Below are positions 1 to 64,000 of a stretch of 64,000 nt of DNA, one piece after another. The first letter of the stretch is position 1; every line of letters starts with the position of its first letter. A program made the translations under genes and the position numbers. Source of the stretch: Guyparkeria hydrothermalis (GTDB lineage: Bacteria; Pseudomonadota; Gammaproteobacteria; Halothiobacillales; Halothiobacillaceae); the NCBI RefSeq assembly GCF_023555385.1, contig NZ_JAJSED010000001.1:1833501-1897500 (forward strand). The letters are read 5' to 3'. The notes under the pieces were generated by a model. It was given only the letters and a program-made list of their open reading frames with translations. It searched no databases and had not been told where the DNA came from.

Positions 1-87
1 GACCTCGAGCCGCGCCTGGCCGAGGTGCAGGTGTACCGCGACGAGAAGTTCTCCGATCACGCGCCCCTGATCATCGACTACCGCTGA
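1..87 (+). CDS. xthA: Exodeoxyribonuclease III, C-terminal end (partial)
   Basis: Only the last 28 codons are present and the gene runs off the left edge. The reading frame ends with FSDHAPLIIDYR and a TGA stop. The SDHAP motif carries the catalytic Asp-His pair typical of the exonuclease III/AP endonuclease family, and it sits at the extreme C-terminus as in bacterial XthA. The enzyme removes 3' blocking groups and incises abasic sites in base excision repair. Assignment rests on this short tail, so a closely related endonuclease/exonuclease/phosphatase member cannot be fully excluded. Confidence 0.75.
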   Translation, partial: DLEPRLAEVQVYRDEKFSDHAPLIIDYR

Positions 88-178
88 GCGAGCCGGGGTG
101 TCGGAACCCTCGGGGGTGGCGGTAATCTGACTTATACTTTTCCTATCGTCGCTGGGGACATCATTGCGGAGGTTCCAC

Positions 179-637
179 ATGAAACATCTGATCACCATCG
201 TGCTCGCCGCGGCCGGCCTGGCCCTTCTGTCCGGTTGTGCCAGCAGCCTCTCCAGCGGCGCCTACTCGCGTGATTCCGCGCGCCAGATGCAGACCGTCTA
301 CTACGGCACGGTCCAGAGCATCCGCACTGTGCAGATCGAGGGCACCAAGACGCCGGTCGGCGCCGGTGCCGGTGCGGTCACCGGCGGCATCCTGGGCAGC
401 CAGGTCGGCGGCGGTACCGGCCGCTCGCTGGCGACCGTCGGCGGCGTGGTCCTCGGCGGTCTGGCCGGGGCGGCTGCCGAGGAAGGCATCACCCGCCAAA
501 CCGGCTACGAGATCACCGTGCGGCTGGACAATGGCCGGACGGTCAGCATCGTGCAGGCGGCCGATGTATCCTTCCAGCCCGGCGAGCGGGTGCGCGTGAT
601 CGAGGCACGTGACGGCACCACCCGGGTGACCCGCTGA
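179..637 (+). CDS. Glycine-zipper outer-membrane lipoprotein, SlyB/Pcp-like
   Basis: This 152-residue protein begins with a lipoprotein signal peptide whose lipobox LLSGC places the acylated cysteine at residue 20. The middle is a glycine-zipper 2TM segment (about residues 58-100) with many GxxxG-type repeats such as GAGAGAVTGG, followed by a soluble tail (EITVRLDNGRTVSIVQ) typical of SlyB/Pcp lipoproteins. The family sits in the outer membrane and is linked to envelope integrity. I chose the ATG at 179 because GGAGG lies seven bases upstream; an in-frame TTG at 164 would put residues before the signal peptide. A TATACT at 133-138 could be a -10 element, but I see no good -35. Function beyond envelope lipoprotein is not known. 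Confidence 0.85.
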   Translation: MKHLITIVLAAAGLALLSGCASSLSSGAYSRDSARQMQTVYYGTVQSIRTVQIEGTKTPVGAGAGAVTGGILGSQVGGGTGRSLATVGGVVLGGLAGAAAEEGITRQTGYEITVRLDNGRTVSIVQAADVSFQPGERVRVIEARDGTTRVTR

Positions 638-669
638 GCCAGAACGACAAGAAAACGGACGGAGAGACG

Positions 670-1302
670 ATGACGGCAACGCCGCGTGGACAGCTATTCG
701 TGATTTCGGCGCCCTCCGGGGCGGGCAAGACCAGCCTGATCAAGGCGCTGCGCGAGCGGCGGCCGGAGCTGGCCCTGTCGGTCTCGCACACCACGCGGCC
801 GCGTCGGGACGGCGAGGTCAACGGCGAGCACTACCATTTCGTCGACATCTCCCAGTTCGAGGCGATGCTGGCGCAGGAGGCCTTCGTCGAGCACGCCAAG
901 GTGTTCGACAACTACTACGGCACCAGCAAGGCGGCGATCAGCGAACAGCTGGATCGCGGTTACGACCTGATCCTGGAAATCGACTGGCAGGGCGCGGCAC
1001 AGGTGAAGAAGCTGTTCCCCGAGGCGATCTTCATCTTCATCCTCCCGCCGAGCACCACCGAACTCGAGGCGCGGTTGCGCAACCGCGCCTCGGACGATGA
1101 CGAGGTGATCGCCCGCCGCCTGGCGGAGGCGCGCCGCGAGATGCAGCAGTGTCACTGGTACGACTACCTGGTGATCAACGACGACTTCGACCGGTCGATC
1201 GAGGAGCTCGATTCGCTGTTCACCGCGGCCATGCTCGAGACCGACCGGCAGCGCGAACGGCACCCCGAGCTGATTGCCGATTTGCTGGGCGAGGTCGACT
1301 GA
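670..1302 (+). CDS. gmk: Guanylate kinase
   Basis: Guanylate kinase phosphorylates GMP (and dGMP) to GDP with ATP in the cytoplasm, feeding GTP and (p)ppGpp synthesis. The 210-residue product starts with FVISAPSGAGKTSL, a canonical P-loop (about residues 12-25). It carries the GMP-binding region SHTTRPRRDGEVNGEHYHFV (about residues 38-57) and the DLILEIDWQGAAQVK segment. Length matches the family. It lies 32 bases after the lipoprotein gene, is preceded by GGAGAG, and heads the gmk-rpoZ-spoT order well known in gammaproteobacteria, coupling GTP supply to the alarmone enzyme downstream. Confidence 0.97.
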   Translation: MTATPRGQLFVISAPSGAGKTSLIKALRERRPELALSVSHTTRPRRDGEVNGEHYHFVDISQFEAMLAQEAFVEHAKVFDNYYGTSKAAISEQLDRGYDLILEIDWQGAAQVKKLFPEAIFIFILPPSTTELEARLRNRASDDDEVIARRLAEARREMQQCHWYDYLVINDDFDRSIEELDSLFTAAMLETDRQRERHPELIADLLGEVD

Positions 1303-1419
1303 ACGTAAACTAATGCTGAGACAGGTCTTTTCCGACCGAGAGACACGAAATCGAGACACGGCCCGGTCGTCCCCAGGATGGCCGGGCCGTCCAACCTGTA
1401 TACCGAGGCTGAAATACCG

Positions 1420-1749
1420 ATGGCACGCGTAACCGTAGAAGATTGCCTGGACAAGATCCCCAACCGCTTCGAGCTGGTCCTGACCGCCGCGAAGCGCGCT
1501 CGCCAGATCGAGCACGGCGCCGAGCCGCTGGTGCCGATGGGCAAGGAAAAGCCGACCGTCATCGCCCTGCGTGAACTGGGCGAAGGCAAGATCGACCGTG
1601 CCCGGATCGAGGAGATCGAGAACCAGATCACCCTGTCGCGCTCCGAGATCACCGAGCAGGAGATCCGCGCCGAGCTGGCCCAGTTTGCCGACGAGAGCGC
1701 CGAGAGCGGCCGCGCGGCCGCGGCCCCGACCGCCCCTGACGAGGCCTGA
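1420..1749 (+). CDS. rpoZ: DNA-directed RNA polymerase subunit omega
   Basis: The omega subunit binds the beta-prime subunit, helps RNA polymerase assembly, and forms part of a ppGpp site. The 109-residue protein opens with [20 protein letters not shown], the characteristic omega N-terminus, followed by the A-x-x-RA-x-Q helix ([11 protein letters not shown]) and a [10 protein letters not shown] segment. The acidic and Ala-rich tail is variable in the family. I chose the ATG at 1420; the open frame extends upstream to 1378, but MARVT is the conserved start. It is followed after 25 bases by spoT, the usual neighbour. Confidence 0.95.
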
Positions 1750-1774
1750 TCCGGGCGACCGGGACGGGGGCAAC

Positions 1775-3958
1775 GTGGACAGCGGCCAGACAGGAACGCC
1801 GACCGCCACCCCGTCGGCCGAGTCGCACCTGACCGACGTCTTCTTCGCCCCGCTGGCAGAACACCTCGCCGAGTATCTCGAACCGGCGGACATTGCCCGC
1901 ATCCGCACGGCGTTCGAGTTCGGCGCCGAGGCGCACGCCGGGCAGACCCGCAAGAGCGGCGAGCCCTACATCAGCCACCCGATCGCGGTGGCGCACATCC
2001 TTGCCGACCTGCGCATGGACGAGGCCACCCTGGTCGCGGCCATCCTCCATGACGTGATCGAGGACACCGACATCGCCCACGACGAGATCGTGGCCGAATT
2101 CGGCGAGGAGGTCGCGCACCTGGTCGACGGCGTCTCCAAGCTCGCCCAGATCCGCTTCAAGTCCAAGGCGGAGGCGCAGGCGGCCAACTTCCGCAAGATG
2201 ATGATGGCGATGGTCGAGGATGTGCGCGTCATCCTGATCAAGCTCGCCGACCGCCTGCACAACATGCGCACCCTCGGGGTGATGCGCCCGGACAAGCGCC
2301 GGCGCATCGCCCGCGAGACGCTCGATATCTACACGCCGATCGCGAATCGCCTCGGCCTCAACGCCATCCGCCACGAGCTCGAGGACCTGGGGTTCGCCGC
2401 GCTCTACCCGCTGCGCCACCGCATCCTCAACGAGGCAGTGCGCCGCGCGCGCGGCAATCGCAAGGAAATCGTCGCCGGTATCCAGGAGCGTTTCGAGCAG
2501 CGTTTCGCCCACGAGCGCCTCACCGCCGACATCCTCGCGCGCGAGAAGCGCCCCTACTCGATCTACCGCAAGATGCAGTCCAAGCGCCTCTCGTTCCGGG
2601 AGGTGTTCGACGTGTTCGCGGTGCGGGTGCTGGTCGATTCGGTCGACGACTGCTACCGGGCGCTCGGCATCGTGCACAATCTCTACAAGCCGCTACCCGG
2701 ACGCTTCAAGGACTACATCGCGATCCCGAAGGCCAACGGCTATCAGTCGCTGCACACCATCCTGTTCGGGCCGCACGGGATTCCGCTCGAGGTGCAGGTC
2801 CGCACCCACGAGATGCACCAGTTCGCCGAGTCGGGGATCGCCGCGCACTGGCTTTACAAGGCGCAGGGCGATCACGGCTCGGTCACCCAGACCCGTGCCC
2901 GCGAATGGCTGCGCGATCTGCTCGAGATCCAGCAGAAGGCCGGCAACCCGCAGGAGTTCCTCGAGTCGGTCAAGGTCGACCTGTTCCCCGACGAGGTCTA
3001 CGTCTTCACGCCGATGGGCGAGATCATCGAGCTGCCGCGGCGCGCCACGGCGGTGGATTTCGCCTACGCGATCCACACCGACGTCGGCAATACCTGCGTT
3101 GCCTGCAAGATCGACCGCCGCTTCGCGCCGCTGTCCACCCCGCTTGAATCGGGCCAGACCGTCGAGGTGATCACCGCGCCGGGGGCCGTGCCCAACCCCA
3201 GCTGGCTGTCGTTCGTGGTCACCGCGCGGGCCCGGGCGAATATCCGCGCCTACCTGAAGCACCTGCAGGACGCCGAGGCGATCCGCCTCGGGCACCGGCT
3301 GCTCGCCAAGGCGATGACCGCCGAGGGCTGCGACATCGACGATCTCGACGAGAGCCGGGTCGACAAGATCCTGCGCGAGTACCACCAGGAAAGCTTCAAC
3401 GACCTGCTGCGCGAGATCGGGCTGGGCAACCGCATGGCACCGCTGGTGGTGCGCCTGCTCAAGGCCGAGGCCGGCAAGATCGAGCTGACCGAGTCGGCCA
3501 GCGGCACCTCGCCCGAACAGGCGCCGGTGATCATCAGCGGCACGGAAGGTTTGGTGGTCAGCTTCGCCGGCTGCTGTCATCCGGTGCCGGGCGACTCGGT
3601 CGTGGGCTTTCTCAGCACCGGGCGCGGCATCGTGGTCCATCGCCAGGAATGTTCGAATGCCGCCGACGCCGGCGAGCATCCCGAGCGCTGGCTGGCCGTC
3701 GACTGGGAGGAGCAACCTTCCGGGGAATACCAGTCGCAAATCAGCATCCACGCGAACAATGTCCGTGGTGGCCTGGCCCGCATCGCCGCGGCGGTGTCGG
3801 ATGCCGGCTCGGACATCGACGACGTGCGTTTCGACGACCGCGACGTCAACCTGACCATCATCGACATCACCGTGCGCGTCACCGACCGGACGCACCTGGC
3901 CCGCGTGATGCGCTCGATCAAGCAACTGCGTGACGTGGTGCGCGTCTCGCGCCACTGA
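1775..3958 (+). CDS. spoT: Bifunctional (p)ppGpp synthetase/hydrolase SpoT
   Basis: SpoT degrades and makes (p)ppGpp, the stringent-response alarmone. In order the 727-residue protein shows an HD hydrolase domain (about residues 60-200, with LHDVIEDT giving the HDxxED metal site), a synthetase domain (about 245-370, with KDYIAIPKANGYQSLHT), a TGS domain (about 400-460, VYVFTPMGEIIELPRRAT), a conserved Cys/His segment (FAGCCHPVPGD) and a C-terminal ACT domain. The hydrolase signature is intact, so this is SpoT rather than RelA. I chose the GTG at 1775, preceded by a G-rich Shine-Dalgarno, because the longer open frame from 1571 only overlaps rpoZ. Length is near that of E. coli SpoT. Confidence 0.95.
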   Translation: MDSGQTGTPTATPSAESHLTDVFFAPLAEHLAEYLEPADIARIRTAFEFGAEAHAGQTRKSGEPYISHPIAVAHILADLRMDEATLVAAILHDVIEDTDIAHDEIVAEFGEEVAHLVDGVSKLAQIRFKSKAEAQAANFRKMMMAMVEDVRVILIKLADRLHNMRTLGVMRPDKRRRIARETLDIYTPIANRLGLNAIRHELEDLGFAALYPLRHRILNEAVRRARGNRKEIVAGIQERFEQRFAHERLTADILAREKRPYSIYRKMQSKRLSFREVFDVFAVRVLVDSVDDCYRALGIVHNLYKPLPGRFKDYIAIPKANGYQSLHTILFGPHGIPLEVQVRTHEMHQFAESGIAAHWLYKAQGDHGSVTQTRAREWLRDLLEIQQKAGNPQEFLESVKVDLFPDEVYVFTPMGEIIELPRRATAVDFAYAIHTDVGNTCVACKIDRRFAPLSTPLESGQTVEVITAPGAVPNPSWLSFVVTARARANIRAYLKHLQDAEAIRLGHRLLAKAMTAEGCDIDDLDESRVDKILREYHQESFNDLLREIGLGNRMAPLVVRLLKAEAGKIELTESASGTSPEQAPVIISGTEGLVVSFAGCCHPVPGDSVVGFLSTGRGIVVHRQECSNAADAGEHPERWLAVDWEEQPSGEYQSQISIHANNVRGGLARIAAAVSDAGSDIDDVRFDDRDVNLTIIDITVRVTDRTHLARVMRSIKQLRDVVRVSRH

Positions 3959-3990
3959 CCACCGCCGGACACATCCATCGAGGAGCCAGC

Positions 3991-4380
3991 ATGAGCCGAC
4001 GAGAAATCATCCACAGCGACGACGCCCCGGCCGCGATCGGTCCCTATTCACAGGCCGTGCGGGTGGGTGACACGGTCTACCTCTCGGGTCAGATCGCGCT
4101 CGATCCGGCGAGCATGACCCTGGTCGACGGCGGCATCGAGGCCCAGACGCGGCGGGTGTTCGATAATCTCACGGCCGTCTGTCGCGCGGCGGGCGGCGAG
4201 CTTCGTGATGTGGTCAAGCTGCAGATCTACCTGCCCGACCTGTCACACTTCGATACGGTCAACGGGATCATGAAGGAATACCTCGACGAGCCGTTCCCCG
4301 CACGGGCCGCCCTCGGTGTGCGCGCCCTGCCCAAGGGGGCGGAGGTCGAGATCGACGGGGTGATGGTCCTCCCCGGCTGA
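3991..4380 (+). CDS. ridA: RidA family reactive imine/enamine deaminase
   Basis: RidA hydrolyses reactive 2-aminoacrylate-type enamines and imines released by PLP enzymes. The 129-residue product has the family length and motifs: AIGPYSQAVRVGDTVYLSGQI near the N-terminus and FPARAALGVRALPKGAEVEID near the C-terminus, where the arginine of ARAALGV is the substrate-binding residue. GAGGAG precedes the start. It is 32 bases behind spoT and ends just before a strong bidirectional terminator, so it is likely the last gene of the gmk-rpoZ-spoT transcript. Confidence 0.95.
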   Translation: MSRREIIHSDDAPAAIGPYSQAVRVGDTVYLSGQIALDPASMTLVDGGIEAQTRRVFDNLTAVCRAAGGELRDVVKLQIYLPDLSHFDTVNGIMKEYLDEPFPARAALGVRALPKGAEVEIDGVMVLPG

Positions 4381-4405
4381 TCGCCAAGGCGCCTTTGCGG
4401 CATGA

Positions 4406-4443
4406 AAAAGGCCCGGTCGGCACAAAATGCCGCCGGGCCTTTT
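4406..4443. terminator. Bidirectional intrinsic terminator between ridA and the DUF481 gene
   Basis: An A-tract, a GC-rich stem of GGCCCGG pairing with CCGGGCC around an AT-containing loop, and a closing T-tract form a symmetric hairpin. It lies 26 bases after the ridA stop and 22 bases after the end of the convergent DUF481 gene, so it can stop transcription from both sides. Confidence 0.85.
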
Positions 4444-4464
4444 CACGTGGGGTGCGGGCGTGGC

Positions 4465-5196
4465 CTAGTCGAAGTTGTACACCAGGTTGACCGAGGTGAA
4501 TGTGTCAGTCTTCTCGACACCCGCCGGGACTTCGGTGTTGTGCTGGACGGTGTAGGAGAGCTTCATCGCCAGAGTTTCGGTCAGCGAGGAGGTGATGCCG
4601 GTGATCGACTCGATCTCGGTGTTGTCCTTGCCGGCGAGCACGGTGATGTCCTGGTTGAACTTGGCGAAATCGGAGAACTGGTACTCGAAGCCGGTGGCGA
4701 CCCGCGCGATCAGGTTGGTCTCCTGCGGACCGTCGTCGGTCTTGGAGACGCGCACACCGGGACCGATCTCGGCGTCCCAGAACCCCTTGTCCGAGAGCCA
4801 CAGCTTGCGGCCGTAACCGGTCGCGGCACTGGCCTGGTAGTCGTAGCCGGAGAACTCGTCATGGCTACCCCGCAGCACACCGAAGAGGTAATTACGCTCG
4901 GTCAGGGCGTAGTTGGTTTCGAACTCGCCCAGTACACGGTTGGCGGTCTCATTGCCGTCTTCGCTGGCCTGCAGGGCTTCCAGGCGAAAGCCGTGAGTCC
5001 AGGGCTCGCTCTCGTAACCGACCTCGAACTTGCCGTTGACGGTCGAGGATTCCGTGTTGCCGGTCGTGATCGAGGCACCAAATTCCGTCGTGCCCGTCCA
5101 TTTCTCCTTGTCGTCGCTCTCGTCGGCGAGCGCCGGGGAAAGGAACAGGGGGGACAGGATCACTGGGGCGGCAACGAGTAGTTTGCTGGTTTTCAT
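4465..5196 (-). CDS. DUF481 family outer-membrane beta-barrel protein (YdiY-like)
   Basis: The 243-residue protein has a cleavable signal peptide (hydrophobic LLVAAPVILSPLFLSPALA, cut near residue 25). The mature part starts WTGTTEFGASITTGNTESSTVNG, the salt-induced outer-membrane DUF481 pattern. Alternating amphipathic strands continue to a C-terminal aromatic strand NLVYNFD, ideal for outer-membrane insertion. No catalytic residues are evident and its transported or bound partner is unknown. I chose the ATG at 5196 because the signal peptide starts there and GGAGTG lies upstream. It stands alone between a terminator and a 242-base gap in front of bolA, in which I see nothing definite. Confidence 0.88.
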   Translation of the reverse strand: MKTSKLLVAAPVILSPLFLSPALADESDDKEKWTGTTEFGASITTGNTESSTVNGKFEVGYESEPWTHGFRLEALQASEDGNETANRVLGEFETNYALTERNYLFGVLRGSHDEFSGYDYQASAATGYGRKLWLSDKGFWDAEIGPGVRVSKTDDGPQETNLIARVATGFEYQFSDFAKFNQDITVLAGKDNTEIESITGITSSLTETLAMKLSYTVQHNTEVPAGVEKTDTFTSVNLVYNFD

Positions 5197-5438
5197 CGGA
5201 AACACTCCGCACAACGTTGGAGACGAATGGAGGCGCCCGACGCGCCGCTGGTGCGTCGGGTTACCGTTCGTCCGTGATTTGATTGATTTGATGCCCGGTC
5301 GTTCAAGGAGAAATGCCCCATTCGGGAGGGGGCATGTCGGGCGGGGTCAAGGTGACCGAAGCGGGAAAGACTAGACGGCCGCGGCCCGGCTGTAAACAAT
5401 CCCGACTGATGTACTCGGGATTGGCGCCAGGGATCGTG

Positions 5439-5747
5439 TCAGTGACCGCCGCCGCGGCAAGGCGGCGAGGCCGGCGCATCTTGGCGCTCGGCCCATTCGG
5501 CGGGGGTGTAGGTATGCAGCGCAAGCGCGTGCATGCCCTGCTCGAAGGCGGGCTTGAGCGGATCCTGGGTGAGGCGGTGACGCTTGATCAGCATCTGCCC
5601 CTCGAAGCGCTCGCTCACGACCACGACCCGGAAATGACTTTCGACTCGATCGCCGGCGTGCTGGCCGGACTCGTCGGTGATCTCGAGATGCGTCGGGGCG
5701 AGCTCGGCCCGCAGCGTCTCCTCGATCCATTGCGCGCGTGTGGTCAT
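5439..5747 (-). CDS. BolA family protein
   Basis: BolA-like proteins partner monothiol glutaredoxins and carry or deliver 2Fe-2S clusters, and some bind DNA. The 102-residue protein shows the class II KH-like fold: RAELAPTHLEITDESGQH, SHFRVVVVSERFEGQMLIKRHR, and the conserved helix with the ligand histidine in GMHALALHTYTPAEW. The C-terminal tail (RQDAPASPPCRGGGH) is not part of the core fold. It is 35 bases downstream of the GGDEF/EAL gene on the same strand and may be its last co-transcribed gene. Which BolA subgroup it belongs to cannot be decided by eye. Confidence 0.9.
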   Translation of the reverse strand: MTTRAQWIEETLRAELAPTHLEITDESGQHAGDRVESHFRVVVVSERFEGQMLIKRHRLTQDPLKPAFEQGMHALALHTYTPAEWAERQDAPASPPCRGGGH

Positions 5748-5782
5748 GGGTTGTCAGGCCTCGTGTCGAATGAGTGGGCGGC

Positions 5783-7786
5783 TCAAAGCAGCCGCACGCC
5801 CAGCAGCGGCCGGATCGCCTCGGCCGGCGTGGGCCGCCCGATCAGGTAGCCCTGGAACGAGTGGCAGCCGAGCGAGTCGAGCAGGTCGCGCTGCTCGGCA
5901 GTCTCCACCCCTTCGGCGATGATCTCAAGCGACAGCGCGTTCCCCATGGCGATGATCGCCCTGACGATCTCCAGGTCGTTGCGCTCGCCGAGGATGTCGC
6001 GCACGAACCCCTGGTCGATCTTCAGCCGGTCGAAGGAGAAGCGCTTGAGGTAGCTGAGCGAGGAATAGCCAGTGCCGAAGTCGTCCAGCGCCAGGCGCAC
6101 GCCCAGATCGCGAACGGCGCCGAGCATGGTGGCGGCCTGCTCCGGGTCGTGGACCAGCGCGGTTTCGGTCAGTTCCAGTTCCAGCAGTTCCGCCGGCAGG
6201 CCGGAAATCTCCAGGGCGCGGGCAACGCGTTCGGCGAAGCACGGCGCGTGCAACTGCACGCCGGAGACGTTCACCGACACGGTGATCGGCTCACCGGTTT
6301 CCTGGCCCCAGCGAGCGGCCTGGCAGGCGGCCTCGTTCATTACCCAGCCGCCGACCTCGACGATCAGCCCCGACTGTTCCAGGAACGGGATGAAATCCTG
6401 CGGGCCGCACTGCAGTTGCGGGTCCGGTGCGTCCCAGCGCAGCAGCGCTTCCACGCCCGTGACCGCGAGGCCAAGAGCGTCCTGCTGGATCTGGTAGACG
6501 AGGTGAAAGCGCTCTTCTTCGAGGCTGTCCCGCAGCGCGCCGAGCATGTCCGAACGCCAGATCTGCCGTTCGGAGAGTCGCGGGCTGAATTCGGCCACCG
6601 GGTCGCGCTCGTTCTTCTTCGCCTCGAACAGGGCCGACTCCGCCTGGCTGAGCAGCTGCGAGACGTGTCGGCTGTGACGCGGCCAGTAAGCGACGCCGCC
6701 GCTTGCCGTCAGGCTGAGGTTGGTTGCCTCCAGTTCGAAGGAACGCCTCATCAGCTCGCGGGTTTCGTGTTCGAGTACGGCCAGGCCATCCTCCGGGCCG
6801 AGGTCGTGGGCAAGTACCGCGAATTCGTCACCGGACAGCCGCGCGACCATCCAGTTCTGCCGCGCGCCCAGTTCGCGCAGCCGGTTGGCGGTCTCCCGTA
6901 TCACGCGGTCGCCTTCCTCGTGGCCGTGGCCGTCGTTGATGGAGCGGAACCGGTCGAGGTCGAGCACTAGCACGGCGGCGTGCCGGTTCTCCCGGCCCAG
7001 CTCGTCGAGGCGCCGCTGTGCCTCGATCTGGAAGAAGCGACGGTTGTAGAGGTGGGTGAGCTCGTCGTGGATGGCGAGATCTTCGTATTCCGCTTGGGTC
7101 TTGAGCTGAGAGGTGATGTCACGGGCGATCACGATCATCGCCTGGCGTCTGCCCTCGGCATCGAAGACCGGCTGCTTGATGGTGTCGAACACCTGTTCCT
7201 CGCCCTCGGGCGAGCCGACCAGTTCGGTCTGGTTGTACAGCTTGCCCGCCGCCCAGGCCCGCTGATCGGACTGGTGGCAGTGGTAGAGGGCATCGCGGAA
7301 GGTCGGCTGGGTCAGCTCGGCGAGGGCGTTGTCGTCGCAGCCCCACCACGGCAGTCCTTCGAGGTGGAACAGGTCGAGCGCGGCGCGGTTGGCCAGCAGC
7401 CAGCGGCTCTCGGCGTCCTTGATGATGATCACGTCCGGGCTGGCATCGACCAGCAGACGGACCAGGCGTTCGTTCTCGGCCAGCGCGGCTTCGGCGCGCT
7501 TCTCGCCGGTCACGTCCCGCAGCAGGTGGAGCTCCCGCGCATCGGCCGTGTCGAAGCGATGGTGCTGGAAGACCCGCTGCCCCGGGCGACTGTCGTCGAC
7601 GTGCGAGACGAGGCGGGGCGCATTTTCCCCGCCGTGGCCGTCGAGCATGGTCGCGAGCGTCTCGTCGGCCCGCAGGGCGCGGGCGGCGCGGTTGAGCAGC
7701 TCCAGTCGGCCCTCGGTATCGCGGCTGACCAGCGGGTCCGGCCATTCCTCAAGCCAGTGCGAGATGTCGTGGTGGAGGTCCTTCAT
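5783..7786 (-). CDS. PAS-GGDEF-EAL cyclic-di-GMP signalling protein
   Basis: This 667-residue soluble protein probably controls c-di-GMP. It has two N-terminal PAS-like segments (about residues 10-90 and 100-215, the second with ASPDVIIIKDAESRWLLANRA), a GGDEF domain whose active-site loop reads SGDEF at residues 318-322, and an EAL domain from about residue 430. The EAL catalytic set looks complete: EALLRW (E446), NVSG, ELTET, DDFGTG, LKIDQGF and AEGVET, so phosphodiesterase activity is expected. The Ser for Gly in the GGDEF loop leaves cyclase activity uncertain. The open frame continues upstream across the next gene, but MKDLHHD at 7786 with GGAGG just before it is the sensible start. It follows the kinase-Rieske gene by 20 bases. 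Confidence 0.92.
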   Translation of the reverse strand: MKDLHHDISHWLEEWPDPLVSRDTEGRLELLNRAARALRADETLATMLDGHGGENAPRLVSHVDDSRPGQRVFQHHRFDTADARELHLLRDVTGEKRAEAALAENERLVRLLVDASPDVIIIKDAESRWLLANRAALDLFHLEGLPWWGCDDNALAELTQPTFRDALYHCHQSDQRAWAAGKLYNQTELVGSPEGEEQVFDTIKQPVFDAEGRRQAMIVIARDITSQLKTQAEYEDLAIHDELTHLYNRRFFQIEAQRRLDELGRENRHAAVLVLDLDRFRSINDGHGHEEGDRVIRETANRLRELGARQNWMVARLSGDEFAVLAHDLGPEDGLAVLEHETRELMRRSFELEATNLSLTASGGVAYWPRHSRHVSQLLSQAESALFEAKKNERDPVAEFSPRLSERQIWRSDMLGALRDSLEEERFHLVYQIQQDALGLAVTGVEALLRWDAPDPQLQCGPQDFIPFLEQSGLIVEVGGWVMNEAACQAARWGQETGEPITVSVNVSGVQLHAPCFAERVARALEISGLPAELLELELTETALVHDPEQAATMLGAVRDLGVRLALDDFGTGYSSLSYLKRFSFDRLKIDQGFVRDILGERNDLEIVRAIIAMGNALSLEIIAEGVETAEQRDLLDSLGCHSFQGYLIGRPTPAEAIRPLLGVRLL

Positions 7787-7806
7787 CCGATTCGATGTCC
7801 TTGGCG

Positions 7807-9033
7807 TTACCGGTCGGTCAGGTAGAGGCGGTTGTCGATCCGTTCCAGCTCGACCGGTTCGAGCCGTTGCCCTTCGCAGGGCCCGTCGGTGCATAGGCCG
7901 TCTTCCAGCCGGAAATAGGCTTGATGCACATTGCAGCGCAGCTGCCGCTCCCCCTCGTGATCCTCGAGGAAGTCGTGCCGCTCGCGCGACAGCGGCGAGC
8001 CGTTGTGCGGGCAGACGTTTCGCCAGGCGCAGACCCGCTCGCCCTCGCGCGTGACGATCAAGGGCGCCGGCCCCTGGCCGCGCCCGCCGGGCCACACGCC
8101 GAGGGCGTCGACGTCTTCCAGGTCCTCGAGTCGGCATAGCAGGCGCGGGTCGGCAGCCGGGTCGTCGGGCCCCAGGCCTGCCAGTCCGGCCTGTGCGAGC
8201 TTGCGTTCGACCAGGCGCGCGGCGAACTCGAGCGACTCGCGAGAGCTGGCCCCTCGCGAGCGCGCGTGTATGAACCCGGCGATCAGCGTATCCCCCGCGG
8301 CGATGCTGTCCACTACGGTATCGACCGGTTGCGCCGGAACATGAGCGGGTTCGTCTTCGTCGGGCAGCGACAGCCACGCCCCCTCGCTGCCCCAGCCCAG
8401 CACCAGGATTGCCTGCGGTGCCCAGTGGCGAGCTTCGTGCAGGAATCTCGCCGGCTGGTCGAAGCCGCGGCCGTTGGCGAAGGCCTTGGAGAAGAAGATC
8501 ACGTCGGGGAACGACCACAGCTGGTCGAGGTGCTCGCGGTCCTTTTCGACCTCGAGCGAGATGGGCTGGTCGGTGACTTGCGCGCGGGCCAGCGCCAGCA
8601 TGGCCGCGGTCTCGTCGCAGGCGCGTGCCTCGAAGTGCAGCCAGTCGTAGGCGCTCGGGTCGAGCTCCATGAACGCGCCCAGATCGAATTCCGGCAGGTC
8701 GCGGTGGTGAACGATGGTGCGGCTGCCCGTCGCCCGGTTGAGCGTGATGTACGAGGTGGGCGCGTGGCCCTCGACGCGGCGGGCATGAGAGGTGTCCACG
8801 CCATAGCGATCCATCAGTTCGGCGATGCGGTGGCCGTCGGCATCCTCGGCCAGCACGCCGGCGAAGTCGCAGGGGTGGCCGAACTGGCGCAGCACCCGCA
8901 GGCTGTTGGCCACGTTGCCGCCCAGCTCCACCCGCTGCGAGCACGCGCGCTGCTCACTGTCTTCCTCGGGGTAGTGGTCGAGTTCATTGATGATGTCCAG
9001 CGTGGCGATACCCACGCCCAGCACGTTCGTCAT
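7807..9033 (-). CDS. PfkB-family sugar kinase fused to a C-terminal Rieske 2Fe-2S domain
   Basis: The first ~300 residues are a ribokinase/PfkB kinase: VGIATLDIINELDHYP, the glycine-rich QRVELGGNVANSLRVLRQFG, and the ATP/anion-hole signature DSIAAGDTLIAGF with catalytic base Asp248. The N-terminus resembles ketohexokinase-type members, but the substrate is unknown. From about residue 315 a Rieske domain follows, with CPH at 341-343 and CNVH at 367-370, which is CxH-X23-CxxH, the classical 2Fe-2S ligand set, ending in a strand-rich RLYLTDR. I see no stop or frameshift between the parts, so this is one 408-residue chain. The start overlaps the phosphoesterase stop by four bases (ATGA), indicating translational coupling. 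The pairing of a kinase and a ferredoxin-type domain is unusual. Confidence 0.9.
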   Translation of the reverse strand: MTNVLGVGIATLDIINELDHYPEEDSEQRACSQRVELGGNVANSLRVLRQFGHPCDFAGVLAEDADGHRIAELMDRYGVDTSHARRVEGHAPTSYITLNRATGSRTIVHHRDLPEFDLGAFMELDPSAYDWLHFEARACDETAAMLALARAQVTDQPISLEVEKDREHLDQLWSFPDVIFFSKAFANGRGFDQPARFLHEARHWAPQAILVLGWGSEGAWLSLPDEDEPAHVPAQPVDTVVDSIAAGDTLIAGFIHARSRGASSRESLEFAARLVERKLAQAGLAGLGPDDPAADPRLLCRLEDLEDVDALGVWPGGRGQGPAPLIVTREGERVCAWRNVCPHNGSPLSRERHDFLEDHEGERQLRCNVHQAYFRLEDGLCTDGPCEGQRLEPVELERIDNRLYLTDR

Positions 9034-9611
9034 GGCCGCCCTTGGGGTTTTTTATGGGCCGAAGTGTACGTGTCCCGCCCGCGCTTTGGGAGGGTGATTG
9101 ACTCGATTTCCCAGTGGTCGGCGGTGGCGATCAGCCGGAGAAATCCCGGCCCGCCATAGGCCCGCTGGCGGCCGGCTGCTCCGGGGTTCAGGACCCAGGG
9201 CGACTCGTCGGTATCGATCACCCGCCGATGGGTATGGCCGTAGACGATCGCCCGGGCCTCGGGATGTCGCCGTCGCAGGCGCTGGTGGCGGGTACGGGCC
9301 GGATTGACGCGGTGCCCATGCTCGATTACCAGCAGGCCGCCCGGCAGCGCGATCTCGGCCTGTTCGGGCAGGCTGTCGAGCAGTGTCTCGGTGTCCTGCG
9401 GCCACTGGCCCGGGGTGTCGTTGTTGCCGCGCACCACGATCACGTGCCCCGAGCGGGGGGCGAGTTGCCGCAGCTCGACCGGATCGACGAGATCGCCGGC
9501 GTGGACCACCACGTCGCACTCGGCGAGCAGCGGCAGCAGGTCGTGCTCCAGCGTGCCGTGCGTGTCGCTGATCAGTGCCAGCGTGATCCGTTGTCGGTCA
9601 CTGAGATCCAT
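9030..9611 (-). CDS. YfcE/MJ0936-type metallophosphoesterase
   Basis: The ~193-residue protein is a calcineurin-like phosphoesterase of the small YfcE group. Metal-binding motifs are in order: LISDTHG, VVHAGDLVD, VRGNND, and the two histidine motifs LVIEHGHRV and IVYGHTHR, ending with NPGAAGRQRAYGGPGFL. Such enzymes hydrolyse phosphodiesters in vitro, but the natural substrate is not known. I chose the ATG at 9611, which overlaps the end of the permease gene by 14 bases; the open frame extends to 9695 within the permease. It is coupled by a four-base overlap to the kinase-Rieske gene. Confidence 0.87.
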   Translation of the reverse strand: MDLSDRQRITLALISDTHGTLEHDLLPLLAECDVVVHAGDLVDPVELRQLAPRSGHVIVVRGNNDTPGQWPQDTETLLDSLPEQAEIALPGGLLVIEHGHRVNPARTRHQRLRRRHPEARAIVYGHTHRRVIDTDESPWVLNPGAAGRQRAYGGPGFLRLIATADHWEIESITLPKRGRDTYTSAHKKPQGRP

Positions 9612-10794
9612 CCCGGTCGTCCGAACAACCACAGGCTCCCTCCTCTGGTGCCTGGTTTTTCCGATGCCGGCGCCAGTAGGCGGACAGCGTCGCAATTACG
9701 ATTACCGCCAGCGCGCCCATGGCGAGCCAGTCGCCCGCCATGGCGTGGTCGGTCGGTGCCGATGCCGGCAGCGCCCAGTCGAACTGGCGCCACAGCAGAT
9801 CCAGCGTGATGCCGGCGATCAGGGCGAAAGCGATCACGCAGGCGAGATAAAGACCGATCAGGCGTGCGCCGAAGTGCTGCTTGAGGATGCCCAGCGTGCC
9901 GATGTTGGTGGCCGGCCCGGCCAGCAGGAACACCAGTGCGGCGCCCGGCGACATCCCCGCGACCAGCAGGCCGGCGGCAATCGGCGTCGAGGCGGTCGCG
10001 CAGACGTACATCGGCACGCCGATCACCGCCATCAGCAGGTAGCTGCCCACCAGTCCCCACGGCTGGTCGAAGAATCCCTCGGGAATCAGCACCACGGCGG
10101 TCGCCGCCACCGCGAGGCCGAAGAGCATCCACGGCGCGATGTCGAGCAGCACCTGGCCGAAGGCGTAGCCGAAGCCCTGCGCCAGCCGGTCGCCGGTGCT
10201 CGGTCCCGCGGCCTTGGGTGCGGCGGTTTCCGTGCCGCAACAGGAGCCGGAGGGCTGTTCGTCCTCGCCATCGCAGTGACCGCTGATCGACGGGGTCGAC
10301 TCGCAGCAGCTGGCGGCGGTCGGGTTCTCCTTCTCCTCGCCGCTGCAGCAACCGCTGTCGGTGTCGGTGGTTGCCGTCGAGTCCGGCGCCGGGCCGGCAA
10401 ATCGCCCGCTGATCAGGCCGGTGAGGATGGCGCCGACAACGGCGGCGATCGGCCGGGCGATGGCGTAGACCGGGCCGAGCAGCCCGTAGCTGACACTGAT
10501 GGAATCCGGCCCCGTTTCCGGGGTGGCGACGAGGAAGGCCATCGACGGGCCGCGTCCGGCACCCGCCGAGCGCAGGCCCAGCACGGCCGGCACCACGCCG
10601 CAGGAGCACAATGGCAGCGGCGCGCCGATCAGCGAGGCGCGCACGGTCGCGCCGGCCGACTCGCCCGAGAGATACCGGGCGATGGCCAGCCGGTCGGAGA
10701 ACGCCTTGATCAGTGCGGCGATCACCAGCCCCAGCAGCAGCCAGGGGGCGGCTTCCAGGGTCAGGAACCAGAGCTCGTTAAGCCATTGCGTCAT
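9598..10794 (-). CDS. SO_0444-type Cu/Zn efflux permease (ArsP/DUF318 superfamily)
   Basis: This 398-residue inner-membrane protein has about eight hydrophobic segments in two halves. The first half holds LPLCSCGVVPAVLGLRSAG and the second VPMYVCATASTPIAAGLL plus LAGPATNIGTLGIL, as in DUF318/ArsP-like permeases. The loop between the halves (about residues 148-195) is rich in paired cysteines and acidic residues (CCSGE, SCCES, SCCG) and the C-terminus ends ACGCSDD. Such cysteine clusters are typical of the SO_0444 copper/zinc efflux group, so metal export is the best guess. The downstream phosphoesterase overlaps its end. There is no metal-responsive regulator next to it. Confidence 0.85.
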   Translation of the reverse strand: MTQWLNELWFLTLEAAPWLLLGLVIAALIKAFSDRLAIARYLSGESAGATVRASLIGAPLPLCSCGVVPAVLGLRSAGAGRGPSMAFLVATPETGPDSISVSYGLLGPVYAIARPIAAVVGAILTGLISGRFAGPAPDSTATTDTDSGCCSGEEKENPTAASCCESTPSISGHCDGEDEQPSGSCCGTETAAPKAAGPSTGDRLAQGFGYAFGQVLLDIAPWMLFGLAVAATAVVLIPEGFFDQPWGLVGSYLLMAVIGVPMYVCATASTPIAAGLLVAGMSPGAALVFLLAGPATNIGTLGILKQHFGARLIGLYLACVIAFALIAGITLDLLWRQFDWALPASAPTDHAMAGDWLAMGALAVIVIATLSAYWRRHRKNQAPEEGACGCSDDRDGSQ

Positions 10795-10889
10795 CGTCGA
10801 CCTCCTCGAGGGCCGCCGGGCGAATGAAGCAGCCCCGCGGCGTCATCCCCAAGTGTCGCACAGATGCGACAGCCGGCCCGCGTGATTCC

Positions 10890-11612
10890 CTACTCGCCGT
10901 GGTCGAGCGCGGCGCGCACCGTGCGCCAGGCGCGACGGCTGATGGCCAGCGGCTCGTCGAGATGGCGGAGGTGGCAGTGGTGCAGACCACCTTCGTGCGT
11001 AACCGACACGATCTGGCGGGGATTGGCGAGACTGTTGCGGTGAAGCCGCAGCAACCGGCCGTCGAACCGTGCCTCAAGCTCGTTGAGGCTGGTCTCGATC
11101 CACGCCTCGCGGCGCCGGCCGTCGGCCGGGTCGAGGAAATGCAGTTGCGTGGCCTTGTCCTCGGCCAGCGCGGCGACGAGGTGTTCGGCGCCCAGGCAGA
11201 GCTCCTCTCGCCCCAGGCGCACGGGCAGCGTCGGCCGGCGGGCCTGCTGGCAGCGGGTCGGCTGGGCGGCACGGTCGATCGCCGCGCGCAGGGCGTCCGG
11301 CTCGACCGGCTTGAGCAGGTAGCCGGCCGGGGCGGTCTCGCTGGCGATCAGCGCGCGGTCGGCGTGCGCCGTGGTGTAGATGATCGCCGGCGGCAGGTCG
11401 GCCTCGCGCAGGCGGTGACCCAGCCGGATGCCGTCCTCGCCGGGCATCTCGATGTCGAGGAACACCAGGTCCGGCACCGTGCGCATCGCCTCGCAGGCCT
11501 CGTCGGCGTTGGCGGCCTCGCCGACCACCTCGACGCCACCCAGCCCGACGAGCAGCCGGCGCAGTCGCCCGCGTGCCAGCGGTTCGTCGTCGACGATCAG
11601 CGCGCGCATCAT
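10890..11612 (-). CDS. algR: AlgR-like LytTR response regulator
   Basis: The 240-residue protein has a receiver domain ([20 protein letters not shown]; phospho-acceptor Asp in FLDIEMPG near residue 55; YLLKPVE with the conserved Lys) and a C-terminal LytTR DNA-binding domain (about residues 140-235, with FLRLHRNSL-like RLLRLHRNSLANP). It matches AlgR of Pseudomonas in architecture. The start overlaps the AlgZ-like kinase stop by four bases, so the two are translated together. A second ATG one codon later is equally possible. In Pseudomonas AlgZR control pili, rhamnolipid and alginate; the targets here are unknown. Confidence 0.9.
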   Translation of the reverse strand: MMRALIVDDEPLARGRLRRLLVGLGGVEVVGEAANADEACEAMRTVPDLVFLDIEMPGEDGIRLGHRLREADLPPAIIYTTAHADRALIASETAPAGYLLKPVEPDALRAAIDRAAQPTRCQQARRPTLPVRLGREELCLGAEHLVAALAEDKATQLHFLDPADGRRREAWIETSLNELEARFDGRLLRLHRNSLANPRQIVSVTHEGGLHHCHLRHLDEPLAISRRAWRTVRAALDHGE

Positions 11613-12682
11613 GTCGTCCCTCCGTCATGCGGAATCACCAGTTTGACCCGGAAGCGTCCGTCCACCGGTCCGGCGCGCAGCGAGGCCGCCTCGCCGAACA
11701 CCAGCGCCAGTCGATCGGCGATGTTCGCCAGCGCCATGCCGTTACCGTCGCCCTTGTCCCGTTTGCCCGGCACCAGGTCGTTTTCGATCACGAGGCTGAT
11801 CGAGCGTTGTCCGACCTGGCACTCGATTCGGATCGCCCCGGCCGACTGCTGGCATTCGATACTGTGGCGCACCGCGTTTTCCACCAGTGGCTGGATGGTC
11901 AGCACCGGCAGGCGAATCTCGGGCAGCGGCTCGGGCAGCTGCCAGTCGACGTGCAGCCGTTCGCCGAGGCGCCAGTGTTCGAGATCGAGGTAGCGACGCG
12001 CCAGCTCGATCTCCTCGGCCAGCGAGACCCGCTCGTCGGCAGCCAGCGCCGCGCGGAACACCCGGGAAAGGTCCAGCACCGCCTGTTCGGCGGCCTCCGG
12101 GCGTTCGTGGATCAGTTCGGCGACCGTGTTGAGGCTGTTGAACAGGAAATGCGGCCGGATGCGCGCGTGCAGCGCGGAGAGCTCGGCCTCGGCGGCGGCG
12201 TTGATCTGGCGGGCGTTGGCGAGATGCAGCGAGAACACCCAGATGCCGAGCAACCCCACGACCAGCGCGATGGCAAGGTTGTGCAGCACGAACCGCGTGA
12301 CCGTCTCGCTCGACTCCCAGCCCACCGATTGCAGCGCGGAAAACGCGACCGCGCTGCTGACAGCGGTCACGCCGAGCAGCAGGAGCACCACCGCGGCCAG
12401 CAGGCCGGTCAGCGGCAGGTGCTGCAGCCAGCGGCGGGTCGCACACAGCAGCGCGACCGTGACCAGCGCGATCCAGGTGACCAGCCACAGCGTGGTGCCG
12501 AAGCGGCTCCAGCGCTCCTCGGCCACGCCCGGCACCAGCGAGAGCAGCAAGGACAGCGCCACACCGAGCGCGAGCGTGATCAGGATCACGCGCGCGGTGC
12601 AGAACGCCGGCAGCGCCGCGGGCAGCAGCGTGCCGTCGCGGGCGGGGTCGTTCGCGGATGCGTTGGTCGGCTGGGTTGGCAA
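11609..12682 (-). CDS. algZ: AlgZ/FimS-like LytS-family sensor histidine kinase
   Basis: The 357-residue kinase has four to five N-terminal membrane helices (about residues 28-150) with no large sensory domain. The His_kinase motif [19 protein letters not shown] (phospho-acceptor His near residue 175) and the ATP-binding N-box [10 protein letters not shown] follow. A weak G-box region ([11 protein letters not shown]) completes the LytS/YehU layout. It is cotranscribed with the AlgR-like regulator through a four-base overlap and is divergent from argH. The same argH-algZ-algR neighbourhood occurs in Pseudomonas, which supports orthology. Confidence 0.9.
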
Positions 12683-12734
12683 GCGGCGACTCCTTTCGCG
12701 TCGATGGCCTGACAGGGTCTATCTTGCCTCAAGG

Positions 12735-12786
12735 TTTCACGTGAATCGATTCGGGCCTCAGGGCGCCGGCGCTGGCTGCGATATAC
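12735..12786. promoter_or_regulatory. argH/algZ divergent control region with palindrome and -10-like box
   Basis: The 172-base divergent gap holds a perfect 10-base palindrome TTCACGTGAA at 12735-12744 and a TATACT box at 12781-12786 on the plus strand that could be the argH -10. No convincing -35 stands 17 bases before it. The palindrome could be an operator for either direction. Identity of any bound protein is unknown. Confidence 0.3.
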
Positions 12787-12854
12787 TCGCGCCATTCTCA
12801 AGGCGGGCCGGCGCGACCGACCCGACGCGAACCCGAATTGTTTCGAGGACGACC

Positions 12855-14267
12855 ATGACCGATCGCGACGACAACCCGGCCACCAAGCTCTGGGGCGGCC
12901 GCTTCTCCGAGCCCACCGACGCCTTCGTCGAGGCTTTTACCGCCTCGATCGGCTTCGACCAGCGCCTCTACGACGAGGACATCACCGGCTCGATCGCCCA
13001 TGCCCGCATGCTCGCGCGCGTCGGCGTGATCACCGAGGACGAGGCCAAGAAGATCGTCCGCGGGCTCGAGGAGATCCGCAGTGATATCGAGCGCGGCGAT
13101 CTCGCCTGGTCGGTGGAGCTCGAGGACGTGCACATGAACATCGAGGCGCGCCTGATCGACCGCATCGGCGACGTCGGCAAGAAGCTGCACACGGGCCGTT
13201 CGCGCAACGACCAGATCGCCACCGACATCCGCCTCTTCATGCGCCGCGCCGTCGACGCGATCATCCAAGAGGCCAACCGCCTGCGCCACGGGCTGGTGGA
13301 ACTGGCCGAGGCCGAGGCCGACACGGTCATGCCCGGCTTCACTCACCTGCAGGTCGCCCAGCCGGTCAGCTTCGGCCATCATCTGCTGGCCTGGCACGAC
13401 ATGCTCGAGCGCGACGTCCAGCGCCTGATCGACACGAGAAAGCGCATCAACATCATGCCGCTGGGCTCGGCGGCGCTCGCTGGCACCTCCTACCCGCTCG
13501 ACCGCGACTGGGTGGCGAAAGAGCTCGGCTTCGACGGCATCACCGAGAACTCGCTCGATGCCGTCTCCGATCGCGACTTCCAGATCGAATTCCTCGCTGC
13601 CGCCTCCACGCTGATGATGCACCTGTCGCGCATCAGCGAGGAGCTGGTGCTGTGGACCTCGGCGCAGTTCAACTTCATCGAGCTGCCCGACCGCTTCTGC
13701 ACCGGCAGCTCGATCATGCCGCAGAAGAAGAACCCGGACGTGCCAGAGCTGGTACGCGGCAAGACCGGCCGCGTCTACGGCAGCCTGTTCTCCCTGCTCA
13801 CCCTGATGAAGAGCCAGCCCTTGGCCTACAACAAGGACAACCAGGAGGACAAGGAGCCCATCTTCGACACCGTCGACACCCTGATGGGCTCGCTGCGCGC
13901 CTTCGCCGACATGATCCCGGCGATCCAGCCCAACCGCGAGCGCATGCGCGAGGCTGCCCGCCAGGGCTTCTCCACTGCCACCGACCTGGCCGATTACCTC
14001 GTCCGCCAGGGCGTGGCCTTCCGCGACGCCCACGAGATCGTCGGCAAGGCCGTGCGCCAGGCCACCGACAAGGGCTGCGATCTCGCCGACCTGTCACTGG
14101 CCGAGCTGCAGGCCCTCTCCGGTCACATCGGCGAGGACGTCTTCGACGTGCTCACCGTCGAGGGTTCCATGGCCGCCCGCGACCTGCCGGGCGGCACCGC
14201 GCCCAAGCGCGTCCGCGCCCGAGCCGTGGCGGCACGGGCGGCGCTGGATGCGTTCAAGATTGCTTAG
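12855..14267 (+). CDS. argH: Argininosuccinate lyase
   Basis: ArgH splits argininosuccinate to arginine and fumarate, the last step of arginine synthesis. The 470-residue product starts [24 protein letters not shown], the family hallmark. It contains the signature loop [12 protein letters not shown] (about residues 285-296, with the catalytic Ser) and [16 protein letters not shown]. The long open frame begins at 12126, but only the ATG at 12855, preceded by GAGGA, matches the conserved start. It is divergent from the AlgZR-like operon. A short inverted repeat follows the stop (GCCTC/GAGGC near 14284-14300) and could end transcription. Confidence 0.97.
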
Positions 14268-14361
14268 TCGAAACTAAAAATGCTGCCTCTATCCGGGAGG
14301 CGGATGTTTGTGACAAAGTTTTGTGGTTTGCTTCCGAAAGCCCCCGCTTCCGTTATTATTG

Positions 14362-15123
14362 TTACCAGATAATGAAAGGGGGAATGGGGATGTTGTGTTC
14401 GCCAATAATTGATTTTATCGAGCTTATTAGCTCTTCGTAGTCTTTTTTGTTTTCTATTTGTGTAAATTGAGAGATATATAAAAGTCTTTCTCTCTCACTT
14501 ATGTAGGGTGCGGCTAAGTCTAGCGTCTTCCTGAAGTGCGTTTGTGCGGCGTTAACATAGGAGAGGGTTAGGTAGCGGTAAAAAACGAAGGCTGCAATCG
14601 TTGCGATGGCTATTCTGATCTCCATCAGCGTATCTTCTGCCTTTTCTAGTTCGGACTCTATTGTTTTTCTTTGTTTTTGTGTTTTTTCTATTATTTGGAA
14701 GGTCGATACTGAATCTTCTTCTTGGTAAGAGAGAAGACTCCATGCCTCGCTTTCTATTTTGTTTAGGTCGCTTTTTATGCCTTGAATGGTGCCTATTTTC
14801 CCGATGTCGCCTAGGGTTAAGAATAAAACCGTTAACACCAGAAGCACAGAATTTATGGTGACAAAGGATATGAATTCCCCGTATCCAGAGTGGTGCAGAC
14901 CCGATATCCTCTGATAAATTCTTTTCTTTAGTCTGTCACTCCCTAGGGTTGCTATGGTCAGCGTTTTTCTGAGGGCCATTGTGCCGAATTTTCTCGTTAT
15001 GAAAGCCAAGGCCATCAGGATGGCACCTGCTACAACGGCGACCTGGACAGCAAGCCAAAAATCGAGTGTCAAGGAGTACGAGGCGAATCTTTCCACGGCC
15101 TGTTTTGAGATAAGTTCTTCCAT
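14362..15123 (-). CDS. AT-rich orphan membrane protein with coiled-coil segment
   Basis: I do not recognise this 253-residue protein. It has an N-terminal membrane helix (LAVQVAVVAGAILMALAFI, about residues 25-43), a second (FVTINSVLLVLTVLFLTLG, about 86-104), then a charged helical stretch with coiled-coil character (SDLNKIESE to SELEKAEDTLMEIR, about 115-170). A third hydrophobic segment (IAIATIAAFVFYRYLTL) and a soluble tail follow. Base composition is strikingly unlike the neighbours: the row 14641-14700 has only 16 G/C in 60, in a region otherwise far above half. Codon use is accordingly A/T-ending, a sign of recent acquisition. No clear Shine-Dalgarno is visible. It lies 34 bases downstream of the esterase gene on the same strand. 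Confidence 0.75.
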   Translation of the reverse strand: MEELISKQAVERFASYSLTLDFWLAVQVAVVAGAILMALAFITRKFGTMALRKTLTIATLGSDRLKKRIYQRISGLHHSGYGEFISFVTINSVLLVLTVLFLTLGDIGKIGTIQGIKSDLNKIESEAWSLLSYQEEDSVSTFQIIEKTQKQRKTIESELEKAEDTLMEIRIAIATIAAFVFYRYLTLSYVNAAQTHFRKTLDLAAPYISERERLLYISQFTQIENKKDYEELISSIKSIIGEHNIPIPPFIIW

Positions 15124-15157
15124 GATTTTCTATCGGCGTTGTTTTTTGGGGGAGGGG

Positions 15158-15787
15158 TTAGTTTGTATCTACCTGCTGTGCCAGCCAGTCGATAATATCG
15201 TTAAGCTCATCGGGGATGATGCCGTGTTCGACCGGGTAATGCCGCTCGGTGACATTCGTTAGGCCGCAGTCCTGCAGGAACGCATTCAGCCGGCCGGCGG
15301 CGCGCACCGGGATTAGCTGATCGTGCTCGCCGTGGCCGATGAACACTGCCGGGTCGCGGCCGTCGCTGGGTTTCTCGATCTGCTCGGGGGCGGGCAGCCA
15401 GGTGGAGAGCATCACGGCGGCCAGCGGCGGTCGCGGCAGGGTCAGCATCAGGCGGTTGGCGAGCACGCCGCCCTGTGAGAAGCCCCCGAGGATGTAGGGG
15501 TCGTCGCCGACCGTGTCCTGCACCTGCTGCTGCAGGTCGGCGGTGATGCCGAGGAGGCTGTCGCGGTCGGCCTCGATGTTGCCCTCGTCGGCGATCAGGT
15601 CGAACCAGCTGGGCATGGGCAGCCCGCCGTTGAGCGACACCGGAGAGACCGGCGCGTCCGGGCGGTGGATCTGCCAGTGGTGGTCGGTCAGCGTAACGCG
15701 CTGGGTGATCAGGTCGCTGATGGGGGCGAGATCGTCGCCGTCGGCGCCGAGGCCGTGGAACAGGAACAGGTGCAGCGGTCGAGTCAT
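15158..15787 (-). CDS. Carboxylesterase/YpfH-type alpha/beta hydrolase
   Basis: The 209-residue enzyme belongs to the phospholipase/carboxylesterase (acyl-protein thioesterase-like) family. It starts HLFLFHGLGADGDDL and holds the nucleophile Ser in GGFSQGG, an acid region VFIGHGEHDQLIPV and the catalytic His in YPVEHGIIPDE. It is cytoplasmic, with no signal peptide. These enzymes hydrolyse short acyl esters; the physiological substrate is unknown. It is divergent from pdxH, with 98 bases between. Confidence 0.9.
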   Translation of the reverse strand: MTRPLHLFLFHGLGADGDDLAPISDLITQRVTLTDHHWQIHRPDAPVSPVSLNGGLPMPSWFDLIADEGNIEADRDSLLGITADLQQQVQDTVGDDPYILGGFSQGGVLANRLMLTLPRPPLAAVMLSTWLPAPEQIEKPSDGRDPAVFIGHGEHDQLIPVRAAGRLNAFLQDCGLTNVTERHYPVEHGIIPDELNDIIDWLAQQVDTN

Positions 15788-15885
15788 CGTGCCGTGTCCT
15801 TCGTAGTTGGACGGTCGTTTCTGGAAACCGGTGGTTTGACTACCCTATAGTCTCGCACGGCAAACCACTCGTATCAGGAGCACCC

Positions 15886-16533
15886 ATGGCGGGCGAATTC
15901 GATCACCGTGCCGACCGGCGCGACTACCTCCACGGCGCACTGGATCGCCACGATCTCGCCGACGATCCGGTCGACCAGTTGGCCAACTGGCTGATCGCCG
16001 CGCGCGAGGCGGGCAACTTCGATCCCACCGCGATGTGCGTCTCCACCGTCGACGCCGAGGGCTGGCCGTCGGCGCGCTACGTGCTGTTGAAGCACTTCGA
16101 TGCGCGCGGCCTGTGCTTCTACACCGACACCCGCAGCCGCAAGGGGCAGGAGCTGGACGCCAATCCGCGCGCCGCGCTGACCTTCTTCTGGCCGGAGGTC
16201 GACCGGCAGGTGCGCGTCGCCGGCACCGTCGAGCGCCTCTCCGACGAGGACAACGAGGCCTACTTCCGCCAGCGCCCGCGCGGTTCTCGGCTGGCGGCGA
16301 TCACCTCCACCCAGAGCGCGCCGATCGAGTCGCGCCAGGCGCTGGAGGCCCGCTTCGAGGAAATGTCCGAGCGCTACCCGGAGGGCGACGTGCCGCGCAA
16401 TCCCGCCTGGGGTGGCTACCGCATCGTGCCGCGCGAGTGGGAGTTCTGGCAGGGCCGGCCGTCGCGGCTGCACGACCGCTTCGCCTATGTGCGGGATGGC
16501 GACAACTGGATCATCGAGCGGCTGATGCCATGA
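15886..16533 (+). CDS. pdxH: Pyridoxamine 5'-phosphate oxidase
   Basis: PdxH oxidises pyridoxine- or pyridoxamine-5'-phosphate to pyridoxal phosphate with FMN and oxygen. The 215-residue protein has the expected size and motifs: FDPTAMCVSTVDAEGWPSARYVLLK (FMN-binding strand), FYTDTRSRKGQELDANPRAALTFFW, and the C-terminal signature WGGYRIVPREWEFWQGRPSRLHDRF. The Shine-Dalgarno is weak (AGGAGC). Its stop overlaps the ung start by four bases, so the two are coupled. Confidence 0.97.
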   Translation: MAGEFDHRADRRDYLHGALDRHDLADDPVDQLANWLIAAREAGNFDPTAMCVSTVDAEGWPSARYVLLKHFDARGLCFYTDTRSRKGQELDANPRAALTFFWPEVDRQVRVAGTVERLSDEDNEAYFRQRPRGSRLAAITSTQSAPIESRQALEARFEEMSERYPEGDVPRNPAWGGYRIVPREWEFWQGRPSRLHDRFAYVRDGDNWIIERLMP

Positions 16534-17222
16534 CGGACGCCGCCCTCGAACGCGTGCAGATGGAGCCAGCCTGGCGCGACGCGCTCGCCCCCGTGCTGCT
16601 CGATCAGCCCATGCAGCAGCTGCGCGAGCGGCTACTCGAACAGGGCAAAAGCGGCACGGTGATTCATCCCAAGCCCGACGAGTGGTTTCGCGCCTTCAAC
16701 CACACCCCACTCGACCAGGTGCGGGTGGTGATCCTCGGCCAGGATCCGTATCCCACGCCGGGGCACGCCAACGGCCTGTGCTTCTCGGTGCGCCCGGACG
16801 TTCGCCCGCTGCCGAAATCCCTGCTGAACATCTTCAAGGAGCTCGAGAGCGATCTCGGCATCCAGAACCGCAACGGCGATCTCACTCCCTGGGCCGACCA
16901 GGGTGTGCTGCTGCTCAATGCCGTGCTCACGGTCGCCTCCGGCCAGCCGGCCTCGCACCAGGGCATGGGCTGGGAGGCGCTGACCGATCACGCCATCCGC
17001 GTGCTCGCCGAGCAGCCGCGGCCGATCGTGTTCGTCTTCTGGGGCGCGCAGGCGCAGAAGAAGGCCGCGCACGTCCATCGCCCCGAGCATCTCGTCATCA
17101 AGAGCCCGCACCCATCGCCGCTGTCCGCCTATCGCGGCTTTTTCGGCTCCAAACCGTTCTCGCGCATCAACGCGTTTCTCGAGTCCCACGACCTTGCCCC
17201 GATCGACTGGCGTACCGGCTGA
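16530..17222 (+). CDS. ung: Uracil-DNA glycosylase
   Basis: Ung removes uracil from DNA in base excision repair. The 230-residue product contains the catalytic water-activating motif GQDPYPTPGHANGLCFSV, the LLLNAVLTV strand, and the DNA-intercalation loop HPSPLSAYRGFFG. The open frame extends upstream through pdxH, but the ATG at 16530 overlapping the pdxH stop (ATGA) fits family length. It is followed by the convergent RES toxin gene only 17 bases away. Confidence 0.97.
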   Translation: MTDAALERVQMEPAWRDALAPVLLDQPMQQLRERLLEQGKSGTVIHPKPDEWFRAFNHTPLDQVRVVILGQDPYPTPGHANGLCFSVRPDVRPLPKSLLNIFKELESDLGIQNRNGDLTPWADQGVLLLNAVLTVASGQPASHQGMGWEALTDHAIRVLAEQPRPIVFVFWGAQAQKKAAHVHRPEHLVIKSPHPSPLSAYRGFFGSKPFSRINAFLESHDLAPIDWRTG

Positions 17223-17239
17223 ACGCTCCCCTCGCGGGG

Positions 17240-17992
17240 TCAGGTGGCGGGTTGCGGCAGGCGGCCGTCGATCAGGAAAGTCGCGGCGGGAAACCGTTCG
17301 ATCCGCCGGCTGGCGGGATGCAGGAAGGTCACCTGTTCGTCGCCCACCTCGCACAGCCACTGCTCCTGCCCGGTCGGGGCACGGGAGGAAAGCGCCGTCG
17401 GTTCGAACAGGCCGACATTGATGCCGCCCTGCGGGTCGCGTGCCGAGTGAAACTCGAACGCCAGCACGACGGCCTCCCGCATGGCGCTGCCCAGCGCCTG
17501 GGTGGGGGCGTAGTCGGCGGGATCGGTCAGGATCGCGCGTTTCTCGTTGCAGGGTGACCGATGCAGCCGCAGGCCCCGGCGGGCGCGGTAGTTCGCTCGG
17601 AACAGGGTGTGGCGGCTGCGGATCGGTGCGGCGGGCGGGGTCTCCATGCCGGAGCGGAAGACCAGCCGGTAATAGGCAGCCTCGGCAAGGGTGGCTTCGG
17701 CCGACAGCGAGCCGTAGAGAATGGACGGCTCGTATCGGTGCCCGAAGCGCGAGCCGTGGCGCAGCGGCGGGTAGCGGAACGGCGTCATCAACAGGTAGTG
17801 CAGTCCCTCGCTGCCCGGCCGGGGTGGCGGCTTCGCCGTATCCAGCATGTCCTCGAGCAGGCCCTGTTCCTCGAGGGTATCCACCAGGCCGGTCGTCGCC
17901 ACCTGCTCCTGGCTCTCGACGATGCGCGTCAGCGTGCCGTCGACGGGCTCCATGTGTCCTTCGAGCCCGCACTCTTCCCAGAGATTCCGCAC
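17240..17992 (-). CDS. RES-domain toxin (predicted NAD+-consuming)
   Basis: The 250-residue protein has a RES domain named for conserved Arg, Glu and Ser. Visible are the arginine-rich RYPPLRHGSRFG, LYGSLSAEATLAEAAYYRL with the conserved Tyr and Glu, and a later FEFHSARD. RES toxins such as MbcT phosphorolyse NAD+ and others ADP-ribosylate, so cell intoxication by NAD+ loss is the expected role. The gene begins three bases after the Xre/MbcA-type antitoxin gene, the usual antitoxin-first order. It is convergent with ung. Confidence 0.85.
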   Translation of the reverse strand: MRNLWEECGLEGHMEPVDGTLTRIVESQEQVATTGLVDTLEEQGLLEDMLDTAKPPPRPGSEGLHYLLMTPFRYPPLRHGSRFGHRYEPSILYGSLSAEATLAEAAYYRLVFRSGMETPPAAPIRSRHTLFRANYRARRGLRLHRSPCNEKRAILTDPADYAPTQALGSAMREAVVLAFEFHSARDPQGGINVGLFEPTALSSRAPTGQEQWLCEVGDEQVTFLHPASRRIERFPAATFLIDGRLPQPAT

Positions 17993-17995
17993 CGA

Positions 17996-18364
17996 TCAGA
18001 CCTTGCCGCGAATCGCGTCCAGGTAATCGCAGACGTGCACCAGGCCGGCCACCGATAGCACCTGCTCTGCCGGGGTGCCGCCGGTATGCCGGTTGGGTGT
18101 GTGCATCCAGTGCTTCATCTGCTCCTCGTTGCCGTCCATCAGTGCGTAAAGGCTGCGGTAGCAGCGGACGAGCAGCAGGGCCAGCTGGCCGTTCTGGCTT
18201 TCCGGGTCCACGCCCGAGCGGCTGATCGTCGTGCGGTTCTTGCCGACGATCCGGCCGATCAGGGTCTGGCTCAGGCCGAGCCCGCGCCCGGCGTTGAGCA
18301 GGGCCTTGGCCAGCACCATGGCCTTGTCTTTCGAGGCGTTGTTGGGGGCGACGGCGAGGGTCAT
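17996..18364 (-). CDS. MbcA/ParS/Xre-type antitoxin
   Basis: The 122-residue protein pairs an Xre-like helix-turn-helix (about residues 25-50, GLGLSQTLIGRIVGKNRTTISR) with the C-terminal DUF2384/MbcA toxin-binding region (AGLVHVCDYLDAIRGKV). It should neutralise the RES toxin and repress its own operon. The start at 18364 has AGGAG upstream. Directly in front lie a plausible promoter and an inverted repeat. Confidence 0.87.
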   Translation of the reverse strand: MTLAVAPNNASKDKAMVLAKALLNAGRGLGLSQTLIGRIVGKNRTTISRSGVDPESQNGQLALLLVRCYRSLYALMDGNEEQMKHWMHTPNRHTGGTPAEQVLSVAGLVHVCDYLDAIRGKV

Positions 18365-18378
18365 GTCGCGACTCCTGT

Positions 18379-18420
18379 GTTGCGTACCTCAACGATAGGC
18401 TCGAATGTGTGCATATGCAA
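18379..18420 (-). promoter_or_regulatory. Candidate promoter/operator of the RES-Xre operon
   Basis: On the minus strand TTGCAT (18420-18415) and TATCGT (18397-18392) are separated by 17 bases, a usable sigma-70 spacing. Just downstream, an interrupted inverted repeat GTTG-N7-CAAC (18379-18393) overlaps the -10 region and would suit autorepression by the antitoxin. A palindrome GCATATGC covers the -35. All of this is by eye. Confidence 0.4.
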
Positions 18421-18470
18421 CAAACGAGGCATGGTTGCAGCGTATGCCCGCCACGCTGCTGTCGCGAGGG

Positions 18471-19142
18471 TCACAGCAGCCCGCGTTCGGCCATCGAGAT
18501 GCAGGGGCGCCCCACCACCACGTGGTCCAGCAGGCGTACGTCGATCAGGTTGAGCGCATCGCGCAATCGTTCGGTCAGGCGTCGGTCCGCCGAACTGGGC
18601 TCGGCCACGCCGGAGGGATGGTTGTGGGCGAGGATTACCGCCGCGGCGTTGTGCCGCATCACGGCGCGCACCACCTCGCGCGGGTGGACGGCGGCCTGGT
18701 CGATGGTGCCGAAGAACAGCCGCTCGAAGGCCAGCACCCGGTGGCGGTTGTCCAGGTACAGCACGCCGAAGACCTCCTGGGTTTCGCCGTCGAGCTCGGC
18801 CTGCAGAAAGCGGAACACCGCCTGCGGGCTGGCGATGTCCGGTCCGACGCGCAGCTCTTCGGCGAAGTGGCGCCGGGCGAGCTCGAGCACCGCCTGCAGC
18901 TGGCAGAACTTGGCATCCCCCAGCCCGCGGGCGCGCCCGAAATCGGCGCGTGAGGCGTTGAGCAGCGCACTGATCGAGCCGAAGTGCGACAAGAGATCGC
19001 GGGCGAGATCGACCGCCGAACGGCCGGTCACCCCGGTGCGCAGGAAGATCGCCAGCAGTTCGGCGTCGGAGAGGCTCGCTGGCCCTCGGGCCAGCAGGCG
19101 TTCGCGTGGCCGCTCGGTCGTCGGCCAGTCGGTGATGGGCAT
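18471..19142 (-). CDS. radC: RadC family (JAB/MPN+) protein
   Basis: The 223-residue protein has the RadC layout: an N-terminal UPF0758 helix-hairpin-helix region ([25 protein letters not shown], then [19 protein letters not shown]) and a C-terminal JAB/MPN+ metallo-domain with [18 protein letters not shown], the HxH-x7-S-x2-D zinc motif. RadC was once linked to DNA repair, but its real role is unsettled. I chose the ATG at 19142 because [17 protein letters not shown] is the typical start. It lies 46 bases downstream of hvfC on the same strand. Confidence 0.95.
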
Positions 19143-19188
19143 GGTGATTCCCTCCCTGGAATCGTCATGACGGGTTGATGGTGTTCGT

Positions 19189-20040
19189 TCAGCCGGGCGG
19201 GCGTGCCCCCAGCAGGATGCCCTGTGCGCGCCACTGTTCCAGCTGCTCGGCAGCAAAGCCGGCAAGTTCCTCGACCGGCCGGCCGAAGGTCTCGGCCAGC
19301 TGCGCGACTATCTCGCGGCCGGTCTGGCCATCGGCCTCGGTCAGTGCCAGCAGCAGTTGGGCGCTGCCGGGCGTGAGGTTCAGGGCGAACGGCGCGCCGT
19401 GTGCGTCGCGATGCAGGGCGAGGTGGTGCATGCCCGCCGGCGAGATCTCGGGTGTCTTGCCGGCCTCGAGCGTCGCGGCGATCCGGTCGACCGGGTAGGC
19501 GGTCATCATCAGGCGGGCCAGCGAGGAGACCACGGGCTGACCAGCGAGCAAGTCGCCGGCTGGGTCGAGGTCGGTCGGGGCGGGCGCGGCGTCCTCGGCC
19601 ATCAGCTCGAAGCGTGCCAGTTCGTAGGCGGCCAGCTCGCGCTGCCAGTCGGCGAGTCCGGGGCTTTCCTGCAGGAAGGCGAGGAATTCGCCCGGCAGGT
19701 CGCGCAGGATCGGCGAGTGGGCCGGGTGGTTGCGGAAGAATGGCCGGGTCAGTCCCTGCCAGGCGGCATCGTCGAGGCTCGCGCGCAGCGCCGGGAAGGC
19801 GTTCTCCAGCGTGCCGTCGATGTTGTTGAAGAACAGTTTCGCGTACCAGGCCATTCGCTCGGGCTTGCTGCCCGGGGGGGGCGGGTTGGCCTCGGGGTCC
19901 CGGACGTAGCGGGTGAAGGCCTCCTGCGTCGCGCGGAAATCACCCACCGGGTTCCTCGACAAACCTACTGCGCCGTCCGATTGCGGCGTCGCGTGCTCGT
20001 TCGCTCCTCGCCTATCTGCCCGATATGTCTCGTCGCTCAC
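19189..20040 (-). CDS. HvfC/BufC-type DUF2063 RiPP maturation partner
   Basis: The 283-residue protein contains the DUF2063 domain (about residues 35-135), seen as [16 protein letters not shown] and [28 protein letters not shown]-terminal winged-helix-like portion ([26 protein letters not shown]) follows. Proteins of this type bind the precursor leader and the MNIO enzyme in copper-binding RiPP (HvfA/bufferin) clusters. It follows hvfB by 57 bases on the same strand. The first ~30 residues are not conserved-looking, so the true start may lie slightly inside. Confidence 0.85.
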
Positions 20041-20097
20041 TGCGCGGCTCCTTGCACTTGGACGTGCTCGCGACGGTTTTCGAGGAACCCGGCCATG

Positions 20098-20955
20098 TCA
20101 GGCCGCCTTGCTGCCCAGCGCCCGCCCGGCGGCGCGGCGGATCTGCGCGACCTCGCCCATCAGCTCGTCGAGCGGCGGGATGTCGAAGTCGCGTTCCAGC
20201 AGCGTCGGCACCGGGCCGACGTGGCGGTAGGTGTGCTCGAGCAGGTCCCACACCGGCGCGCTGACCGGTGCGCCGTGGCTATCGATGATCAGGTCTTCCT
20301 CGACCTGGTGGTGCCCGGCCACGTGCAGGTAGCGCACCCGCTCGGCGGGCATGGCGTCGATGAAGGCATACGGGTCGTAGCCGTGATTGACGCTGTTGAC
20401 GAACACGTTGTTGACGTCGAGCAGCAGGTCGCAGCCCGAGCGCTCGAGGATTTTCAGGATGAACGTCCGCTCGTCCATGGTGGATTCCACCGGCGAGTAG
20501 TAGGAGACGTTCTCCAGCACCAGCCGGCGGCCGAGGCGCTGCTGCACGGTGTCGATGCGCGCGACGACGTGATCGATCGCCTCCTCGGTGAAGGGGATCG
20601 GCATCAGGTCGTAGAGGTGCGCGTTGTCCGAGCAGAACGACAGGTGCTCGCTGTAGAGTGCTGGCCGGTACTCGTCGAGGAACTCGCCCACGGCATCGAC
20701 GAAGTCTAGGTCCAGCTCGGCCGGGCCGCCGATCGACAGCGACAGGCCGTGGGTATAGAGCGGGTAGTCCTCGAGCAGGGCCTTGAAGCGCTCCTTGATT
20801 GGTCCGCCGAAGCGCAGCCAGTTCTCGGGGGCGACCTCGAGGAAGTCGACGTCGGGGCGTTGTTCCTCGATCTCGCGCATGAGCGGACCGCGGCGCAGGC
20901 CGATACCGACGGGAACGTGTTGCGTAACGCTGGGGCTGGCGGATTGGGGGCTCAT
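20098..20955 (-). CDS. HvfB/BufB MNIO family (DUF692) RiPP-modifying oxidase
   Basis: This 285-residue TIM-barrel enzyme belongs to the DUF692 multinuclear non-heme iron oxidase (MNIO) family. It shows VGIGLRRGPLMREI, FLEVAPENWLRFGG, YTHGLSLSIGG, SEHLSFC, ENVSYYSP, LLLDVNNVFVNSVNHGYDP and LHVAGHHQ, which supply the His, Asp, Glu and Asn metal ligands. Family members convert precursor cysteines into oxazolone/thioamide or thiooxazole groups that bind copper. It lies between hvfA upstream and hvfC downstream, so the substrate is probably the small two-cysteine protein encoded at 21087-21308. Confidence 0.92.
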   Translation of the reverse strand: MSPQSASPSVTQHVPVGIGLRRGPLMREIEEQRPDVDFLEVAPENWLRFGGPIKERFKALLEDYPLYTHGLSLSIGGPAELDLDFVDAVGEFLDEYRPALYSEHLSFCSDNAHLYDLMPIPFTEEAIDHVVARIDTVQQRLGRRLVLENVSYYSPVESTMDERTFILKILERSGCDLLLDVNNVFVNSVNHGYDPYAFIDAMPAERVRYLHVAGHHQVEEDLIIDSHGAPVSAPVWDLLEHTYRHVGPVPTLLERDFDIPPLDELMGEVAQIRRAAGRALGSKAA

Positions 20956-21015
20956 GGCAGGCCTCCCGGAGCGCTGGATGACCGTCGGCTTGGGGCCGCC
21001 GGTCGGGAATCATTG

Positions 21016-21038
21016 GCCGCCGGCGGGGTGCCGGCGGC
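21016..21038 (-). terminator. Intercistronic hairpin between hvfA and hvfB
   Basis: A perfect 9-base stem (GCCGCCGGC with GCCGGCGGC) closes a 5-base loop in the 131-base gap between precursor and enzyme genes. It lacks a U-tract, so it is more likely a processing or mRNA-stabilising element, or a weak attenuator, that makes the precursor more abundant than the enzymes. Confidence 0.5.
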
Positions 21039-21086
21039 TGTCAGTCAGGGCATCGGCCACTGAGAGCCGATGTCGCTGCGACGGGT

Positions 21087-21308
21087 TCAGGACGCGTCCT
21101 TTTCCTCGTCGCCGCCCTTTTCCTCTTCCATGCTGCTGCCGCACTGGCCGGCACCGCAGGCCATCTCCGCGGTCTGGAAGGTGCCCGCGTGGGTGGACTC
21201 GGAGGCGAACGGGTTGCCGTTGCCTGCGGCCATGGCCGAGGAGCCGGCGATCGCGGTTGCCAGGGCAGTGGATCCGATCAGCAGGTGCTTCTTGGATTGC
21301 GATTTCAT
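21087..21308 (-). CDS. HvfA-like small exported RiPP precursor with two core cysteines
   Basis: The 73-residue product has a long signal peptide ending near residue 27 (SSAMAAG). A short mature region follows, with CGAGQCG at residues 51-57 and a very acidic tail (EEEKGGDEEKDAS). HvfA-family precursors usually carry several EGKCG-like repeats; here only one pair of cysteines (51 and 56) exists. Being directly upstream of hvfB and hvfC it is their likely substrate, to be exported to the periplasm as a copper ligand. AGGAGG precedes the start codon, so translation should be strong. Confidence 0.82.
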   Translation of the reverse strand: MKSQSKKHLLIGSTALATAIAGSSAMAAGNGNPFASESTHAGTFQTAEMACGAGQCGSSMEEEKGGDEEKDAS

Positions 21309-21334
21309 CGGTCAGGTCCTCCTGATAAGGGTTC

Positions 21335-21378
21335 ACGCGGTCGAACCGCGTCGATATATACGACAGCCAACTGGGCTG
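21335..21378 (-). promoter_or_regulatory. Candidate hvfA promoter with two dyads
   Basis: A perfect 17-base palindrome ACGCGGTCGAACCGCGT (21335-21351) lies next to TATATA on the minus strand (21360-21355), which could be a -10. A second dyad CAGCC-N5-GGCTG (21364-21378) sits just upstream. There is no sigma-70 -35 at 17 bases. GAAACC at 16 bases from GTCG is faintly ECF-like, which is only a suggestion. The dyads could be operators for a metal or stress regulator. Confidence 0.35.
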
Positions 21379-21448
21379 ACGGTTTCGGGATCATGCCTCA
21401 AACCGACACGCAAATACCAGAGTTTTTTGCTGGGATTTGGTAGCCAAT

Positions 21449-22066
21449 TCAGGTGGTTGGTGATTCCTCGGTAGCGAGGTCGCGCCGGGGCTGGTCGATG
21501 CCGTCGGTGCAGACCTCGAGGGTCGGGTCGTCGATGCAGCGCTCGGCGGCCTCGAGGCGCTGTTCGAGGTATTGCGGATAGAAGTCCGGCACCGTCACGC
21601 CCTTGAGCTCGTCGACCACCTGTTTGCCGTTCGGGCCAAAGAACATCACCTGCGGCACCAGCTGCACGCCCTGCAGGCGGGCGAACTCGACCGGGGTGTA
21701 CGACACGCCCTGCCACTGGATCTCCGGGCTGGGCGAGTCGATCTCCACGCGCCGGATGATCAGGCGATCGTGGTAGGCCTCGTCCTCGGCCATCGTCTGC
21801 AGGAATTCCTCGTCCACCGTCTGGCAGTAGCTGCAGTAGGTGGCGTGGAAGAACAGCAGCATGGGGATCTGACGCTCTTGCAGGAGCTCGAGGTCGGCGG
21901 AGACGTCGCGCAGGTCATCCATCATCAGTACGGCGTTGTCTGCCGGCGGTGCCTCCTCCTCGGCCTGACTGGGCGGGGTGGCCATGCCGAGCAGGAACAT
22001 CGGGGCCATCGGGACCAGCAGGAGTGCGGCGAGTCGGGTCGGTTTGATGTGGAACATGGCAAGCAC
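21449..22066 (-). CDS. Exported thioredoxin-fold protein with CxxC motif
   Basis: The ~205-residue protein has an N-terminal signal sequence (LAALLLVPMAPMFLLGMATPPSQAEEE) and a thioredoxin-like domain. HATYCSYCQTVDEEF gives a redox CxxC near residue 75, and VQLVPQVMFFGPNGKQV holds the cis-proline. The C-terminus has two more cysteines (ERCIDDPTLEVC). It resembles periplasmic SoxW-like or generic thioredoxin-fold proteins; the partner is unknown. A GTG at 22066 with GGAGA five bases upstream is the better start, and an ATG three codons on (22057) is the alternative. A stem-loop at 21411-21439 lies just after the stop and may end the transcript before hvfA. Confidence 0.82.
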   Translation of the reverse strand: MLAMFHIKPTRLAALLLVPMAPMFLLGMATPPSQAEEEAPPADNAVLMMDDLRDVSADLELLQERQIPMLLFFHATYCSYCQTVDEEFLQTMAEDEAYHDRLIIRRVEIDSPSPEIQWQGVSYTPVEFARLQGVQLVPQVMFFGPNGKQVVDELKGVTVPDFYPQYLEQRLEAAERCIDDPTLEVCTDGIDQPRRDLATEESPTT

Positions 22067-22238
22067 GGGTGTCTCCGAAATGGGTGGAGCGATTGTATGC
22101 GTTTTGGACCATGCGTTGCTCGCCCGGTTCCGGTCCGGTTCGTGTTCGCGCGCGGTATCTCGGGTTACCATGGCGCTCATTTCGCGATGGTCCCGGCAGC
22201 GTTCGGGCCTTCCGGTTCCAGAACAACGAGGATGACAG

Positions 22239-23207
22239 ATGAGCAAGGCATTTTCCGAGGGCCGCGTGCTGCGGATCGCGACCCGGGCCAGCCTGTTGGC
22301 GCTGTGGCAGGCCGAGTTCGTGGCCGCCGAGCTGAAGAAGCGCAACCCGGGGCTCGAGGTCGAGCTGGTGAAGATGACCACCCGCGGCGACCAGCTGCTG
22401 GACAGCCCGCTGTCGAAGATCGGCGGCAAGGCGCTGTTCGTCAAGGAGCTCGAGGTCGCCATGCTCGAGGACCGGGCCGACATCGCCGTGCACTCGATGA
22501 AGGACGTGCCGATGCAGTTCCCGGACGGCCTGGAGCTGATCGCCATTCTCGAGGGCGACGACCCGCATGACGCCTACGTCTCCAACAAGTACGGCAACCT
22601 CGACGAGATGCCGGCCGGGTCCGTCGTCGGCACCTCCAGCCTGCGTCGCGAGACCCAGGTGCGCGAGCGGTTCCCCGAGCTCGAGGTCAAGACCCTGCGC
22701 GGCAATATCCACACCCGCCTGCGCAAGCTCGACGACGGCGAGTACGACGCCATCATCCTCGCCGCCTCGGGCCTCAAGCGCGCCGAGCTGGCCGACCGCA
22801 TCACGCATCGCCTGACCGCCGAGGAGTCGCTGCCGGCCATGGGCCAGGGCGCGCTCGGCATCGAGGCGCGCAGCGACGATGCCGACGTGCACGCACTGAT
22901 CGATCCGCTGATCGACAAGGACACCACCACCCGCGTGACCGCCGAGCGGGCATTCAACACGCGCCTGAACGGCGGCTGCCAGGTGCCGATCGGCGGGCAT
23001 GCCCTGCTGGTCGAGGACGATCAGCTCTGGCTGCGCGGACTGGTCGGCCGACCGGACGGTTCCGAGACGCTGCGCGACGAGATCACGGGGCCGCGCGATG
23101 AGGCAGAGGCGCTGGGCATCGAGCTGGCCGAGCGGGTCCTGCGTGCCGGCGCTGACAAGATCCTCGCCGAAGTGGGCATCGAGACCGAGGCCCCGAGCCG
23201 GGACTGA
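22239..23207 (+). CDS. hemC: Porphobilinogen deaminase (hydroxymethylbilane synthase)
   Basis: HemC joins four porphobilinogens into hydroxymethylbilane in tetrapyrrole synthesis. The 322-residue protein shows [15 protein letters not shown], the basic/acidic active-site strip ([23 protein letters not shown]), [10 protein letters not shown], and [13 protein letters not shown], whose cysteine carries the dipyrromethane cofactor. It starts the plus-strand hemC-hemD-hemX-hemY run, divergent from the thioredoxin gene across a 172-base gap in which I see no clear promoter. Confidence 0.97.
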
Positions 23208-23211
23208 CCCC

Positions 23212-24027
23212 GTGTCTGCGGCCGCCCTGCCAACCATCCGCGAGATCGTGCTCACGCGGCCCGAGGGCAGCAATGCCGAGCTGCGTGAGGCACTGACCGT
23301 GGCGCGTCCGGCCGATCTCGATGGTCCGGCGCCCGCCCTGACCACCGTGCCCCTGCTGGCGATCCGCGCGCTGGCCGGTGGAGGCGGGCTGCCGCAGGCG
23401 CTGGCGGCGATGCAGCCCGAGGACCTGGTGGTCTTCGTCAGCCCGCGCGCCGTGTCGGCCGCCGCCGAGGTGCAGTCGCTTGCCGACTGGCCGGCCCGAC
23501 ACGTTGCCGCCGTGGGTGAGGCCACCGGGCGGGCACTGGCCGAGGCGGGTCGCGAGGATGTCTTGCTGCCGGCGGGCTCCCAGGACAGCGAAGGGCTGCT
23601 CGAACGGCTGGAGGGGCTGTCGATGACCGGCCGTCGGGTGTGGATCATCCGCGGCGAAACTGGACGCGAACTGCTGGCCGAGGCACTGGCGGCACGCGGT
23701 GCCCGCCCGCACTTCGTTGCCGTCTATCGGCGGGAGTGCGCGCAGGCATCGGCGCCCGTGCCGGCCGGCGGTGACCGGCTCTGGATCGTTACCGCGCCGC
23801 AGGCCCTCGACTGCCTCGCGGCATTGGACTCGGCCAGCGATGGCGAGGCGTCCGGGCTGCTAGACTCCACCCTGCTGGTGATCAACGACCGGGCGCGCGA
23901 TCGGGCGCGGTCGCTGGGGTTTCGCGGGCCGGTCGCCCTGGCCGGCGGCCCGGCCCCGGCGACCCTCGCCCGGGCTGCCTGGAATCTGATCATCGAACGG
24001 CAATCGTCGCTGCGGGCCCGGCCCTGA
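23212..24027 (+). CDS. hemD: Uroporphyrinogen-III synthase
   Basis: HemD closes and inverts ring D of hydroxymethylbilane to uroporphyrinogen III. The 271-residue protein has the weakly conserved two-domain fold typical of HemD: VLTRPEGSNAEL at the N-terminus, LVVFVSPRAVSAA, VAAVGEATGRALAEAG, and late SLGFRGPVALAGGPAPATLARA. I chose the GTG at 23212, four bases after the hemC stop, because the frame's earlier ATG at 22999 lies deep inside hemC. Sequence conservation is low in this family, and position after hemC adds weight. Confidence 0.9.
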   Translation: MSAAALPTIREIVLTRPEGSNAELREALTVARPADLDGPAPALTTVPLLAIRALAGGGGLPQALAAMQPEDLVVFVSPRAVSAAAEVQSLADWPARHVAAVGEATGRALAEAGREDVLLPAGSQDSEGLLERLEGLSMTGRRVWIIRGETGRELLAEALAARGARPHFVAVYRRECAQASAPVPAGGDRLWIVTAPQALDCLAALDSASDGEASGLLDSTLLVINDRARDRARSLGFRGPVALAGGPAPATLARAAWNLIIERQSSLRARP

Positions 24028-24072
24028 TCCCTCTCGCCGGGTGGTCGACCGCACGCACACTGGGGACGCGCA

Positions 24073-25545
24073 ATGGACAAGAAGCAACGCGACAAGCAAA
24101 CCGAGGAGCAGTCCGCCGAGAAGTCGACCGAGTCGACGGCGTCTTCCTCGACCGGTACGGCCGCCAAGGAGACGGATGCCGCCAAGGCATCCACTTCGAC
24201 GGCTTCCTCCGGGTCCGGCAAGCCCTCGAGTTCGCGCCGGCCGTCGAGACGGCGCTCGAAGGGCAGCAAGGCCAGCAGCGGGTCGACCGCTACGGCCGCG
24301 AAGAAGACACCGGACGAACCGAAGGCCGCCGACGACAAGGCGGCGTCCAAGCCGGACGATGCGAGCAAGAAACCGGCAGCCAAGGGTGGCGCCGACACGT
24401 CCGCTGACGGTGGCAAGTCCACGGCGGCCCCTGCGGGCAAGACCCCGAGGGGCACATCCCCGCGGTCCGGGGTGGCAATGCCCTGGCTGGTGGCCGCGAT
24501 CGCGCTGCTGTTCGCGTTGGCTGCCGTGGGTGGCTGGCAGCTCTGGCGGCTCGACCAGGCCCAGCAGTCGCTGAGCGAATCCAGCCGGACCGACCAGCAA
24601 CAGCTGGCGGATCGGCTCGAGACGCTGTCCGGCGACATCAGCGACACCCAGTCGTCGATAGACACGCTTGAACAGCGTGACGAGGCGATTCGCGAGGAGG
24701 TGGAGTCTGCGTTGTCCGGGCAGCTCGATCAGCTTGCCGAACGACAGGACAACCTCGGCCAGCGGGTCGCGCGCATCGACGACCGGCTTGCTCGCGGCGA
24801 GATCGCGTGGAAGACGGCGGAGGTCGGTTTCCTGCTGACGCGGGCCCAGGAGCGATTGGTGATCGCCCGCGATCCCGACGGGGCACTGCTGGCGCTCAAG
24901 CTCGCCGACGAGCGCGTCGCGGCCCTCTCCCGGCCGCACTGGCTGCCGCTGCGCTCGGCGATCAGCGACGCGATTGCGACCATCGAGGAGGCCGGCGAAG
25001 GCGACCGGGTCGGTCAGGCGCTGGCCCTGCGCCGCCTGGGCGACCGGGTCGATGAGTGGCCGCTGGCCGGGCGGGCCGACGAATCGCCCGAGCCGCAAGA
25101 GACGAGCGAGGCGGCATCCGGGCCAGCCGAGACCGATCTGCCCCCGGCGGACGCCGCGTGGTACGAGAAGGCCTGGGCGGCGACCACCCACTGGCTGTCG
25201 CGCCAGGTGAGCGTGACCCGTTCGGATACGCCGGTACGCCTGCACGAGCGTGTGGCTACCGATCGCGAGATGCGGCTGTGGCTGACCGCGGTGCGCGAGT
25301 CGCTTCTCTCGCGTGACCGCGATGCCCTGACGCGGACCCTCGACGAGTCGCGCGACTGGCTCGAGACCCACTACGCTGCCGACGCGGCCGGACCGGCGGC
25401 GGCACTGGACGCGCTCGAGCGTATCCGGACGCGGTTTACCAGTCGTGAATTCCCCTCGCTGGATGCGGTGCTCCGCGCCTGGGAGCGGGCTTCGGCCTCT
25501 GAAAAAGCGCGCGCCGATGAGACCGGCAAGGAGGCACAGTCATGA
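24073..25545 (+). CDS. hemX: HemX-like membrane-anchored heme biosynthesis protein
   Basis: The 490-residue protein begins with a long low-complexity cytoplasmic region (residues 1-130, rich in Lys, Ser, Ala, Thr). One membrane helix follows (about 138-158, WLVAAIALLFALAAVGGWQLW), then coiled-coil (about 160-240) and the conserved C-terminal HemX domain (AEVGFLLTRAQERLVIARD, ALDALERIRTRF). Although labelled a uroporphyrinogen methyltransferase by homology, HemX lacks the methyltransferase fold and its role is unclear. Its stop overlaps the hemY start by four bases. Confidence 0.9.
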   Translation: MDKKQRDKQTEEQSAEKSTESTASSSTGTAAKETDAAKASTSTASSGSGKPSSSRRPSRRRSKGSKASSGSTATAAKKTPDEPKAADDKAASKPDDASKKPAAKGGADTSADGGKSTAAPAGKTPRGTSPRSGVAMPWLVAAIALLFALAAVGGWQLWRLDQAQQSLSESSRTDQQQLADRLETLSGDISDTQSSIDTLEQRDEAIREEVESALSGQLDQLAERQDNLGQRVARIDDRLARGEIAWKTAEVGFLLTRAQERLVIARDPDGALLALKLADERVAALSRPHWLPLRSAISDAIATIEEAGEGDRVGQALALRRLGDRVDEWPLAGRADESPEPQETSEAASGPAETDLPPADAAWYEKAWAATTHWLSRQVSVTRSDTPVRLHERVATDREMRLWLTAVRESLLSRDRDALTRTLDESRDWLETHYAADAAGPAAALDALERIRTRFTSREFPSLDAVLRAWERASASEKARADETGKEAQS

Positions 25546-26855
25546 AACGCGTGATCGTCTGGACGGTCCTGCTGGTCGTCCTCGTGGCGGCCGGCATCTA
25601 TTTCCTCCCCGACGCGGGCGTGGCCGTGGTGGAGATCGCCGGCTGGCACGTGGAAACCACCGCCGTCGGCCTGCTGGTGGTGGCGGTGCTGGCACTGCTG
25701 GTCCTGCACCTTCTCTGGCGCCTGATCGCGGGCATGCTCAACCTGCCTAGCCGTTGGGCGAACCGCTCGGCCAAGCAGCGCCGCCGTGTCGCCGATGAAA
25801 AACTCCTGCGCGCATGGGCCGAGCGTCAGCGCGGTCAGGCGGAGCTGGCGCAACGCTACGCGCTTGCCGGCGTGGAAGACGGCAGCCTGCCGCCGATGCA
25901 CATCCAGGTGGCGATCGACGCTCTGCTCGACGGTCTGGATCCGTCGCGCAAGGGGGTGCCGGGGCGCAATCGCGAATCGACTCGCGAGGAGATCGGCGAT
26001 CTGTTCGAGACGGTCGGTCGCCGCTTCCCGAAGTTTGCCGAATTCCTGCGGCTGCACATCGTCCAGCGGTTGATCGCGCTGGGCGAGACCGAGTGGGCCC
26101 AGTCGATGCTCGAACCCCTGATCGAGACCCATCCCCGTGACGAGGCGATCCTGCTGATCCGGGCGCAACTGCTGGAAATGGCCGACGACGTCGAGCAACT
26201 GGCGGCGCTGCTGCCCACGCTGCGGCGGATCAAGGACAAGCGCCTGACCGGCGACGAGCTGCTGCGCATGGAGCGGCGCGTGTTGCTCGGCCGGATCGAG
26301 GCCGCCGCGCGCAGCCGCGACGTGGATCGCCTGTCCCGCCTGTGGGCCGAGGCGAATCGCCCGGTGGTCGACAGTGACGCGGTCACCGTCGCTTACGCGC
26401 AGGCCCTGGTGCGCGTCGGCGCTTCGCAGGCGGCGGCCCAGGTGCTGGAAAAGCGGCTGTCGCGCATGCTCGAGGCCTCGACGCTGCAGGCCTGGGCCGA
26501 GATCCCGCATGAGCAGCCGGCCGAGGCGCGTCGTCGCCTGCTGAAGGTGGTGCCGGACGACTGGGCCGAGCCGGGTGAGGCAGCCGATGTCGGTCGTCCG
26601 CGCGAGCGGGCCGCCTTTGCCTACGCCATGGCGCGACTGGCCCTGGCCGAGTCCGACCCGAGTGGCGCGCAGATGTGGATCGGGCGGCTCGGTCCGCTGG
26701 ATCAGGATCTGCGCTACCTCGCTGTGGCTGCCCGCGTTCACGCGCGCCTGCGAGACAGCAGCGAGGCCGCCGTGCTCTACGAGCGGGCCCTGGCTCGTGC
26801 CGGCCTGGAGGGGCAGGTGATACCACCGGAGCCGGCGGCAGCCGATGGCCGCTGA
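25542..26855 (+). CDS. hemY: HemY-like TPR membrane protein
   Basis: The 437-residue protein is the gammaproteobacterial HemY (not protoporphyrinogen oxidase). Two N-terminal membrane helices (about residues 4-22 and 42-62) are followed by the HemY_N region ([33 protein letters not shown]) and helical TPR-like repeats to the end. It is thought to scaffold late heme synthesis or lipopolysaccharide-linked complexes at the inner membrane, but the exact job is unknown. It overlaps hemX by four bases and ubiD by eleven. Confidence 0.92.
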
Positions 26856-28419
26856 GGCGACGACCCGGGAGCACCGGGCCGCGCTGGGGGATCTGCGCCG
26901 ATTTCTCGACTACCTCGAGGCGCGCGGCGAGCTGGTGCGCGTCACCGAGCCTGTCGATCCCGATCAGGAAATGACGGTACTGGCCGACCGCGTGCTGCGC
27001 GCCGGCGGCCCGGCCTTGCTGATCGAGCGTCCGACCGGCTTCGATACCCCCGTGCTTCTCAACCTGTTCGGCACCCCCGAGCGGGTAGCGCTGGGCATGG
27101 GCGGTCAGGGGCTCGCGGATCTGCGCGAGATCGGCCGGCTGCTCGCTTTCCTCAAGGAGCCGGACCCGCCGGCGGGCCTGAAGGAGGCCTGGCGCAGCCT
27201 GCCCATCTTCAAGAAGGTGCTCGACATGGCGCCGAGGCAGGTGAAGAAGGCGCCGGTGCAGGAGGTGGTGCTCGAAGGCGACGAGATCGATCTCGCCGAC
27301 TGGCCGATCCAGACCTGCTGGCCGGAGGACGCCGCACCGCTGATCACCTGGGGGCTGACCACGACCCGTGGCCGGCCGCGCAAGGGCGGTGGGCTCGAGG
27401 CCGATCCCGAGGACGCCGCGGCGGTTGGGCGCGAGCGGCTGAACATGGGCATCTACCGCCAGCAGGTGATCGGCCGCAACCGGGTGATCATGCGCTGGCT
27501 CGCCCACCGTGGCGGCGCGCTCGATTTCGCCCACTGGCAGGAGACCCATCCCGGCGAACCGTTCCCGGTTGCCGTGACCCTGGGCGCCGACCCGGCGACC
27601 ATCCTCGGCGCGGTCACGCCGGTGCCCGACACCCTCTCCGAATATGCCTTTGCCGGGCTGCTGCGCGGCGAGCGCACCCGGTTGGTGAGTTGCCTGTCAC
27701 ACGACCTGCTGGTGCCGGCGAACGCCGAGATCGTGCTCGAGGGGTTCATCCACCCCGACGACACCGCCGTCGAGGGCCCCTACGGGGACCACACGGGCTA
27801 CTACAACGAGACCGAGACCTTCCCGGTGATGACGGTCGAGCGCATCACCCACCGCCGGGACCCGATCTACCACAGCACGCACACCGGCCGCCCGCCCGAC
27901 GAGCCGGCCATCCTCGGGGTAGCGCTCAACGAGGTGTTCGTGCCGCTGATCCAGAAGCAGTTCCCCGAGATCGTCGACTTCTACCTGCCGCCGGAAGGCT
28001 GCTCCTACCGCATGGCGGTGGTGTCGATGAAGAAGCAGTACGCCGGGCACGCCAAGCGCGTGATGATGGGCGTGTGGAGCTTCCTGCGCCAGTTCATGTA
28101 CACCAAGTTCGTGATCGTGGTCGACGACGACGTCGACGCGCGTTCCTGGGAGGACGTGATCTGGGCGATGACAACCCGCATGGACCCGGTGCGCGACACC
28201 ACGCTGGTCGACCACACGCCGATCGATTATCTCGATTTCGCCTCGCCGGTCTCCGGCCTGGGCGGCAAGATGGGGCTGGATGCGACCTCGAAGTGGCCGG
28301 GCGAGACCGACCGCGAGTGGGGCCGGCCGATCCGCCCGGATCGAGAGGCCCAGGCGGCGATGAGCGAGGTGTTCGATGCGGTCATGGCCGAGGCGGCCGC
28401 GGCGCGCGGCGAGGGCTAG
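26845..28419 (+). CDS. ubiD: 4-hydroxy-3-polyprenylbenzoate decarboxylase UbiD
   Basis: UbiD removes the carboxyl group from the polyprenyl-hydroxybenzoate intermediate of ubiquinone synthesis, using prenylated FMN made by UbiX. The 524-residue protein shows [18 protein letters not shown] near the start and [19 protein letters not shown] (prFMN site). The active-site acidic strip is visible in [14 protein letters not shown], and [10 protein letters not shown]-like [17 protein letters not shown] lies near the end. Length matches E. coli UbiD. It overlaps hemY, so quinone and heme synthesis may be co-expressed. UbiX is not in the window. Confidence 0.96.
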
Positions 28420-28432
28420 TCGGCCGGGAGCC

Positions 28433-29842
28433 TCAGTCGGCGGTCGCTTCCGTCGGGGCGAGCACGCAGCGGTTCCGGCCCTGTTCCTTGGCCTGGTATA
28501 GCGCGTCGTCCGCCCGGGCGAAGGCGGTTTCCATTTCCTCGCCGATCTGTAACTCGGTCAGCCCGCAGGAGACCGTCACGGTGAGCTCCCGCTCGCGTGA
28601 GCGCAGCTTGGTGCGGGCGAGCTTGCCGCGAATGCGGTCGACCACCTTGAGCGCTTCCTCGCCACTCGCCCCCGGCAGCAGCATGACGAACTCCTCCCCG
28701 CCGAAACGCGCGATCATGTCGACGTCGCGGACCAGCTTCGAGAACGTCTTGGCAACGATGATCAGTGTCTTGTCGCCGGCCTGATGGCCGAGCGTGTCGT
28801 TGATGTCCTTGAAGTAGTCCAGATCCCAGATCGCCAGGGTCAGCGGGCCGCCGTCGCGGCGGGCGCGCGCGATTTCCAGGTGCGCGCGGTGATCGAAGGC
28901 GAGCCGATTGGGCAGGCCGGTGAGGTTGTCGCGGAACAGCTTGGCCTCGCTCTGCTTGAGCTGCTCCTCGAGAAAGCGCGTCTGGCCCTCGAGCTGGGCG
29001 AGGCGTTCGCGCAGCTGCTTGTTGTCCGCCTCGATGTCCGCCTGGCGTCGCTCCTCCCCCTGCTGGAATGACTGCACCTGCTGGCGGATGCGCGTGATCC
29101 GTTCACGCACGGCGAGCTTGAGCCCGTCGAGGTCGTCGGCCGATTCCACCTCGGCGTCGATGCTGTCGACCTGCTGGCGCAGCGTGTCGTCGAGCCTGAG
29201 GCGCGCGTCGCGTTGCTCGACGAGATCGTCGCTCTGCAGCTGGGTGTGCTGGTCGATGTCGGCCAGCGCTTCGGTGACCTGCTCGATGAACCGGGTGAGT
29301 TCGGACTTCTCCTTCTCGATCGCCTGACGCATGTCGTTGATCAGCGTCGCGGCGCGGTCGATCAGGATGCTGGGCAGGGTGCGGTCGTCGGGGTCGTCAA
29401 TCGCCGAGATCAGGCGGGCGCGACGGCCCTCGAGCGAGTCGACGAAGGCGATCCGATCGAGCAGCAGCGGCAGGACTTCCCGTACGTGCGAGGCCGAGCC
29501 GTTGTGCGTGCCGTGACTGGCCGGCGCGGCGGTGTCCTCCGGCTGGCTCTTCGCTTCCTGCTCGCGGATGCGCCGCGCCAGGTCCTCGACCTCGGTCTTC
29601 AGCCGGCCGACCTCGAAGGCGTGATCGTCCTGCTTGCGCGCCTTGTCGCGGATGCGGCTGGCGGCATCGGCCAGGCCGGGGTAGGCCTTGTCGACCGCGA
29701 ACAGCACCCGCGACAGGGTCAGCTTGAGCAGCCCGCCCAGCTCCTGGTCGTGCTCCTCCAGCCGGCCGAGCTCCCCCAGCAGCTGTTCGTAGCGTTCGCG
29801 GTAGTCCTCGCCTTCCGTTGACGGGGTCGGTTCCTCGGCCAT
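28433..29842 (-). CDS. Coiled-coil GGDEF diguanylate cyclase
   Basis: The 469-residue protein makes c-di-GMP by inference. The first ~300 residues are soluble and almost entirely helical, with coiled-coil stretches (EVGRLKTEVEDLARRIREQEAK; QSFQQGEERRQADIEADNKQLRERL). A GGDEF domain (about 305-465) has DNLTGLPNRLAF, DLDYFKDINDTLGHQAGD and the active loop GGEEF at 381-385, which is a functional variant. RxxD, the inhibitory site, would be at RDVD (FSKLVRDVDM). No membrane helix is present. It ends 14 bases from the convergent ubiD and is the last gene of a minus-strand group. Confidence 0.92.
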   Translation of the reverse strand: MAEEPTPSTEGEDYRERYEQLLGELGRLEEHDQELGGLLKLTLSRVLFAVDKAYPGLADAASRIRDKARKQDDHAFEVGRLKTEVEDLARRIREQEAKSQPEDTAAPASHGTHNGSASHVREVLPLLLDRIAFVDSLEGRRARLISAIDDPDDRTLPSILIDRAATLINDMRQAIEKEKSELTRFIEQVTEALADIDQHTQLQSDDLVEQRDARLRLDDTLRQQVDSIDAEVESADDLDGLKLAVRERITRIRQQVQSFQQGEERRQADIEADNKQLRERLAQLEGQTRFLEEQLKQSEAKLFRDNLTGLPNRLAFDHRAHLEIARARRDGGPLTLAIWDLDYFKDINDTLGHQAGDKTLIIVAKTFSKLVRDVDMIARFGGEEFVMLLPGASGEEALKVVDRIRGKLARTKLRSRERELTVTVSCGLTELQIGEEMETAFARADDALYQAKEQGRNRCVLAPTEATAD

Positions 29843-29889
29843 CAGCCTGATCTCCTTTCAGCGGTTGCCGCCGATGCGACAACCTGGCC

Positions 29890-30780
29890 CTAGTGCGGAT
29901 CGATCCGGGACGTATCGCCCGGTTGCGCGCCGAGTCGATCCCTGGGCGCGCGGGATGTCGATGGTAGCGCGATGCTCATCGCGACGGGAATATGATCCGA
30001 CCCGCCCACCGGCCGGGCCTCCGTGCCGCGGATGTCGAGGCCCTGACTGACGGCGATGTGATCGATTGCCCGCTGCGGCCGCCAGCGTGGATACGTCATC
30101 GGCGGCCGGGTCGGCAGCTTTAGGCCGTTCTCGATACACCACTGCTGCATGCCCGGGTCATTCGGCTCGCAGTTGAAGTCGGCCATCACCACCACGTAGC
30201 CGGGCACTTCGCAGAGCACGCCGAGCTGATCGAACTGCATCTCGCGGGCGCGCCGGCTCAGGGCCAGATGGGTGTCGATCACCCGCAGCGGGTGCCCGTC
30301 CCAGAGAAAGTCGGCCACCAGCGCGCCGCGCCCCGGCATCCGGCCGGGGAGTGGGCACTGGTCGACCTGGATCGGCTCGATCCGGCTGATCAGGCCGAGC
30401 GCGTGCTTGCCGAACTGGCCCAGGTCGCGATTGACGCGCACCGCCCAGTGCGGCAGCTCGGCCAAGTCGGCGAGATGCTCGGCTTGGTTGAGAAAGCGGC
30501 TGCGAATCGAACCGGCGTCGGCTTCCTGCAGCCCGATGATGTCGAAGTGCGCCAGGGCCGGGCCGATGGCGGCGAGGCTGTGGTCGCGGTCGGCGCTGGG
30601 GAACAGGTGCTTCCAGCCGCCGGTCAGGTAGTCGCGGTAGCGATGGGTGGCGATGCCGACCTGGATGTTGTGCGACAGCAGACGCAGCGGCTGGTGGCCG
30701 CGCACCGCGGTGAAGTCGTGGGGGCCGTCGGTCGGACGGCTGGTCTCCAGGCAACGGCGGCTGGCGGGCCGGCGCCTCAT
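29890..30780 (-). CDS. Endonuclease/exonuclease/phosphatase family protein
   Basis: The 296-residue protein has the EEP fold signatures in order: LLSHNIQVGI, IIGLQEADAGS (metal-binding Glu), VIDTHLALS, VVMADFNCEPND and GGSDHIPVAMSI (catalytic Asp-His). The group includes DNA repair nucleases and lipid or sugar phosphodiesterases, so the substrate cannot be told. No signal peptide is visible. It begins with a four-base overlap on the acetolactate synthase stop, so the two are coupled. A 30-residue tail after the catalytic His is extra. Confidence 0.85.
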   Translation of the reverse strand: MRRRPASRRCLETSRPTDGPHDFTAVRGHQPLRLLSHNIQVGIATHRYRDYLTGGWKHLFPSADRDHSLAAIGPALAHFDIIGLQEADAGSIRSRFLNQAEHLADLAELPHWAVRVNRDLGQFGKHALGLISRIEPIQVDQCPLPGRMPGRGALVADFLWDGHPLRVIDTHLALSRRAREMQFDQLGVLCEVPGYVVVMADFNCEPNDPGMQQWCIENGLKLPTRPPMTYPRWRPQRAIDHIAVSQGLDIRGTEARPVGGSDHIPVAMSIALPSTSRAPRDRLGAQPGDTSRIDPH

Positions 30781-32423
30781 CCGCCCACCAGTGTCTCGCC
30801 CAGGCGTCGGGTCAACTGCTCGTTCTCGCGGTAGTCGACTGGCACGTCGATCACGCAGACGGCATTGCTTGCCATCGCCTCCTTGAGGATCGGCAGCAGG
30901 CCGTCACCGGACTCGACCCGGTAACCCTTGGCGCCAAAGCTCTCGGCGAGCTGGACGAAGTCCGGGTTGCCGAAGTGCACGCCGGTGCTGCGACCGAAGC
31001 CACGCCGCTGCTTCATGTCGATCAGGCCGTAGCCGCCGTCGTTCCAGATCAGGACAATGATCGGCGTGTTGCAGCGCACCGCGGTCTCCAGCTCCTGCAC
31101 GTTCATCAGGAAGCCGGCATCGCCGGTGGCGGCGACGATGTGCTGGTCCGGGTAGAGCAGCTTGGCGGCGATCGCGCCGGGCAGGGCGATGCCCATGCTG
31201 GCGAAGCCGTTGGAGATGATGCAGCTGTTGGGCCGCTCGGAACGGTACATGCGCGCCAGCCACATCTTGTGGGCGCCGACGTCGGAGATGACGATGTCGC
31301 GGCTGGAGAGCGCCGTACGCAGGTCCCAGATCAGCTTCTGCGGCTTGATCGGCAGGCAGTCGTCGTCGGCGTGCCGGTTCATGTCCTCGATCAGCGCCTC
31401 GCGCAGATCGCGGAATGCCGGGCCCTCGTGCGGGGTGGTCAGCTCGCCGAGGCGGTTCATGGCGGTGTTGATGTCGCCGACGATGCTGGTGGCGACGGGA
31501 TAGTGCGCGTCGACCTCGGCCGCCTCGGTATCGACGTGGATGATCTGCCGGTCGCGGGTGGGGTGCCACAGCTGGGGGTGGTACTCGACCAGGTCGTAGC
31601 CGATGCAGACGATCACGTCGGCCTGATCGAAGCCGACGTTGACGTAGTCCTTCGACTGCAGGCCCACCGAGCCCAGTGCCATGGGGTGGCGGAACGGGAT
31701 CACGCCCTTGGCCATGAAGGTGTTGGCCACCGGCACATTGAGCCGCTCGGCCAGATTCGCCAGCGCGTCGCTGGCCTCGGCGCGGACCACGCCGTGGCCG
31801 GCGAGGATGATCGGGTGGCGTGCCTCGCTGAGCAGGCGCGCTGCCTGTTCGAGGGACGCCTCGCGCGGTTCGCTCGCCCCGTTTGCGGTCACCGGTAGCG
31901 GGTCGGCGTAGCCGGATTCCACCGGCATGGCGGCGACGTCCTCGGGCAGTTCGATGAAGCTGGCCCCGCCCTTGCCGGCCTCGGCGAACTTGGCCGCTCG
32001 GCGCACCGTCTCGGGGATTGCCGACGGGGTGACCACGCGCGAGGCGTAGCGGGTGATCGGCTCGAACATCCGCACCAGGTCGAGTACCTGGTGAGATTCC
32101 TTGTGCAGCCGGTCGATACCGGCCTGCCCGGCGATCGCGATCAGCGGGGCGTGGTCCATGTTGGCGTCGGCCACGCCGGTGACCAGATTGGTCGCACCGG
32201 GCCCGAGGGTGGAGAAGCACACGCCCGGCTTGCCGGTCAGCCGGCCGACGATGTCGGCCATGAAGGCCGCCCCCTGCTCGTGACGAGTGACCACCAGCTC
32301 GATCGGCGACTCGTTGAGCGCGTCGACGAAGTCGAGGTTCTCCTCGCCCGGGATGCCGAAGACGTACTGGACGCCCTCGTTCTCCAGGCAGCGCAACAGC
32401 AGCTGGGCGCCGGTATGGCTCAC
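30777..32423 (-). CDS. Acetolactate synthase large subunit (catabolic AlsS-like)
   Basis: This TPP enzyme condenses two pyruvates to acetolactate. The 548-residue protein has the catalytic Glu in VVTRHEQGAAFMAD, the TPP-binding motif GDAGFLMNVQELETAVRCNTPIIVLIWND, and an FAD/Rossmann-like central domain. The C-terminal quad MKQRRGFGRSTGVHFGNPDF is typical of the catabolic AlsS branch rather than IlvB/IlvI. No small regulatory subunit gene is adjacent, which agrees. It starts five bases after the dsbA stop and is coupled to the nuclease-family gene downstream; a metabolic link to them is not apparent. Confidence 0.88.
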   Translation of the reverse strand: MSHTGAQLLLRCLENEGVQYVFGIPGEENLDFVDALNESPIELVVTRHEQGAAFMADIVGRLTGKPGVCFSTLGPGATNLVTGVADANMDHAPLIAIAGQAGIDRLHKESHQVLDLVRMFEPITRYASRVVTPSAIPETVRRAAKFAEAGKGGASFIELPEDVAAMPVESGYADPLPVTANGASEPREASLEQAARLLSEARHPIILAGHGVVRAEASDALANLAERLNVPVANTFMAKGVIPFRHPMALGSVGLQSKDYVNVGFDQADVIVCIGYDLVEYHPQLWHPTRDRQIIHVDTEAAEVDAHYPVATSIVGDINTAMNRLGELTTPHEGPAFRDLREALIEDMNRHADDDCLPIKPQKLIWDLRTALSSRDIVISDVGAHKMWLARMYRSERPNSCIISNGFASMGIALPGAIAAKLLYPDQHIVAATGDAGFLMNVQELETAVRCNTPIIVLIWNDGGYGLIDMKQRRGFGRSTGVHFGNPDFVQLAESFGAKGYRVESGDGLLPILKEAMASNAVCVIDVPVDYRENEQLTRRLGETLVGG

Positions 32424-32428
32424 GGCGA

Positions 32429-33088
32429 TCAGTCGCGCTGGTCGCGGATCTGTTCGATCAGCGAGTCGACCACCTGCAGCATCTCGGCGTTGCCGCCTGC
32501 CAACCGGCCGGTGACGAGGTAGCGGCCGTCGACCAGCAGGGCCGGCACGCCGCGCACGCCTGCGGCGTGGGCGATCTGGCCGGTCTTGCGGATCTCGTTC
32601 TGTACCGAGAAGCCCTGGTAGGCGTCGCGGAAGGCCTGCTCGTCGACGCCGAGGTCGGCGTAGAAGCCCGCGATTGCGTCGAGGTCGCGCAAGCGCTTGC
32701 CGTCCTCGTGGATCGCCAGGAACACCTCGCGGTGCGTGTCCTCGACCGCGTCGAGCAGGTCGGCGGCGTAGTAGGCGCGGGTCATCGGCAACCAGTGCTC
32801 GCCGAGGGCCAGCGCGCGGCGCTCGAAGACCACGTCATCCTCGATGCGCTCCAGCCAGGGCTCGAGTTCGGCCTCGAGGTGGTAGCAGTGCGGGCAGCCG
32901 TACCAGAAGAACTCCTGGACCAGGATCTTGCCTTCCGGCGAGGACACATCGGTCTGCACCTCGCGGTAGCCCTTGTCGTCGGCGGCCAGCGCCGGGGCGG
33001 TAACGGCCACGAGGCCGATGGTCAGGAGTGCGAGCAGTCCGCGCTGGAGCTGCTGGAGTCGAGAGGCGACGGTCCGGAAAAGGGTCAT
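32429..33088 (-). CDS. dsbA: Thiol:disulfide interchange protein DsbA
   Basis: DsbA oxidises cysteine pairs of exported proteins in the periplasm. The 219-residue protein has a signal peptide (LLALLTIGLVAVTAPALA, cut near residue 35), the active site CPHC at residues 65-68 in FFWYGCPHCYHLE, and the cis-proline loop GVRGVPALLVDGRY. Size and motifs match DsbA. I chose the ATG at 33088 since the upstream extension adds no signal-like residues. It sits between the CcsA/ResB cytochrome assembly genes and acetolactate synthase, all on the minus strand. DsbB is not in the window. Confidence 0.95.
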   Translation of the reverse strand: MTLFRTVASRLQQLQRGLLALLTIGLVAVTAPALAADDKGYREVQTDVSSPEGKILVQEFFWYGCPHCYHLEAELEPWLERIEDDVVFERRALALGEHWLPMTRAYYAADLLDAVEDTHREVFLAIHEDGKRLRDLDAIAGFYADLGVDEQAFRDAYQGFSVQNEIRKTGQIAHAAGVRGVPALLVDGRYLVTGRLAGGNAEMLQVVDSLIEQIRDQRD

Positions 33089-33149
33089 GTTGGAGAATCC
33101 CCGGTATTCAGTAATGGTCGGTCGGGGCGAACACACCCCGGAACGAAGT

Positions 33150-33188
33150 ATGGGGCAGGCCCGCTGCCCTTGCAGCCGGCTGCCCCAT
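33150..33188. terminator. Long hairpin between ccsA and dsbA
   Basis: ATGGGGCA at one end pairs with TGCCCCAT at the other, and an inner near-perfect stem (GCCCGCTGC with GCAGCCGGC) extends it around a short loop. No U-tract follows on either side, so this may be a stability or rho-linked element rather than a true intrinsic terminator. Confidence 0.4.
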
Positions 33189-33212
33189 GCGTGGTCATGC
33201 GGTCTGGATGGA

Positions 33213-34421
33213 TCAGAGCTCGCCGTAGGAGTGCAGCCCCGAGAGGAACATGTTCACCCCGAGGAAGGCGAAACTGGTGATGAACAGACCGCCGATGCTC
33301 CACCAGGCCATGACCGGGCCACGCCAGCCCTTGGTCAGGCGCATGTGCAGCCAGGCCGCGTAGTTCAGCCAGACGATCAGCGCCCAGGTCTCCTTCGGGT
33401 CCCAGCTCCAGTAGCCGCCCCAGGCCTCGGCGGCCCACATGGCGCCGAGGATGGTGGCGATGGTGAAGAAGGCGAAACCCAGCGCGATCGCCTTGTACTG
33501 GATGTCGTCCATCACCTTGAGCGACGGCAGGCGGTCGTTAGGGCCGTCGCCGCCCATCTTCTGCTTGATCAGGTAGGCGATGCCGACCATCGCGGCGATG
33601 GCGAAGGTGCCGTAGCCGATGAAGTTGGCCGGTACGTGGATCTTCATCCACCAGCTGTTCAGTGCCGGAACCAGCGGCGCGATCACTTCGGCGTCACGCG
33701 TGAACTGGTACCACATCAAAAAGCCCAGGGCGACGCCGACGATCGTCATCACAAAACCGCCGAGGCTGCGACTGTTGTAGCGCTTCTCGTAGAACAGGTA
33801 CAGCAGCGCGGTGACCACGGCGAAGACGATGAACACCTCGTAGAGGTTGCTTACCGGGATATGGCCGTAGTCGAGGTTGATCAGGTAGGACTCGCGCCAG
33901 CGGGAGAAGAAGCCGATGAAGGCCATCGCCACGCCGCTCCAGACCAGGGCGCTGCCGACCTTCAGACCGTACTCGGAGCGCACCGCCAGGCTGATGAAGT
34001 AAGTCGGGATCGAGAGGAAGAACAGCGCGACCATCCACATGGTGGCGGCCTGGCTGGAGAGCAGGAACTTGAACAGGAAGCTCGATTCCTGGAACTGCGC
34101 CAGCGCTTCGCGTCCCACCGCGCCGTCGGCGCCGAGGATGTTGTACTGCCACAGCGCGTAGAGCGATACGACGGCCACCACGCCGGTCAGCCAGCGAGTC
34201 GCCGGCCAGATCCAGCCAAGGAAGCCGAGGCCGAGTGCGGCGCCGAACAGCGTGCCGGTGGCGTAGTAGTCAAGCGACGCGCTGTACTGGCTGTAGCCGA
34301 TGCCGGCCGCCAACAGCATGGCGAGTGCCCACAGCACGTCGATCACGCCGACGCGCCGGCGGGCCGGCAACTCGCTGGCGGGCTCAAACCCGCCGAGCAT
34401 TTGTTCGTTGGGGACGGACAT
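33213..34421 (-). CDS. ccsA: Cytochrome c biogenesis protein CcsA/ResC (System II)
   Basis: CcsA carries heme across the inner membrane and, with ResB, attaches it to CxxCH apocytochromes in the periplasm. The 402-residue protein has about eight to ten membrane helices and the tryptophan-rich heme-handling motif WGGYWSWDPKETWALIVWLNYAAWLHMR, with conserved histidines in KIHVPANFIGY and AWLHMR. I chose the ATG at 34421 (MSVPNEQ) as the longer frame upstream has no features. It follows resB by 31 bases. Confidence 0.95.
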   Translation of the reverse strand: MSVPNEQMLGGFEPASELPARRRVGVIDVLWALAMLLAAGIGYSQYSASLDYYATGTLFGAALGLGFLGWIWPATRWLTGVVAVVSLYALWQYNILGADGAVGREALAQFQESSFLFKFLLSSQAATMWMVALFFLSIPTYFISLAVRSEYGLKVGSALVWSGVAMAFIGFFSRWRESYLINLDYGHIPVSNLYEVFIVFAVVTALLYLFYEKRYNSRSLGGFVMTIVGVALGFLMWYQFTRDAEVIAPLVPALNSWWMKIHVPANFIGYGTFAIAAMVGIAYLIKQKMGGDGPNDRLPSLKVMDDIQYKAIALGFAFFTIATILGAMWAAEAWGGYWSWDPKETWALIVWLNYAAWLHMRLTKGWRGPVMAWWSIGGLFITSFAFLGVNMFLSGLHSYGEL

Positions 34422-34452
34422 AGTCGGTTCTCCTGCGCGGATTGTCCTGTCC

Positions 34453-36528
34453 TCAGCCTTTCTCGGGGCTCGAGGACATATGGTTCGCGACATTTGACCC
34501 GGTCTGTCGCTGAAGTTCATCGCTGAACTGGGCGAAGGCCTGGTCGAAGTCGATGTTTTTGCGGGCGTCCGTGCCGGCGACGACCACTCGGTGGCCGCCG
34601 GGTTGATCATCTTGATCCAGCGAGGTCGGTTTGATCAACACCCACAACCGGCGGTAGTGAATGTAGAACAGCATGAAGATGCCGGCCACGAGCATCAGCG
34701 AGCCGAGATAGACCCAGAACATGCCCGGCGCCCGGGTGATCTCCAGGCCGGTCGACTGGATGTGGTTGAAGGTCTTCGGTGCCAGGTAGATCGGCGAGCC
34801 GTAGTTGGGAATCACCGTGATCACGTCGAGCGCATCCTCGAAGAACGCGGCGTCCTCCTCGGTGAAATCCTTGACGCCCTGCTCGTCGAGCACCTCCATG
34901 TAGGTCCGCATCAAGACCGACTGCACCACCCGGAACGAGGCGTTGCGTGCCTGCTCGGCCTGCTCGCCCTCGAGACCGCGTTCGGCCAGCGACTGGTCGA
35001 CACGCTCGCCCAGGGCCGAGAAGCCGTCGTTGACGAAGGTCTTGACCAGGTCGGCGATCGAGCGGGCCGCGGCGCTCTGCATCTGACTGTCGCCCTGCTC
35101 CTCGCCCTGGGTGGTCTGGCCGATCAGGTCCGCGGCGATGTTCGCCACCGCCTCCTGGTCCTTGAGCCGAGCGTAGAACGCCATGAAGGTCTCGAGCGAG
35201 TTGTCTCGGTCGGCCGGGATGAACAGGAACTGCTGCTGGCCGCCGACCTCCTTGGTCACGCCGCTGAGGAAGTACTTGGTGCCGTCGAAGTCGACCGGCT
35301 GGAAGTAGTTCTCGTATTCGACCGCCTGACCGGAAGCATCCCGCAGACGGAAGGTGACCGAGGGCCCGAAGTTGGTGTTCTCGGTCTTGCCGTCAGGGCC
35401 CTTGGTCGGATTGACGTTGAACAGCGAGAAGTCGCGGAATTCCAGCGTGTACTTCTGGTCGTTGAACTGGAAGGTCGTGTCGTCGTTGACCTTGCCCTCG
35501 CGTTCCTGACGGGTGCCGATGTCGCCGGCCAGCTGCCAGGCATCGAAGGTCAGCTCAGTGCCGCCGTCGCCGAAGCTCGACTGGAAGATGTTGTAGCCCT
35601 GGTAGCGCAGCGGATGGTTGACGCGGATGGTCTCGGAGGTCGACTCGCCGGTCTCCTTGTCCGTCAGCGTGAGCTTGGAGTTGAAGGACTTGGGCATGCC
35701 GGTGTCGTAGAACTCGACGAAGAAGTCCTCGACCTCGATCTTGAACGGCAGGTTCTGCACCACGTAGCCGTCCTTCAGGCCGATGAAGGCCACGTCGCCC
35801 CACTTGCCCTCGGGGATGTTCACCGAGCCACGGAAGCCGGCCAGCGAGCCCGGCGGCAGGTGGGATTCCTCCGGCACCTTGCTGACTGGCAGGTCGCGGG
35901 TCTCGACCTCGACCACGCCCAGCATGTTGAGCGTCTTGAGGTACATCTTGCTGTCGACCAGGCCGCCGACCAGGATCACCACCATCCCGAGGTGGGTCAG
36001 GACGTAGCCGATGCGGTTCATGCCGCCCTTGCGCGCCGCGACCAGCGTCTCGCCGTCGCGCTGCTTGATGCGGGCCTTGTAGCCCAGGTGCTGCAGCAGG
36101 CCGCGGGCACGGTTGGCGACCTCGTCGCCGCCCATCGGGGTCTCGAACTGGCGCGAGTGGGCGAAGGCCTTGAGCGACTTCTCCTGCGCGTTGAGGCGGA
36201 AGCTCTTGATGTCGCGCAGGAACCCCGGCGTGTTGCGGATCAGGCAGGCGCTGGTGGAGGCCAGCAGGAACAGCAGGATCGCCACGAACCAGCTCGCCGA
36301 GTAGACGTCGTAGAGCTTCAGCGCCTTGAACACCTCGAACCAGTACGGGCCGAATTCGATCAGGTAGTCGTTGAACGGCTGGTTCTGCTTGAGCACGGTG
36401 CCGATCACCGACGCGATCGCGAGGATCGAGAGCAGCGCGATCGCCAGGTTCATCGACGTGAGCCAGGTGTACAGGCGCGAGACGAGGCTGCGGCGGCGTT
36501 TGCGGGCGGTTTGGGCCTGGGAAGTCAT
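34453..36528 (-). CDS. resB: Cytochrome c biogenesis protein ResB (System II)
   Basis: ResB is the partner of CcsA in System II cytochrome c maturation. The 691-residue protein has N-terminal membrane helices (LYTWLTSMNLAIALLSILAIASVIGTVL and WFVAILLFLLASTSACLIRNTPGFLRDI) and a third (IGYVLTHLGMVVILVGGLVDS). A large periplasmic domain (about residues 200-610) and a last helix (FWVYLGSLMLVAGIFMLFYIHYRRLWVLI) follow. The length is like the long ResB of beta- and some gammaproteobacteria. It precedes ccsA and follows the cytochrome c4 gene, one of its likely clients. Confidence 0.95.
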   Translation of the reverse strand: MTSQAQTARKRRRSLVSRLYTWLTSMNLAIALLSILAIASVIGTVLKQNQPFNDYLIEFGPYWFEVFKALKLYDVYSASWFVAILLFLLASTSACLIRNTPGFLRDIKSFRLNAQEKSLKAFAHSRQFETPMGGDEVANRARGLLQHLGYKARIKQRDGETLVAARKGGMNRIGYVLTHLGMVVILVGGLVDSKMYLKTLNMLGVVEVETRDLPVSKVPEESHLPPGSLAGFRGSVNIPEGKWGDVAFIGLKDGYVVQNLPFKIEVEDFFVEFYDTGMPKSFNSKLTLTDKETGESTSETIRVNHPLRYQGYNIFQSSFGDGGTELTFDAWQLAGDIGTRQEREGKVNDDTTFQFNDQKYTLEFRDFSLFNVNPTKGPDGKTENTNFGPSVTFRLRDASGQAVEYENYFQPVDFDGTKYFLSGVTKEVGGQQQFLFIPADRDNSLETFMAFYARLKDQEAVANIAADLIGQTTQGEEQGDSQMQSAAARSIADLVKTFVNDGFSALGERVDQSLAERGLEGEQAEQARNASFRVVQSVLMRTYMEVLDEQGVKDFTEEDAAFFEDALDVITVIPNYGSPIYLAPKTFNHIQSTGLEITRAPGMFWVYLGSLMLVAGIFMLFYIHYRRLWVLIKPTSLDQDDQPGGHRVVVAGTDARKNIDFDQAFAQFSDELQRQTGSNVANHMSSSPEKG

Positions 36529-36575
36529 CGGCTAGCCTTGGGATTCGGGACGAATGTCGGCGTGCGGTCGACCGA

Positions 36576-36592
36576 CACCCCGCGTCGGGGTG
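36576..36592. other. Short perfect hairpin between cytochrome c4 and resB
   Basis: CACCCCG and CGGGGTG flank the three bases CGT in the 94-base gap that separates the cytochrome c4 stop from the resB start (cytochrome c4 lies upstream on the minus strand). There is no U-tract, so a processing or attenuation role is only possible. Confidence 0.35.
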
Positions 36593-36622
36593 CCGGCCGG
36601 TCTGCCGGGGATGGTGCGCCGG

Positions 36623-37261
36623 TCAGTCGAGCGTGGCGATGTGGGTCGCCAGGGCATCGATCTCCTCGCCGGAGAGCTCCGCGGCGACCGGCAGCATTAG
36701 GCCGCCCTGGCCGTGGGCGCGCTTGCCGGCGCGGTAGTCCTTGAGCGACTGGGCCACATAGGCGTTCGGCAGGCCGCGCAGGGCGGGGAAGCCGGCCGGC
36801 TGGTTGCCGTGACCCTCGGCGCCGTGGCATGCCGCGCAGGCAGGCACTCCCTCACGGCCATGGGCGTAGAGCGTGGCACCCATGGCGGAGCCCTCGCTGG
36901 CCGGATTGGCGACCTTGCGCTCCTGGGCGGCGTAGTAGGCGGCGATATCCAGGATCTGCTGGTCCGTCAGCCCTGAAGCCTGACCATTCATGATGGCGTT
37001 CTCGCGTTCGCCGCTGCGGTAGGCCTCGAGCTGCGCGGCGATATACTTGGCCGGCTGGCCGGCGAGCGAGGGGAATGCCGGCGTGGGGCTGTTGCCCTTG
37101 GCGCCGTGGCAGCCGGCGCAGGTCTGGGTCGCCTCGCGACCGGCCTTGATCGAGCCGGCTTCCTCGGTCTTCGCTTGGGCCGTGCCGGCAAGGAAGGTCA
37201 GCCCCAGAAGCATGCCGGCAGTGAAACGGCCGCGACGCGGCGGGTGAATTGCATTCATCAT
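36623..37261 (-). CDS. Diheme cytochrome c4
   Basis: Cytochrome c4 is a periplasmic diheme electron carrier that feeds terminal oxidases. The ~212-residue precursor has a signal peptide (FTAGMLLGLTFLAGTAQA, cut near residue 30) and two c-type heme motifs, CAGCH (residues 48-52) and CAACH in the second half. Each is followed by an axial Met region (for example ENAIMNGQASGLTDQQ and GGLMLPVAAELSGEE) and PxLAGQPAKYI / PALRGLPNAYV repeats, showing the duplicated domain. The start is either of two adjacent ATGs (37261 or 37258). It stands upstream of resB-ccsA on the same strand, divergent from engB. Confidence 0.93.
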   Translation of the reverse strand: MMNAIHPPRRGRFTAGMLLGLTFLAGTAQAKTEEAGSIKAGREATQTCAGCHGAKGNSPTPAFPSLAGQPAKYIAAQLEAYRSGERENAIMNGQASGLTDQQILDIAAYYAAQERKVANPASEGSAMGATLYAHGREGVPACAACHGAEGHGNQPAGFPALRGLPNAYVAQSLKDYRAGKRAHGQGGLMLPVAAELSGEEIDALATHIATLD

Positions 37262-37453
37262 GACTAGCTTTCTCGTTGTGGTTTCGCTGAAGGCCGGCCC
37301 TGGCCGAGAAAAACGACCCGTAATCAAACCGCATAAGTCTCTCGCTTGCAACCTCGCCGCGTGGCAGGATGCCTGCCGGGAAACACCGGTTTAGCGCCGC
37401 CCACCCCGACCAGCCCAGCCTATGGCTCAGCAAAACGCTCAGGATCGATCCGC

Positions 37454-38089
37454 ATGACCGAAGACGCTTTCGCGGCGAGCCGCCGCCTGTTCGACGCCGC
37501 CACCTTTATCAAGAGCGCCCCGCGCCTGGCCGACATCGGCGCGGACGCCGGTGCCGAGGTTGCCTTCGCCGGGCGATCGAATGCCGGCAAGTCCACCGCG
37601 CTCAATGCGTTGGTGGGGCAGAAGGCGCTGGCGCGCACCTCGCGCACGCCCGGGCGTACGCAGATGATCAACCTGTTCGGTCTCGGCGGCGAGAAGGAGG
37701 ACGCGCACTACCGGCTGGTCGATCTGCCCGGCTACGGCTTCGCCAAGGTGCCCCAGGCGGTGCGGCGCCAGTGGGGCGAGGCGATGGGGCAGTATTTCGC
37801 GGAGCGCCAGTCGCTGGTCGGCGTGGTGGTGATCATGGACATCCGCCACCCGGCCAAGGAGCTCGACCAGCAGATGCTCGACTACGCCGCCGCCCGTGGC
37901 CTGCCGGTGCTTGCCCTGCTGACCAAGGCCGACAAGCTCGGTTTCGGCAAGATCAAGCAGACGGTCGCCCGTCTCGAGCGCGAGCACCCGCTGCCCAACG
38001 GCCAGTGGATGGCGTTCTCCGGTACCAAGAACACCAACGTCCGCGAGGCGCGCGCGGTGATCGCCGACTGGTTGATGTCGGCCGGCTGA
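37454..38089 (+). CDS. engB: Ribosome biogenesis GTPase YihA/EngB
   Basis: EngB is an essential GTPase for large ribosomal subunit assembly. The 211-residue product has G1 [10 protein letters not shown]2/switch [16 protein letters not shown]3 [12 protein letters not shown]4 TKAD, and a G5-like AFSGTK. I selected the ATG at 37454 with AGGA upstream; the frame extends to 37346 without conserved residues. It is divergent from the cytochrome c4 gene, a neighbour relation common in gammaproteobacteria and betaproteobacteria. Confidence 0.96.
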
Positions 38090-38104
38090 AGCGCCGGATC
38101 GGGG

Positions 38105-38842
38105 CTATCCCAGCGACAGGTCGGCGACCACCGGCAGATGGTCGGAGATGCGTGGCACGATCGGGTCGCGCACCGCGGTGAGCGCATGCGCGTGCAGCGG
38201 CCCGCGGATCCAGACCTGGTCGAGTGGCAGCAGGGGCCGGGCGGCCGGAAAGCTGCGCCGGGGCGGCAGGCGGGTGATCTTGCGATGCAGCACCCGCAGG
38301 CTGCGCGCCCGCGGCAGCCACTCGTTGAAGTCGCCGGCGAGCACCAGCGGCTCGTCGTCCGGCAGGCGTTCGAGGGCCTCGGCCAGCCGCCGGCCCTGTT
38401 CGCGGCGTTCGACCATCCCCAGCCCCAGATGTACCGCCCAGCAATGCAGCGTGGCCTCGGGTAGCGACACCCGGGCGCGCAGCGCCTGACGCGGCTCGCG
38501 CTCGGCGTGCGACAGCTCCAGCGGTGGCTCGGGATGGATGGGCCAGCGCGAGACGATCAGGTTGCCGAAGTTGGTGGTCTCGCCGGGGCGGTGAGCGCAG
38601 CCGCGTTCGTGCGTGGGAGCGAACAACCAATGCGGCAGATGCGTGGACAGGGCCTTGAGCAGCCGGTCGTTGCCGGGCTCGTCGGTCAGGTTGGCCTCCT
38701 GCAGCGCGACGATGTCGGGGTTTAGCAGGCGGATGACGCGGGCGGTGCGCTCAGGCGTGTAGCGTCCCCGGTGGTCGATGCAGCTGTGGATATTCCAGGT
38801 GACCACGCGGAGCCGGCGTGTGGACTCGATAGCGCGGGTCAT
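38105..38842 (-). CDS. Endonuclease/exonuclease/phosphatase family protein next to phospholipase D
   Basis: The 245-residue protein has the EEP motifs VVTWNIHSCID, IVALQEANLT, WAVHLGLGMVERREQ, LVLAGDFNEW and PRISDHLPVVADLSL. The variant with NIHSC and HLG(L) is often found beside cardiolipin-synthase-like phospholipase D genes, and here it overlaps such a gene by four bases (ATGA). A role in phospholipid or phosphodiester turnover is therefore more likely than DNA repair, but this is inference. No signal peptide is seen. Confidence 0.85.
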   Translation of the reverse strand: MTRAIESTRRLRVVTWNIHSCIDHRGRYTPERTARVIRLLNPDIVALQEANLTDEPGNDRLLKALSTHLPHWLFAPTHERGCAHRPGETTNFGNLIVSRWPIHPEPPLELSHAEREPRQALRARVSLPEATLHCWAVHLGLGMVERREQGRRLAEALERLPDDEPLVLAGDFNEWLPRARSLRVLHRKITRLPPRRSFPAARPLLPLDQVWIRGPLHAHALTAVRDPIVPRISDHLPVVADLSLG

Positions 38843-40992
38843 GAGGTGCCCGAGGCCTGCTCCCGTAGCGCGAGCCAGCGCGATAGCCCCCAGCCGATGC
38901 CGATGAACAGGGCGGTCAGCAGCGCCAGCACGCCAATGGTGGCTGCGCTCGGTTCGAGCACGGTGCGCAGCAACTGGTCGGAGAAGATCGTCAGGGCGGC
39001 GGTGCCGGGGACCAGACCGGCAAGGCTGCCGATCAGGAAGTCGCGGAACCGGATGCGGGTGGCGCCGGCCACCAGGTTGACCACGGTGAACGGGGCCAGC
39101 GGGATCAGTCGCAGGGAGAAGACGGTCAGGATGCCGCGGCGCGCCAGTCGCCGCGAAAGTTCGTCGAGCCGCTTGCCGGCCAGCCGTCGCAGCGCCTCAC
39201 TGCCGAGGAAGTGCCCGGTGACGAAGCCGAGCAGCGCGGCGAGGGTCAGGGCCCCGTAGGCCAGCCCGAAGCCCGTCCAGGCGCCGAACAGCAGCGCCGC
39301 GACCACGACCACCGGCGTGGCCGGCAATCCGAGCAGCAAGCCGACAATCGCCAGCCCCAGGAACAGCCAGGTACCGCCGGGCGTCTCGCGCAGATCGCCC
39401 AGTCGAGCCAGCAGATCGCCGGGCGAGATCGACTCGCCGAGCGGCGTGAACTTGAGCAGCCCGGCGGTGATCACGGTCAGGGCGATCAGCACGGCGAAGG
39501 CGGCGGCCTTGCGGCGCAGCGGGCGGCGCGCCTTCTTCTCGATGAACATGTCGATGAGTTCCTCGGGTGGGCGCGCGTGTTCGGGGTCGATGACGGCCGC
39601 GCCGGGTATCTGCCGGTCGATCTCGGGGTCGAGCGTGATGCGCAGCGGCTCCAGCCAGCGATCTTCGCCCGGTCGATTGAGGTGGTCGATGGCTGCGGCA
39701 ACGCTGCCGGCCTCGCGCTCGGCGCGTGCCACCGCCTCCGGGCGGCAGCCCAGGTGTTCGCCCAGCAACTCGTGGCGCATGGAGGCAATCGCCCGGCGCG
39801 CCTCGTCACGGTCTCCCAGCAGCGAGAGGTTGAGCTCGCTGTCGAAGCCCATCGAGCGGTTGGAGGTATTGGCCGAGCCGAGATTGATGTGGCGGTCGTC
39901 ACCGATCACCAGCTTGGAATGCAGGCTGACCATGTCCGGCTCCAGCCCGACGACGGCGGGGTAGAACAGCCGCAGCCGGCCGTGGCGGTCGGCCTCGCGC
40001 AACCGCTCGATCAGCCGGGCGCGCAGCACGTCCATGGTCAGGCGTTCCAGCCAGCCATCCTTTTCCCGCGGCAGTAGCACGATCACCTCGGGGCCGGTCT
40101 CGGCCTCGAGCGAGGCGATCAGCGCATCACCGATGCGATGGCTGGTGAAGTACTGGTTCTCGATGTAGATGCACTCGCGTGCCTCGTCGATCAGCCGGCA
40201 CAGGGTGGTCTCGATCTCGCGCGCCTCGGGCTGGTCGCGCCAAGCCGGCAGTGTGCGACAGATGCCGACCGTGGCCTGCTCGAGCGTCACGCTCACTCGG
40301 TCTGCGGGCCACGGCGGTTCGCCGGCCGGCAGGGCCGGCGGGCCGAGCCGTTCGCCGGTGGCGCGTTGCCAGCGTTCGCGTGCCAGCTCGCCCAGGTCGC
40401 GGCAGATGGGCCCGGTCACGGCGAAGGCGAGGTCGTGGAACGGCGGGTAGGGCTGACCATCGGGGTCGCGGCGCGCCGGATCGTCGGCGGCGTGATCGCG
40501 ATGATCCCAGCGCCACTTGGACGGGTCGAAGCCGCCGACCATCGCCGTCCGGTCGTCGATCACCAGCAGTTTCTGGTGCTGCGAGGCGCCGACCGGGTGT
40601 TCGCCGTCGTAGCGCACGCGCAGACGCGGATGGCGCGCCAACGGGCGGGCGAACAGCGGCAGCCATTCGCGCTCGAAGGCATAGATCATCGCGAAATCCC
40701 ACGGCAGCAGGTGGATCGTCAGACCCGGGTTCTGCTCCAGCGCTCGATGCAGCACCGCCGTGAGATGTTCGGGCGCCCGGTTGCTCTCGGCCGGGCGGCG
40801 CATTTGCACGCGGCTGTCGACGTCCCAGCAGAGAATGATGGCCTGCTGACGGGCCTGCGCGACGAGGTCCGCGAATGCCGGGAACCAGTTCTCGCCGTCG
40901 ACGACCAGGCCCAGGCGGTCGGCCCGGCCCAGACGCCAGAATCCGCCGGACGCTTCTGTCGCGGTCACCGTGTCGGGTTTCTGGTGCGGCAT
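38839..40992 (-). CDS. Phospholipase D-like protein fused to a VTT/TVP38 membrane domain
   Basis: The 717-residue protein has two phospholipase D HKD motifs: HQKLLVID with H139 and K141, and HSKLVIGDD with H358 and K360. Each is followed by a GGFD or GSAN signature, so the transferase/hydrolase site looks intact. From about residue 480 the chain becomes membrane-embedded: one helix (AAAFAVLIALTVITAGLLKF), then a VTT/SNARE-associated domain (about 530-700) with VVVVAALLFGAWTGFGLAYG and RLIPLAPFTVVNLVAGATRIRFRDF. This PLD-VTT order suggests cardiolipin synthase-like chemistry coupled to lipid movement. It is translationally coupled to the EEP protein. Confidence 0.9.
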   Translation of the reverse strand: MPHQKPDTVTATEASGGFWRLGRADRLGLVVDGENWFPAFADLVAQARQQAIILCWDVDSRVQMRRPAESNRAPEHLTAVLHRALEQNPGLTIHLLPWDFAMIYAFEREWLPLFARPLARHPRLRVRYDGEHPVGASQHQKLLVIDDRTAMVGGFDPSKWRWDHRDHAADDPARRDPDGQPYPPFHDLAFAVTGPICRDLGELARERWQRATGERLGPPALPAGEPPWPADRVSVTLEQATVGICRTLPAWRDQPEAREIETTLCRLIDEARECIYIENQYFTSHRIGDALIASLEAETGPEVIVLLPREKDGWLERLTMDVLRARLIERLREADRHGRLRLFYPAVVGLEPDMVSLHSKLVIGDDRHINLGSANTSNRSMGFDSELNLSLLGDRDEARRAIASMRHELLGEHLGCRPEAVARAEREAGSVAAAIDHLNRPGEDRWLEPLRITLDPEIDRQIPGAAVIDPEHARPPEELIDMFIEKKARRPLRRKAAAFAVLIALTVITAGLLKFTPLGESISPGDLLARLGDLRETPGGTWLFLGLAIVGLLLGLPATPVVVVAALLFGAWTGFGLAYGALTLAALLGFVTGHFLGSEALRRLAGKRLDELSRRLARRGILTVFSLRLIPLAPFTVVNLVAGATRIRFRDFLIGSLAGLVPGTAALTIFSDQLLRTVLEPSAATIGVLALLTALFIGIGWGLSRWLALREQASGTS

Positions 40993-41083
40993 GCGTGTTG
41001 TCGGTCTCCTGTATCGGTCAAACGGTCATGCGCGGATGCCTAGAGGCTAGTCCACGCGCCGGGTCCCGTTCACATGGGGCTGT

Positions 41084-41689
41084 TCATGTCGTCAGCAGTG
41101 CCCACCAGGTCAGCGCGGCGATCAGGCACCAGAGGACCGGTAGAGCCAGTAGTGGGGCCGGGTGGCGCAGGCGACTCATCAGCAACAGCCCGATCGTGCT
41201 TATGGCGGTGGGAGTGGGGGCGAGGCCAAACAGTTCCAGCGCCGCCAGCGAGCGCCCCAGTGCGATCAGAAGCAGGGGGTGTCCCAGCAGTCCCCACAGC
41301 GTCAGCGCTAGGCCGATGTGGGCGCGCCGCCCCCTCCGGTCGATGGCCAGGCCGGGGCCGAGGATCGCGATCACCCCGAGCGCCAGGGCTTCGGCGACGA
41401 ACACGCCCGCCAGCCAAGGCGCGGCGAGATTGATCTCGGCATAGAGGCCGAAAAAACCCCAGGCAACGGCGGCCCAGGCGATGGCCAGCAGAACGCCTGC
41501 CGCCCGGTGCGCCACGGGCTCCGGGCGCCGGCCGAGCCACAGCATGGCGAGGACCAGCACACCGAGCAGGACGTGCCCCGGCCAGAGCTCGTGGTTGAGC
41601 CGTTCGAACAGACGCAGGTAGGTCTCCGGCGCAAACATCAGCAGGTCGCCGGGGCGGTAGCTCAGCCAGGTTGCCAGCGTCTCGCTCAT
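41084..41689 (-). CDS. Multi-pass membrane protein, DUF6064-like
   Basis: The 201-residue protein has about six hydrophobic segments and an N-terminal MSETLATWLSYRPGDLLMFAPETYLRLFERLNHELWPGH. The 'PGDLLMFAPETYLRLFE' pattern is like the DUF6064 family, whose function is unknown; I hold this family name loosely. I chose the ATG at 41689, five bases after the aldo/keto reductase stop, as the long frame upstream only shadows that gene. It may be a membrane partner of the exported reductase. Confidence 0.7.
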   Translation of the reverse strand: MSETLATWLSYRPGDLLMFAPETYLRLFERLNHELWPGHVLLGVLVLAMLWLGRRPEPVAHRAAGVLLAIAWAAVAWGFFGLYAEINLAAPWLAGVFVAEALALGVIAILGPGLAIDRRGRRAHIGLALTLWGLLGHPLLLIALGRSLAALELFGLAPTPTAISTIGLLLMSRLRHPAPLLALPVLWCLIAALTWWALLTT

Positions 41690-41694
41690 GCCGC

Positions 41695-42639
41695 TCAGAG
41701 CCGTTCGACGTGACGGACCAGCCGGTCGCGCAGCGCCTCGTCGGGCAGCGGGCCGCGCAGGGCCTGCATGTTCTCGCGCATGTGGTCGACGCGGCTGGTG
41801 GCCGGGATTGCGCAGGTCACGCCGGGGTGGGCGATGATGAACTTGAGCAAGGCATCGGCCCAGTTCGCCAGGTCGGCTTCGCGGGCCCAGTCCGGGAAGG
41901 GGTGGCGCTTGACGCGGTCGATCAGTCGCCCGCCCTGGAACGGGCGGTTGGCGATGAAGGCGATGCCGCGTTCCCTGGCCAACGGCAGCAGGCGCTGTTC
42001 GGCCTCGCGGTTGCCCAGGCTGTAGCTGGCCTGCACGAAGTCGATCGGCTGCTCGCGCATGATCCGTTCGAGCTCGTGGTGTCGGCGGCCATGCGAGGTG
42101 GTGATGCCGACGTAGCGCAACTCGCCCGCCTCGCGCATGGCGATAAGTGTCTCCAGATGCGCCTCCCAGGCCACCAGGTTGTGCACCTGCATCAAATCGA
42201 AACGATCGATACCCCACAGCCGTGCGCTGCGCGTCACCTGCTCGCGCGTGGCCTCCTTGTCCGGCGTCCATACCTTGCTGGCGGCGAAGAGCGGGTCGGT
42301 TCGGTCGATGGCCTCGAGGGCGTGGCCGAGAACGGCCTCGGACGAGCCGTACATCGGCGAGGAGTCGACCAGTTGGCCGCCGAGTTCGAGGAAGGTACGC
42401 AGTACCTCGGTGCGTTGCGCGCGGGCCTGCGCATCGCTGCCGATGTTGAAGGTGATCCAGGTGCCCATGCCGATCGCCGCGACGGCCTCGCCGCTGGACG
42501 GCACGCCTCGGCGGATCGGTTCCTGTTCGGATTGTGTCGCGCGGGCCGGTCGGGGAATCGTCACCAGCGCCGTGGTCGCGACAAGGCCTGCGGCGGCAGC
42601 GCGCAGCAGGTCCCGGCGGGTGGGGTGATGATCGGTCAC
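41695..42639 (-). CDS. Tat-exported aldo/keto reductase
   Basis: The 314-residue protein begins with a twin-arginine signal (TRRDLLRAAAAGLVATTALVTIPRPARA), so it is folded with cofactor and sent to the periplasm. The body is an aldo/keto reductase with the catalytic set Asp and Tyr in VDSSPMYGSSEA, Lys in AASKVW, and His in MQVHN. The C-terminus has VTCAIPATSRVDHMRENMQA, the NADPH-binding stretch. A periplasmic NADPH-dependent enzyme is odd, so it may use another carrier or bring its NADP along. The substrate is unknown. Confidence 0.87.
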   Translation of the reverse strand: MTDHHPTRRDLLRAAAAGLVATTALVTIPRPARATQSEQEPIRRGVPSSGEAVAAIGMGTWITFNIGSDAQARAQRTEVLRTFLELGGQLVDSSPMYGSSEAVLGHALEAIDRTDPLFAASKVWTPDKEATREQVTRSARLWGIDRFDLMQVHNLVAWEAHLETLIAMREAGELRYVGITTSHGRRHHELERIMREQPIDFVQASYSLGNREAEQRLLPLARERGIAFIANRPFQGGRLIDRVKRHPFPDWAREADLANWADALLKFIIAHPGVTCAIPATSRVDHMRENMQALRGPLPDEALRDRLVRHVERL

Positions 42640-42754
42640 GGCTCGACTCCTCGTGGTGAGGTCATCGGCAACGATAGTTCTCCGGCCGATGTCTCGCTAC
42701 CAATCGCGCGAGTGGATCTCGCCCTTTTGGCCGGGGCTGGAGCGGGCCCCGCTT

Positions 42755-42785
42755 TTGAAAACAGAATATTCAAATATTTGATAAT
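42755..42785 (+). promoter_or_regulatory. Candidate promoter upstream of the heme-GGDEF gene
   Basis: In a locally AT-rich island, TTGAAA (42755-42760) and GATAAT (42780-42785) stand 19 bases apart. Between them are overlapping palindromes GAATATTC (42765-42772) and CAAATATTTG (42771-42780) that could bind a repressor or activator. The spacing is longer than ideal. Confidence 0.4.
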
Positions 42786-42910
42786 GCTGGAGTTAAAACT
42801 GATTTCAGTCGCCGCATGGACGCCGGTAAGCTATCTGCCCGGTAATAACCATTCCCACTTCGTGGTTAAGGCGGAGAAGCCTTTCCCGGTGGGCCAAGGA
42901 GGGAAGCCAG

Positions 42911-45535
42911 ATGTGGGGCAGGAGGCGGCAAGGAGGCGCGCGAGGGCGGACGCTGGTCGACCGGATCGTCACCTCGTTCCGGTCGCTGCGGGCGCTGATG
43001 GTGATTGCCGCCTTGCTGGTATCGGTGGTGATCACCACCGCGGTCTATCTGGCCACCGAAACGGTTTTCACCCAAGCCGTGCAACGCTCCGCGGTGCAGA
43101 ACGCCCGGGTGCTTGCCGACGGCACGTTCAACGCCATGTACCAGATCATGCGCCAGGGATGGACGCGTGAGCAGCTCAACGAATTCCTCGACTCCCTCAA
43201 CCAGCGGGCCGACCCCGGTGCGGTGATCAGCGTCTATCGTGGTGAGCCCGTCAACGCGCTGTTCGGATCGTTGGCGCAGCCGCCCCCCGACGGCACGGCC
43301 CGGGCGGCTTTCGAGACTCGCCGTACCCACGTCGAGACCGACGCCCAGCTGGTGCGCTACGACCGCCCCCTTGTCGCCGGCGACGAATGCCTGCAATGCC
43401 ACGTGAATGCCGAGGCGGGCGACGTGCTGGGCGTGCTTTCCATCCGTCAGCCGATCGGGCCGATGATCGACCAGGCACACGATCAGCTGCTCGACCGCCT
43501 GCTGGTGATCGTCCCCGCGCCCCTGCTTGCCGCACTGCTGGTTGCCGGTTTTCTCAGCTGGCGGCTGGGGCGGTCGCTGCGGCGCCTCAATCGCTCGGTC
43601 GAGCAGGTCAACCGGGTCGAGGACCTGGCTCACCTGCGCTTTGCCGGTGCGTCGACCGGCTTTTCCGAATTCGATGACGTGCTGGCCCACGTTGATGTTC
43701 TGACCGACAAGGTCCGCGACGTGGCCATCGACCGCAACCTGCTCGAGTTCGAGATCGGGCTGATGGAGCACTTCGTCATTACCTCCGACGTGGTGCGCGA
43801 CTGGCGCCGCTACGTGCGCGACCTGCTCGAGGAGATCAACCGGCAGTTCACCGTGCACGGCGTGTTCACCGCCTTCTCGATCGCCGACCGACCGGTGGGT
43901 GTGGACGTGTTCTGGCAGGGGCGGGCCGACGAGGTGGTGGCCGCACGGATCGACCGCGAAGTCAGCCGACGGGTGGGCGAATGTTTCGGCGGCGGGGCGC
44001 GCGACGTCACGCCGCGGCAACACGTCGGCCACGATGGTGAATTGCTCACCGATGCCGGCCGGCTCGACCTGCACACCAAGACCCTGTCGATGGACCTGCC
44101 GCCGATGCAGGGCATGGTTGGGCTGATCGTGCCGATGGGCGAGGCCCGCGTGACGGTCAAGCGGCTGGTGATCGAATCGATCCTGTCGACGCTGATCAAT
44201 GTCGTCGGTTCGGTGCGGGCGATCGAGAAGCACACCGAGGATCTCGAGTATTTCGCCACCCGCGACCCCCTCACCCGCCTGTACAACCAGCGTATGTTCT
44301 GGTCGCTGTTGGAGTACGAGATCGGCCGGGCTCGCCGTCACGACTATCGCTTCGGTCTGATGGTCATCGACCTGGACGACTTCAAGCGCGTCAATGACCG
44401 CTACGGTCACGGCTTCGGCGATGACTACCTGCGTCGGGTGGCGGACCTGCTGCAGAACGGGGTGCGCGACGGCGACATCGTGGCCCGCTATGGCGGCGAC
44501 GAGTTCGTGGCCATCCTGCCGGACGCCGACGACCGGACGGTCGAGCAGGTCGGCGAACGGCTGCTTGCCCGCGTGCAGGAGGCCACCATCGCCGCGCCCG
44601 ACGGTGAATCGCTGCAGCTGTCACTGTCGATCGGCCTGGCCGTGGGGCCCGCCGAGGTCGGCCCGGCAGCCTCGGGGCAGGCCTTGTTCTCTCTCGCCGA
44701 CCAGGCGATGTATCGCGCTAAGGTCGCCGGCAAGAACCGACTGGCCGTGGCCGACCGCGAGGAGGTGATGACCGTCGAGCCCTCGAACGAGGCAGGCCAG
44801 GACGAGGTTGCCTCCCTCACGCCCGAGGCGGTATCGGTGGTCTACCAGCCGATCCGGCAGGCGGACGGTACGGTGGTTGGCGCCGAGGTCTTCGCCCGCG
44901 CCCGGGTCGGCGAGCGGGTGATCCCGGCCGCCGCCTTCGTCCGTGTGCTGGGGCGCGGCCAGATGATCGACGTGGTCGATCGCCGCGTGGTCGGGATGGT
45001 GCTGGGCGATCCGGCCATGGCGGAATTCGATGGCCGGCTGTTCGTCAACATTGCACCCACGAGCCTGCTGGAGTCGCGCTTTATCGACTTCCTGATTGAG
45101 TCGATCGCCCACTCGCCATTGCGGCCGGACCAGGTGGTCGTCGAGATCAGCGAAAGCCCGCTGGCCGGCGACATCGGTGCGCTGGCCCGGCCGGTGGCGG
45201 ACCTGCGCGCCGCCGGCGTGCGTACCGCCATCGACCACGCCGGCTCCGGCCGGGAGACCTTCACTTACTTGCGCCGGTTCGAGTTCGACTACTTGAAGAT
45301 CGAGGCCGACTGGCTGTGCGACCGCAAGGTCAGCCGTCGCGATCGGGCGTTCATCGACGGGTTGCTGACCATCGCCGAGACCCTCGGCGTCACGGTGGTG
45401 GCGCATAACGTCGAGACCGACGCCCAGGTCGAGTTGGTCCGCGGGCTCTCGATCGAGTTGATGCAGGGATATCGCTTTGCGCGCGAGTCGCAGAAGCCGC
45501 CCGTGGCCCTGTTGCCGGCCTCGGAGAGCCGCTGA
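42911..45535 (+). CDS. Membrane c-type-heme sensor GGDEF protein with degenerate EAL domain
   Basis: The 874-residue protein has a first membrane helix (about 27-48), a periplasmic sensor (about 50-195), a second helix (about 197-216) and a HAMP-like linker. A GAF-like middle (about 255-430), a GGDEF domain (about 460-620) and a C-terminal EAL-like domain (about 640-870) follow. The sensor carries a c-type heme motif CLQCH at residues 160-164 in DECLQCHVN, as in Tll0287-type (DUF3365-like) domains. The cyclase loop RYGGDEF (526-532) is intact. The EAL domain lost its catalytic set: EVF for EAL, IDHAGSG for DDFGTG, AHNVET for AEGVET. So it should be a heme-controlled cyclase with a non-catalytic EAL, not a phosphodiesterase. 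A strong AAGGAGGG precedes the ATG. Confidence 0.92.
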   Translation: MWGRRRQGGARGRTLVDRIVTSFRSLRALMVIAALLVSVVITTAVYLATETVFTQAVQRSAVQNARVLADGTFNAMYQIMRQGWTREQLNEFLDSLNQRADPGAVISVYRGEPVNALFGSLAQPPPDGTARAAFETRRTHVETDAQLVRYDRPLVAGDECLQCHVNAEAGDVLGVLSIRQPIGPMIDQAHDQLLDRLLVIVPAPLLAALLVAGFLSWRLGRSLRRLNRSVEQVNRVEDLAHLRFAGASTGFSEFDDVLAHVDVLTDKVRDVAIDRNLLEFEIGLMEHFVITSDVVRDWRRYVRDLLEEINRQFTVHGVFTAFSIADRPVGVDVFWQGRADEVVAARIDREVSRRVGECFGGGARDVTPRQHVGHDGELLTDAGRLDLHTKTLSMDLPPMQGMVGLIVPMGEARVTVKRLVIESILSTLINVVGSVRAIEKHTEDLEYFATRDPLTRLYNQRMFWSLLEYEIGRARRHDYRFGLMVIDLDDFKRVNDRYGHGFGDDYLRRVADLLQNGVRDGDIVARYGGDEFVAILPDADDRTVEQVGERLLARVQEATIAAPDGESLQLSLSIGLAVGPAEVGPAASGQALFSLADQAMYRAKVAGKNRLAVADREEVMTVEPSNEAGQDEVASLTPEAVSVVYQPIRQADGTVVGAEVFARARVGERVIPAAAFVRVLGRGQMIDVVDRRVVGMVLGDPAMAEFDGRLFVNIAPTSLLESRFIDFLIESIAHSPLRPDQVVVEISESPLAGDIGALARPVADLRAAGVRTAIDHAGSGRETFTYLRRFEFDYLKIEADWLCDRKVSRRDRAFIDGLLTIAETLGVTVVAHNVETDAQVELVRGLSIELMQGYRFARESQKPPVALLPASESR

Positions 45536-45541
45536 GGGCGA

Positions 45542-46468
45542 TCAGCGGCTGGGGCGCACCAGACTGATGTCGTCGAGTCGCTGCCCCGCCTGCTCCCGGG
45601 CCAGCCGGAGGAAGGCGTCCATGTAGGGCAGCCGGTGCTCGTCGCGGCGCACCGCCATGTGCATGGTGGACGACATCCCGTCGCCCAGCGGGCGGGCGAT
45701 CACGATGCCACGCTCGAGTTCGTCGTTGATGGCCCACTTCGGCAGGGCGGCCACGCCGTGGCCGCTGGCGACCCACTGGGCGATCATTGCCGTCAGCTCC
45801 GACTGGCGGGAGCCGGCCGGTTCTACACCGGCCGGTTCGAGGAAATGGCGATAGATGTCGAGCCGTTCACGGTCGACCGGGTAGCCGATCACGGTCTGGT
45901 CCGCGAGCATTTCCGGCGCGATGTGTGTCTCGTCGGCGAGCGGATGGCCCGGTGACAGCGCCAGCACCACCGGGTAGCGGAACAGCGGTTCGAAGTGCAG
46001 CGCCGGGTCCTCGACCGGATCGGAACTCACCACGCCGTCGAGCTTGCCGTCACGCAGCGCGTTGATGGCATCGAAGCTGAACGACATCGACAGGTCGGTC
46101 TCGATCGATGGCCACTGCGTCCGATAGCGTTCCAGCGTCGGGATCAGCCAGGTGAAGCAGGAGTGGCATTCCAGCGCGAGGAACAGCCGTCCGGTCGCGC
46201 CGCCGGCGATCTGGCGCAGGTCGCGGTCGAGTCGATCGATTTCCGGCAGGATGCCATCGGCGGCCGCCAGCAGCCGCCTGCCGGCCTCGGTCAGTCGCAT
46301 CGGTCGCGAGCTGCGTGAGAACAGCGGCGTTTCGTAATAGGTCTCCAGAGCTCGTATCTGGTGCGACAGCGCCGATTGCGTCAGGTGCAGCCGATCGGCG
46401 GCCGCGGCGAGCGAGCCGGTCTGCTCGATCGCGCGGATGGTCTTCAGGTGACGCAGTTCCAGGAACAT
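45542..46468 (-). CDS. metR: MetR-like LysR-family transcriptional regulator
   Basis: The 308-residue LysR regulator has an N-terminal winged HTH, LELRHLKTIRAIEQTGSLAAAADRLHLTQSALSHQIRALE, almost the textbook MetR sequence. A C-terminal substrate-binding domain follows, including LALECHSCFTWLIPTLERYR, which in MetR senses homocysteine. It controls methionine synthesis genes elsewhere (no met genes are in the window). It lies convergent with the heme-GGDEF gene (six bases apart) and is separated from gor by a terminator. Confidence 0.93.
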   Translation of the reverse strand: MFLELRHLKTIRAIEQTGSLAAAADRLHLTQSALSHQIRALETYYETPLFSRSSRPMRLTEAGRRLLAAADGILPEIDRLDRDLRQIAGGATGRLFLALECHSCFTWLIPTLERYRTQWPSIETDLSMSFSFDAINALRDGKLDGVVSSDPVEDPALHFEPLFRYPVVLALSPGHPLADETHIAPEMLADQTVIGYPVDRERLDIYRHFLEPAGVEPAGSRQSELTAMIAQWVASGHGVAALPKWAINDELERGIVIARPLGDGMSSTMHMAVRRDEHRLPYMDAFLRLAREQAGQRLDDISLVRPSR

Positions 46469-46482
46469 GGGGGACCCTCAAT

Positions 46483-46512
46483 AAAAAAAACCGGCCGGGT
46501 CGCCCCGGCCGG
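46483..46512 (-). terminator. Intrinsic terminator of gor
   Basis: On the minus strand a 9-base stem CCGGCCGGG/CCCGGCCGG with a 4-base loop is followed by eight T (A-tract 46483-46490 on the plus strand), 26 bases after the gor stop. This is a strong terminator. Confidence 0.9.
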
Positions 46513-46537
46513 CTGCTCGCTCTCAGAGCGCGAGGAG

Positions 46538-47905
46538 TCAGTCCTCCCGCGGGCTCTTGAGTGTGACCAGCTCCTCGGCCGAGGTCGGGTGCAGGGCGAC
46601 CGTGTTGTCGAAGTCGGCCTTGGTCAGGCCGGCCTTCACGGCCACCGCGAAGCCCTGCAGCATCTCGTCGGCGCCGTCGCCCACCAGGTGCAGGCCGGCG
46701 ACGCGCTCCTCCTTGCCCACGCAGACGAGCTTCATCGCCGTCTTGAAGCCGTGGCCGGAAAGAGCGTAGCGCATCGGCGTGAAGCGGGTCTCGTAAATCG
46801 TGACCTCGTCCTTGCCGAACTGCTCGATCGCCTGCGGCTCGGTCAGCCCGACGGTGCCGAGCGCCGGGTGGGCGAAGACCACCGTCGGGATGGTGTCGTA
46901 CTCGAGCATAGCCTCCTTCTGGCCGTCGAACAGCCGATCGGACAGCCGGCGGCCCGCGGCGATCGCCACCGGCGTGAGCGGGTACTTGCCGATGATGTCG
47001 CCGATGGCGTAGATGCCCTTCACGTTGGTGTTCTGGTAGGCATCCACCGGGATCATGCCGTTTTTCTCCACCTCGACGCCGGCGGCATCGAGACCGATGT
47101 CGTCGGTGTTCGGCTTGCGGCCGACCGCCCAGATCACCTGGTCGAACGGGCCGAGCTGCTCGCCATCGGCACCGTGGATGACGGTGCCCTCGTCGGTCTT
47201 CTCGAGCTTCGACACCTTGAACGGCAGGTGGGTCTCGATGCCCTGCTGCTCGAGGTTTTCGGTGGCCGTCTCGCGGATCAGCGGATCGAACGGCGCCAGG
47301 ATGGTGTCGAGCATGTCGAGCAGGGTGACGTAGCTGCCCAACGAGCGCAGCACGCCGGCCAGTTCCACGCCGATGTAGCCGCCGCCGATCACGGCGGTGC
47401 GCTTGGGCAACTCGTCGAGCTCGAAGAAGCCGTCGGAGGTGATGCCGTGTTCGGCGCCCGGCACCGGCGGGACCAGCGGCCGGCCGCCGGTCGACAGCAC
47501 GATGTGGTCGGCCGTGTAGGTGGTGCCGTCGACGTCGACCTTGTTGTCACCAGCCAGTCGGCCGTAGCCGTCGATCACCTCGAGCTTGAGGTCCTTGGCG
47601 TAGCCGTCCCAGAAGCGGTTGATGCCGGCGATGAACTCGCGGCGCTTTTTCGCCAGCGTGCCGAAATCGACCCCGCCGGTGGCCTCGGGAAAACCCCAGT
47701 CGGCCGCATCCGCGCGGTCGTGCGCCAGGTTGGCGGCATACCACATGACCTTCTTCGGCACGCAACCGACGTTGACGCAGGTGCCGCCGAGGGCGGTGGG
47801 CTCGATGACGGCAACGTTCTTGCCGTACTGCGCGGCGCGCTCGGCCACGGCCAGGCCGCCGGAGCCGCCGCCGAGGACGATCATGTTGAAATGCTTGCCA
47901 CTCAT
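46538..47905 (-). CDS. gor: Glutathione-disulfide reductase
   Basis: The 455-residue flavoprotein reduces oxidised glutathione with NADPH. It starts [25 protein letters not shown] (FAD site) and has the redox-active [10 protein letters not shown] (Cys43 and Cys48), the NADPH motif [19 protein letters not shown], and the interface [11 protein letters not shown] with the catalytic His of glutathione reductases. GGAGG precedes the ATG at 47905. It is downstream of the peroxiredoxin-glutaredoxin gene, whose glutaredoxin half would need the glutathione it regenerates. Confidence 0.93.
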
Positions 47906-47984
47906 GGATGCCTCCAGGAAGGATTGATGACTGGGTGTCGTCAGGCTTTCGTATGCCGGCGCGAGTGCCCGCGGCATGCGAAAG

Positions 47985-48007
47985 CCGGCCCGGGAACCCC
48001 GGGCCGG
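47985..48007 (-). terminator. GC-rich hairpin after the peroxiredoxin-glutaredoxin gene
   Basis: A 10-base perfect stem CCGGCCCGGG/CCCGGGCCGG with a 3-base loop sits 24 bases after the stop on the minus strand and is followed by a short CTTTC. The weak T-run could allow partial read-through into gor. Confidence 0.6.
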
Positions 48008-48031
48008 TGATGCGTCGCTATGGGGAAGCGA

Positions 48032-48772
48032 TCAGTAGCCCTGCTGCTTGAGCCAGGCCTCGACTTCCTCGCTGCCGCCGACCTTCTGGCCGTCGACGTA
48101 GCATTGCGGCACGGTTTCGGTCTGGGCGACGGCGCGCAGGGCGCGCAGGTTCACGTCGTCACCGACGACGATCTCGTCGAACTCGAGACCGGCGTCGTGC
48201 AGCATGCCCTTGGCGCGGGCGCAGAACGGGCAGCCCTTGCGGGTGAACAGCATGATCGAGTGCGGCTTCTTGGCGTTCGGAGCCAGCCAGTCGAGCATGG
48301 TGTCCGCGTCGGAGACCTCGTACGGGTCACCCGGCTTCTCCGGCTCGATGAACATCTTCTCGATCGTGCCGTCCTTGACGACCATGGAGTAGCGCCAGGA
48401 GCGCTTGCCGAAGCCGAGGTCGTCCTTGTCGACCAGCATGCCCATGCCGTCGGTGAAGTCGCCGTTGCCGTCCGGCAGGAAGCGGATGCGGTCGGCGTCC
48501 TGGTCTTCGGCCCACTCGTTCATGACGAAGGCGTCGTTGACCGAGATGCAGACGATCTCGTCGACACCATTCTCCTTGAAGACCGGCGCGAGCTCGTTGA
48601 AGCGCGGCACGTGGCTCGAGGAGCAGGTCGGGGTGAACGCGCCCGGCAGGGAGAAGACCGCGACGGTCTTGCCCTTGAAGATCTCGTCGGAGGTCACGTT
48701 GACCCAGTCGTGGTTCTGGCGGGTGCGGAAGGTGACGTTGGGTACCTTCTGGCCTTCACGGTTCTCCAGCAT
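48032..48772 (-). CDS. Hybrid peroxiredoxin-glutaredoxin
   Basis: The 246-residue fusion detoxifies peroxides with glutathione. Residues 1-160 are a Prx5-type peroxiredoxin with the peroxidatic Cys50 in [14 protein letters not shown]. Residues 170-246 are a glutaredoxin with CPFC at 181-184, [17 protein letters not shown] as the glutathione-binding loop. The fusion occurs in Haemophilus and other gammaproteobacteria. AAGGAGA precedes the start. gor lies directly downstream, giving the NADPH-glutathione-peroxidase chain. Confidence 0.96.
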
Positions 48773-48821
48773 GCGGAATCTCCTTAAGGTCTGGGTTGAA
48801 TCAAACGAACGTAAAAACCGG

Positions 48822-48845
48822 GGCGGGATGCCGGGGCATCTCGCC
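48822..48845 (-). other. Hairpin in the peroxiredoxin leader or lysA trailer
   Basis: In the 267-base gap between prx and lysA, GGCGAGATGC pairs with GCATCCCGCC (one G-U) on the minus strand. A five-T run follows four bases later, 50-odd bases before the prx start. A second hairpin near 48895-48925 is followed by six T. Either may be the lysA terminator, or this one may attenuate prx. No promoter is convincing. Confidence 0.4.
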
Positions 48846-49039
48846 GACGGAAATCATGGGGACGAAACGTTAAAAAACAATCACGGCCCGGTGGGGCGGC
48901 CGCGGCGTGCGAGCCGCGACACAACAGGGGAGAGCATAGTCGAGCTGTTCGATCGAGGGAAATAGACTTTCCCCATGTTTTCGATAGCTAAATTCTATTG
49001 AGCTGGGCGGCGAGCGCCACGGCCGGGCGAGTGCTCGGG

Positions 49040-50329
49040 TCACTCGGCCGGCGGTACCTGCTCGAGCGCCCAGAGAGATTCGAGCGGTTCGCGACGGCGG
49101 ATCTCGTGGCAGGTGTCGCCGTCGACCAGCACTTCGGCGGCCCGCGGGCGGGTGTTGTAGTTGGAAGCCATGGAGAAGCCGTAGGCCCCGGCCCCGAGCA
49201 CGGCCAGCAGGTCACCCTCGCCCAGCTCGAACGGGCGATCGTGGCCGAGGAAATCGCCGGTCTCGCAGATCGGGCCGACGATCTCCCAGGTTGCCTCAAG
49301 GCGGTCGCCGTCACCGCGGCCGGCCGACACGATCGCCATGTCGCTGCCGTAGAGTGCCGGGCGCATCAGGTCGTTCATCGCCGCATCGATGATCGCGAAC
49401 GACTTGTGCCGCCCCGGCTTGAGGTATTCCACCCGGGTGACCAGTGCGCCGGCCGGCCCGGCGATGAAGCGCCCCGGTTCGATCCAGATCGGCAGATCGT
49501 GGGCGAGCGGGTCGGCATCGACCACCGAGCGAATCGCCTCGATCCAGTCGGCCGCCGGCGGCGGGTTCTCGTCGGTGTAGCGAATGCCGAGGCCGCCGCC
49601 GAGATCGAGATGCTTGAGCTCGATGCCGCGTTCGGCCAGCCGGTGGGCGAGCTTCATCACCCGTTCGGCCGCATCGCGGAACGGGCTGACGTCGGTCAGC
49701 TGCGAGCCGATGTGGCAGTCGATCCCGACGATCTCCAGCGACGGCTGGGTATGGGCCCACTCGTACAGCGGCAGGGCCTCGTCGATGGCGATGCCGAACT
49801 TGTTGTCCTTCAGCCCGGTGGAAATGTAGGGGTGGGTGCGGGCATCGACATCCGGGTTGACGCGCAGGGAGATCGGTGCGATTCGCTGCATTTCGCTCGC
49901 GATTTCGGCAATGCGGCGCAATTCGGCCTCGGATTCGACGTTGAGGCAACCGATGCCCGCCGCCAGCGCGCCGCGGATCTCGTCGGCCGACTTGCCCACG
50001 CCGGAGAACACCGTCTTGGCCGGGTCGCCGCCGGCCGCCTGCACGCGCGCCAGCTCGCCGTAGGAGACGATGTCGAAGCCGGCGCCCAGCCGGGCCAGCA
50101 CGCTGAGGATGCCGATGTTGCTGTTGGCCTTGACCGCGTAGCAGATGCGGTGGGCGCGCTCACCGAAGGCGTCGGTGAGGGCGTTGAAGGCCGACTCGAT
50201 CGCCGCCCGCGAGTAGACATAGGTGGGCGAACCGAACTGGTCGACGATCGCGCTGGCGGTGACCTGTTCGATTTGCAGATCACCGTTGGCGGTGCGAGAG
50301 AAGAACGGCGGGAGATCGGTCTGGGGCAC
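49040..50329 (-). CDS. lysA: Diaminopimelate decarboxylase
   Basis: LysA makes lysine from meso-diaminopimelate with PLP. The 429-residue protein shows ICYAVKANSNIGIL (PLP-lysine), FSGVGKSADEI, GIDCHIGSQLTD, HLDLGGGLGIRY and EPGRFIAGPAGALVT, all in order, and a C-terminal GAYGFSMASNYNTRPRAAEVLV. Length fits the family. It lies 15 bases after lptM, a widespread pairing. dapF, often third, does not follow here. Confidence 0.97.
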   Translation of the reverse strand: MPQTDLPPFFSRTANGDLQIEQVTASAIVDQFGSPTYVYSRAAIESAFNALTDAFGERAHRICYAVKANSNIGILSVLARLGAGFDIVSYGELARVQAAGGDPAKTVFSGVGKSADEIRGALAAGIGCLNVESEAELRRIAEIASEMQRIAPISLRVNPDVDARTHPYISTGLKDNKFGIAIDEALPLYEWAHTQPSLEIVGIDCHIGSQLTDVSPFRDAAERVMKLAHRLAERGIELKHLDLGGGLGIRYTDENPPPAADWIEAIRSVVDADPLAHDLPIWIEPGRFIAGPAGALVTRVEYLKPGRHKSFAIIDAAMNDLMRPALYGSDMAIVSAGRGDGDRLEATWEIVGPICETGDFLGHDRPFELGEGDLLAVLGAGAYGFSMASNYNTRPRAAEVLVDGDTCHEIRRREPLESLWALEQVPPAE

Positions 50330-50344
50330 GGCGTGGCTCCGGGG

Positions 50345-50521
50345 TCAGTCCTGTTCGGTGGTGGTCGGGGAGGTGTCGGTCTCGGCCGGCTTGTCAGCCG
50401 GCTGCTCGTCGGGAAGATAGAGCGGTCCCTTCTGACCGCAGCCGGTCAGGCAGAGGGTGGCCAACAGCAGCCCTGCGCCGAGTTGGCGTGAGAGCGTGGG
50501 GATCGGCAACAAGCGTGACAT
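50345..50521 (-). CDS. lptM: LPS assembly lipoprotein LptM (YifL)
   Basis: This 58-residue lipoprotein has a signal peptide with lipobox LTGC (acylated Cys28) followed immediately by GQKGPLYLPDE, the diagnostic LptM signature. A short acidic/Thr tail (DTSPTTTEQD) ends it. LptM helps oxidative maturation of the LptD outer-membrane LPS translocon. It is translated just before lysA, the conserved lptM-lysA order. The gene is short and easily missed. Confidence 0.93.
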   Translation of the reverse strand: MSRLLPIPTLSRQLGAGLLLATLCLTGCGQKGPLYLPDEQPADKPAETDTSPTTTEQD

Positions 50522-50624
50522 GCGGACTCCCGGGCCCGACGGGCCGTGTGCAGATGAATGACGAGGGTTCGGTCGCTGGCGCCCGATTATGCCTCAAGCG
50601 ATCCGCGCTGTGGTCGTTGCGGGC

Positions 50625-51938
50625 TCACGGTGCCTGCAGGCAGGCGATGAAGAACCCGTCACAACCGTGTCGGTCCGGGCGCAGCCGCACCCAGCCGTCC
50701 CGGGTGATCGCATCATCCGGCAGGCCGATGTCGCCGGGGATGACCGCCTGCCAGCCGGGATGCCCGGCGAGAAAGTCGGCGACGACGGCCTCGTTCTCCG
50801 CCGGCCACAGGCTGCAGGTCGCATAGATGAGCCGCCCGCCCGGGCGAGTGACGGCCGCGCCCTGTTCCAGCAGTTGTCGCTGGGTGGTCGCGAGATCCGG
50901 CCAGTCGATAGCCGCCCAGCGCAACTCGGGATGGCGTCGCCAGGTGCCCGAGCCGCTGCAGGGCGCGTCGATCAGCACGTGGTCGAACTGGCCGAGTGCA
51001 TCCGGCAGGGGGCGGGTGGCGTCCGCGGCGTGCAACTTGAGGTCGAGGTCGCCGTGGCGACGGGCGCGGGCGCGCAGGCGCTCCAGTCGGTCGGCATGCA
51101 GGTCGCAGGCAGTCAGGTCCAGGTTGCCGTCAGTCTCGTCCAGCAGCCCCAGGCTCTTGCCGCCGGCGCCGGCGCACAGGTCGAGAATCCGGTCGCCCGC
51201 CTGCGCGCCGACGGCGCGGACTACCCACTGGCTACCGGCATCCTGGATCTCGAACGCCCCCCGCTCGAAGGCGGGCAGGCGTGTCAGGCGGGCTGGCCGC
51301 TGTAGTCGCAGGCCGAGCGGAAGGCCGTCGATGGGTGTGGCTTCGATGTCCGCCTCGGCCAGTTCGGTTCGCAACGCCGCCGCGCTAGCGCATCGCGGGT
51401 TGGCGTGCAGGTCGATCGGCGCTCGGGACTCGAGCGCCTGCGCGAGCGCTTCGGGATCGGCTGGCGCGAGCTCGTTCCACTGGGCGGCCGCGTCGGCAGT
51501 GAGATTGAAGCGGATATCGGTCGGCAGCTCCGGGAAGGGCGTGTTTCGGCGCTCGGCGAGGCGTGCCATGTCGTTTTCCCCGAGGCCCGCGCTTGCGGCA
51601 AGGACCGGGTCGAGCGCATCGGCCAGTAGCAGTGCGGCGGCCACCCGCATCGCCATGTCTGGCTGGTCGCGGTCGAGCAGCCAGTCGAGCACGCGCCGCT
51701 GTCGCAGGACGAACAGGGTCAGTTCACGGACCCGCTCGCGGTCGCGTTTTCCCATGCGCCGCTGGGTGGCGAGTTCGCGCTGCAGGACCCGATCGGCCGG
51801 CAGGCCCTCGCTGCCGATGCGCTCCAGTAACTCGGCGGCGAGTTGCAGCTGCGCCGGGAACGGGCGTCCGCGCGGCAGTGCCGGGGCGGGCCAGTCGTTT
51901 CCGGAAAGGGTTGAGGAATCGGGGGTCGGGTCGGACAT
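50625..51938 (-). CDS. RsmB-like rRNA (cytosine-C5)-methyltransferase
   Basis: The 437-residue enzyme belongs to the RsmB/NOP family. An N-terminal NusB-like helical region (about residues 30-150) is followed by the methyltransferase fold: ILDLCAGAGGKSLGLLD (SAM motif I), IDAPCSGSGTWRRHPELRW with the PCS catalytic cysteine, and YATCSLWPAENEAVV with the second conserved cysteine. It may be RsmB (16S m5C967), though that gene usually lies by fmt-def. I chose ATG 51938; the frame opens earlier at 52010. It is divergent from the esterase gene. Confidence 0.85.
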   Translation of the reverse strand: MSDPTPDSSTLSGNDWPAPALPRGRPFPAQLQLAAELLERIGSEGLPADRVLQRELATQRRMGKRDRERVRELTLFVLRQRRVLDWLLDRDQPDMAMRVAAALLLADALDPVLAASAGLGENDMARLAERRNTPFPELPTDIRFNLTADAAAQWNELAPADPEALAQALESRAPIDLHANPRCASAAALRTELAEADIEATPIDGLPLGLRLQRPARLTRLPAFERGAFEIQDAGSQWVVRAVGAQAGDRILDLCAGAGGKSLGLLDETDGNLDLTACDLHADRLERLRARARRHGDLDLKLHAADATRPLPDALGQFDHVLIDAPCSGSGTWRRHPELRWAAIDWPDLATTQRQLLEQGAAVTRPGGRLIYATCSLWPAENEAVVADFLAGHPGWQAVIPGDIGLPDDAITRDGWVRLRPDRHGCDGFFIACLQAP

Positions 51939-52067
51939 GCCGTGGGCTCGTCGGTCGGTTGGCGGCGCTGGGGTCGAGCGTGGGGTCGCTGCCCTTTGGT
52001 AGTATCTCACGACCCATCAAGCGGTCCGGCTCCGGCCGGCCAGCGTCATTCCAAGGGAACCAGTTAC

Positions 52068-52886
52068 ATGAACACGCAAGCAAACGCGGCGGTCGACCTG
52101 CATTTCGAGGAGCGCGGCGGCGGGCTGCCGGTGATCATCATGCACGGCATGTTCGGCTCGCTCTCGAACTGGCGCGGTATCGCCCAGTCGTTGAGCGAGA
52201 ATTACCGGGTGATCAACGTCGACCTGCGCAACCACGGTCGCTCCCCGCATGCGCCGGGCCTTGATTACGAGGCGATGAGCAATGACATCCTCGCCCTGAT
52301 GGATCGACTCGGCATCGAGCGTGCCCACCTGATCGGCCACTCGCTCGGTGGCAAGCTCGGCATGGTGCTTGCCGACCGCCATCCCGAGCGCGTCGCGCGA
52401 CTGGCGGTGGTCGACATCGCGCCGAAGTGGTATCCGCCCTGGCACCAGGACGTCTTCGAGGCGCTCGACGCGGTCGACCTGTCGACGCTCGAGTCGCGCG
52501 AGCAGGCGCGCCAGCAGATGGCGGCGCACGTGTTCGAGCCGGAGGTGCGCGCCTTCCTTGCTGCCAACCTCGAGCAGGTCGACGGGCAGTGGCGCTGGCG
52601 ATTCAACCTGCCGGAGCTGAAGGCCGCCTACGAGCAGACTTCGGACATGCCGGCCCTCTCGGGTTTCTATCTCGGCCCGACTCTGTTCATCCGCGGGGCG
52701 CAGTCGGCCTACATCGAGGCGGCCGACGAGCCGCAGATCGGACGCGATTTCCCGCAGAGCTGCATCGCCACGTTGGAGCGGGCGCGCCACTGGCCGCACA
52801 TCGAAGATACCGACGGCTTCCTCGACGCCGTGACCCGGTTCTTCGCCACCGGCTGCGAGGGGTTCCCTGCGCCGCGCGGTGCCTGA
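52068..52886 (+). CDS. YbfF-type alpha/beta-hydrolase esterase
   Basis: The 272-residue alpha/beta hydrolase shows the oxyanion segment IIMHGMFGSLSNWRG, the family motif NVDLRNHGRSPH, the nucleophile GHSLGGKLGM and a late catalytic His in ARHWPHIED. It resembles YbfF, which hydrolyses acyl-CoA and short esters; the true substrate is unsettled. AAGGGA lies ahead of the ATG at 52068. Its stop is ten bases before the palindrome of the downstream RNA locus. Confidence 0.88.
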   Translation: MNTQANAAVDLHFEERGGGLPVIIMHGMFGSLSNWRGIAQSLSENYRVINVDLRNHGRSPHAPGLDYEAMSNDILALMDRLGIERAHLIGHSLGGKLGMVLADRHPERVARLAVVDIAPKWYPPWHQDVFEALDAVDLSTLESREQARQQMAAHVFEPEVRAFLAANLEQVDGQWRWRFNLPELKAAYEQTSDMPALSGFYLGPTLFIRGAQSAYIEAADEPQIGRDFPQSCIATLERARHWPHIEDTDGFLDAVTRFFATGCEGFPAPRGA

Positions 52887-52896
52887 CCGTCCGATT

Positions 52897-52914
52897 TGTA
52901 GGAAAATTCCTACA
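52897..52914 (+). promoter_or_regulatory. GacA/UvrY-type upstream activating palindrome
   Basis: TGTAGGAAAATTCCTACA is a perfect 18-base palindrome of the form TGTARG-N6-CYTACA. Known GacA/UvrY/VarA sites upstream of csrB and rsmY/rsmZ genes follow TGTAAG-N6-CTTACA. A half-copy TTCCTACG sits at 52929-52936. It lies roughly 60-80 bases before the first GGA hairpin. I do not see a convincing -10/-35 pair after it, which is common for activator-dependent Csr RNA promoters. Confidence 0.7.
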
Positions 52915-52974
52915 CGACAAATCGAATATTCCTACGAAACTTTCGGCGATTTCGTCTACCCAGCCGCCGCCCGC

Positions 52975-53193
52975 CGGCGCATCATGTGTCCCGTGCTCGG
53001 ATGCACATCGGGCAGGAAGCCCACCTGGCCAGGATGGCCGACGGATCGTGACGGCGGACAGGAGGTCCGCGCAGGAAGCACCGGCAGAGGATCTGCCAGT
53101 ACGGGTTGCCGGGTTCGCCCGGCGCGCGCCAGGCGCTTGATTAAGGATGCGCACCGTAAACAACCGGCACTCGGGATAGAGTCCGGGTTTTTT
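52975..53193 (+). ncRNA. CsrB/RsmZ-like CsrA-sequestering RNA, proximal segment
   Basis: Between about 52990 and 53193 I can draw successive small hairpins with GGA in the loop: GTGC-TCGGAT-GCAC (52993-53006), GGGC-AGGAA-GCCC (53010-53022), GGCC-AGGAT-GGCC (53027-53039), CGA-CGGA-TCG (53039-53048), GCGGAC-AGGAG-GTCCGC (53054-53070), GGCAG-AGGAT-CTGCC (53083-53097), GCGC..AAGGAT..GCGC (53133-53152) and the terminator loop with GGGA. A stable UUCG-capped stem (53108-53123) is interspersed. The stems differ while AGGA loops repeat, as expected for an RNA that titrates the translational regulator CsrA/RsmA. The 5' end is a guess. No plausible protein is encoded. Confidence 0.72.
53164..53193 (+). 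terminator. Intrinsic terminator of the proximal Csr-type RNA
   Basis: CCGG and ACTC (53164-53172) pair with GAGT and CCGG (53179-53186) around GGGATA, with one bulged C, followed by G and six T (53188-53193). The loop itself holds a GGA motif. A transcript starting near 52975 would be about 220 nt. Confidence 0.75.
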
Positions 53194-53336
53194 GCGGGCA
53201 GCCAGGAGGCCACGGCGCGTTCGGCAAGGATGCCGGGCCCGACACGGATTGCCGAGCGTCCAGGATGGATGCTGCCAGGGATGGCACGGAACGATTCCGC
53301 GCGGGACGCGCGACCAGATGCAGGATCGCATCGCCG

Positions 53337-53358
53337 AAAAAAGCGGTGGTAGCCACCG
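53337..53358 (-). terminator. Minus-strand intrinsic terminator inside the RNA locus
   Basis: On the minus strand CGGTGG pairs with CCACCG around a 3-base loop and is followed by GC and six T (A6 at 53337-53342 on the plus strand). No minus-strand gene ends here, so it may end an antisense transcript entering from the queA side, or insulate the locus. Confidence 0.45.
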
Positions 53359-53534
53359 GCAACAACAAGTAACCGCAGGAACGGTCACCGGCGAGACAAG
53401 AAGAACAGGACCGGCAACGGATTTGCCCTTTGTCTTACGGATAAGCACTCGCCACACCGGACCCAGGGACTGGGACCCAAGATTACGCGCAGGGAAACCG
53501 CGCGAGATCCCGCGTCACGGCAGGATCGCTTCTC

Positions 53535-53559
53535 GGCCAGGACGGCCCTCCTCCTTTTT
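53535..53559 (+). terminator. Possible 3' end of the distal GGA array
   Basis: The last hairpin GGCC-AGGAC-GGCC is followed by CTCCTCC and five T (53555-53559). The stem is short for a terminator, but it marks the point where the GGA pattern stops, about 125 bases before queA. Confidence 0.4.
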
Positions 53560-53685
53560 CAGCAATGCTGTTCGCAAGTCACCCCCTGATCATCAGGCCG
53601 GGTGTTCTTTGCGTGTCTGCTCGTCGCCGTCCCGGCCGGGCTGGCGGTGGCCTGTCCCGGCGTGGCGGGGTAGACTGCGCCGGCC

Positions 53686-55907
<2,222 letters not shown>

Positions 55908-56011
55908 CCATCATTCGGGGCGGGCAATGTAATCCCCCCGCCTTGTGGCATACTCCGGGGCTGCCTTATTAACCACGCACACGCACGAACCAATCGGGAG
56001 CACCAACCACG

Positions 56012-56353
56012 ATGTTCTTTATCAGCGATGCCATGGCCCAGGCGCAGGGCGCCGGTGCCGGCGAACCCAGCCTGCTGGCCACCTTCCTGCCGCTGCTGCT
56101 CATCTTCGCCGTCATGTACTTCCTGCTGATCCGTCCGCAGATCAAGCGGCAGAAGGAGCACAAGAAGCTGATCGAGTCGATCGAGAAGGGTGATGAGGTA
56201 GCGACCAACGGCGGCATGCTCGGCCGCGTGGTCAACCTGGGCGACACCCTGGTCGTTCTCGAGATCGCCGACGGCACTTCCGTCGTGGTGCAGCGCTTCG
56301 CCATCGCTTCGGTCATGCCGAAGGGCACCATCAAGGACGCTCGCGAGGCCTGA
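56012..56353 (+). CDS. yajC: Preprotein translocase auxiliary subunit YajC
   Basis: YajC associates with SecDF in the inner membrane. The 113-residue protein has one N-terminal membrane helix (LLATFLPLLLIFAVMYFLLIRPQIKRQKEHKKL, about residues 22-42) with the typical IRPQ.KRQKE stretch. A small beta-rich cytoplasmic domain follows (EVATNGGMLGRVVNLGDTLVVLEIADGTSVVVQRFAI). GGGAGC lies ahead of the ATG. It sits between tgt and secD as in most gammaproteobacteria. Confidence 0.97.
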   Translation: MFFISDAMAQAQGAGAGEPSLLATFLPLLLIFAVMYFLLIRPQIKRQKEHKKLIESIEKGDEVATNGGMLGRVVNLGDTLVVLEIADGTSVVVQRFAIASVMPKGTIKDAREA

Positions 56354-56369
56354 TCCTCGCCACCGTTAC

Positions 56370-56391
56370 AGGGCTCGCCACGGCGGGCCCT
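56370..56391 (+). terminator. Hairpin between yajC and secD
   Basis: AGGGCTCGCC pairs with GGCGGGCCCT (one U-G) across two bases, and is followed by TCGTTATT. The stem is strong but the T-run is broken, so partial termination between yajC and secD is the likely effect. Confidence 0.45.
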
Positions 56392-56472
56392 TCGTTATTC
56401 CCGCCCACCGACAGGGAACAGGTCGGTGGGCCACGCCCCGCCCGGGGCGTATTCCACGCGAAGGCCTAGAAG

Positions 56473-58335
56473 ATGAACCGCTATCCCCTGTGGAAGAATC
56501 TGATCGTCGTCGTTGTCGTGCTGGTGGGCATTTTCTACGCCCTGCCGAACTTCTTCGGCGAGGAGCCCGCCCTGCAGATCTCCAAGCGCGACGGTAGCGT
56601 CGAGCAGACGGCGCTGGCCGAAGCCCAGAGCGCCCTGCGCGCCGCGGGCATCGACTACAAGCGCGCCGAGGCCCAGGGCGAATCCGCCCTGATCCGTTTC
56701 CCGTCGACCGACGAGCAGCTCCAGGCCGTCGACGTGGTCCGGGCGGCGCTTGGTGGCGACTATCCGGTCGCACTCAACCTTGCGCCGGCCGCGCCGGACT
56801 GGTTGACCGATCTCGGGGCGCTGCCGATGTATCTGGGTCTCGACCTGCGCGGCGGGGTGCACTTCCTGATGCAGGTCGACATGGACGCGGCCATCAAGAC
56901 CGCGCTGGAGCGTCGCGTGGACGGCATGCGCGCCGACCTGCGCCAAACCAAGCTGCGCTACGTCTCCGCCGAGGTGAACGACGAGCAGCGCATCCGGGTG
57001 CGTTTCCGCGATGCCGCCGACCGCGACCAGGCCATCGAGCAGCTCTCGGCCGACTACGAGGACCTCTCGTTCGACGAGAGCGAGATCGACGGCGAACCGT
57101 ACCTCGTTGCCAAGATGACTGAGGAGGGCGTGACCACGGAGCGTCGTGCCGCCCTTGAGCAGAACATCACCACCCTGCGCAATCGGGTCAACGAACTGGG
57201 CGTTGCCGAGCCGCTGATTCAGCAGCAGGGCGAGGACCGCATCGTGGTCGAGCTGCCGGGTATCCAGGACACCGTCCGCGCCAAGGAAATCCTCGGCGCG
57301 ACTGCCACGCTGGAATTCCGCCTGGTGCACGGCACGCCCACCGACTGGATGGAAGCGGGCGATTCCGGCAGCGTGCCGCCGCAGGCGCGTCTCTATCAGC
57401 GTCGTGGCGGTGGGCCGGTGCTCCTCAAGCGCCAGGTGATCGTCACGGGTGACCGCGTTACCGGCGCCTCCTCCGGTTTCGATCAGGATTCCGGCTCGCC
57501 GGCGGTGTTCGTCAACCTCGACAGCCAGGGCGCGCGACGCATGGCCGACATCACCGGCGACAACATCGGTCAGCAGATGGGCGTGGTCTTCATCGAGAAC
57601 CGCACCGACAGCAAGGTCGTCGACGGCAAGCTGGTCGAGGAGAAGCGCCGGGTCGAGGAGGTGATCAACGTCGCCACCATCCGCGACCAGTTGGCCAACC
57701 GCTTCCAGATCACCGGTCTCGACTCCCCGGAAGAGGCGCGCAACCTTGCGTTGCTGCTGCGCGCCGGCGCGCTGCGTGCCCCGATGGACATCGTCGAGGA
57801 ACGCACCGTCGGGCCGAGCCTCGGTGCCGAGAACATCCAGGCGGGCGTGAATGCCGCCATCCTCGGCTTCGTCCTGGTCGCGGTGTTCATGATGATCTAC
57901 TACCGCGTCTTCGGCGTGATCTCCGTGGTCGCGCTGGTCACCAATCTGGTGTTGATCGTCGCGGTGCTCTCGATGCTGCAGGCGACGCTCACCCTGCCGG
58001 GCATCGCCGGGATCGTGCTGACCGTGGGTATGGCGGTCGATGCCAACGTGCTGATATTCGAGCGCATCCGCGAGGAGCTCAGGAACGGCATGACACCGCA
58101 CGCGGCGATGAAGGCCGGTTACGAGCGGGCGTTCGCCACCATCCTCGATGCGAACATCACCACGCTGCTCGCGGCATTGGCGCTGTTCGCCTTCGGCACC
58201 GGTCCGATCAAGGGTTTCGCCGTGACGCTGTCGATCGGCATCCTCGCCTCGATGTTCACCGCCGTGATGCTCTCGCGCGCCCTGGCCAACCTGGTCTACG
58301 GCCGCCAGGCGCGCCTGAAGGGACTTTCCATCTGA
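56473..58335 (+). CDS. secD: Protein translocase subunit SecD
   Basis: SecD uses the proton gradient to help complete protein export through SecYEG. The 620-residue protein has a first membrane helix (NLIVVVVVLVGIFYALPNFFG), a large periplasmic P1 region (about residues 30-450, with MYLGLDLRGGVHFLMQVD), and five C-terminal helices. These include LGAENIQAGVNAAILGFVLVAVFMMIYYR and GIAGIVLTVGMAVDANVLIFERIREEL, the latter with the proton-pathway Asp. The frame ends 40 bases before secF. Confidence 0.98.
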   Translation: MNRYPLWKNLIVVVVVLVGIFYALPNFFGEEPALQISKRDGSVEQTALAEAQSALRAAGIDYKRAEAQGESALIRFPSTDEQLQAVDVVRAALGGDYPVALNLAPAAPDWLTDLGALPMYLGLDLRGGVHFLMQVDMDAAIKTALERRVDGMRADLRQTKLRYVSAEVNDEQRIRVRFRDAADRDQAIEQLSADYEDLSFDESEIDGEPYLVAKMTEEGVTTERRAALEQNITTLRNRVNELGVAEPLIQQQGEDRIVVELPGIQDTVRAKEILGATATLEFRLVHGTPTDWMEAGDSGSVPPQARLYQRRGGGPVLLKRQVIVTGDRVTGASSGFDQDSGSPAVFVNLDSQGARRMADITGDNIGQQMGVVFIENRTDSKVVDGKLVEEKRRVEEVINVATIRDQLANRFQITGLDSPEEARNLALLLRAGALRAPMDIVEERTVGPSLGAENIQAGVNAAILGFVLVAVFMMIYYRVFGVISVVALVTNLVLIVAVLSMLQATLTLPGIAGIVLTVGMAVDANVLIFERIREELRNGMTPHAAMKAGYERAFATILDANITTLLAALALFAFGTGPIKGFAVTLSIGILASMFTAVMLSRALANLVYGRQARLKGLSI

Positions 58336-58375
58336 GCCGACTCCGAGCCGGCGTTCGAATCAGACGAGTGAAAAC

Positions 58376-59317
58376 ATGAACGTATTTCCGCCCAACGCGC
58401 GTTTCGATTTCTTCGGCAAGCGCTTCATCGCCTATGCCCTGTCAGTGCTTCTGCTGCTGGTGGCCGCCGGCTCGCTGGCGACCAAGGGCCTGAACCTGGG
58501 GCTCGACTTCACCGGCGGCGTGGTGGTCGAGCTCGGCTACCCGCAGGGCGCCGACATCGAGGCCGTGCGCGACACGCTCGACGAGCACGGCTTCGATCAG
58601 GCGGTCGCGCAGCTGTTCGGTTCGTCCGAGTCGGTGCTGGTGCGCCTGCCGCCGAGCGGTGACAGCCAGTCGCGCGTCGCCGACGCGGTGCTGACCGCCC
58701 TGCAGGCCGAAGCCGAGGGCGTGACCATGCGCCGGGTCGAGTATGTCGGCCCGGCCGTGGGCAAGGAGCTGTTCAACGCCGGCGGTCTGGCACTGCTGGT
58801 GGTGCTGGCCGGCATCCTGGTCTACGTCGGTTTCCGCTTTCAGTTGCGCCTGGCCGGCGGGGCGATCCTCGCCCTGGCCCACGACCTGGTGGTGGTGCTC
58901 GGTATCATCAGCCTGCTCGGCATTCGCTTCGACCTGACCGTGCTGGCGGCCTTCCTGGCGCTGGCCGGCTACTCGATCAACGACACCATTGTCGTGTTCG
59001 ACCGCATCCGCGAGAACTTCCAGAAGATGCGCAAGGGCACCGAACAGGAGGTGATGAACGCCTCGGTCAACCAGACCATGTCGCGCACGGTGATCACCTC
59101 GGGGACCACCTTCTTCACGGCGCTGGCGCTGTTCGTCTTCGGCGGCGAGGCACTCTACGGCTTCTCGCTGACCCTGTTGCTGGGCATCGCGGTCGGTACC
59201 TTCTCCTCGGTCTACGTCGCCTCGGCCCTGTCGCTGGACATGGGGCTCAAGCGTCAGGACTTGCTCAAGATCGACGAGCGCGAGAAGGCCAAGCAGGTCG
59301 AGGACAACGCCTCCTGA
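58376..59317 (+). CDS. secF: Protein translocase subunit SecF
   Basis: SecF pairs with SecD. The 313-residue protein shows the first membrane helix (FIAYALSVLLLLVAAGSLATKGLNLGLDFTGG), a periplasmic P4 region (about 45-125), and five more helices. Conserved motifs are GRD-less ALAHDLVVVLGIISL, FLALAGYSINDTIVVFDRIREN and NQTMSRTVITSGTTFFTALALFVFGG. Cytoplasmic end is short. A strong terminator follows. Confidence 0.98.
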   Translation: MNVFPPNARFDFFGKRFIAYALSVLLLLVAAGSLATKGLNLGLDFTGGVVVELGYPQGADIEAVRDTLDEHGFDQAVAQLFGSSESVLVRLPPSGDSQSRVADAVLTALQAEAEGVTMRRVEYVGPAVGKELFNAGGLALLVVLAGILVYVGFRFQLRLAGGAILALAHDLVVVLGIISLLGIRFDLTVLAAFLALAGYSINDTIVVFDRIRENFQKMRKGTEQEVMNASVNQTMSRTVITSGTTFFTALALFVFGGEALYGFSLTLLLGIAVGTFSSVYVASALSLDMGLKRQDLLKIDEREKAKQVEDNAS

Positions 59318-59351
59318 TCGGTCCTTGATGACTCCTGTCGCCCAGACACGA

Positions 59352-59376
59352 AAAAGCCCGCCGAACGGCGGGCTTT
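59352..59376. terminator. Bidirectional intrinsic terminator between secF and suhB
   Basis: AAAAGCCCGCCG pairs perfectly with CGGCGGGCTTTT across a one-to-two base apex (AA), with A- and T-tracts on the two sides. It serves secF and the convergent suhB. Confidence 0.9.
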
Positions 59377-59399
59377 TCATTGCCGGGTATCGCTGTGGC

Positions 59400-60221
59400 C
59401 TACGCCTCCGGGCGGGACACCGACTGGTAGGCCTGGTCGGCCTTGCTGATCTTCTGCAGCATCACGTGAGCCAGCTTGGGGTTGGCGCAGATCACGTTGC
59501 CGTTGGCGAGGTACTCGTCCCCGCCGCGGTGGTCGACGACCACGCCGCCGGCCTCGCGCACCAGCAGCACGCCGGCCGCCATATCCCAGGGCTTGAGGCC
59601 GAACTCCCAGAAGCCGTCGAAGCGACCGGCAGCCACGTAGGCCAGGTCGAGTGCGGCCGAGCCCGGGCGGCGAATGCCGGCGATCGGGCCGTGCAGTGCC
59701 TTGAGAGTCGCGACGTAGCGGTCGAGGTTCTGGTCGTCGCGGAACGGGATGCCGGTGCCCAGCAGGGCGCCGTCAAGGCCCTTGCGCGGCGAGACGCGGA
59801 TGCGGCGGTTGTCGAGGAAGGCGCCCGAACCGCGCTCGGCGGTGAACAGCTCCTGGTTGACCGGGTTGTAGATCACCCCGAGCTCCAGTCGGCCGCGGCG
59901 CTCCAGCGCGATGGAAACGGCGTAGTGGCCGATGCCGTGCAGGAAGTTCGTGGTGCCGTCGAGCGGATCGACGATCCAGCGGTATTCGGCGTTTTCCTCG
60001 CCGCTCGCACCGGTCTCCTCGCCCAGGATGGCGTGGTCGGGATAGGCGCGCTTGAGCGTGTCGATGATCGCCGCCTCGGCCTGGTGGTCGACTTCGCTGA
60101 CGAAGTCGTTGCGCTTTTTCGACTCGATGGTGAGGTCGTTGACGCGATCCCGGCTGCGGGAGATGACACTGCCGGCGGCGCGAGCGGCGCGCACGGCGAT
60201 ATTGAGCATGGGGTGCGGCAT
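59400..60221 (-). CDS. suhB: Inositol monophosphatase family protein SuhB
   Basis: SuhB dephosphorylates inositol-1-phosphate and also takes part in rRNA antitermination complexes. The 273-residue protein has HPMLNIAVRAARAAGSVISR, EETGASGE (metal Glu), the motif WIVDPLDGTTNFLHGIGHYAVSIAL, and the second signature FWEFGLKPWDMAAGVLLVREAGG. Its size matches E. coli SuhB. It is divergent from trmJ (155 bases between), the same pair as in many gammaproteobacteria. Confidence 0.95.
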   Translation of the reverse strand: MPHPMLNIAVRAARAAGSVISRSRDRVNDLTIESKKRNDFVSEVDHQAEAAIIDTLKRAYPDHAILGEETGASGEENAEYRWIVDPLDGTTNFLHGIGHYAVSIALERRGRLELGVIYNPVNQELFTAERGSGAFLDNRRIRVSPRKGLDGALLGTGIPFRDDQNLDRYVATLKALHGPIAGIRRPGSAALDLAYVAAGRFDGFWEFGLKPWDMAAGVLLVREAGGVVVDHRGGDEYLANGNVICANPKLAHVMLQKISKADQAYQSVSRPEA

Positions 60222-60376
60222 AATGGTCTGGTCGGCTCGACGAGCGAATGGTGGATGACGGGCCGTGGCAGGCGGTCGCGGCGCTGCCGTCAGGCACGTC
60301 CGGGCCGGTCGATCGGACCGCCGTGTCCGGTCGTGCCCCGTTTCCCGGATCCGGAATTATACGCGTAAACGCCCTC

Positions 60377-61183
60377 ATGTCAGCCATGTCGCCTTCCTCC
60401 ACTGCAGCGCCTCCCCCGATTCTCGACCGCGTTCAGGTTGTCCTGTGTCAGACCTCGATGGCCGAGAACATCGGGGCGGCCGCCCGGGCCATGAAGACGA
60501 TGGGCCTGACACGGCTGGTGCTGGTCGCGCCCAGAGCCGCCATCGACGACAAGGCGCGAGCGGTGGCGACCCATGCCGCCGACGTCCTCGACGCCGCCCG
60601 GGTGGTTGGCTCGGTCGAGGAGGCGGTGGCCGACTCGGTTGGCGTCTGGGCGACCACCGCGCGTTCGCGCAGCCTGACCCTGCCGTTGAGCGAGGGGCGG
60701 GCGGCAGCCGGCGAGGTCGTGCGTCAGGCGGGGGCGATCCCGGCGGAATCGGCGGATCGGGTGAGCATCCTGTTCGGTGCCGAGCGCACCGGGCTGACCA
60801 ACGAGGAGCTGGGCGTGGCCGACCGCCTGCTCGCCCTGCACGCGAACCCCGAGTATCCGGTGCTCAACCTCGCCCAGGCCGTGCAGCTGGTCGCCTACGA
60901 GGTATTCCACGCGGCCGACGAGGCGCCGGCGGGACTCGCGCCGGCCGAGCCGCCGGCCCCCCGGGCGGAGCTTGCTACACTCTGCGCTCGTCTCGAGGCG
61001 GCGCTCGACCAGCGTGACTTCTTCCCGGGCGCCGGAGCCGAGGAACGCGAGCGCCACGCGCGGCGCCTGATGCAGCGGGTGCGCCTGGTGCTCAACCGCG
61101 CCGAGCCGCGCCGCGACGAGCTGCAGATCCTGCAGGGCATGCTGAGCGCGCTGCTGCGACCGCCGCGCGACCGGGACGACTGA
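60377..61183 (+). CDS. trmJ: tRNA (cytidine/uridine-2'-O-)-methyltransferase TrmJ
   Basis: TrmJ 2'-O-methylates position 32 of tRNAs. The 268-residue protein is a SPOUT methyltransferase: [26 protein letters not shown] (N-terminal Asn-x-Gly loop), [14 protein letters not shown], and the knot motif [21 protein letters not shown]-terminal helix-rich extension suits dimeric TrmJ. I chose ATG 60377; another ATG at 60386 is possible. It precedes cysE by 20 bases. Confidence 0.95.
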
Positions 61184-61203
61184 ATAACCTCTGGAGCGAG
61201 CCG

Positions 61204-62016
61204 ATGGGTTGGTGGAAAACGATTCTCGATGATGTCGACAGCGTGTTTGACCGCGATCCGGCGGCACGCAGCCGCTGGGAGGTCGCCCTGACCTATCCCG
61301 GCCTGCACGCGGTCTGGTGGCATCGGGTCGCCCATGCCCTTTGGCGGCGCAACTGGCGCCTGCTCGCGCGGCTGATCTCCAACGTCAGTCGCTGGCTGAC
61401 CGGGATCGAGATCCACCCGGGTGCGCAGATCGGGCGGCGCTTCTTCGTCGACCACGGCATGGGTGTCGTCATCGGCGAGACCGCCGACATCGGTGACGAC
61501 TGCACGCTGTATCACGGCGTCACCCTCGGCGGCACCACCTGGCGCGAGGGCAAGCGGCACCCGACCCTCGGCGACGGCGTCGTGGTCGGTGCAGGTGCCA
61601 AGATCCTCGGGCCGATCGAGCTCGGCGAGGGCGTGCGCGTGGGTTCGAATGCCGTGGTGCTCAAGGATGCGCCGGCGGGGGCGACCCTGGTGGGTATTCC
61701 CGCCCGCGTGGTCGAGCAGCGTGCCGAGGAGAACGAGACCAAGCGCCGGGTCGCCCAGCGACTCGGTTTCGACGCCTACGGGGTGGCGCGCGACATGCCT
61801 GATCCGGTGGCCACCGTGGTCGACCGACTGCTCGATCACGTCCAGGCCGTCGACGGGCAGCTCGACGAGATGGCCGACGCGCTGCGTTCGCTCGGCGTCG
61901 AGGTTTCGCGTCCCAGTCGCCCGAGCCTTGATGGCTGCCACCTCGACGAGGAAGACGGGGTGATCAGCTGCGGGCGTGCCGAGGCGGCCGAGAAGGCCGA
62001 CAGCGACGGCCGCTGA
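61204..62016 (+). CDS. cysE: Serine O-acetyltransferase
   Basis: CysE makes O-acetylserine for cysteine synthesis. The 270-residue protein has a helical N-terminus ([23 protein letters not shown]) and a left-handed beta-helix of hexapeptide repeats: [45 protein letters not shown], then [17 protein letters not shown]. The active-site His-Asp pair is in VDHGMG. Its C-terminal 60 residues form an extra acidic tail. It is followed by iscR: cysteine supply next to a Fe-S regulator is a common arrangement. Confidence 0.96.
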
Positions 62017-62019
62017 GCG

Positions 62020-62036
62020 CGGCCGGAAACCGGCCG
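62020..62036 (+). terminator. Hairpin after cysE
   Basis: CGGCCGG and CCGGCCG flank AAA (7-base perfect stem) beginning four bases after the cysE stop. There is no T-tract. It may still separate cysE transcription from the iscR promoter directly downstream. Confidence 0.45.
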
Positions 62037-62065
62037 TATACAGCACCGGCCTGCGCGACTATCAT
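62037..62065 (+). promoter_or_regulatory. Candidate iscR promoter
   Basis: TATACA (62037-62042) and TATCAT (62060-62065) are exactly 17 bases apart, about 80 bases before the iscR start. I do not see a convincing Type 1 IscR palindrome overlapping it. Confidence 0.45.
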
Positions 62066-62143
62066 GGGCGCGCTATTCCCTGAGAAGACCGCTCAGGATT
62101 GACTGGTTGGGCAGCACGTCGCGGGGCTGCCGGGAGGTTTGAA

Positions 62144-62644
62144 ATGAGGCTGACGACCAAGGGCCGCTACGCCGTAACGGCAATGCTGGACCTGGCCATT
62201 CATGATCGCGGCCAGCCGACCGCACTGGCCGATATCGCCGAACGACAATCGTTGTCGCTCTCCTACCTCGAGCAGCTGTTCGCGCAGCTTCGCCGTGGCC
62301 AGCTGGTCAGCAGCGTGCGCGGCCCCGGTGGTGGCTACCAGTTGGCGCGCGAGCCGTCGCGTATCAACATCGTCGAGATCATCCGCGCCGTCGACGAGGT
62401 GGTCGACGTCACTCGCTGCGGTGGCAAGGGCAACTGTCAGGAAGGCGGCAAGTGCCTGGCCCACGACCTGTGGATGGGGCTGTCGGCCCAGATCCAGGAA
62501 TTCCTCGAGTCGATTTCGCTCGCCGATCTGGTCGAGCAGCCCGACGTGCTCGACGTCTCCGCCCGCCAGGACGGTCGTCTGCAGCAAGTGCGCGACGAGC
62601 GTTCGGAGGCCGTCGCCGCCGGCATGCGGGGCGTGGGGCCCTGA
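62144..62644 (+). CDS. iscR: Fe-S cluster-binding transcriptional regulator IscR
   Basis: IscR senses Fe-S cluster supply and controls Fe-S assembly genes. The 166-residue Rrf2 protein begins [23 protein letters not shown], has a winged HTH ([33 protein letters not shown]), and holds Cys92, Cys98, Cys104 and His107, the same numbering as the E. coli 2Fe-2S ligands. Unlike the usual iscRSUA operon, no iscS follows: ndk and rlmN come next. GGGAGG precedes the ATG at 62144. Confidence 0.95.
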
Positions 62645-62842
62645 TCTCCAGCCGTCGCCTTCCGGGTGTGCGTCTTCGCTTGGCGTGCCCGCATGGATTG
62701 TTTCCCGGTGACTCGTTAAACTATCGCGCTTTGTGAACGCTTGCCGGGGAGGTTCTCCGGTCGGGCGGCAGCTTTCTGTTTTCTCGTTTCTTTTTTACGT
62801 TTCACCGGGGCGAATCGAATCGCCCGATCAGGAGAGAATCTT

Positions 62843-63268
<426 letters not shown>

Positions 63269-63310
63269 TCGCGCTGGCACCTTTTCGGGTCGACTAGACG
63301 GGTGGCCTGA

Positions 63311-64000
63311 ATGACCTCGACCGACGAACGCATCAATCTGCTGGGCCTGACGCCCAGCCGCCTGCGCGCCTGGTTCGCGGAGATGGGCGAGAAGCCCTTC
63401 CGCGCCAACCAGGTGCTCAAGTGGGTGCACCAGCGTCGGGTCGACGACTTCGACGCGATGACCGACCTTGCCAAGAGCCTCCGCGAGAAGCTCAAGCAGG
63501 TCGCCTGCATCCGGCCACCCGAGGTCGTGCTCGATCAGGAATCCGAGGACGGAACGCGCAAGTTCCTCCTCGACACGGGTAGCGGCAACTCGGTGGAGAT
63601 GGTCTACATCCCTGAGGACGACCGCGCGACCCTCTGTATTTCCTCGCAGGTGGGCTGTTCGCTCACCTGCACCTTCTGCTCGACCGGTCGACAGGGCTTC
63701 AACCGCAACCTGTCGACCGCCGAGATCGTTGGCCAGTTGTGGCTGGCCGAACGACTGATCGAGCAGCGCCTGGCGACCGGCAAGGCGATCAGCAACATCG
63801 TCTTCATGGGCATGGGCGAGCCGCTCTTGAACGAGCAGGCGGTGGTCGATGCCGCCGAGCTGTTCCTCGACGACTACGGCTACGGCCTGTCCAAGCGGCG
63901 GGTGACCATCTCGACCTCCGGCATCGTCCCGGCGATCGACCGGCTGGGCGAGCGCCTGCCGATCTCGCTGGCGATCTCCCTGCACGCGCCCAACGACGAG
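63311..64000 (+). CDS. rlmN: 23S rRNA (adenine2503-C2)/tRNA methyltransferase RlmN (partial)
   Basis: The first 230 codons are present and the gene runs off the right edge. RlmN is a radical-SAM methylase for A2503 of 23S rRNA and A37 of some tRNAs. Motifs: [31 protein letters not shown] (N-terminal accessory domain), the radical-SAM cluster motif [11 protein letters not shown], and [13 protein letters not shown] and [15 protein letters not shown]. The start at 63311 directly follows a short gap after ndk, a common gammaproteobacterial order. Confidence 0.97.

Follow-up and report, generated by a model that had tools for sequence, protein, structure and literature searches.

A GGA-rich locus between an esterase gene and queA in Guyparkeria hydrothermalis very probably encodes a CsrA-sequestering RNA of the CsrB/RsmZ kind

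Introduction

Between an esterase gene and queA in the genome of Guyparkeria hydrothermalis lies a stretch that is dense in GGA triplets. Does it encode a protein, does it form a long leader of queA, or is it the gene for an RNA that antagonizes CsrA? According to PMC2375449, a palindromic potential GacA site lies upstream of RsmX, RsmY, and RsmZ of Pseudomonas, and these RNAs sequester RsmA proteins by means of their GGA motifs. The window analysed here is a stretch of 64,000 nucleotides, which corresponds to positions 1833501-1897500 of a single-contig genome of 2,392,942 bases; all coordinates below are those of the window unless a contig is named.

Overall, it appears that the gap between the esterase gene and queA is very probably the gene for a large non-coding RNA, folded as a row of hairpins, which would sequester CsrA. 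The explanation held with high confidence is a GacA-activated, CsrA-sequestering, trans-acting sRNA of the CsrB/RsmZ kind, approximately 640 nt in length. An RNA of this kind would supply a likely antagonist of CsrA for the Halothiobacillaceae, a family of sulfur-oxidising bacteria. An earlier note on this DNA knew of no description of such an RNA in this kind of organism, and none is found among the literature matches listed for Halothiobacillus and CsrA, for Guyparkeria, and for CsrB/RsmZ-type RNAs, in searches that cover few subscription papers.

Density of GGA and hairpin loops

On the plus strand, positions 52975-53560 (586 bases) contain exactly 29 GGA, 14 of which are AGGA, and the minus strand contains eight; the direct count agrees with the approximately 29 in about 570 bases given in the earlier note. 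The mean is 7.7 GGA per 586-base plus-strand tile in the window and 8.8 in a genome sample of 360 kb (34,956 overlapping tiles, both strands; maximum 27), and the count at the locus is higher than that of every tested tile without overlap with it. From 300 dinucleotide shuffles of 52968-53611, 16.4 GGA are expected, with a maximum of 26. The excess is therefore about 1.8-fold relative to dinucleotide content, 3.3-fold relative to the sampled genome tiles, and 3.8-fold relative to the window tiles, so that the "roughly threefold" excess reported earlier holds against the genome tiles and is too high against the dinucleotide shuffles.

Under a strict definition, a GGA was counted as lying in a loop when the minimum free energy fold, with a pairing span of up to 70, placed it in a hairpin loop no longer than 9 nt on a stem with three or more pairs. 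Thirteen of the 29 GGA lie in hairpin loops by this count. The comparison with dinucleotide-shuffled sequence that had been proposed beforehand gave 1.3 GGA in loops on average and a maximum of 6 (n = 300), which the locus far exceeds; with the GGA fixed and the rest shuffled (n = 300), the values were 2.25 and 7. A looser local count (stem of at least four pairs) places 16 of the 29 in loops against 8.5 in shuffles. This test is weaker when taken alone, because the maximum of 17 in 2000 shuffles exceeds the observed 16, and since the loose count is only moderately above the shuffles, the conclusions rest on the folded counts. The 18-20 loop GGA of the earlier note are somewhat high by either count. 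Folding was applied to 518 of 2846 tiles from the window and the sampled genome, namely those having 12 or more GGA; the two tiles overlapping the locus came first with nine loop GGA each, and the next tile had six. Together with 15 hairpins that recur in relatives (see below), the strict count indicates that the hairpin loops carry many more GGA than chance would give.

A protein-coding or merely compositional GGA-rich stretch with no RNA function was considered, as three open frames overlap the locus, two on the plus strand (157 and 165 codons) and one on the minus (256 codons), and GGA-rich coding tiles exist elsewhere in the genome. However, the tile with the maximum of 27 GGA, which lies inside an open frame of 2201 codons, has just two of them in loops, and the locus differs from each of nine aligned relatives by 5-16 indels not divisible by three, while its hairpins recur in these relatives. 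The coding explanation was rejected on the basis of the frame-breaking indels in all nine comparisons and the scarcity of loop GGA in the coding tile. The stretch therefore appears non-coding, and it is extremely improbable that it has no function as an RNA.

Features of the locus

The earlier note had placed the RNA between an esterase gene and queA, and both neighbours are borne out by Pfam and NCBIfam matches (Table 1). Its coordinates, 52975-53560, hold for the GGA array and are too narrow for the full extent of the locus, since the promoter elements begin at 52897 and the likeliest terminator ends near 53610, both outside that interval. Three points are additions to the earlier account: a GacA-type site, a terminator-like hairpin inside the array, and the likelier 3' end near 53610.

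Table 1. Features in and around the esterase-queA gap, in window coordinates.
Feature	Position	Strand	Basis
Alpha/beta-hydrolase (esterase), upstream neighbour	52068..52886	+	Pfam Abhydrolase_1, E 4.4e-32; best NCBIfam PRK10673 esterase, 196.9 bits, below cut-off 399
GacA/UvrY-type 18-bp palindrome, TGTAGG-N6-CCTACA	52897..52914	.	Pattern scan of genome; identical in 10/10 aligned loci of genus
Conserved promoter element AATCGAATATTCCTACG, 3' of palindrome	52920..52936	+	Ten-sequence alignment A1
Putative -10 hexamer TACCCA, 42-nt gap after palindrome	52957..52962	+	Hexamers at 21 loci
Probable CsrA-sequestering RNA gene, full-length form, ~640 nt, 29 GGA, both ends predicted	52969..53610	+	Loop statistics, orthologous loci, frame-breaking indels
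5' module, five GGA-loop hairpins: 52993-53006, 53010-53022, 53026-53040, 53054-53070, 53083-53097	52993..53097	+	GGA in consensus loop columns, 10/10 loci each
Internal terminator-like hairpin, T6 tract, loop GGGATA with GGA	53164..53193	+	Terminator scan
Middle module, six GGA-loop hairpins: 53201-53210, 53219-53238, 53255-53273, 53274-53285, 53298-53312, 53317-53332	53201..53332	+	Consensus loop columns
3' module, GGA-loop hairpins 53373-53384, 53462-53474, 53535-53547, more GGA between	53373..53547	+	Consensus fold
Most likely 3' terminator, CACCC..GGGTG stem-loop then TTCTTT	53580..53610	+	Conserved inner stem
queA, downstream neighbour	53686..54765	+	NF001140, 467.8 bits, cut-off 324

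Conservation in the Halothiobacillaceae

The distribution counts cover 27 genomes of the family. In nine further genomes of the window's genus, a DNA search revealed near full-length relatives of the locus; in four genomes of a second genus it gave short matches at the promoter end. queA was found in 26 of the 27, and in 21 it is preceded by the palindrome, or by a variant with another first base, together with a dense array of GGA: all ten genomes of the window's genus (the Guyparkeria clade, window genome included), all ten of the second, the single genome of the third, and none of the five of the fourth, in which the search for the array covered the region before queA and matches to the promoter pattern. 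Left out of the 21 are G005 (64% complete), in which no queA was found, and the second or partial queA hits G017b, G025b, and G026b; in G026, counted with this caveat among the five genomes of the fourth genus, queA is split over contigs. A QueA search of wider contigs gave 80 loci, of which eight are from close relatives and the rest are distant (at most 53% identity), and a megablast search of the locus against plasmids gave no match.

The position of the array directly upstream of queA, on the same strand, in 21 genomes would also be expected if the region were a long cis-acting leader through whose GGA hairpins CsrA controls queA. However, a terminator-like structure stands between the array and queA in the window, the palindrome lies anywhere between 629 and 968 nt from the queA match, and the five genomes of the fourth genus keep queA without the array there. 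The number of GGA is, in our judgement, also far above what a leader would need. A queA leader is therefore very improbable, and the trans-acting RNA remains the preferred reading.

The number of GGA in loops is higher than in all 60 shuffles at 20 of the 21 loci; at G013 it does not exceed them, and at G012 and G021 it exceeds the shuffle maximum by one only. The ends of the 21 arrays follow from a rule, by which an array was taken over at most 700 nt and closed where a gap above 100 nt came after some ten GGA; their lengths are approximate. RNAalifold on the ten-sequence alignment A1 predicted 15 hairpins that have a GGA in the loop and three or more pairs in the stem. The GGA is present in the loop columns of all ten loci for 14 of these hairpins and of eight loci for the other, 53298-53312, in which it is absent from G009 and G006. 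No triplet with eight or more occurrences is as well conserved as GGA, of which 23 of the 29 are kept in all ten sequences, against 34% over all triplets.

Pairing is seen in 96.5% of the 716 cells that make up the 15 hairpins and the terminator's inner stem. The least regular of the five stems in the 5' module is 53054-53070, 86.7% paired, the other four ranging from 95.8 to 100%, and stem 53373-53384 of the 3' module is likewise 86.7% paired. Two-sided changes occur at seven of the 74 pairs (shuffled mean 2.8; slid versions 1). Hairpin 53255-53273 and the terminator account for three each and hairpin 53054-53070 for one. As many conserved pairs are the same in every sequence, the covariation is carried by these seven. 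The count of further pair types in A1 is not above that of shuffles, as 116 of 500 shuffles reach it. The earlier note had named the loss of loops and stems in relatives as an outcome that would speak against its proposal; instead, both persist, with covariation limited to seven of the 74 pairs.

Three further observations concern the arrays themselves. The segment 53149-53167, GCGCACCGTAAACAACCGG, is invariant in the ten loci but for one position; it is mostly paired in the consensus fold yet has no GGA, and its conservation therefore needs another reason. By eye, a hairpin of the same form as in the 3' module closes the array in loci of the second genus. In the orthologue of G011, from the second genus, several near-identical copies of a GGA unit are seen by eye to stand head to tail, which suggests that this array may have grown by tandem duplication.

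Relationship to known RNAs

The earlier note had pointed to the Rfam models CsrB, CsrC, RsmY, and PrrB/RsmZ. No Rfam model passes its gathering threshold on the window sequence, and this includes CsrB (RF00018), CsrC (RF00084), RsmY (RF00195), and PrrB_RsmZ (RF00166). At relaxed thresholds, CsrB matches 53258-53332 with 15.6 bits (E 0.052; cut-off 71) and RsmY matches 53001-53114 with 16.2 bits (E 0.18; cut-off 57), two lower-scoring matches of the same clan being left out here. When 15 orthologous loci were searched in the same way, none was above a gathering score, although two matches are significant: CsrC in G013 with 34.6 bits (E 8.8e-7; cut-off 61) and CsrB in G018 with 34.3 bits (E 7.8e-6; cut-off 71). 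Two further loci have weak CsrB matches (E 0.26 and 0.84). It appears, therefore, that the locus probably works like the members of the CsrB clan and is remotely related to them, while standing outside every Rfam family threshold, and that the Rfam models at their thresholds miss this RNA, both in the window and at the 15 orthologous loci.

RsmX, RsmY, and RsmZ are roughly 100-130 nt long. The locus resembles these Pseudomonas RNAs in its upstream palindrome and GGA motifs, and its 5' module weakly matches the RsmY model; in contrast, the RNA predicted here is much longer, a palindrome search of the genome finds one such locus, and the score is below the model threshold. With CsrB and CsrC of E. 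coli it shares many loop GGA, a UvrY-type palindrome upstream, and a CsrA gene in the genome, and two orthologues match their models. It differs from CsrB of E. coli in having 29 GGA in a predicted 640 nt, whereas 22 GGA are given for CsrB in PMC7652899. The palindrome would be centred at about -63 here and is centred at -183/-182 at csrB of E. coli in PMC4682653. The locus also adjoins queA, has an internal terminator-like hairpin, and scores below the Rfam thresholds, unlike the E. coli RNAs.

Promoter and partner proteins

The perfect 18-bp palindrome upstream of the GGA array, TGTAGGAAAATTCCTACA, is the sole match without mismatch to TGTARGN6CYTACA in the 2.39 Mb genome. With at most one mismatch, the pattern occurs at eight places including 52897-52914, and a control pattern also occurs at eight. 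UvrY footprints span an 18-nt palindrome with the consensus TGTAAGN6CTTACA, as described in PMC4682653. TGTAGGAAAATTCCTACA is thus a GacA/UvrY-type palindrome upstream of the predicted promoter, and binding of GacA to it is predicted from the sequence. The composite of the palindrome and AATCGAATATTCCTACG at fixed spacing, with at most one mismatch, is found at the locus in 21 of the 27 family genomes, compared with four control hits in the 27. After a gap of 42 nt from the palindrome, a hexamer beginning with T is present at all 21 loci and one beginning with TA at 16 of them. The hexamer at 52957-52962 may therefore be the -10 element, with the transcript starting near 52969; since a scan of the locus with the sigma-70 consensus gave no promoter, this assignment is one that we infer.

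The genome has one CsrA gene, whose product of 65 aa (90.2 bits) carries Leu4 and Arg44, residues that PMC7652899 marks in the legend of a figure. It also has a GacA homologue, a response regulator of 214 aa with UvrY/SirA/GacA as best NCBIfam match (188.9 bits, below the equivalog cut-off of 280), so that both partners of such an RNA are present, the second as a homologue below that cut-off. GacA homologues with at least 55% identity are found in 22 of the 27 family genomes, the best match in the other five being 36%. The array is present in 21 of these 22, the exception being the incomplete G005, and in none of the five without a close homologue. CsrA is found in 23 of the 27, including all five that have neither GacA nor the array. 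The search for it gave no hit in G005 or in three genomes with the array, G008, G018, and G020, where assembly gaps are a possible cause. The five genomes without GacA belong to one genus, so that their lack of both GacA and the array may go back to a single event. In PMC4682653, BarA-UvrY orthologues are proposed to drive CsrA-antagonist RNAs throughout the Gammaproteobacteria. The co-distribution with GacA in the 27 genomes, including the joint absence in a genus that keeps CsrA, fits this proposal and provides a new clade in which to test it.

The sensor kinase is less clear. The BarA sensor-domain family PF09984 has no match in the genome. One candidate for GacS/BarA, a protein of 756 aa (G000:C1:1146681-1148951), has REC and Hpt domains and BarA as best match (100 bits, cut-off 890), and its gene adjoins what reads from the sequence as a cysteine-synthase-like gene. 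This candidate, the sole one examined, has no Pfam match to HisKA or HATPase, and its kinase part may therefore be highly diverged or lost.

The proposed mechanism can potentially be described as follows. Phosphorylated GacA (UvrY) would bind the palindrome and activate transcription from about position 52969. The RNA would fold into a row of approximately 15 hairpins with a GGA in each loop, more GGA lying outside clear hairpins. Each GGA loop may bind one RNA-binding face of a CsrA dimer, and one RNA could therefore remove many CsrA dimers from target mRNAs, by which the effects of CsrA on those mRNAs would be reversed. The reading as a CsrB/RsmZ-type RNA, with which the earlier note began, fits the GGA-loop array, the palindrome, the conservation in three genera, the distribution shared with GacA, and the CsrA gene of the genome. 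As that note proposed, such an RNA would link the Csr system to the c-di-GMP genes and the AlgZR pair of the window.

Putative terminators and possible forms of the RNA

The main 3' end is most likely the stem-loop 53580-53610. Its inner stem, which has the three pairs with two-sided changes, is paired in 91.1% of cells, and its folding energies in the ten loci range from -9.1 to -14.2; the T tract is not clean in G008, G009, and G006, and a simple terminator scan did not list this stem-loop. The scan did detect the internal hairpin 53164-53193, whose loop GGA is present throughout the ten aligned loci and whose T6 is intact in nine of them.

It is tentatively possible that the locus yields more than one product, either as two RNAs or as forms of different length, with part of the transcripts ending at the internal hairpin (approximately 225 nt, 10 GGA) and the rest reading through (approximately 640 nt, 29 GGA). 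This would refine the main explanation and does not contradict it. The conserved loop GGA and T tract of the internal hairpin, together with its detection by the scan, are consistent with a short form. Against it, the internal stem is modest (-6.4 to -12.8 kcal/mol) and has bulges, no clear equivalent is seen by eye in loci of the second genus, and no second palindrome without mismatch precedes the downstream part. The T tract could be an RNase E or Hfq site instead. Because the loop of the internal terminator is a conserved CsrA-type GGA site, CsrA might set the length of the RNA: its occupancy on the nascent RNA could choose between the 225-nt form with 10 GGA and the 640-nt form with 29. 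Such a sponge of two lengths is rather unlikely; if true, it would amount to a built-in feedback on sponge capacity.

A second palindrome promoter

A second promoter with a GacA-type palindrome, and with a similar -10-like hexamer at the same gap of 42 nt, was observed upstream of a comEA-like gene of approximately 92 aa in five genomes of the genus; the window's genome has a degraded form (G000:C1:1576594-1576611). The family matches of the gene were determined on the copy in G002, and a match to the palindrome pattern in G003 was judged to be something other than this promoter. The leader of the gene has AGGAGG and a GGA beside the start codon. Since the palindrome promoter and the GGA by the start codon occur together, both GacA and CsrA might act on the comEA-like gene, which would then be a possible direct target of GacA other than the sRNA.
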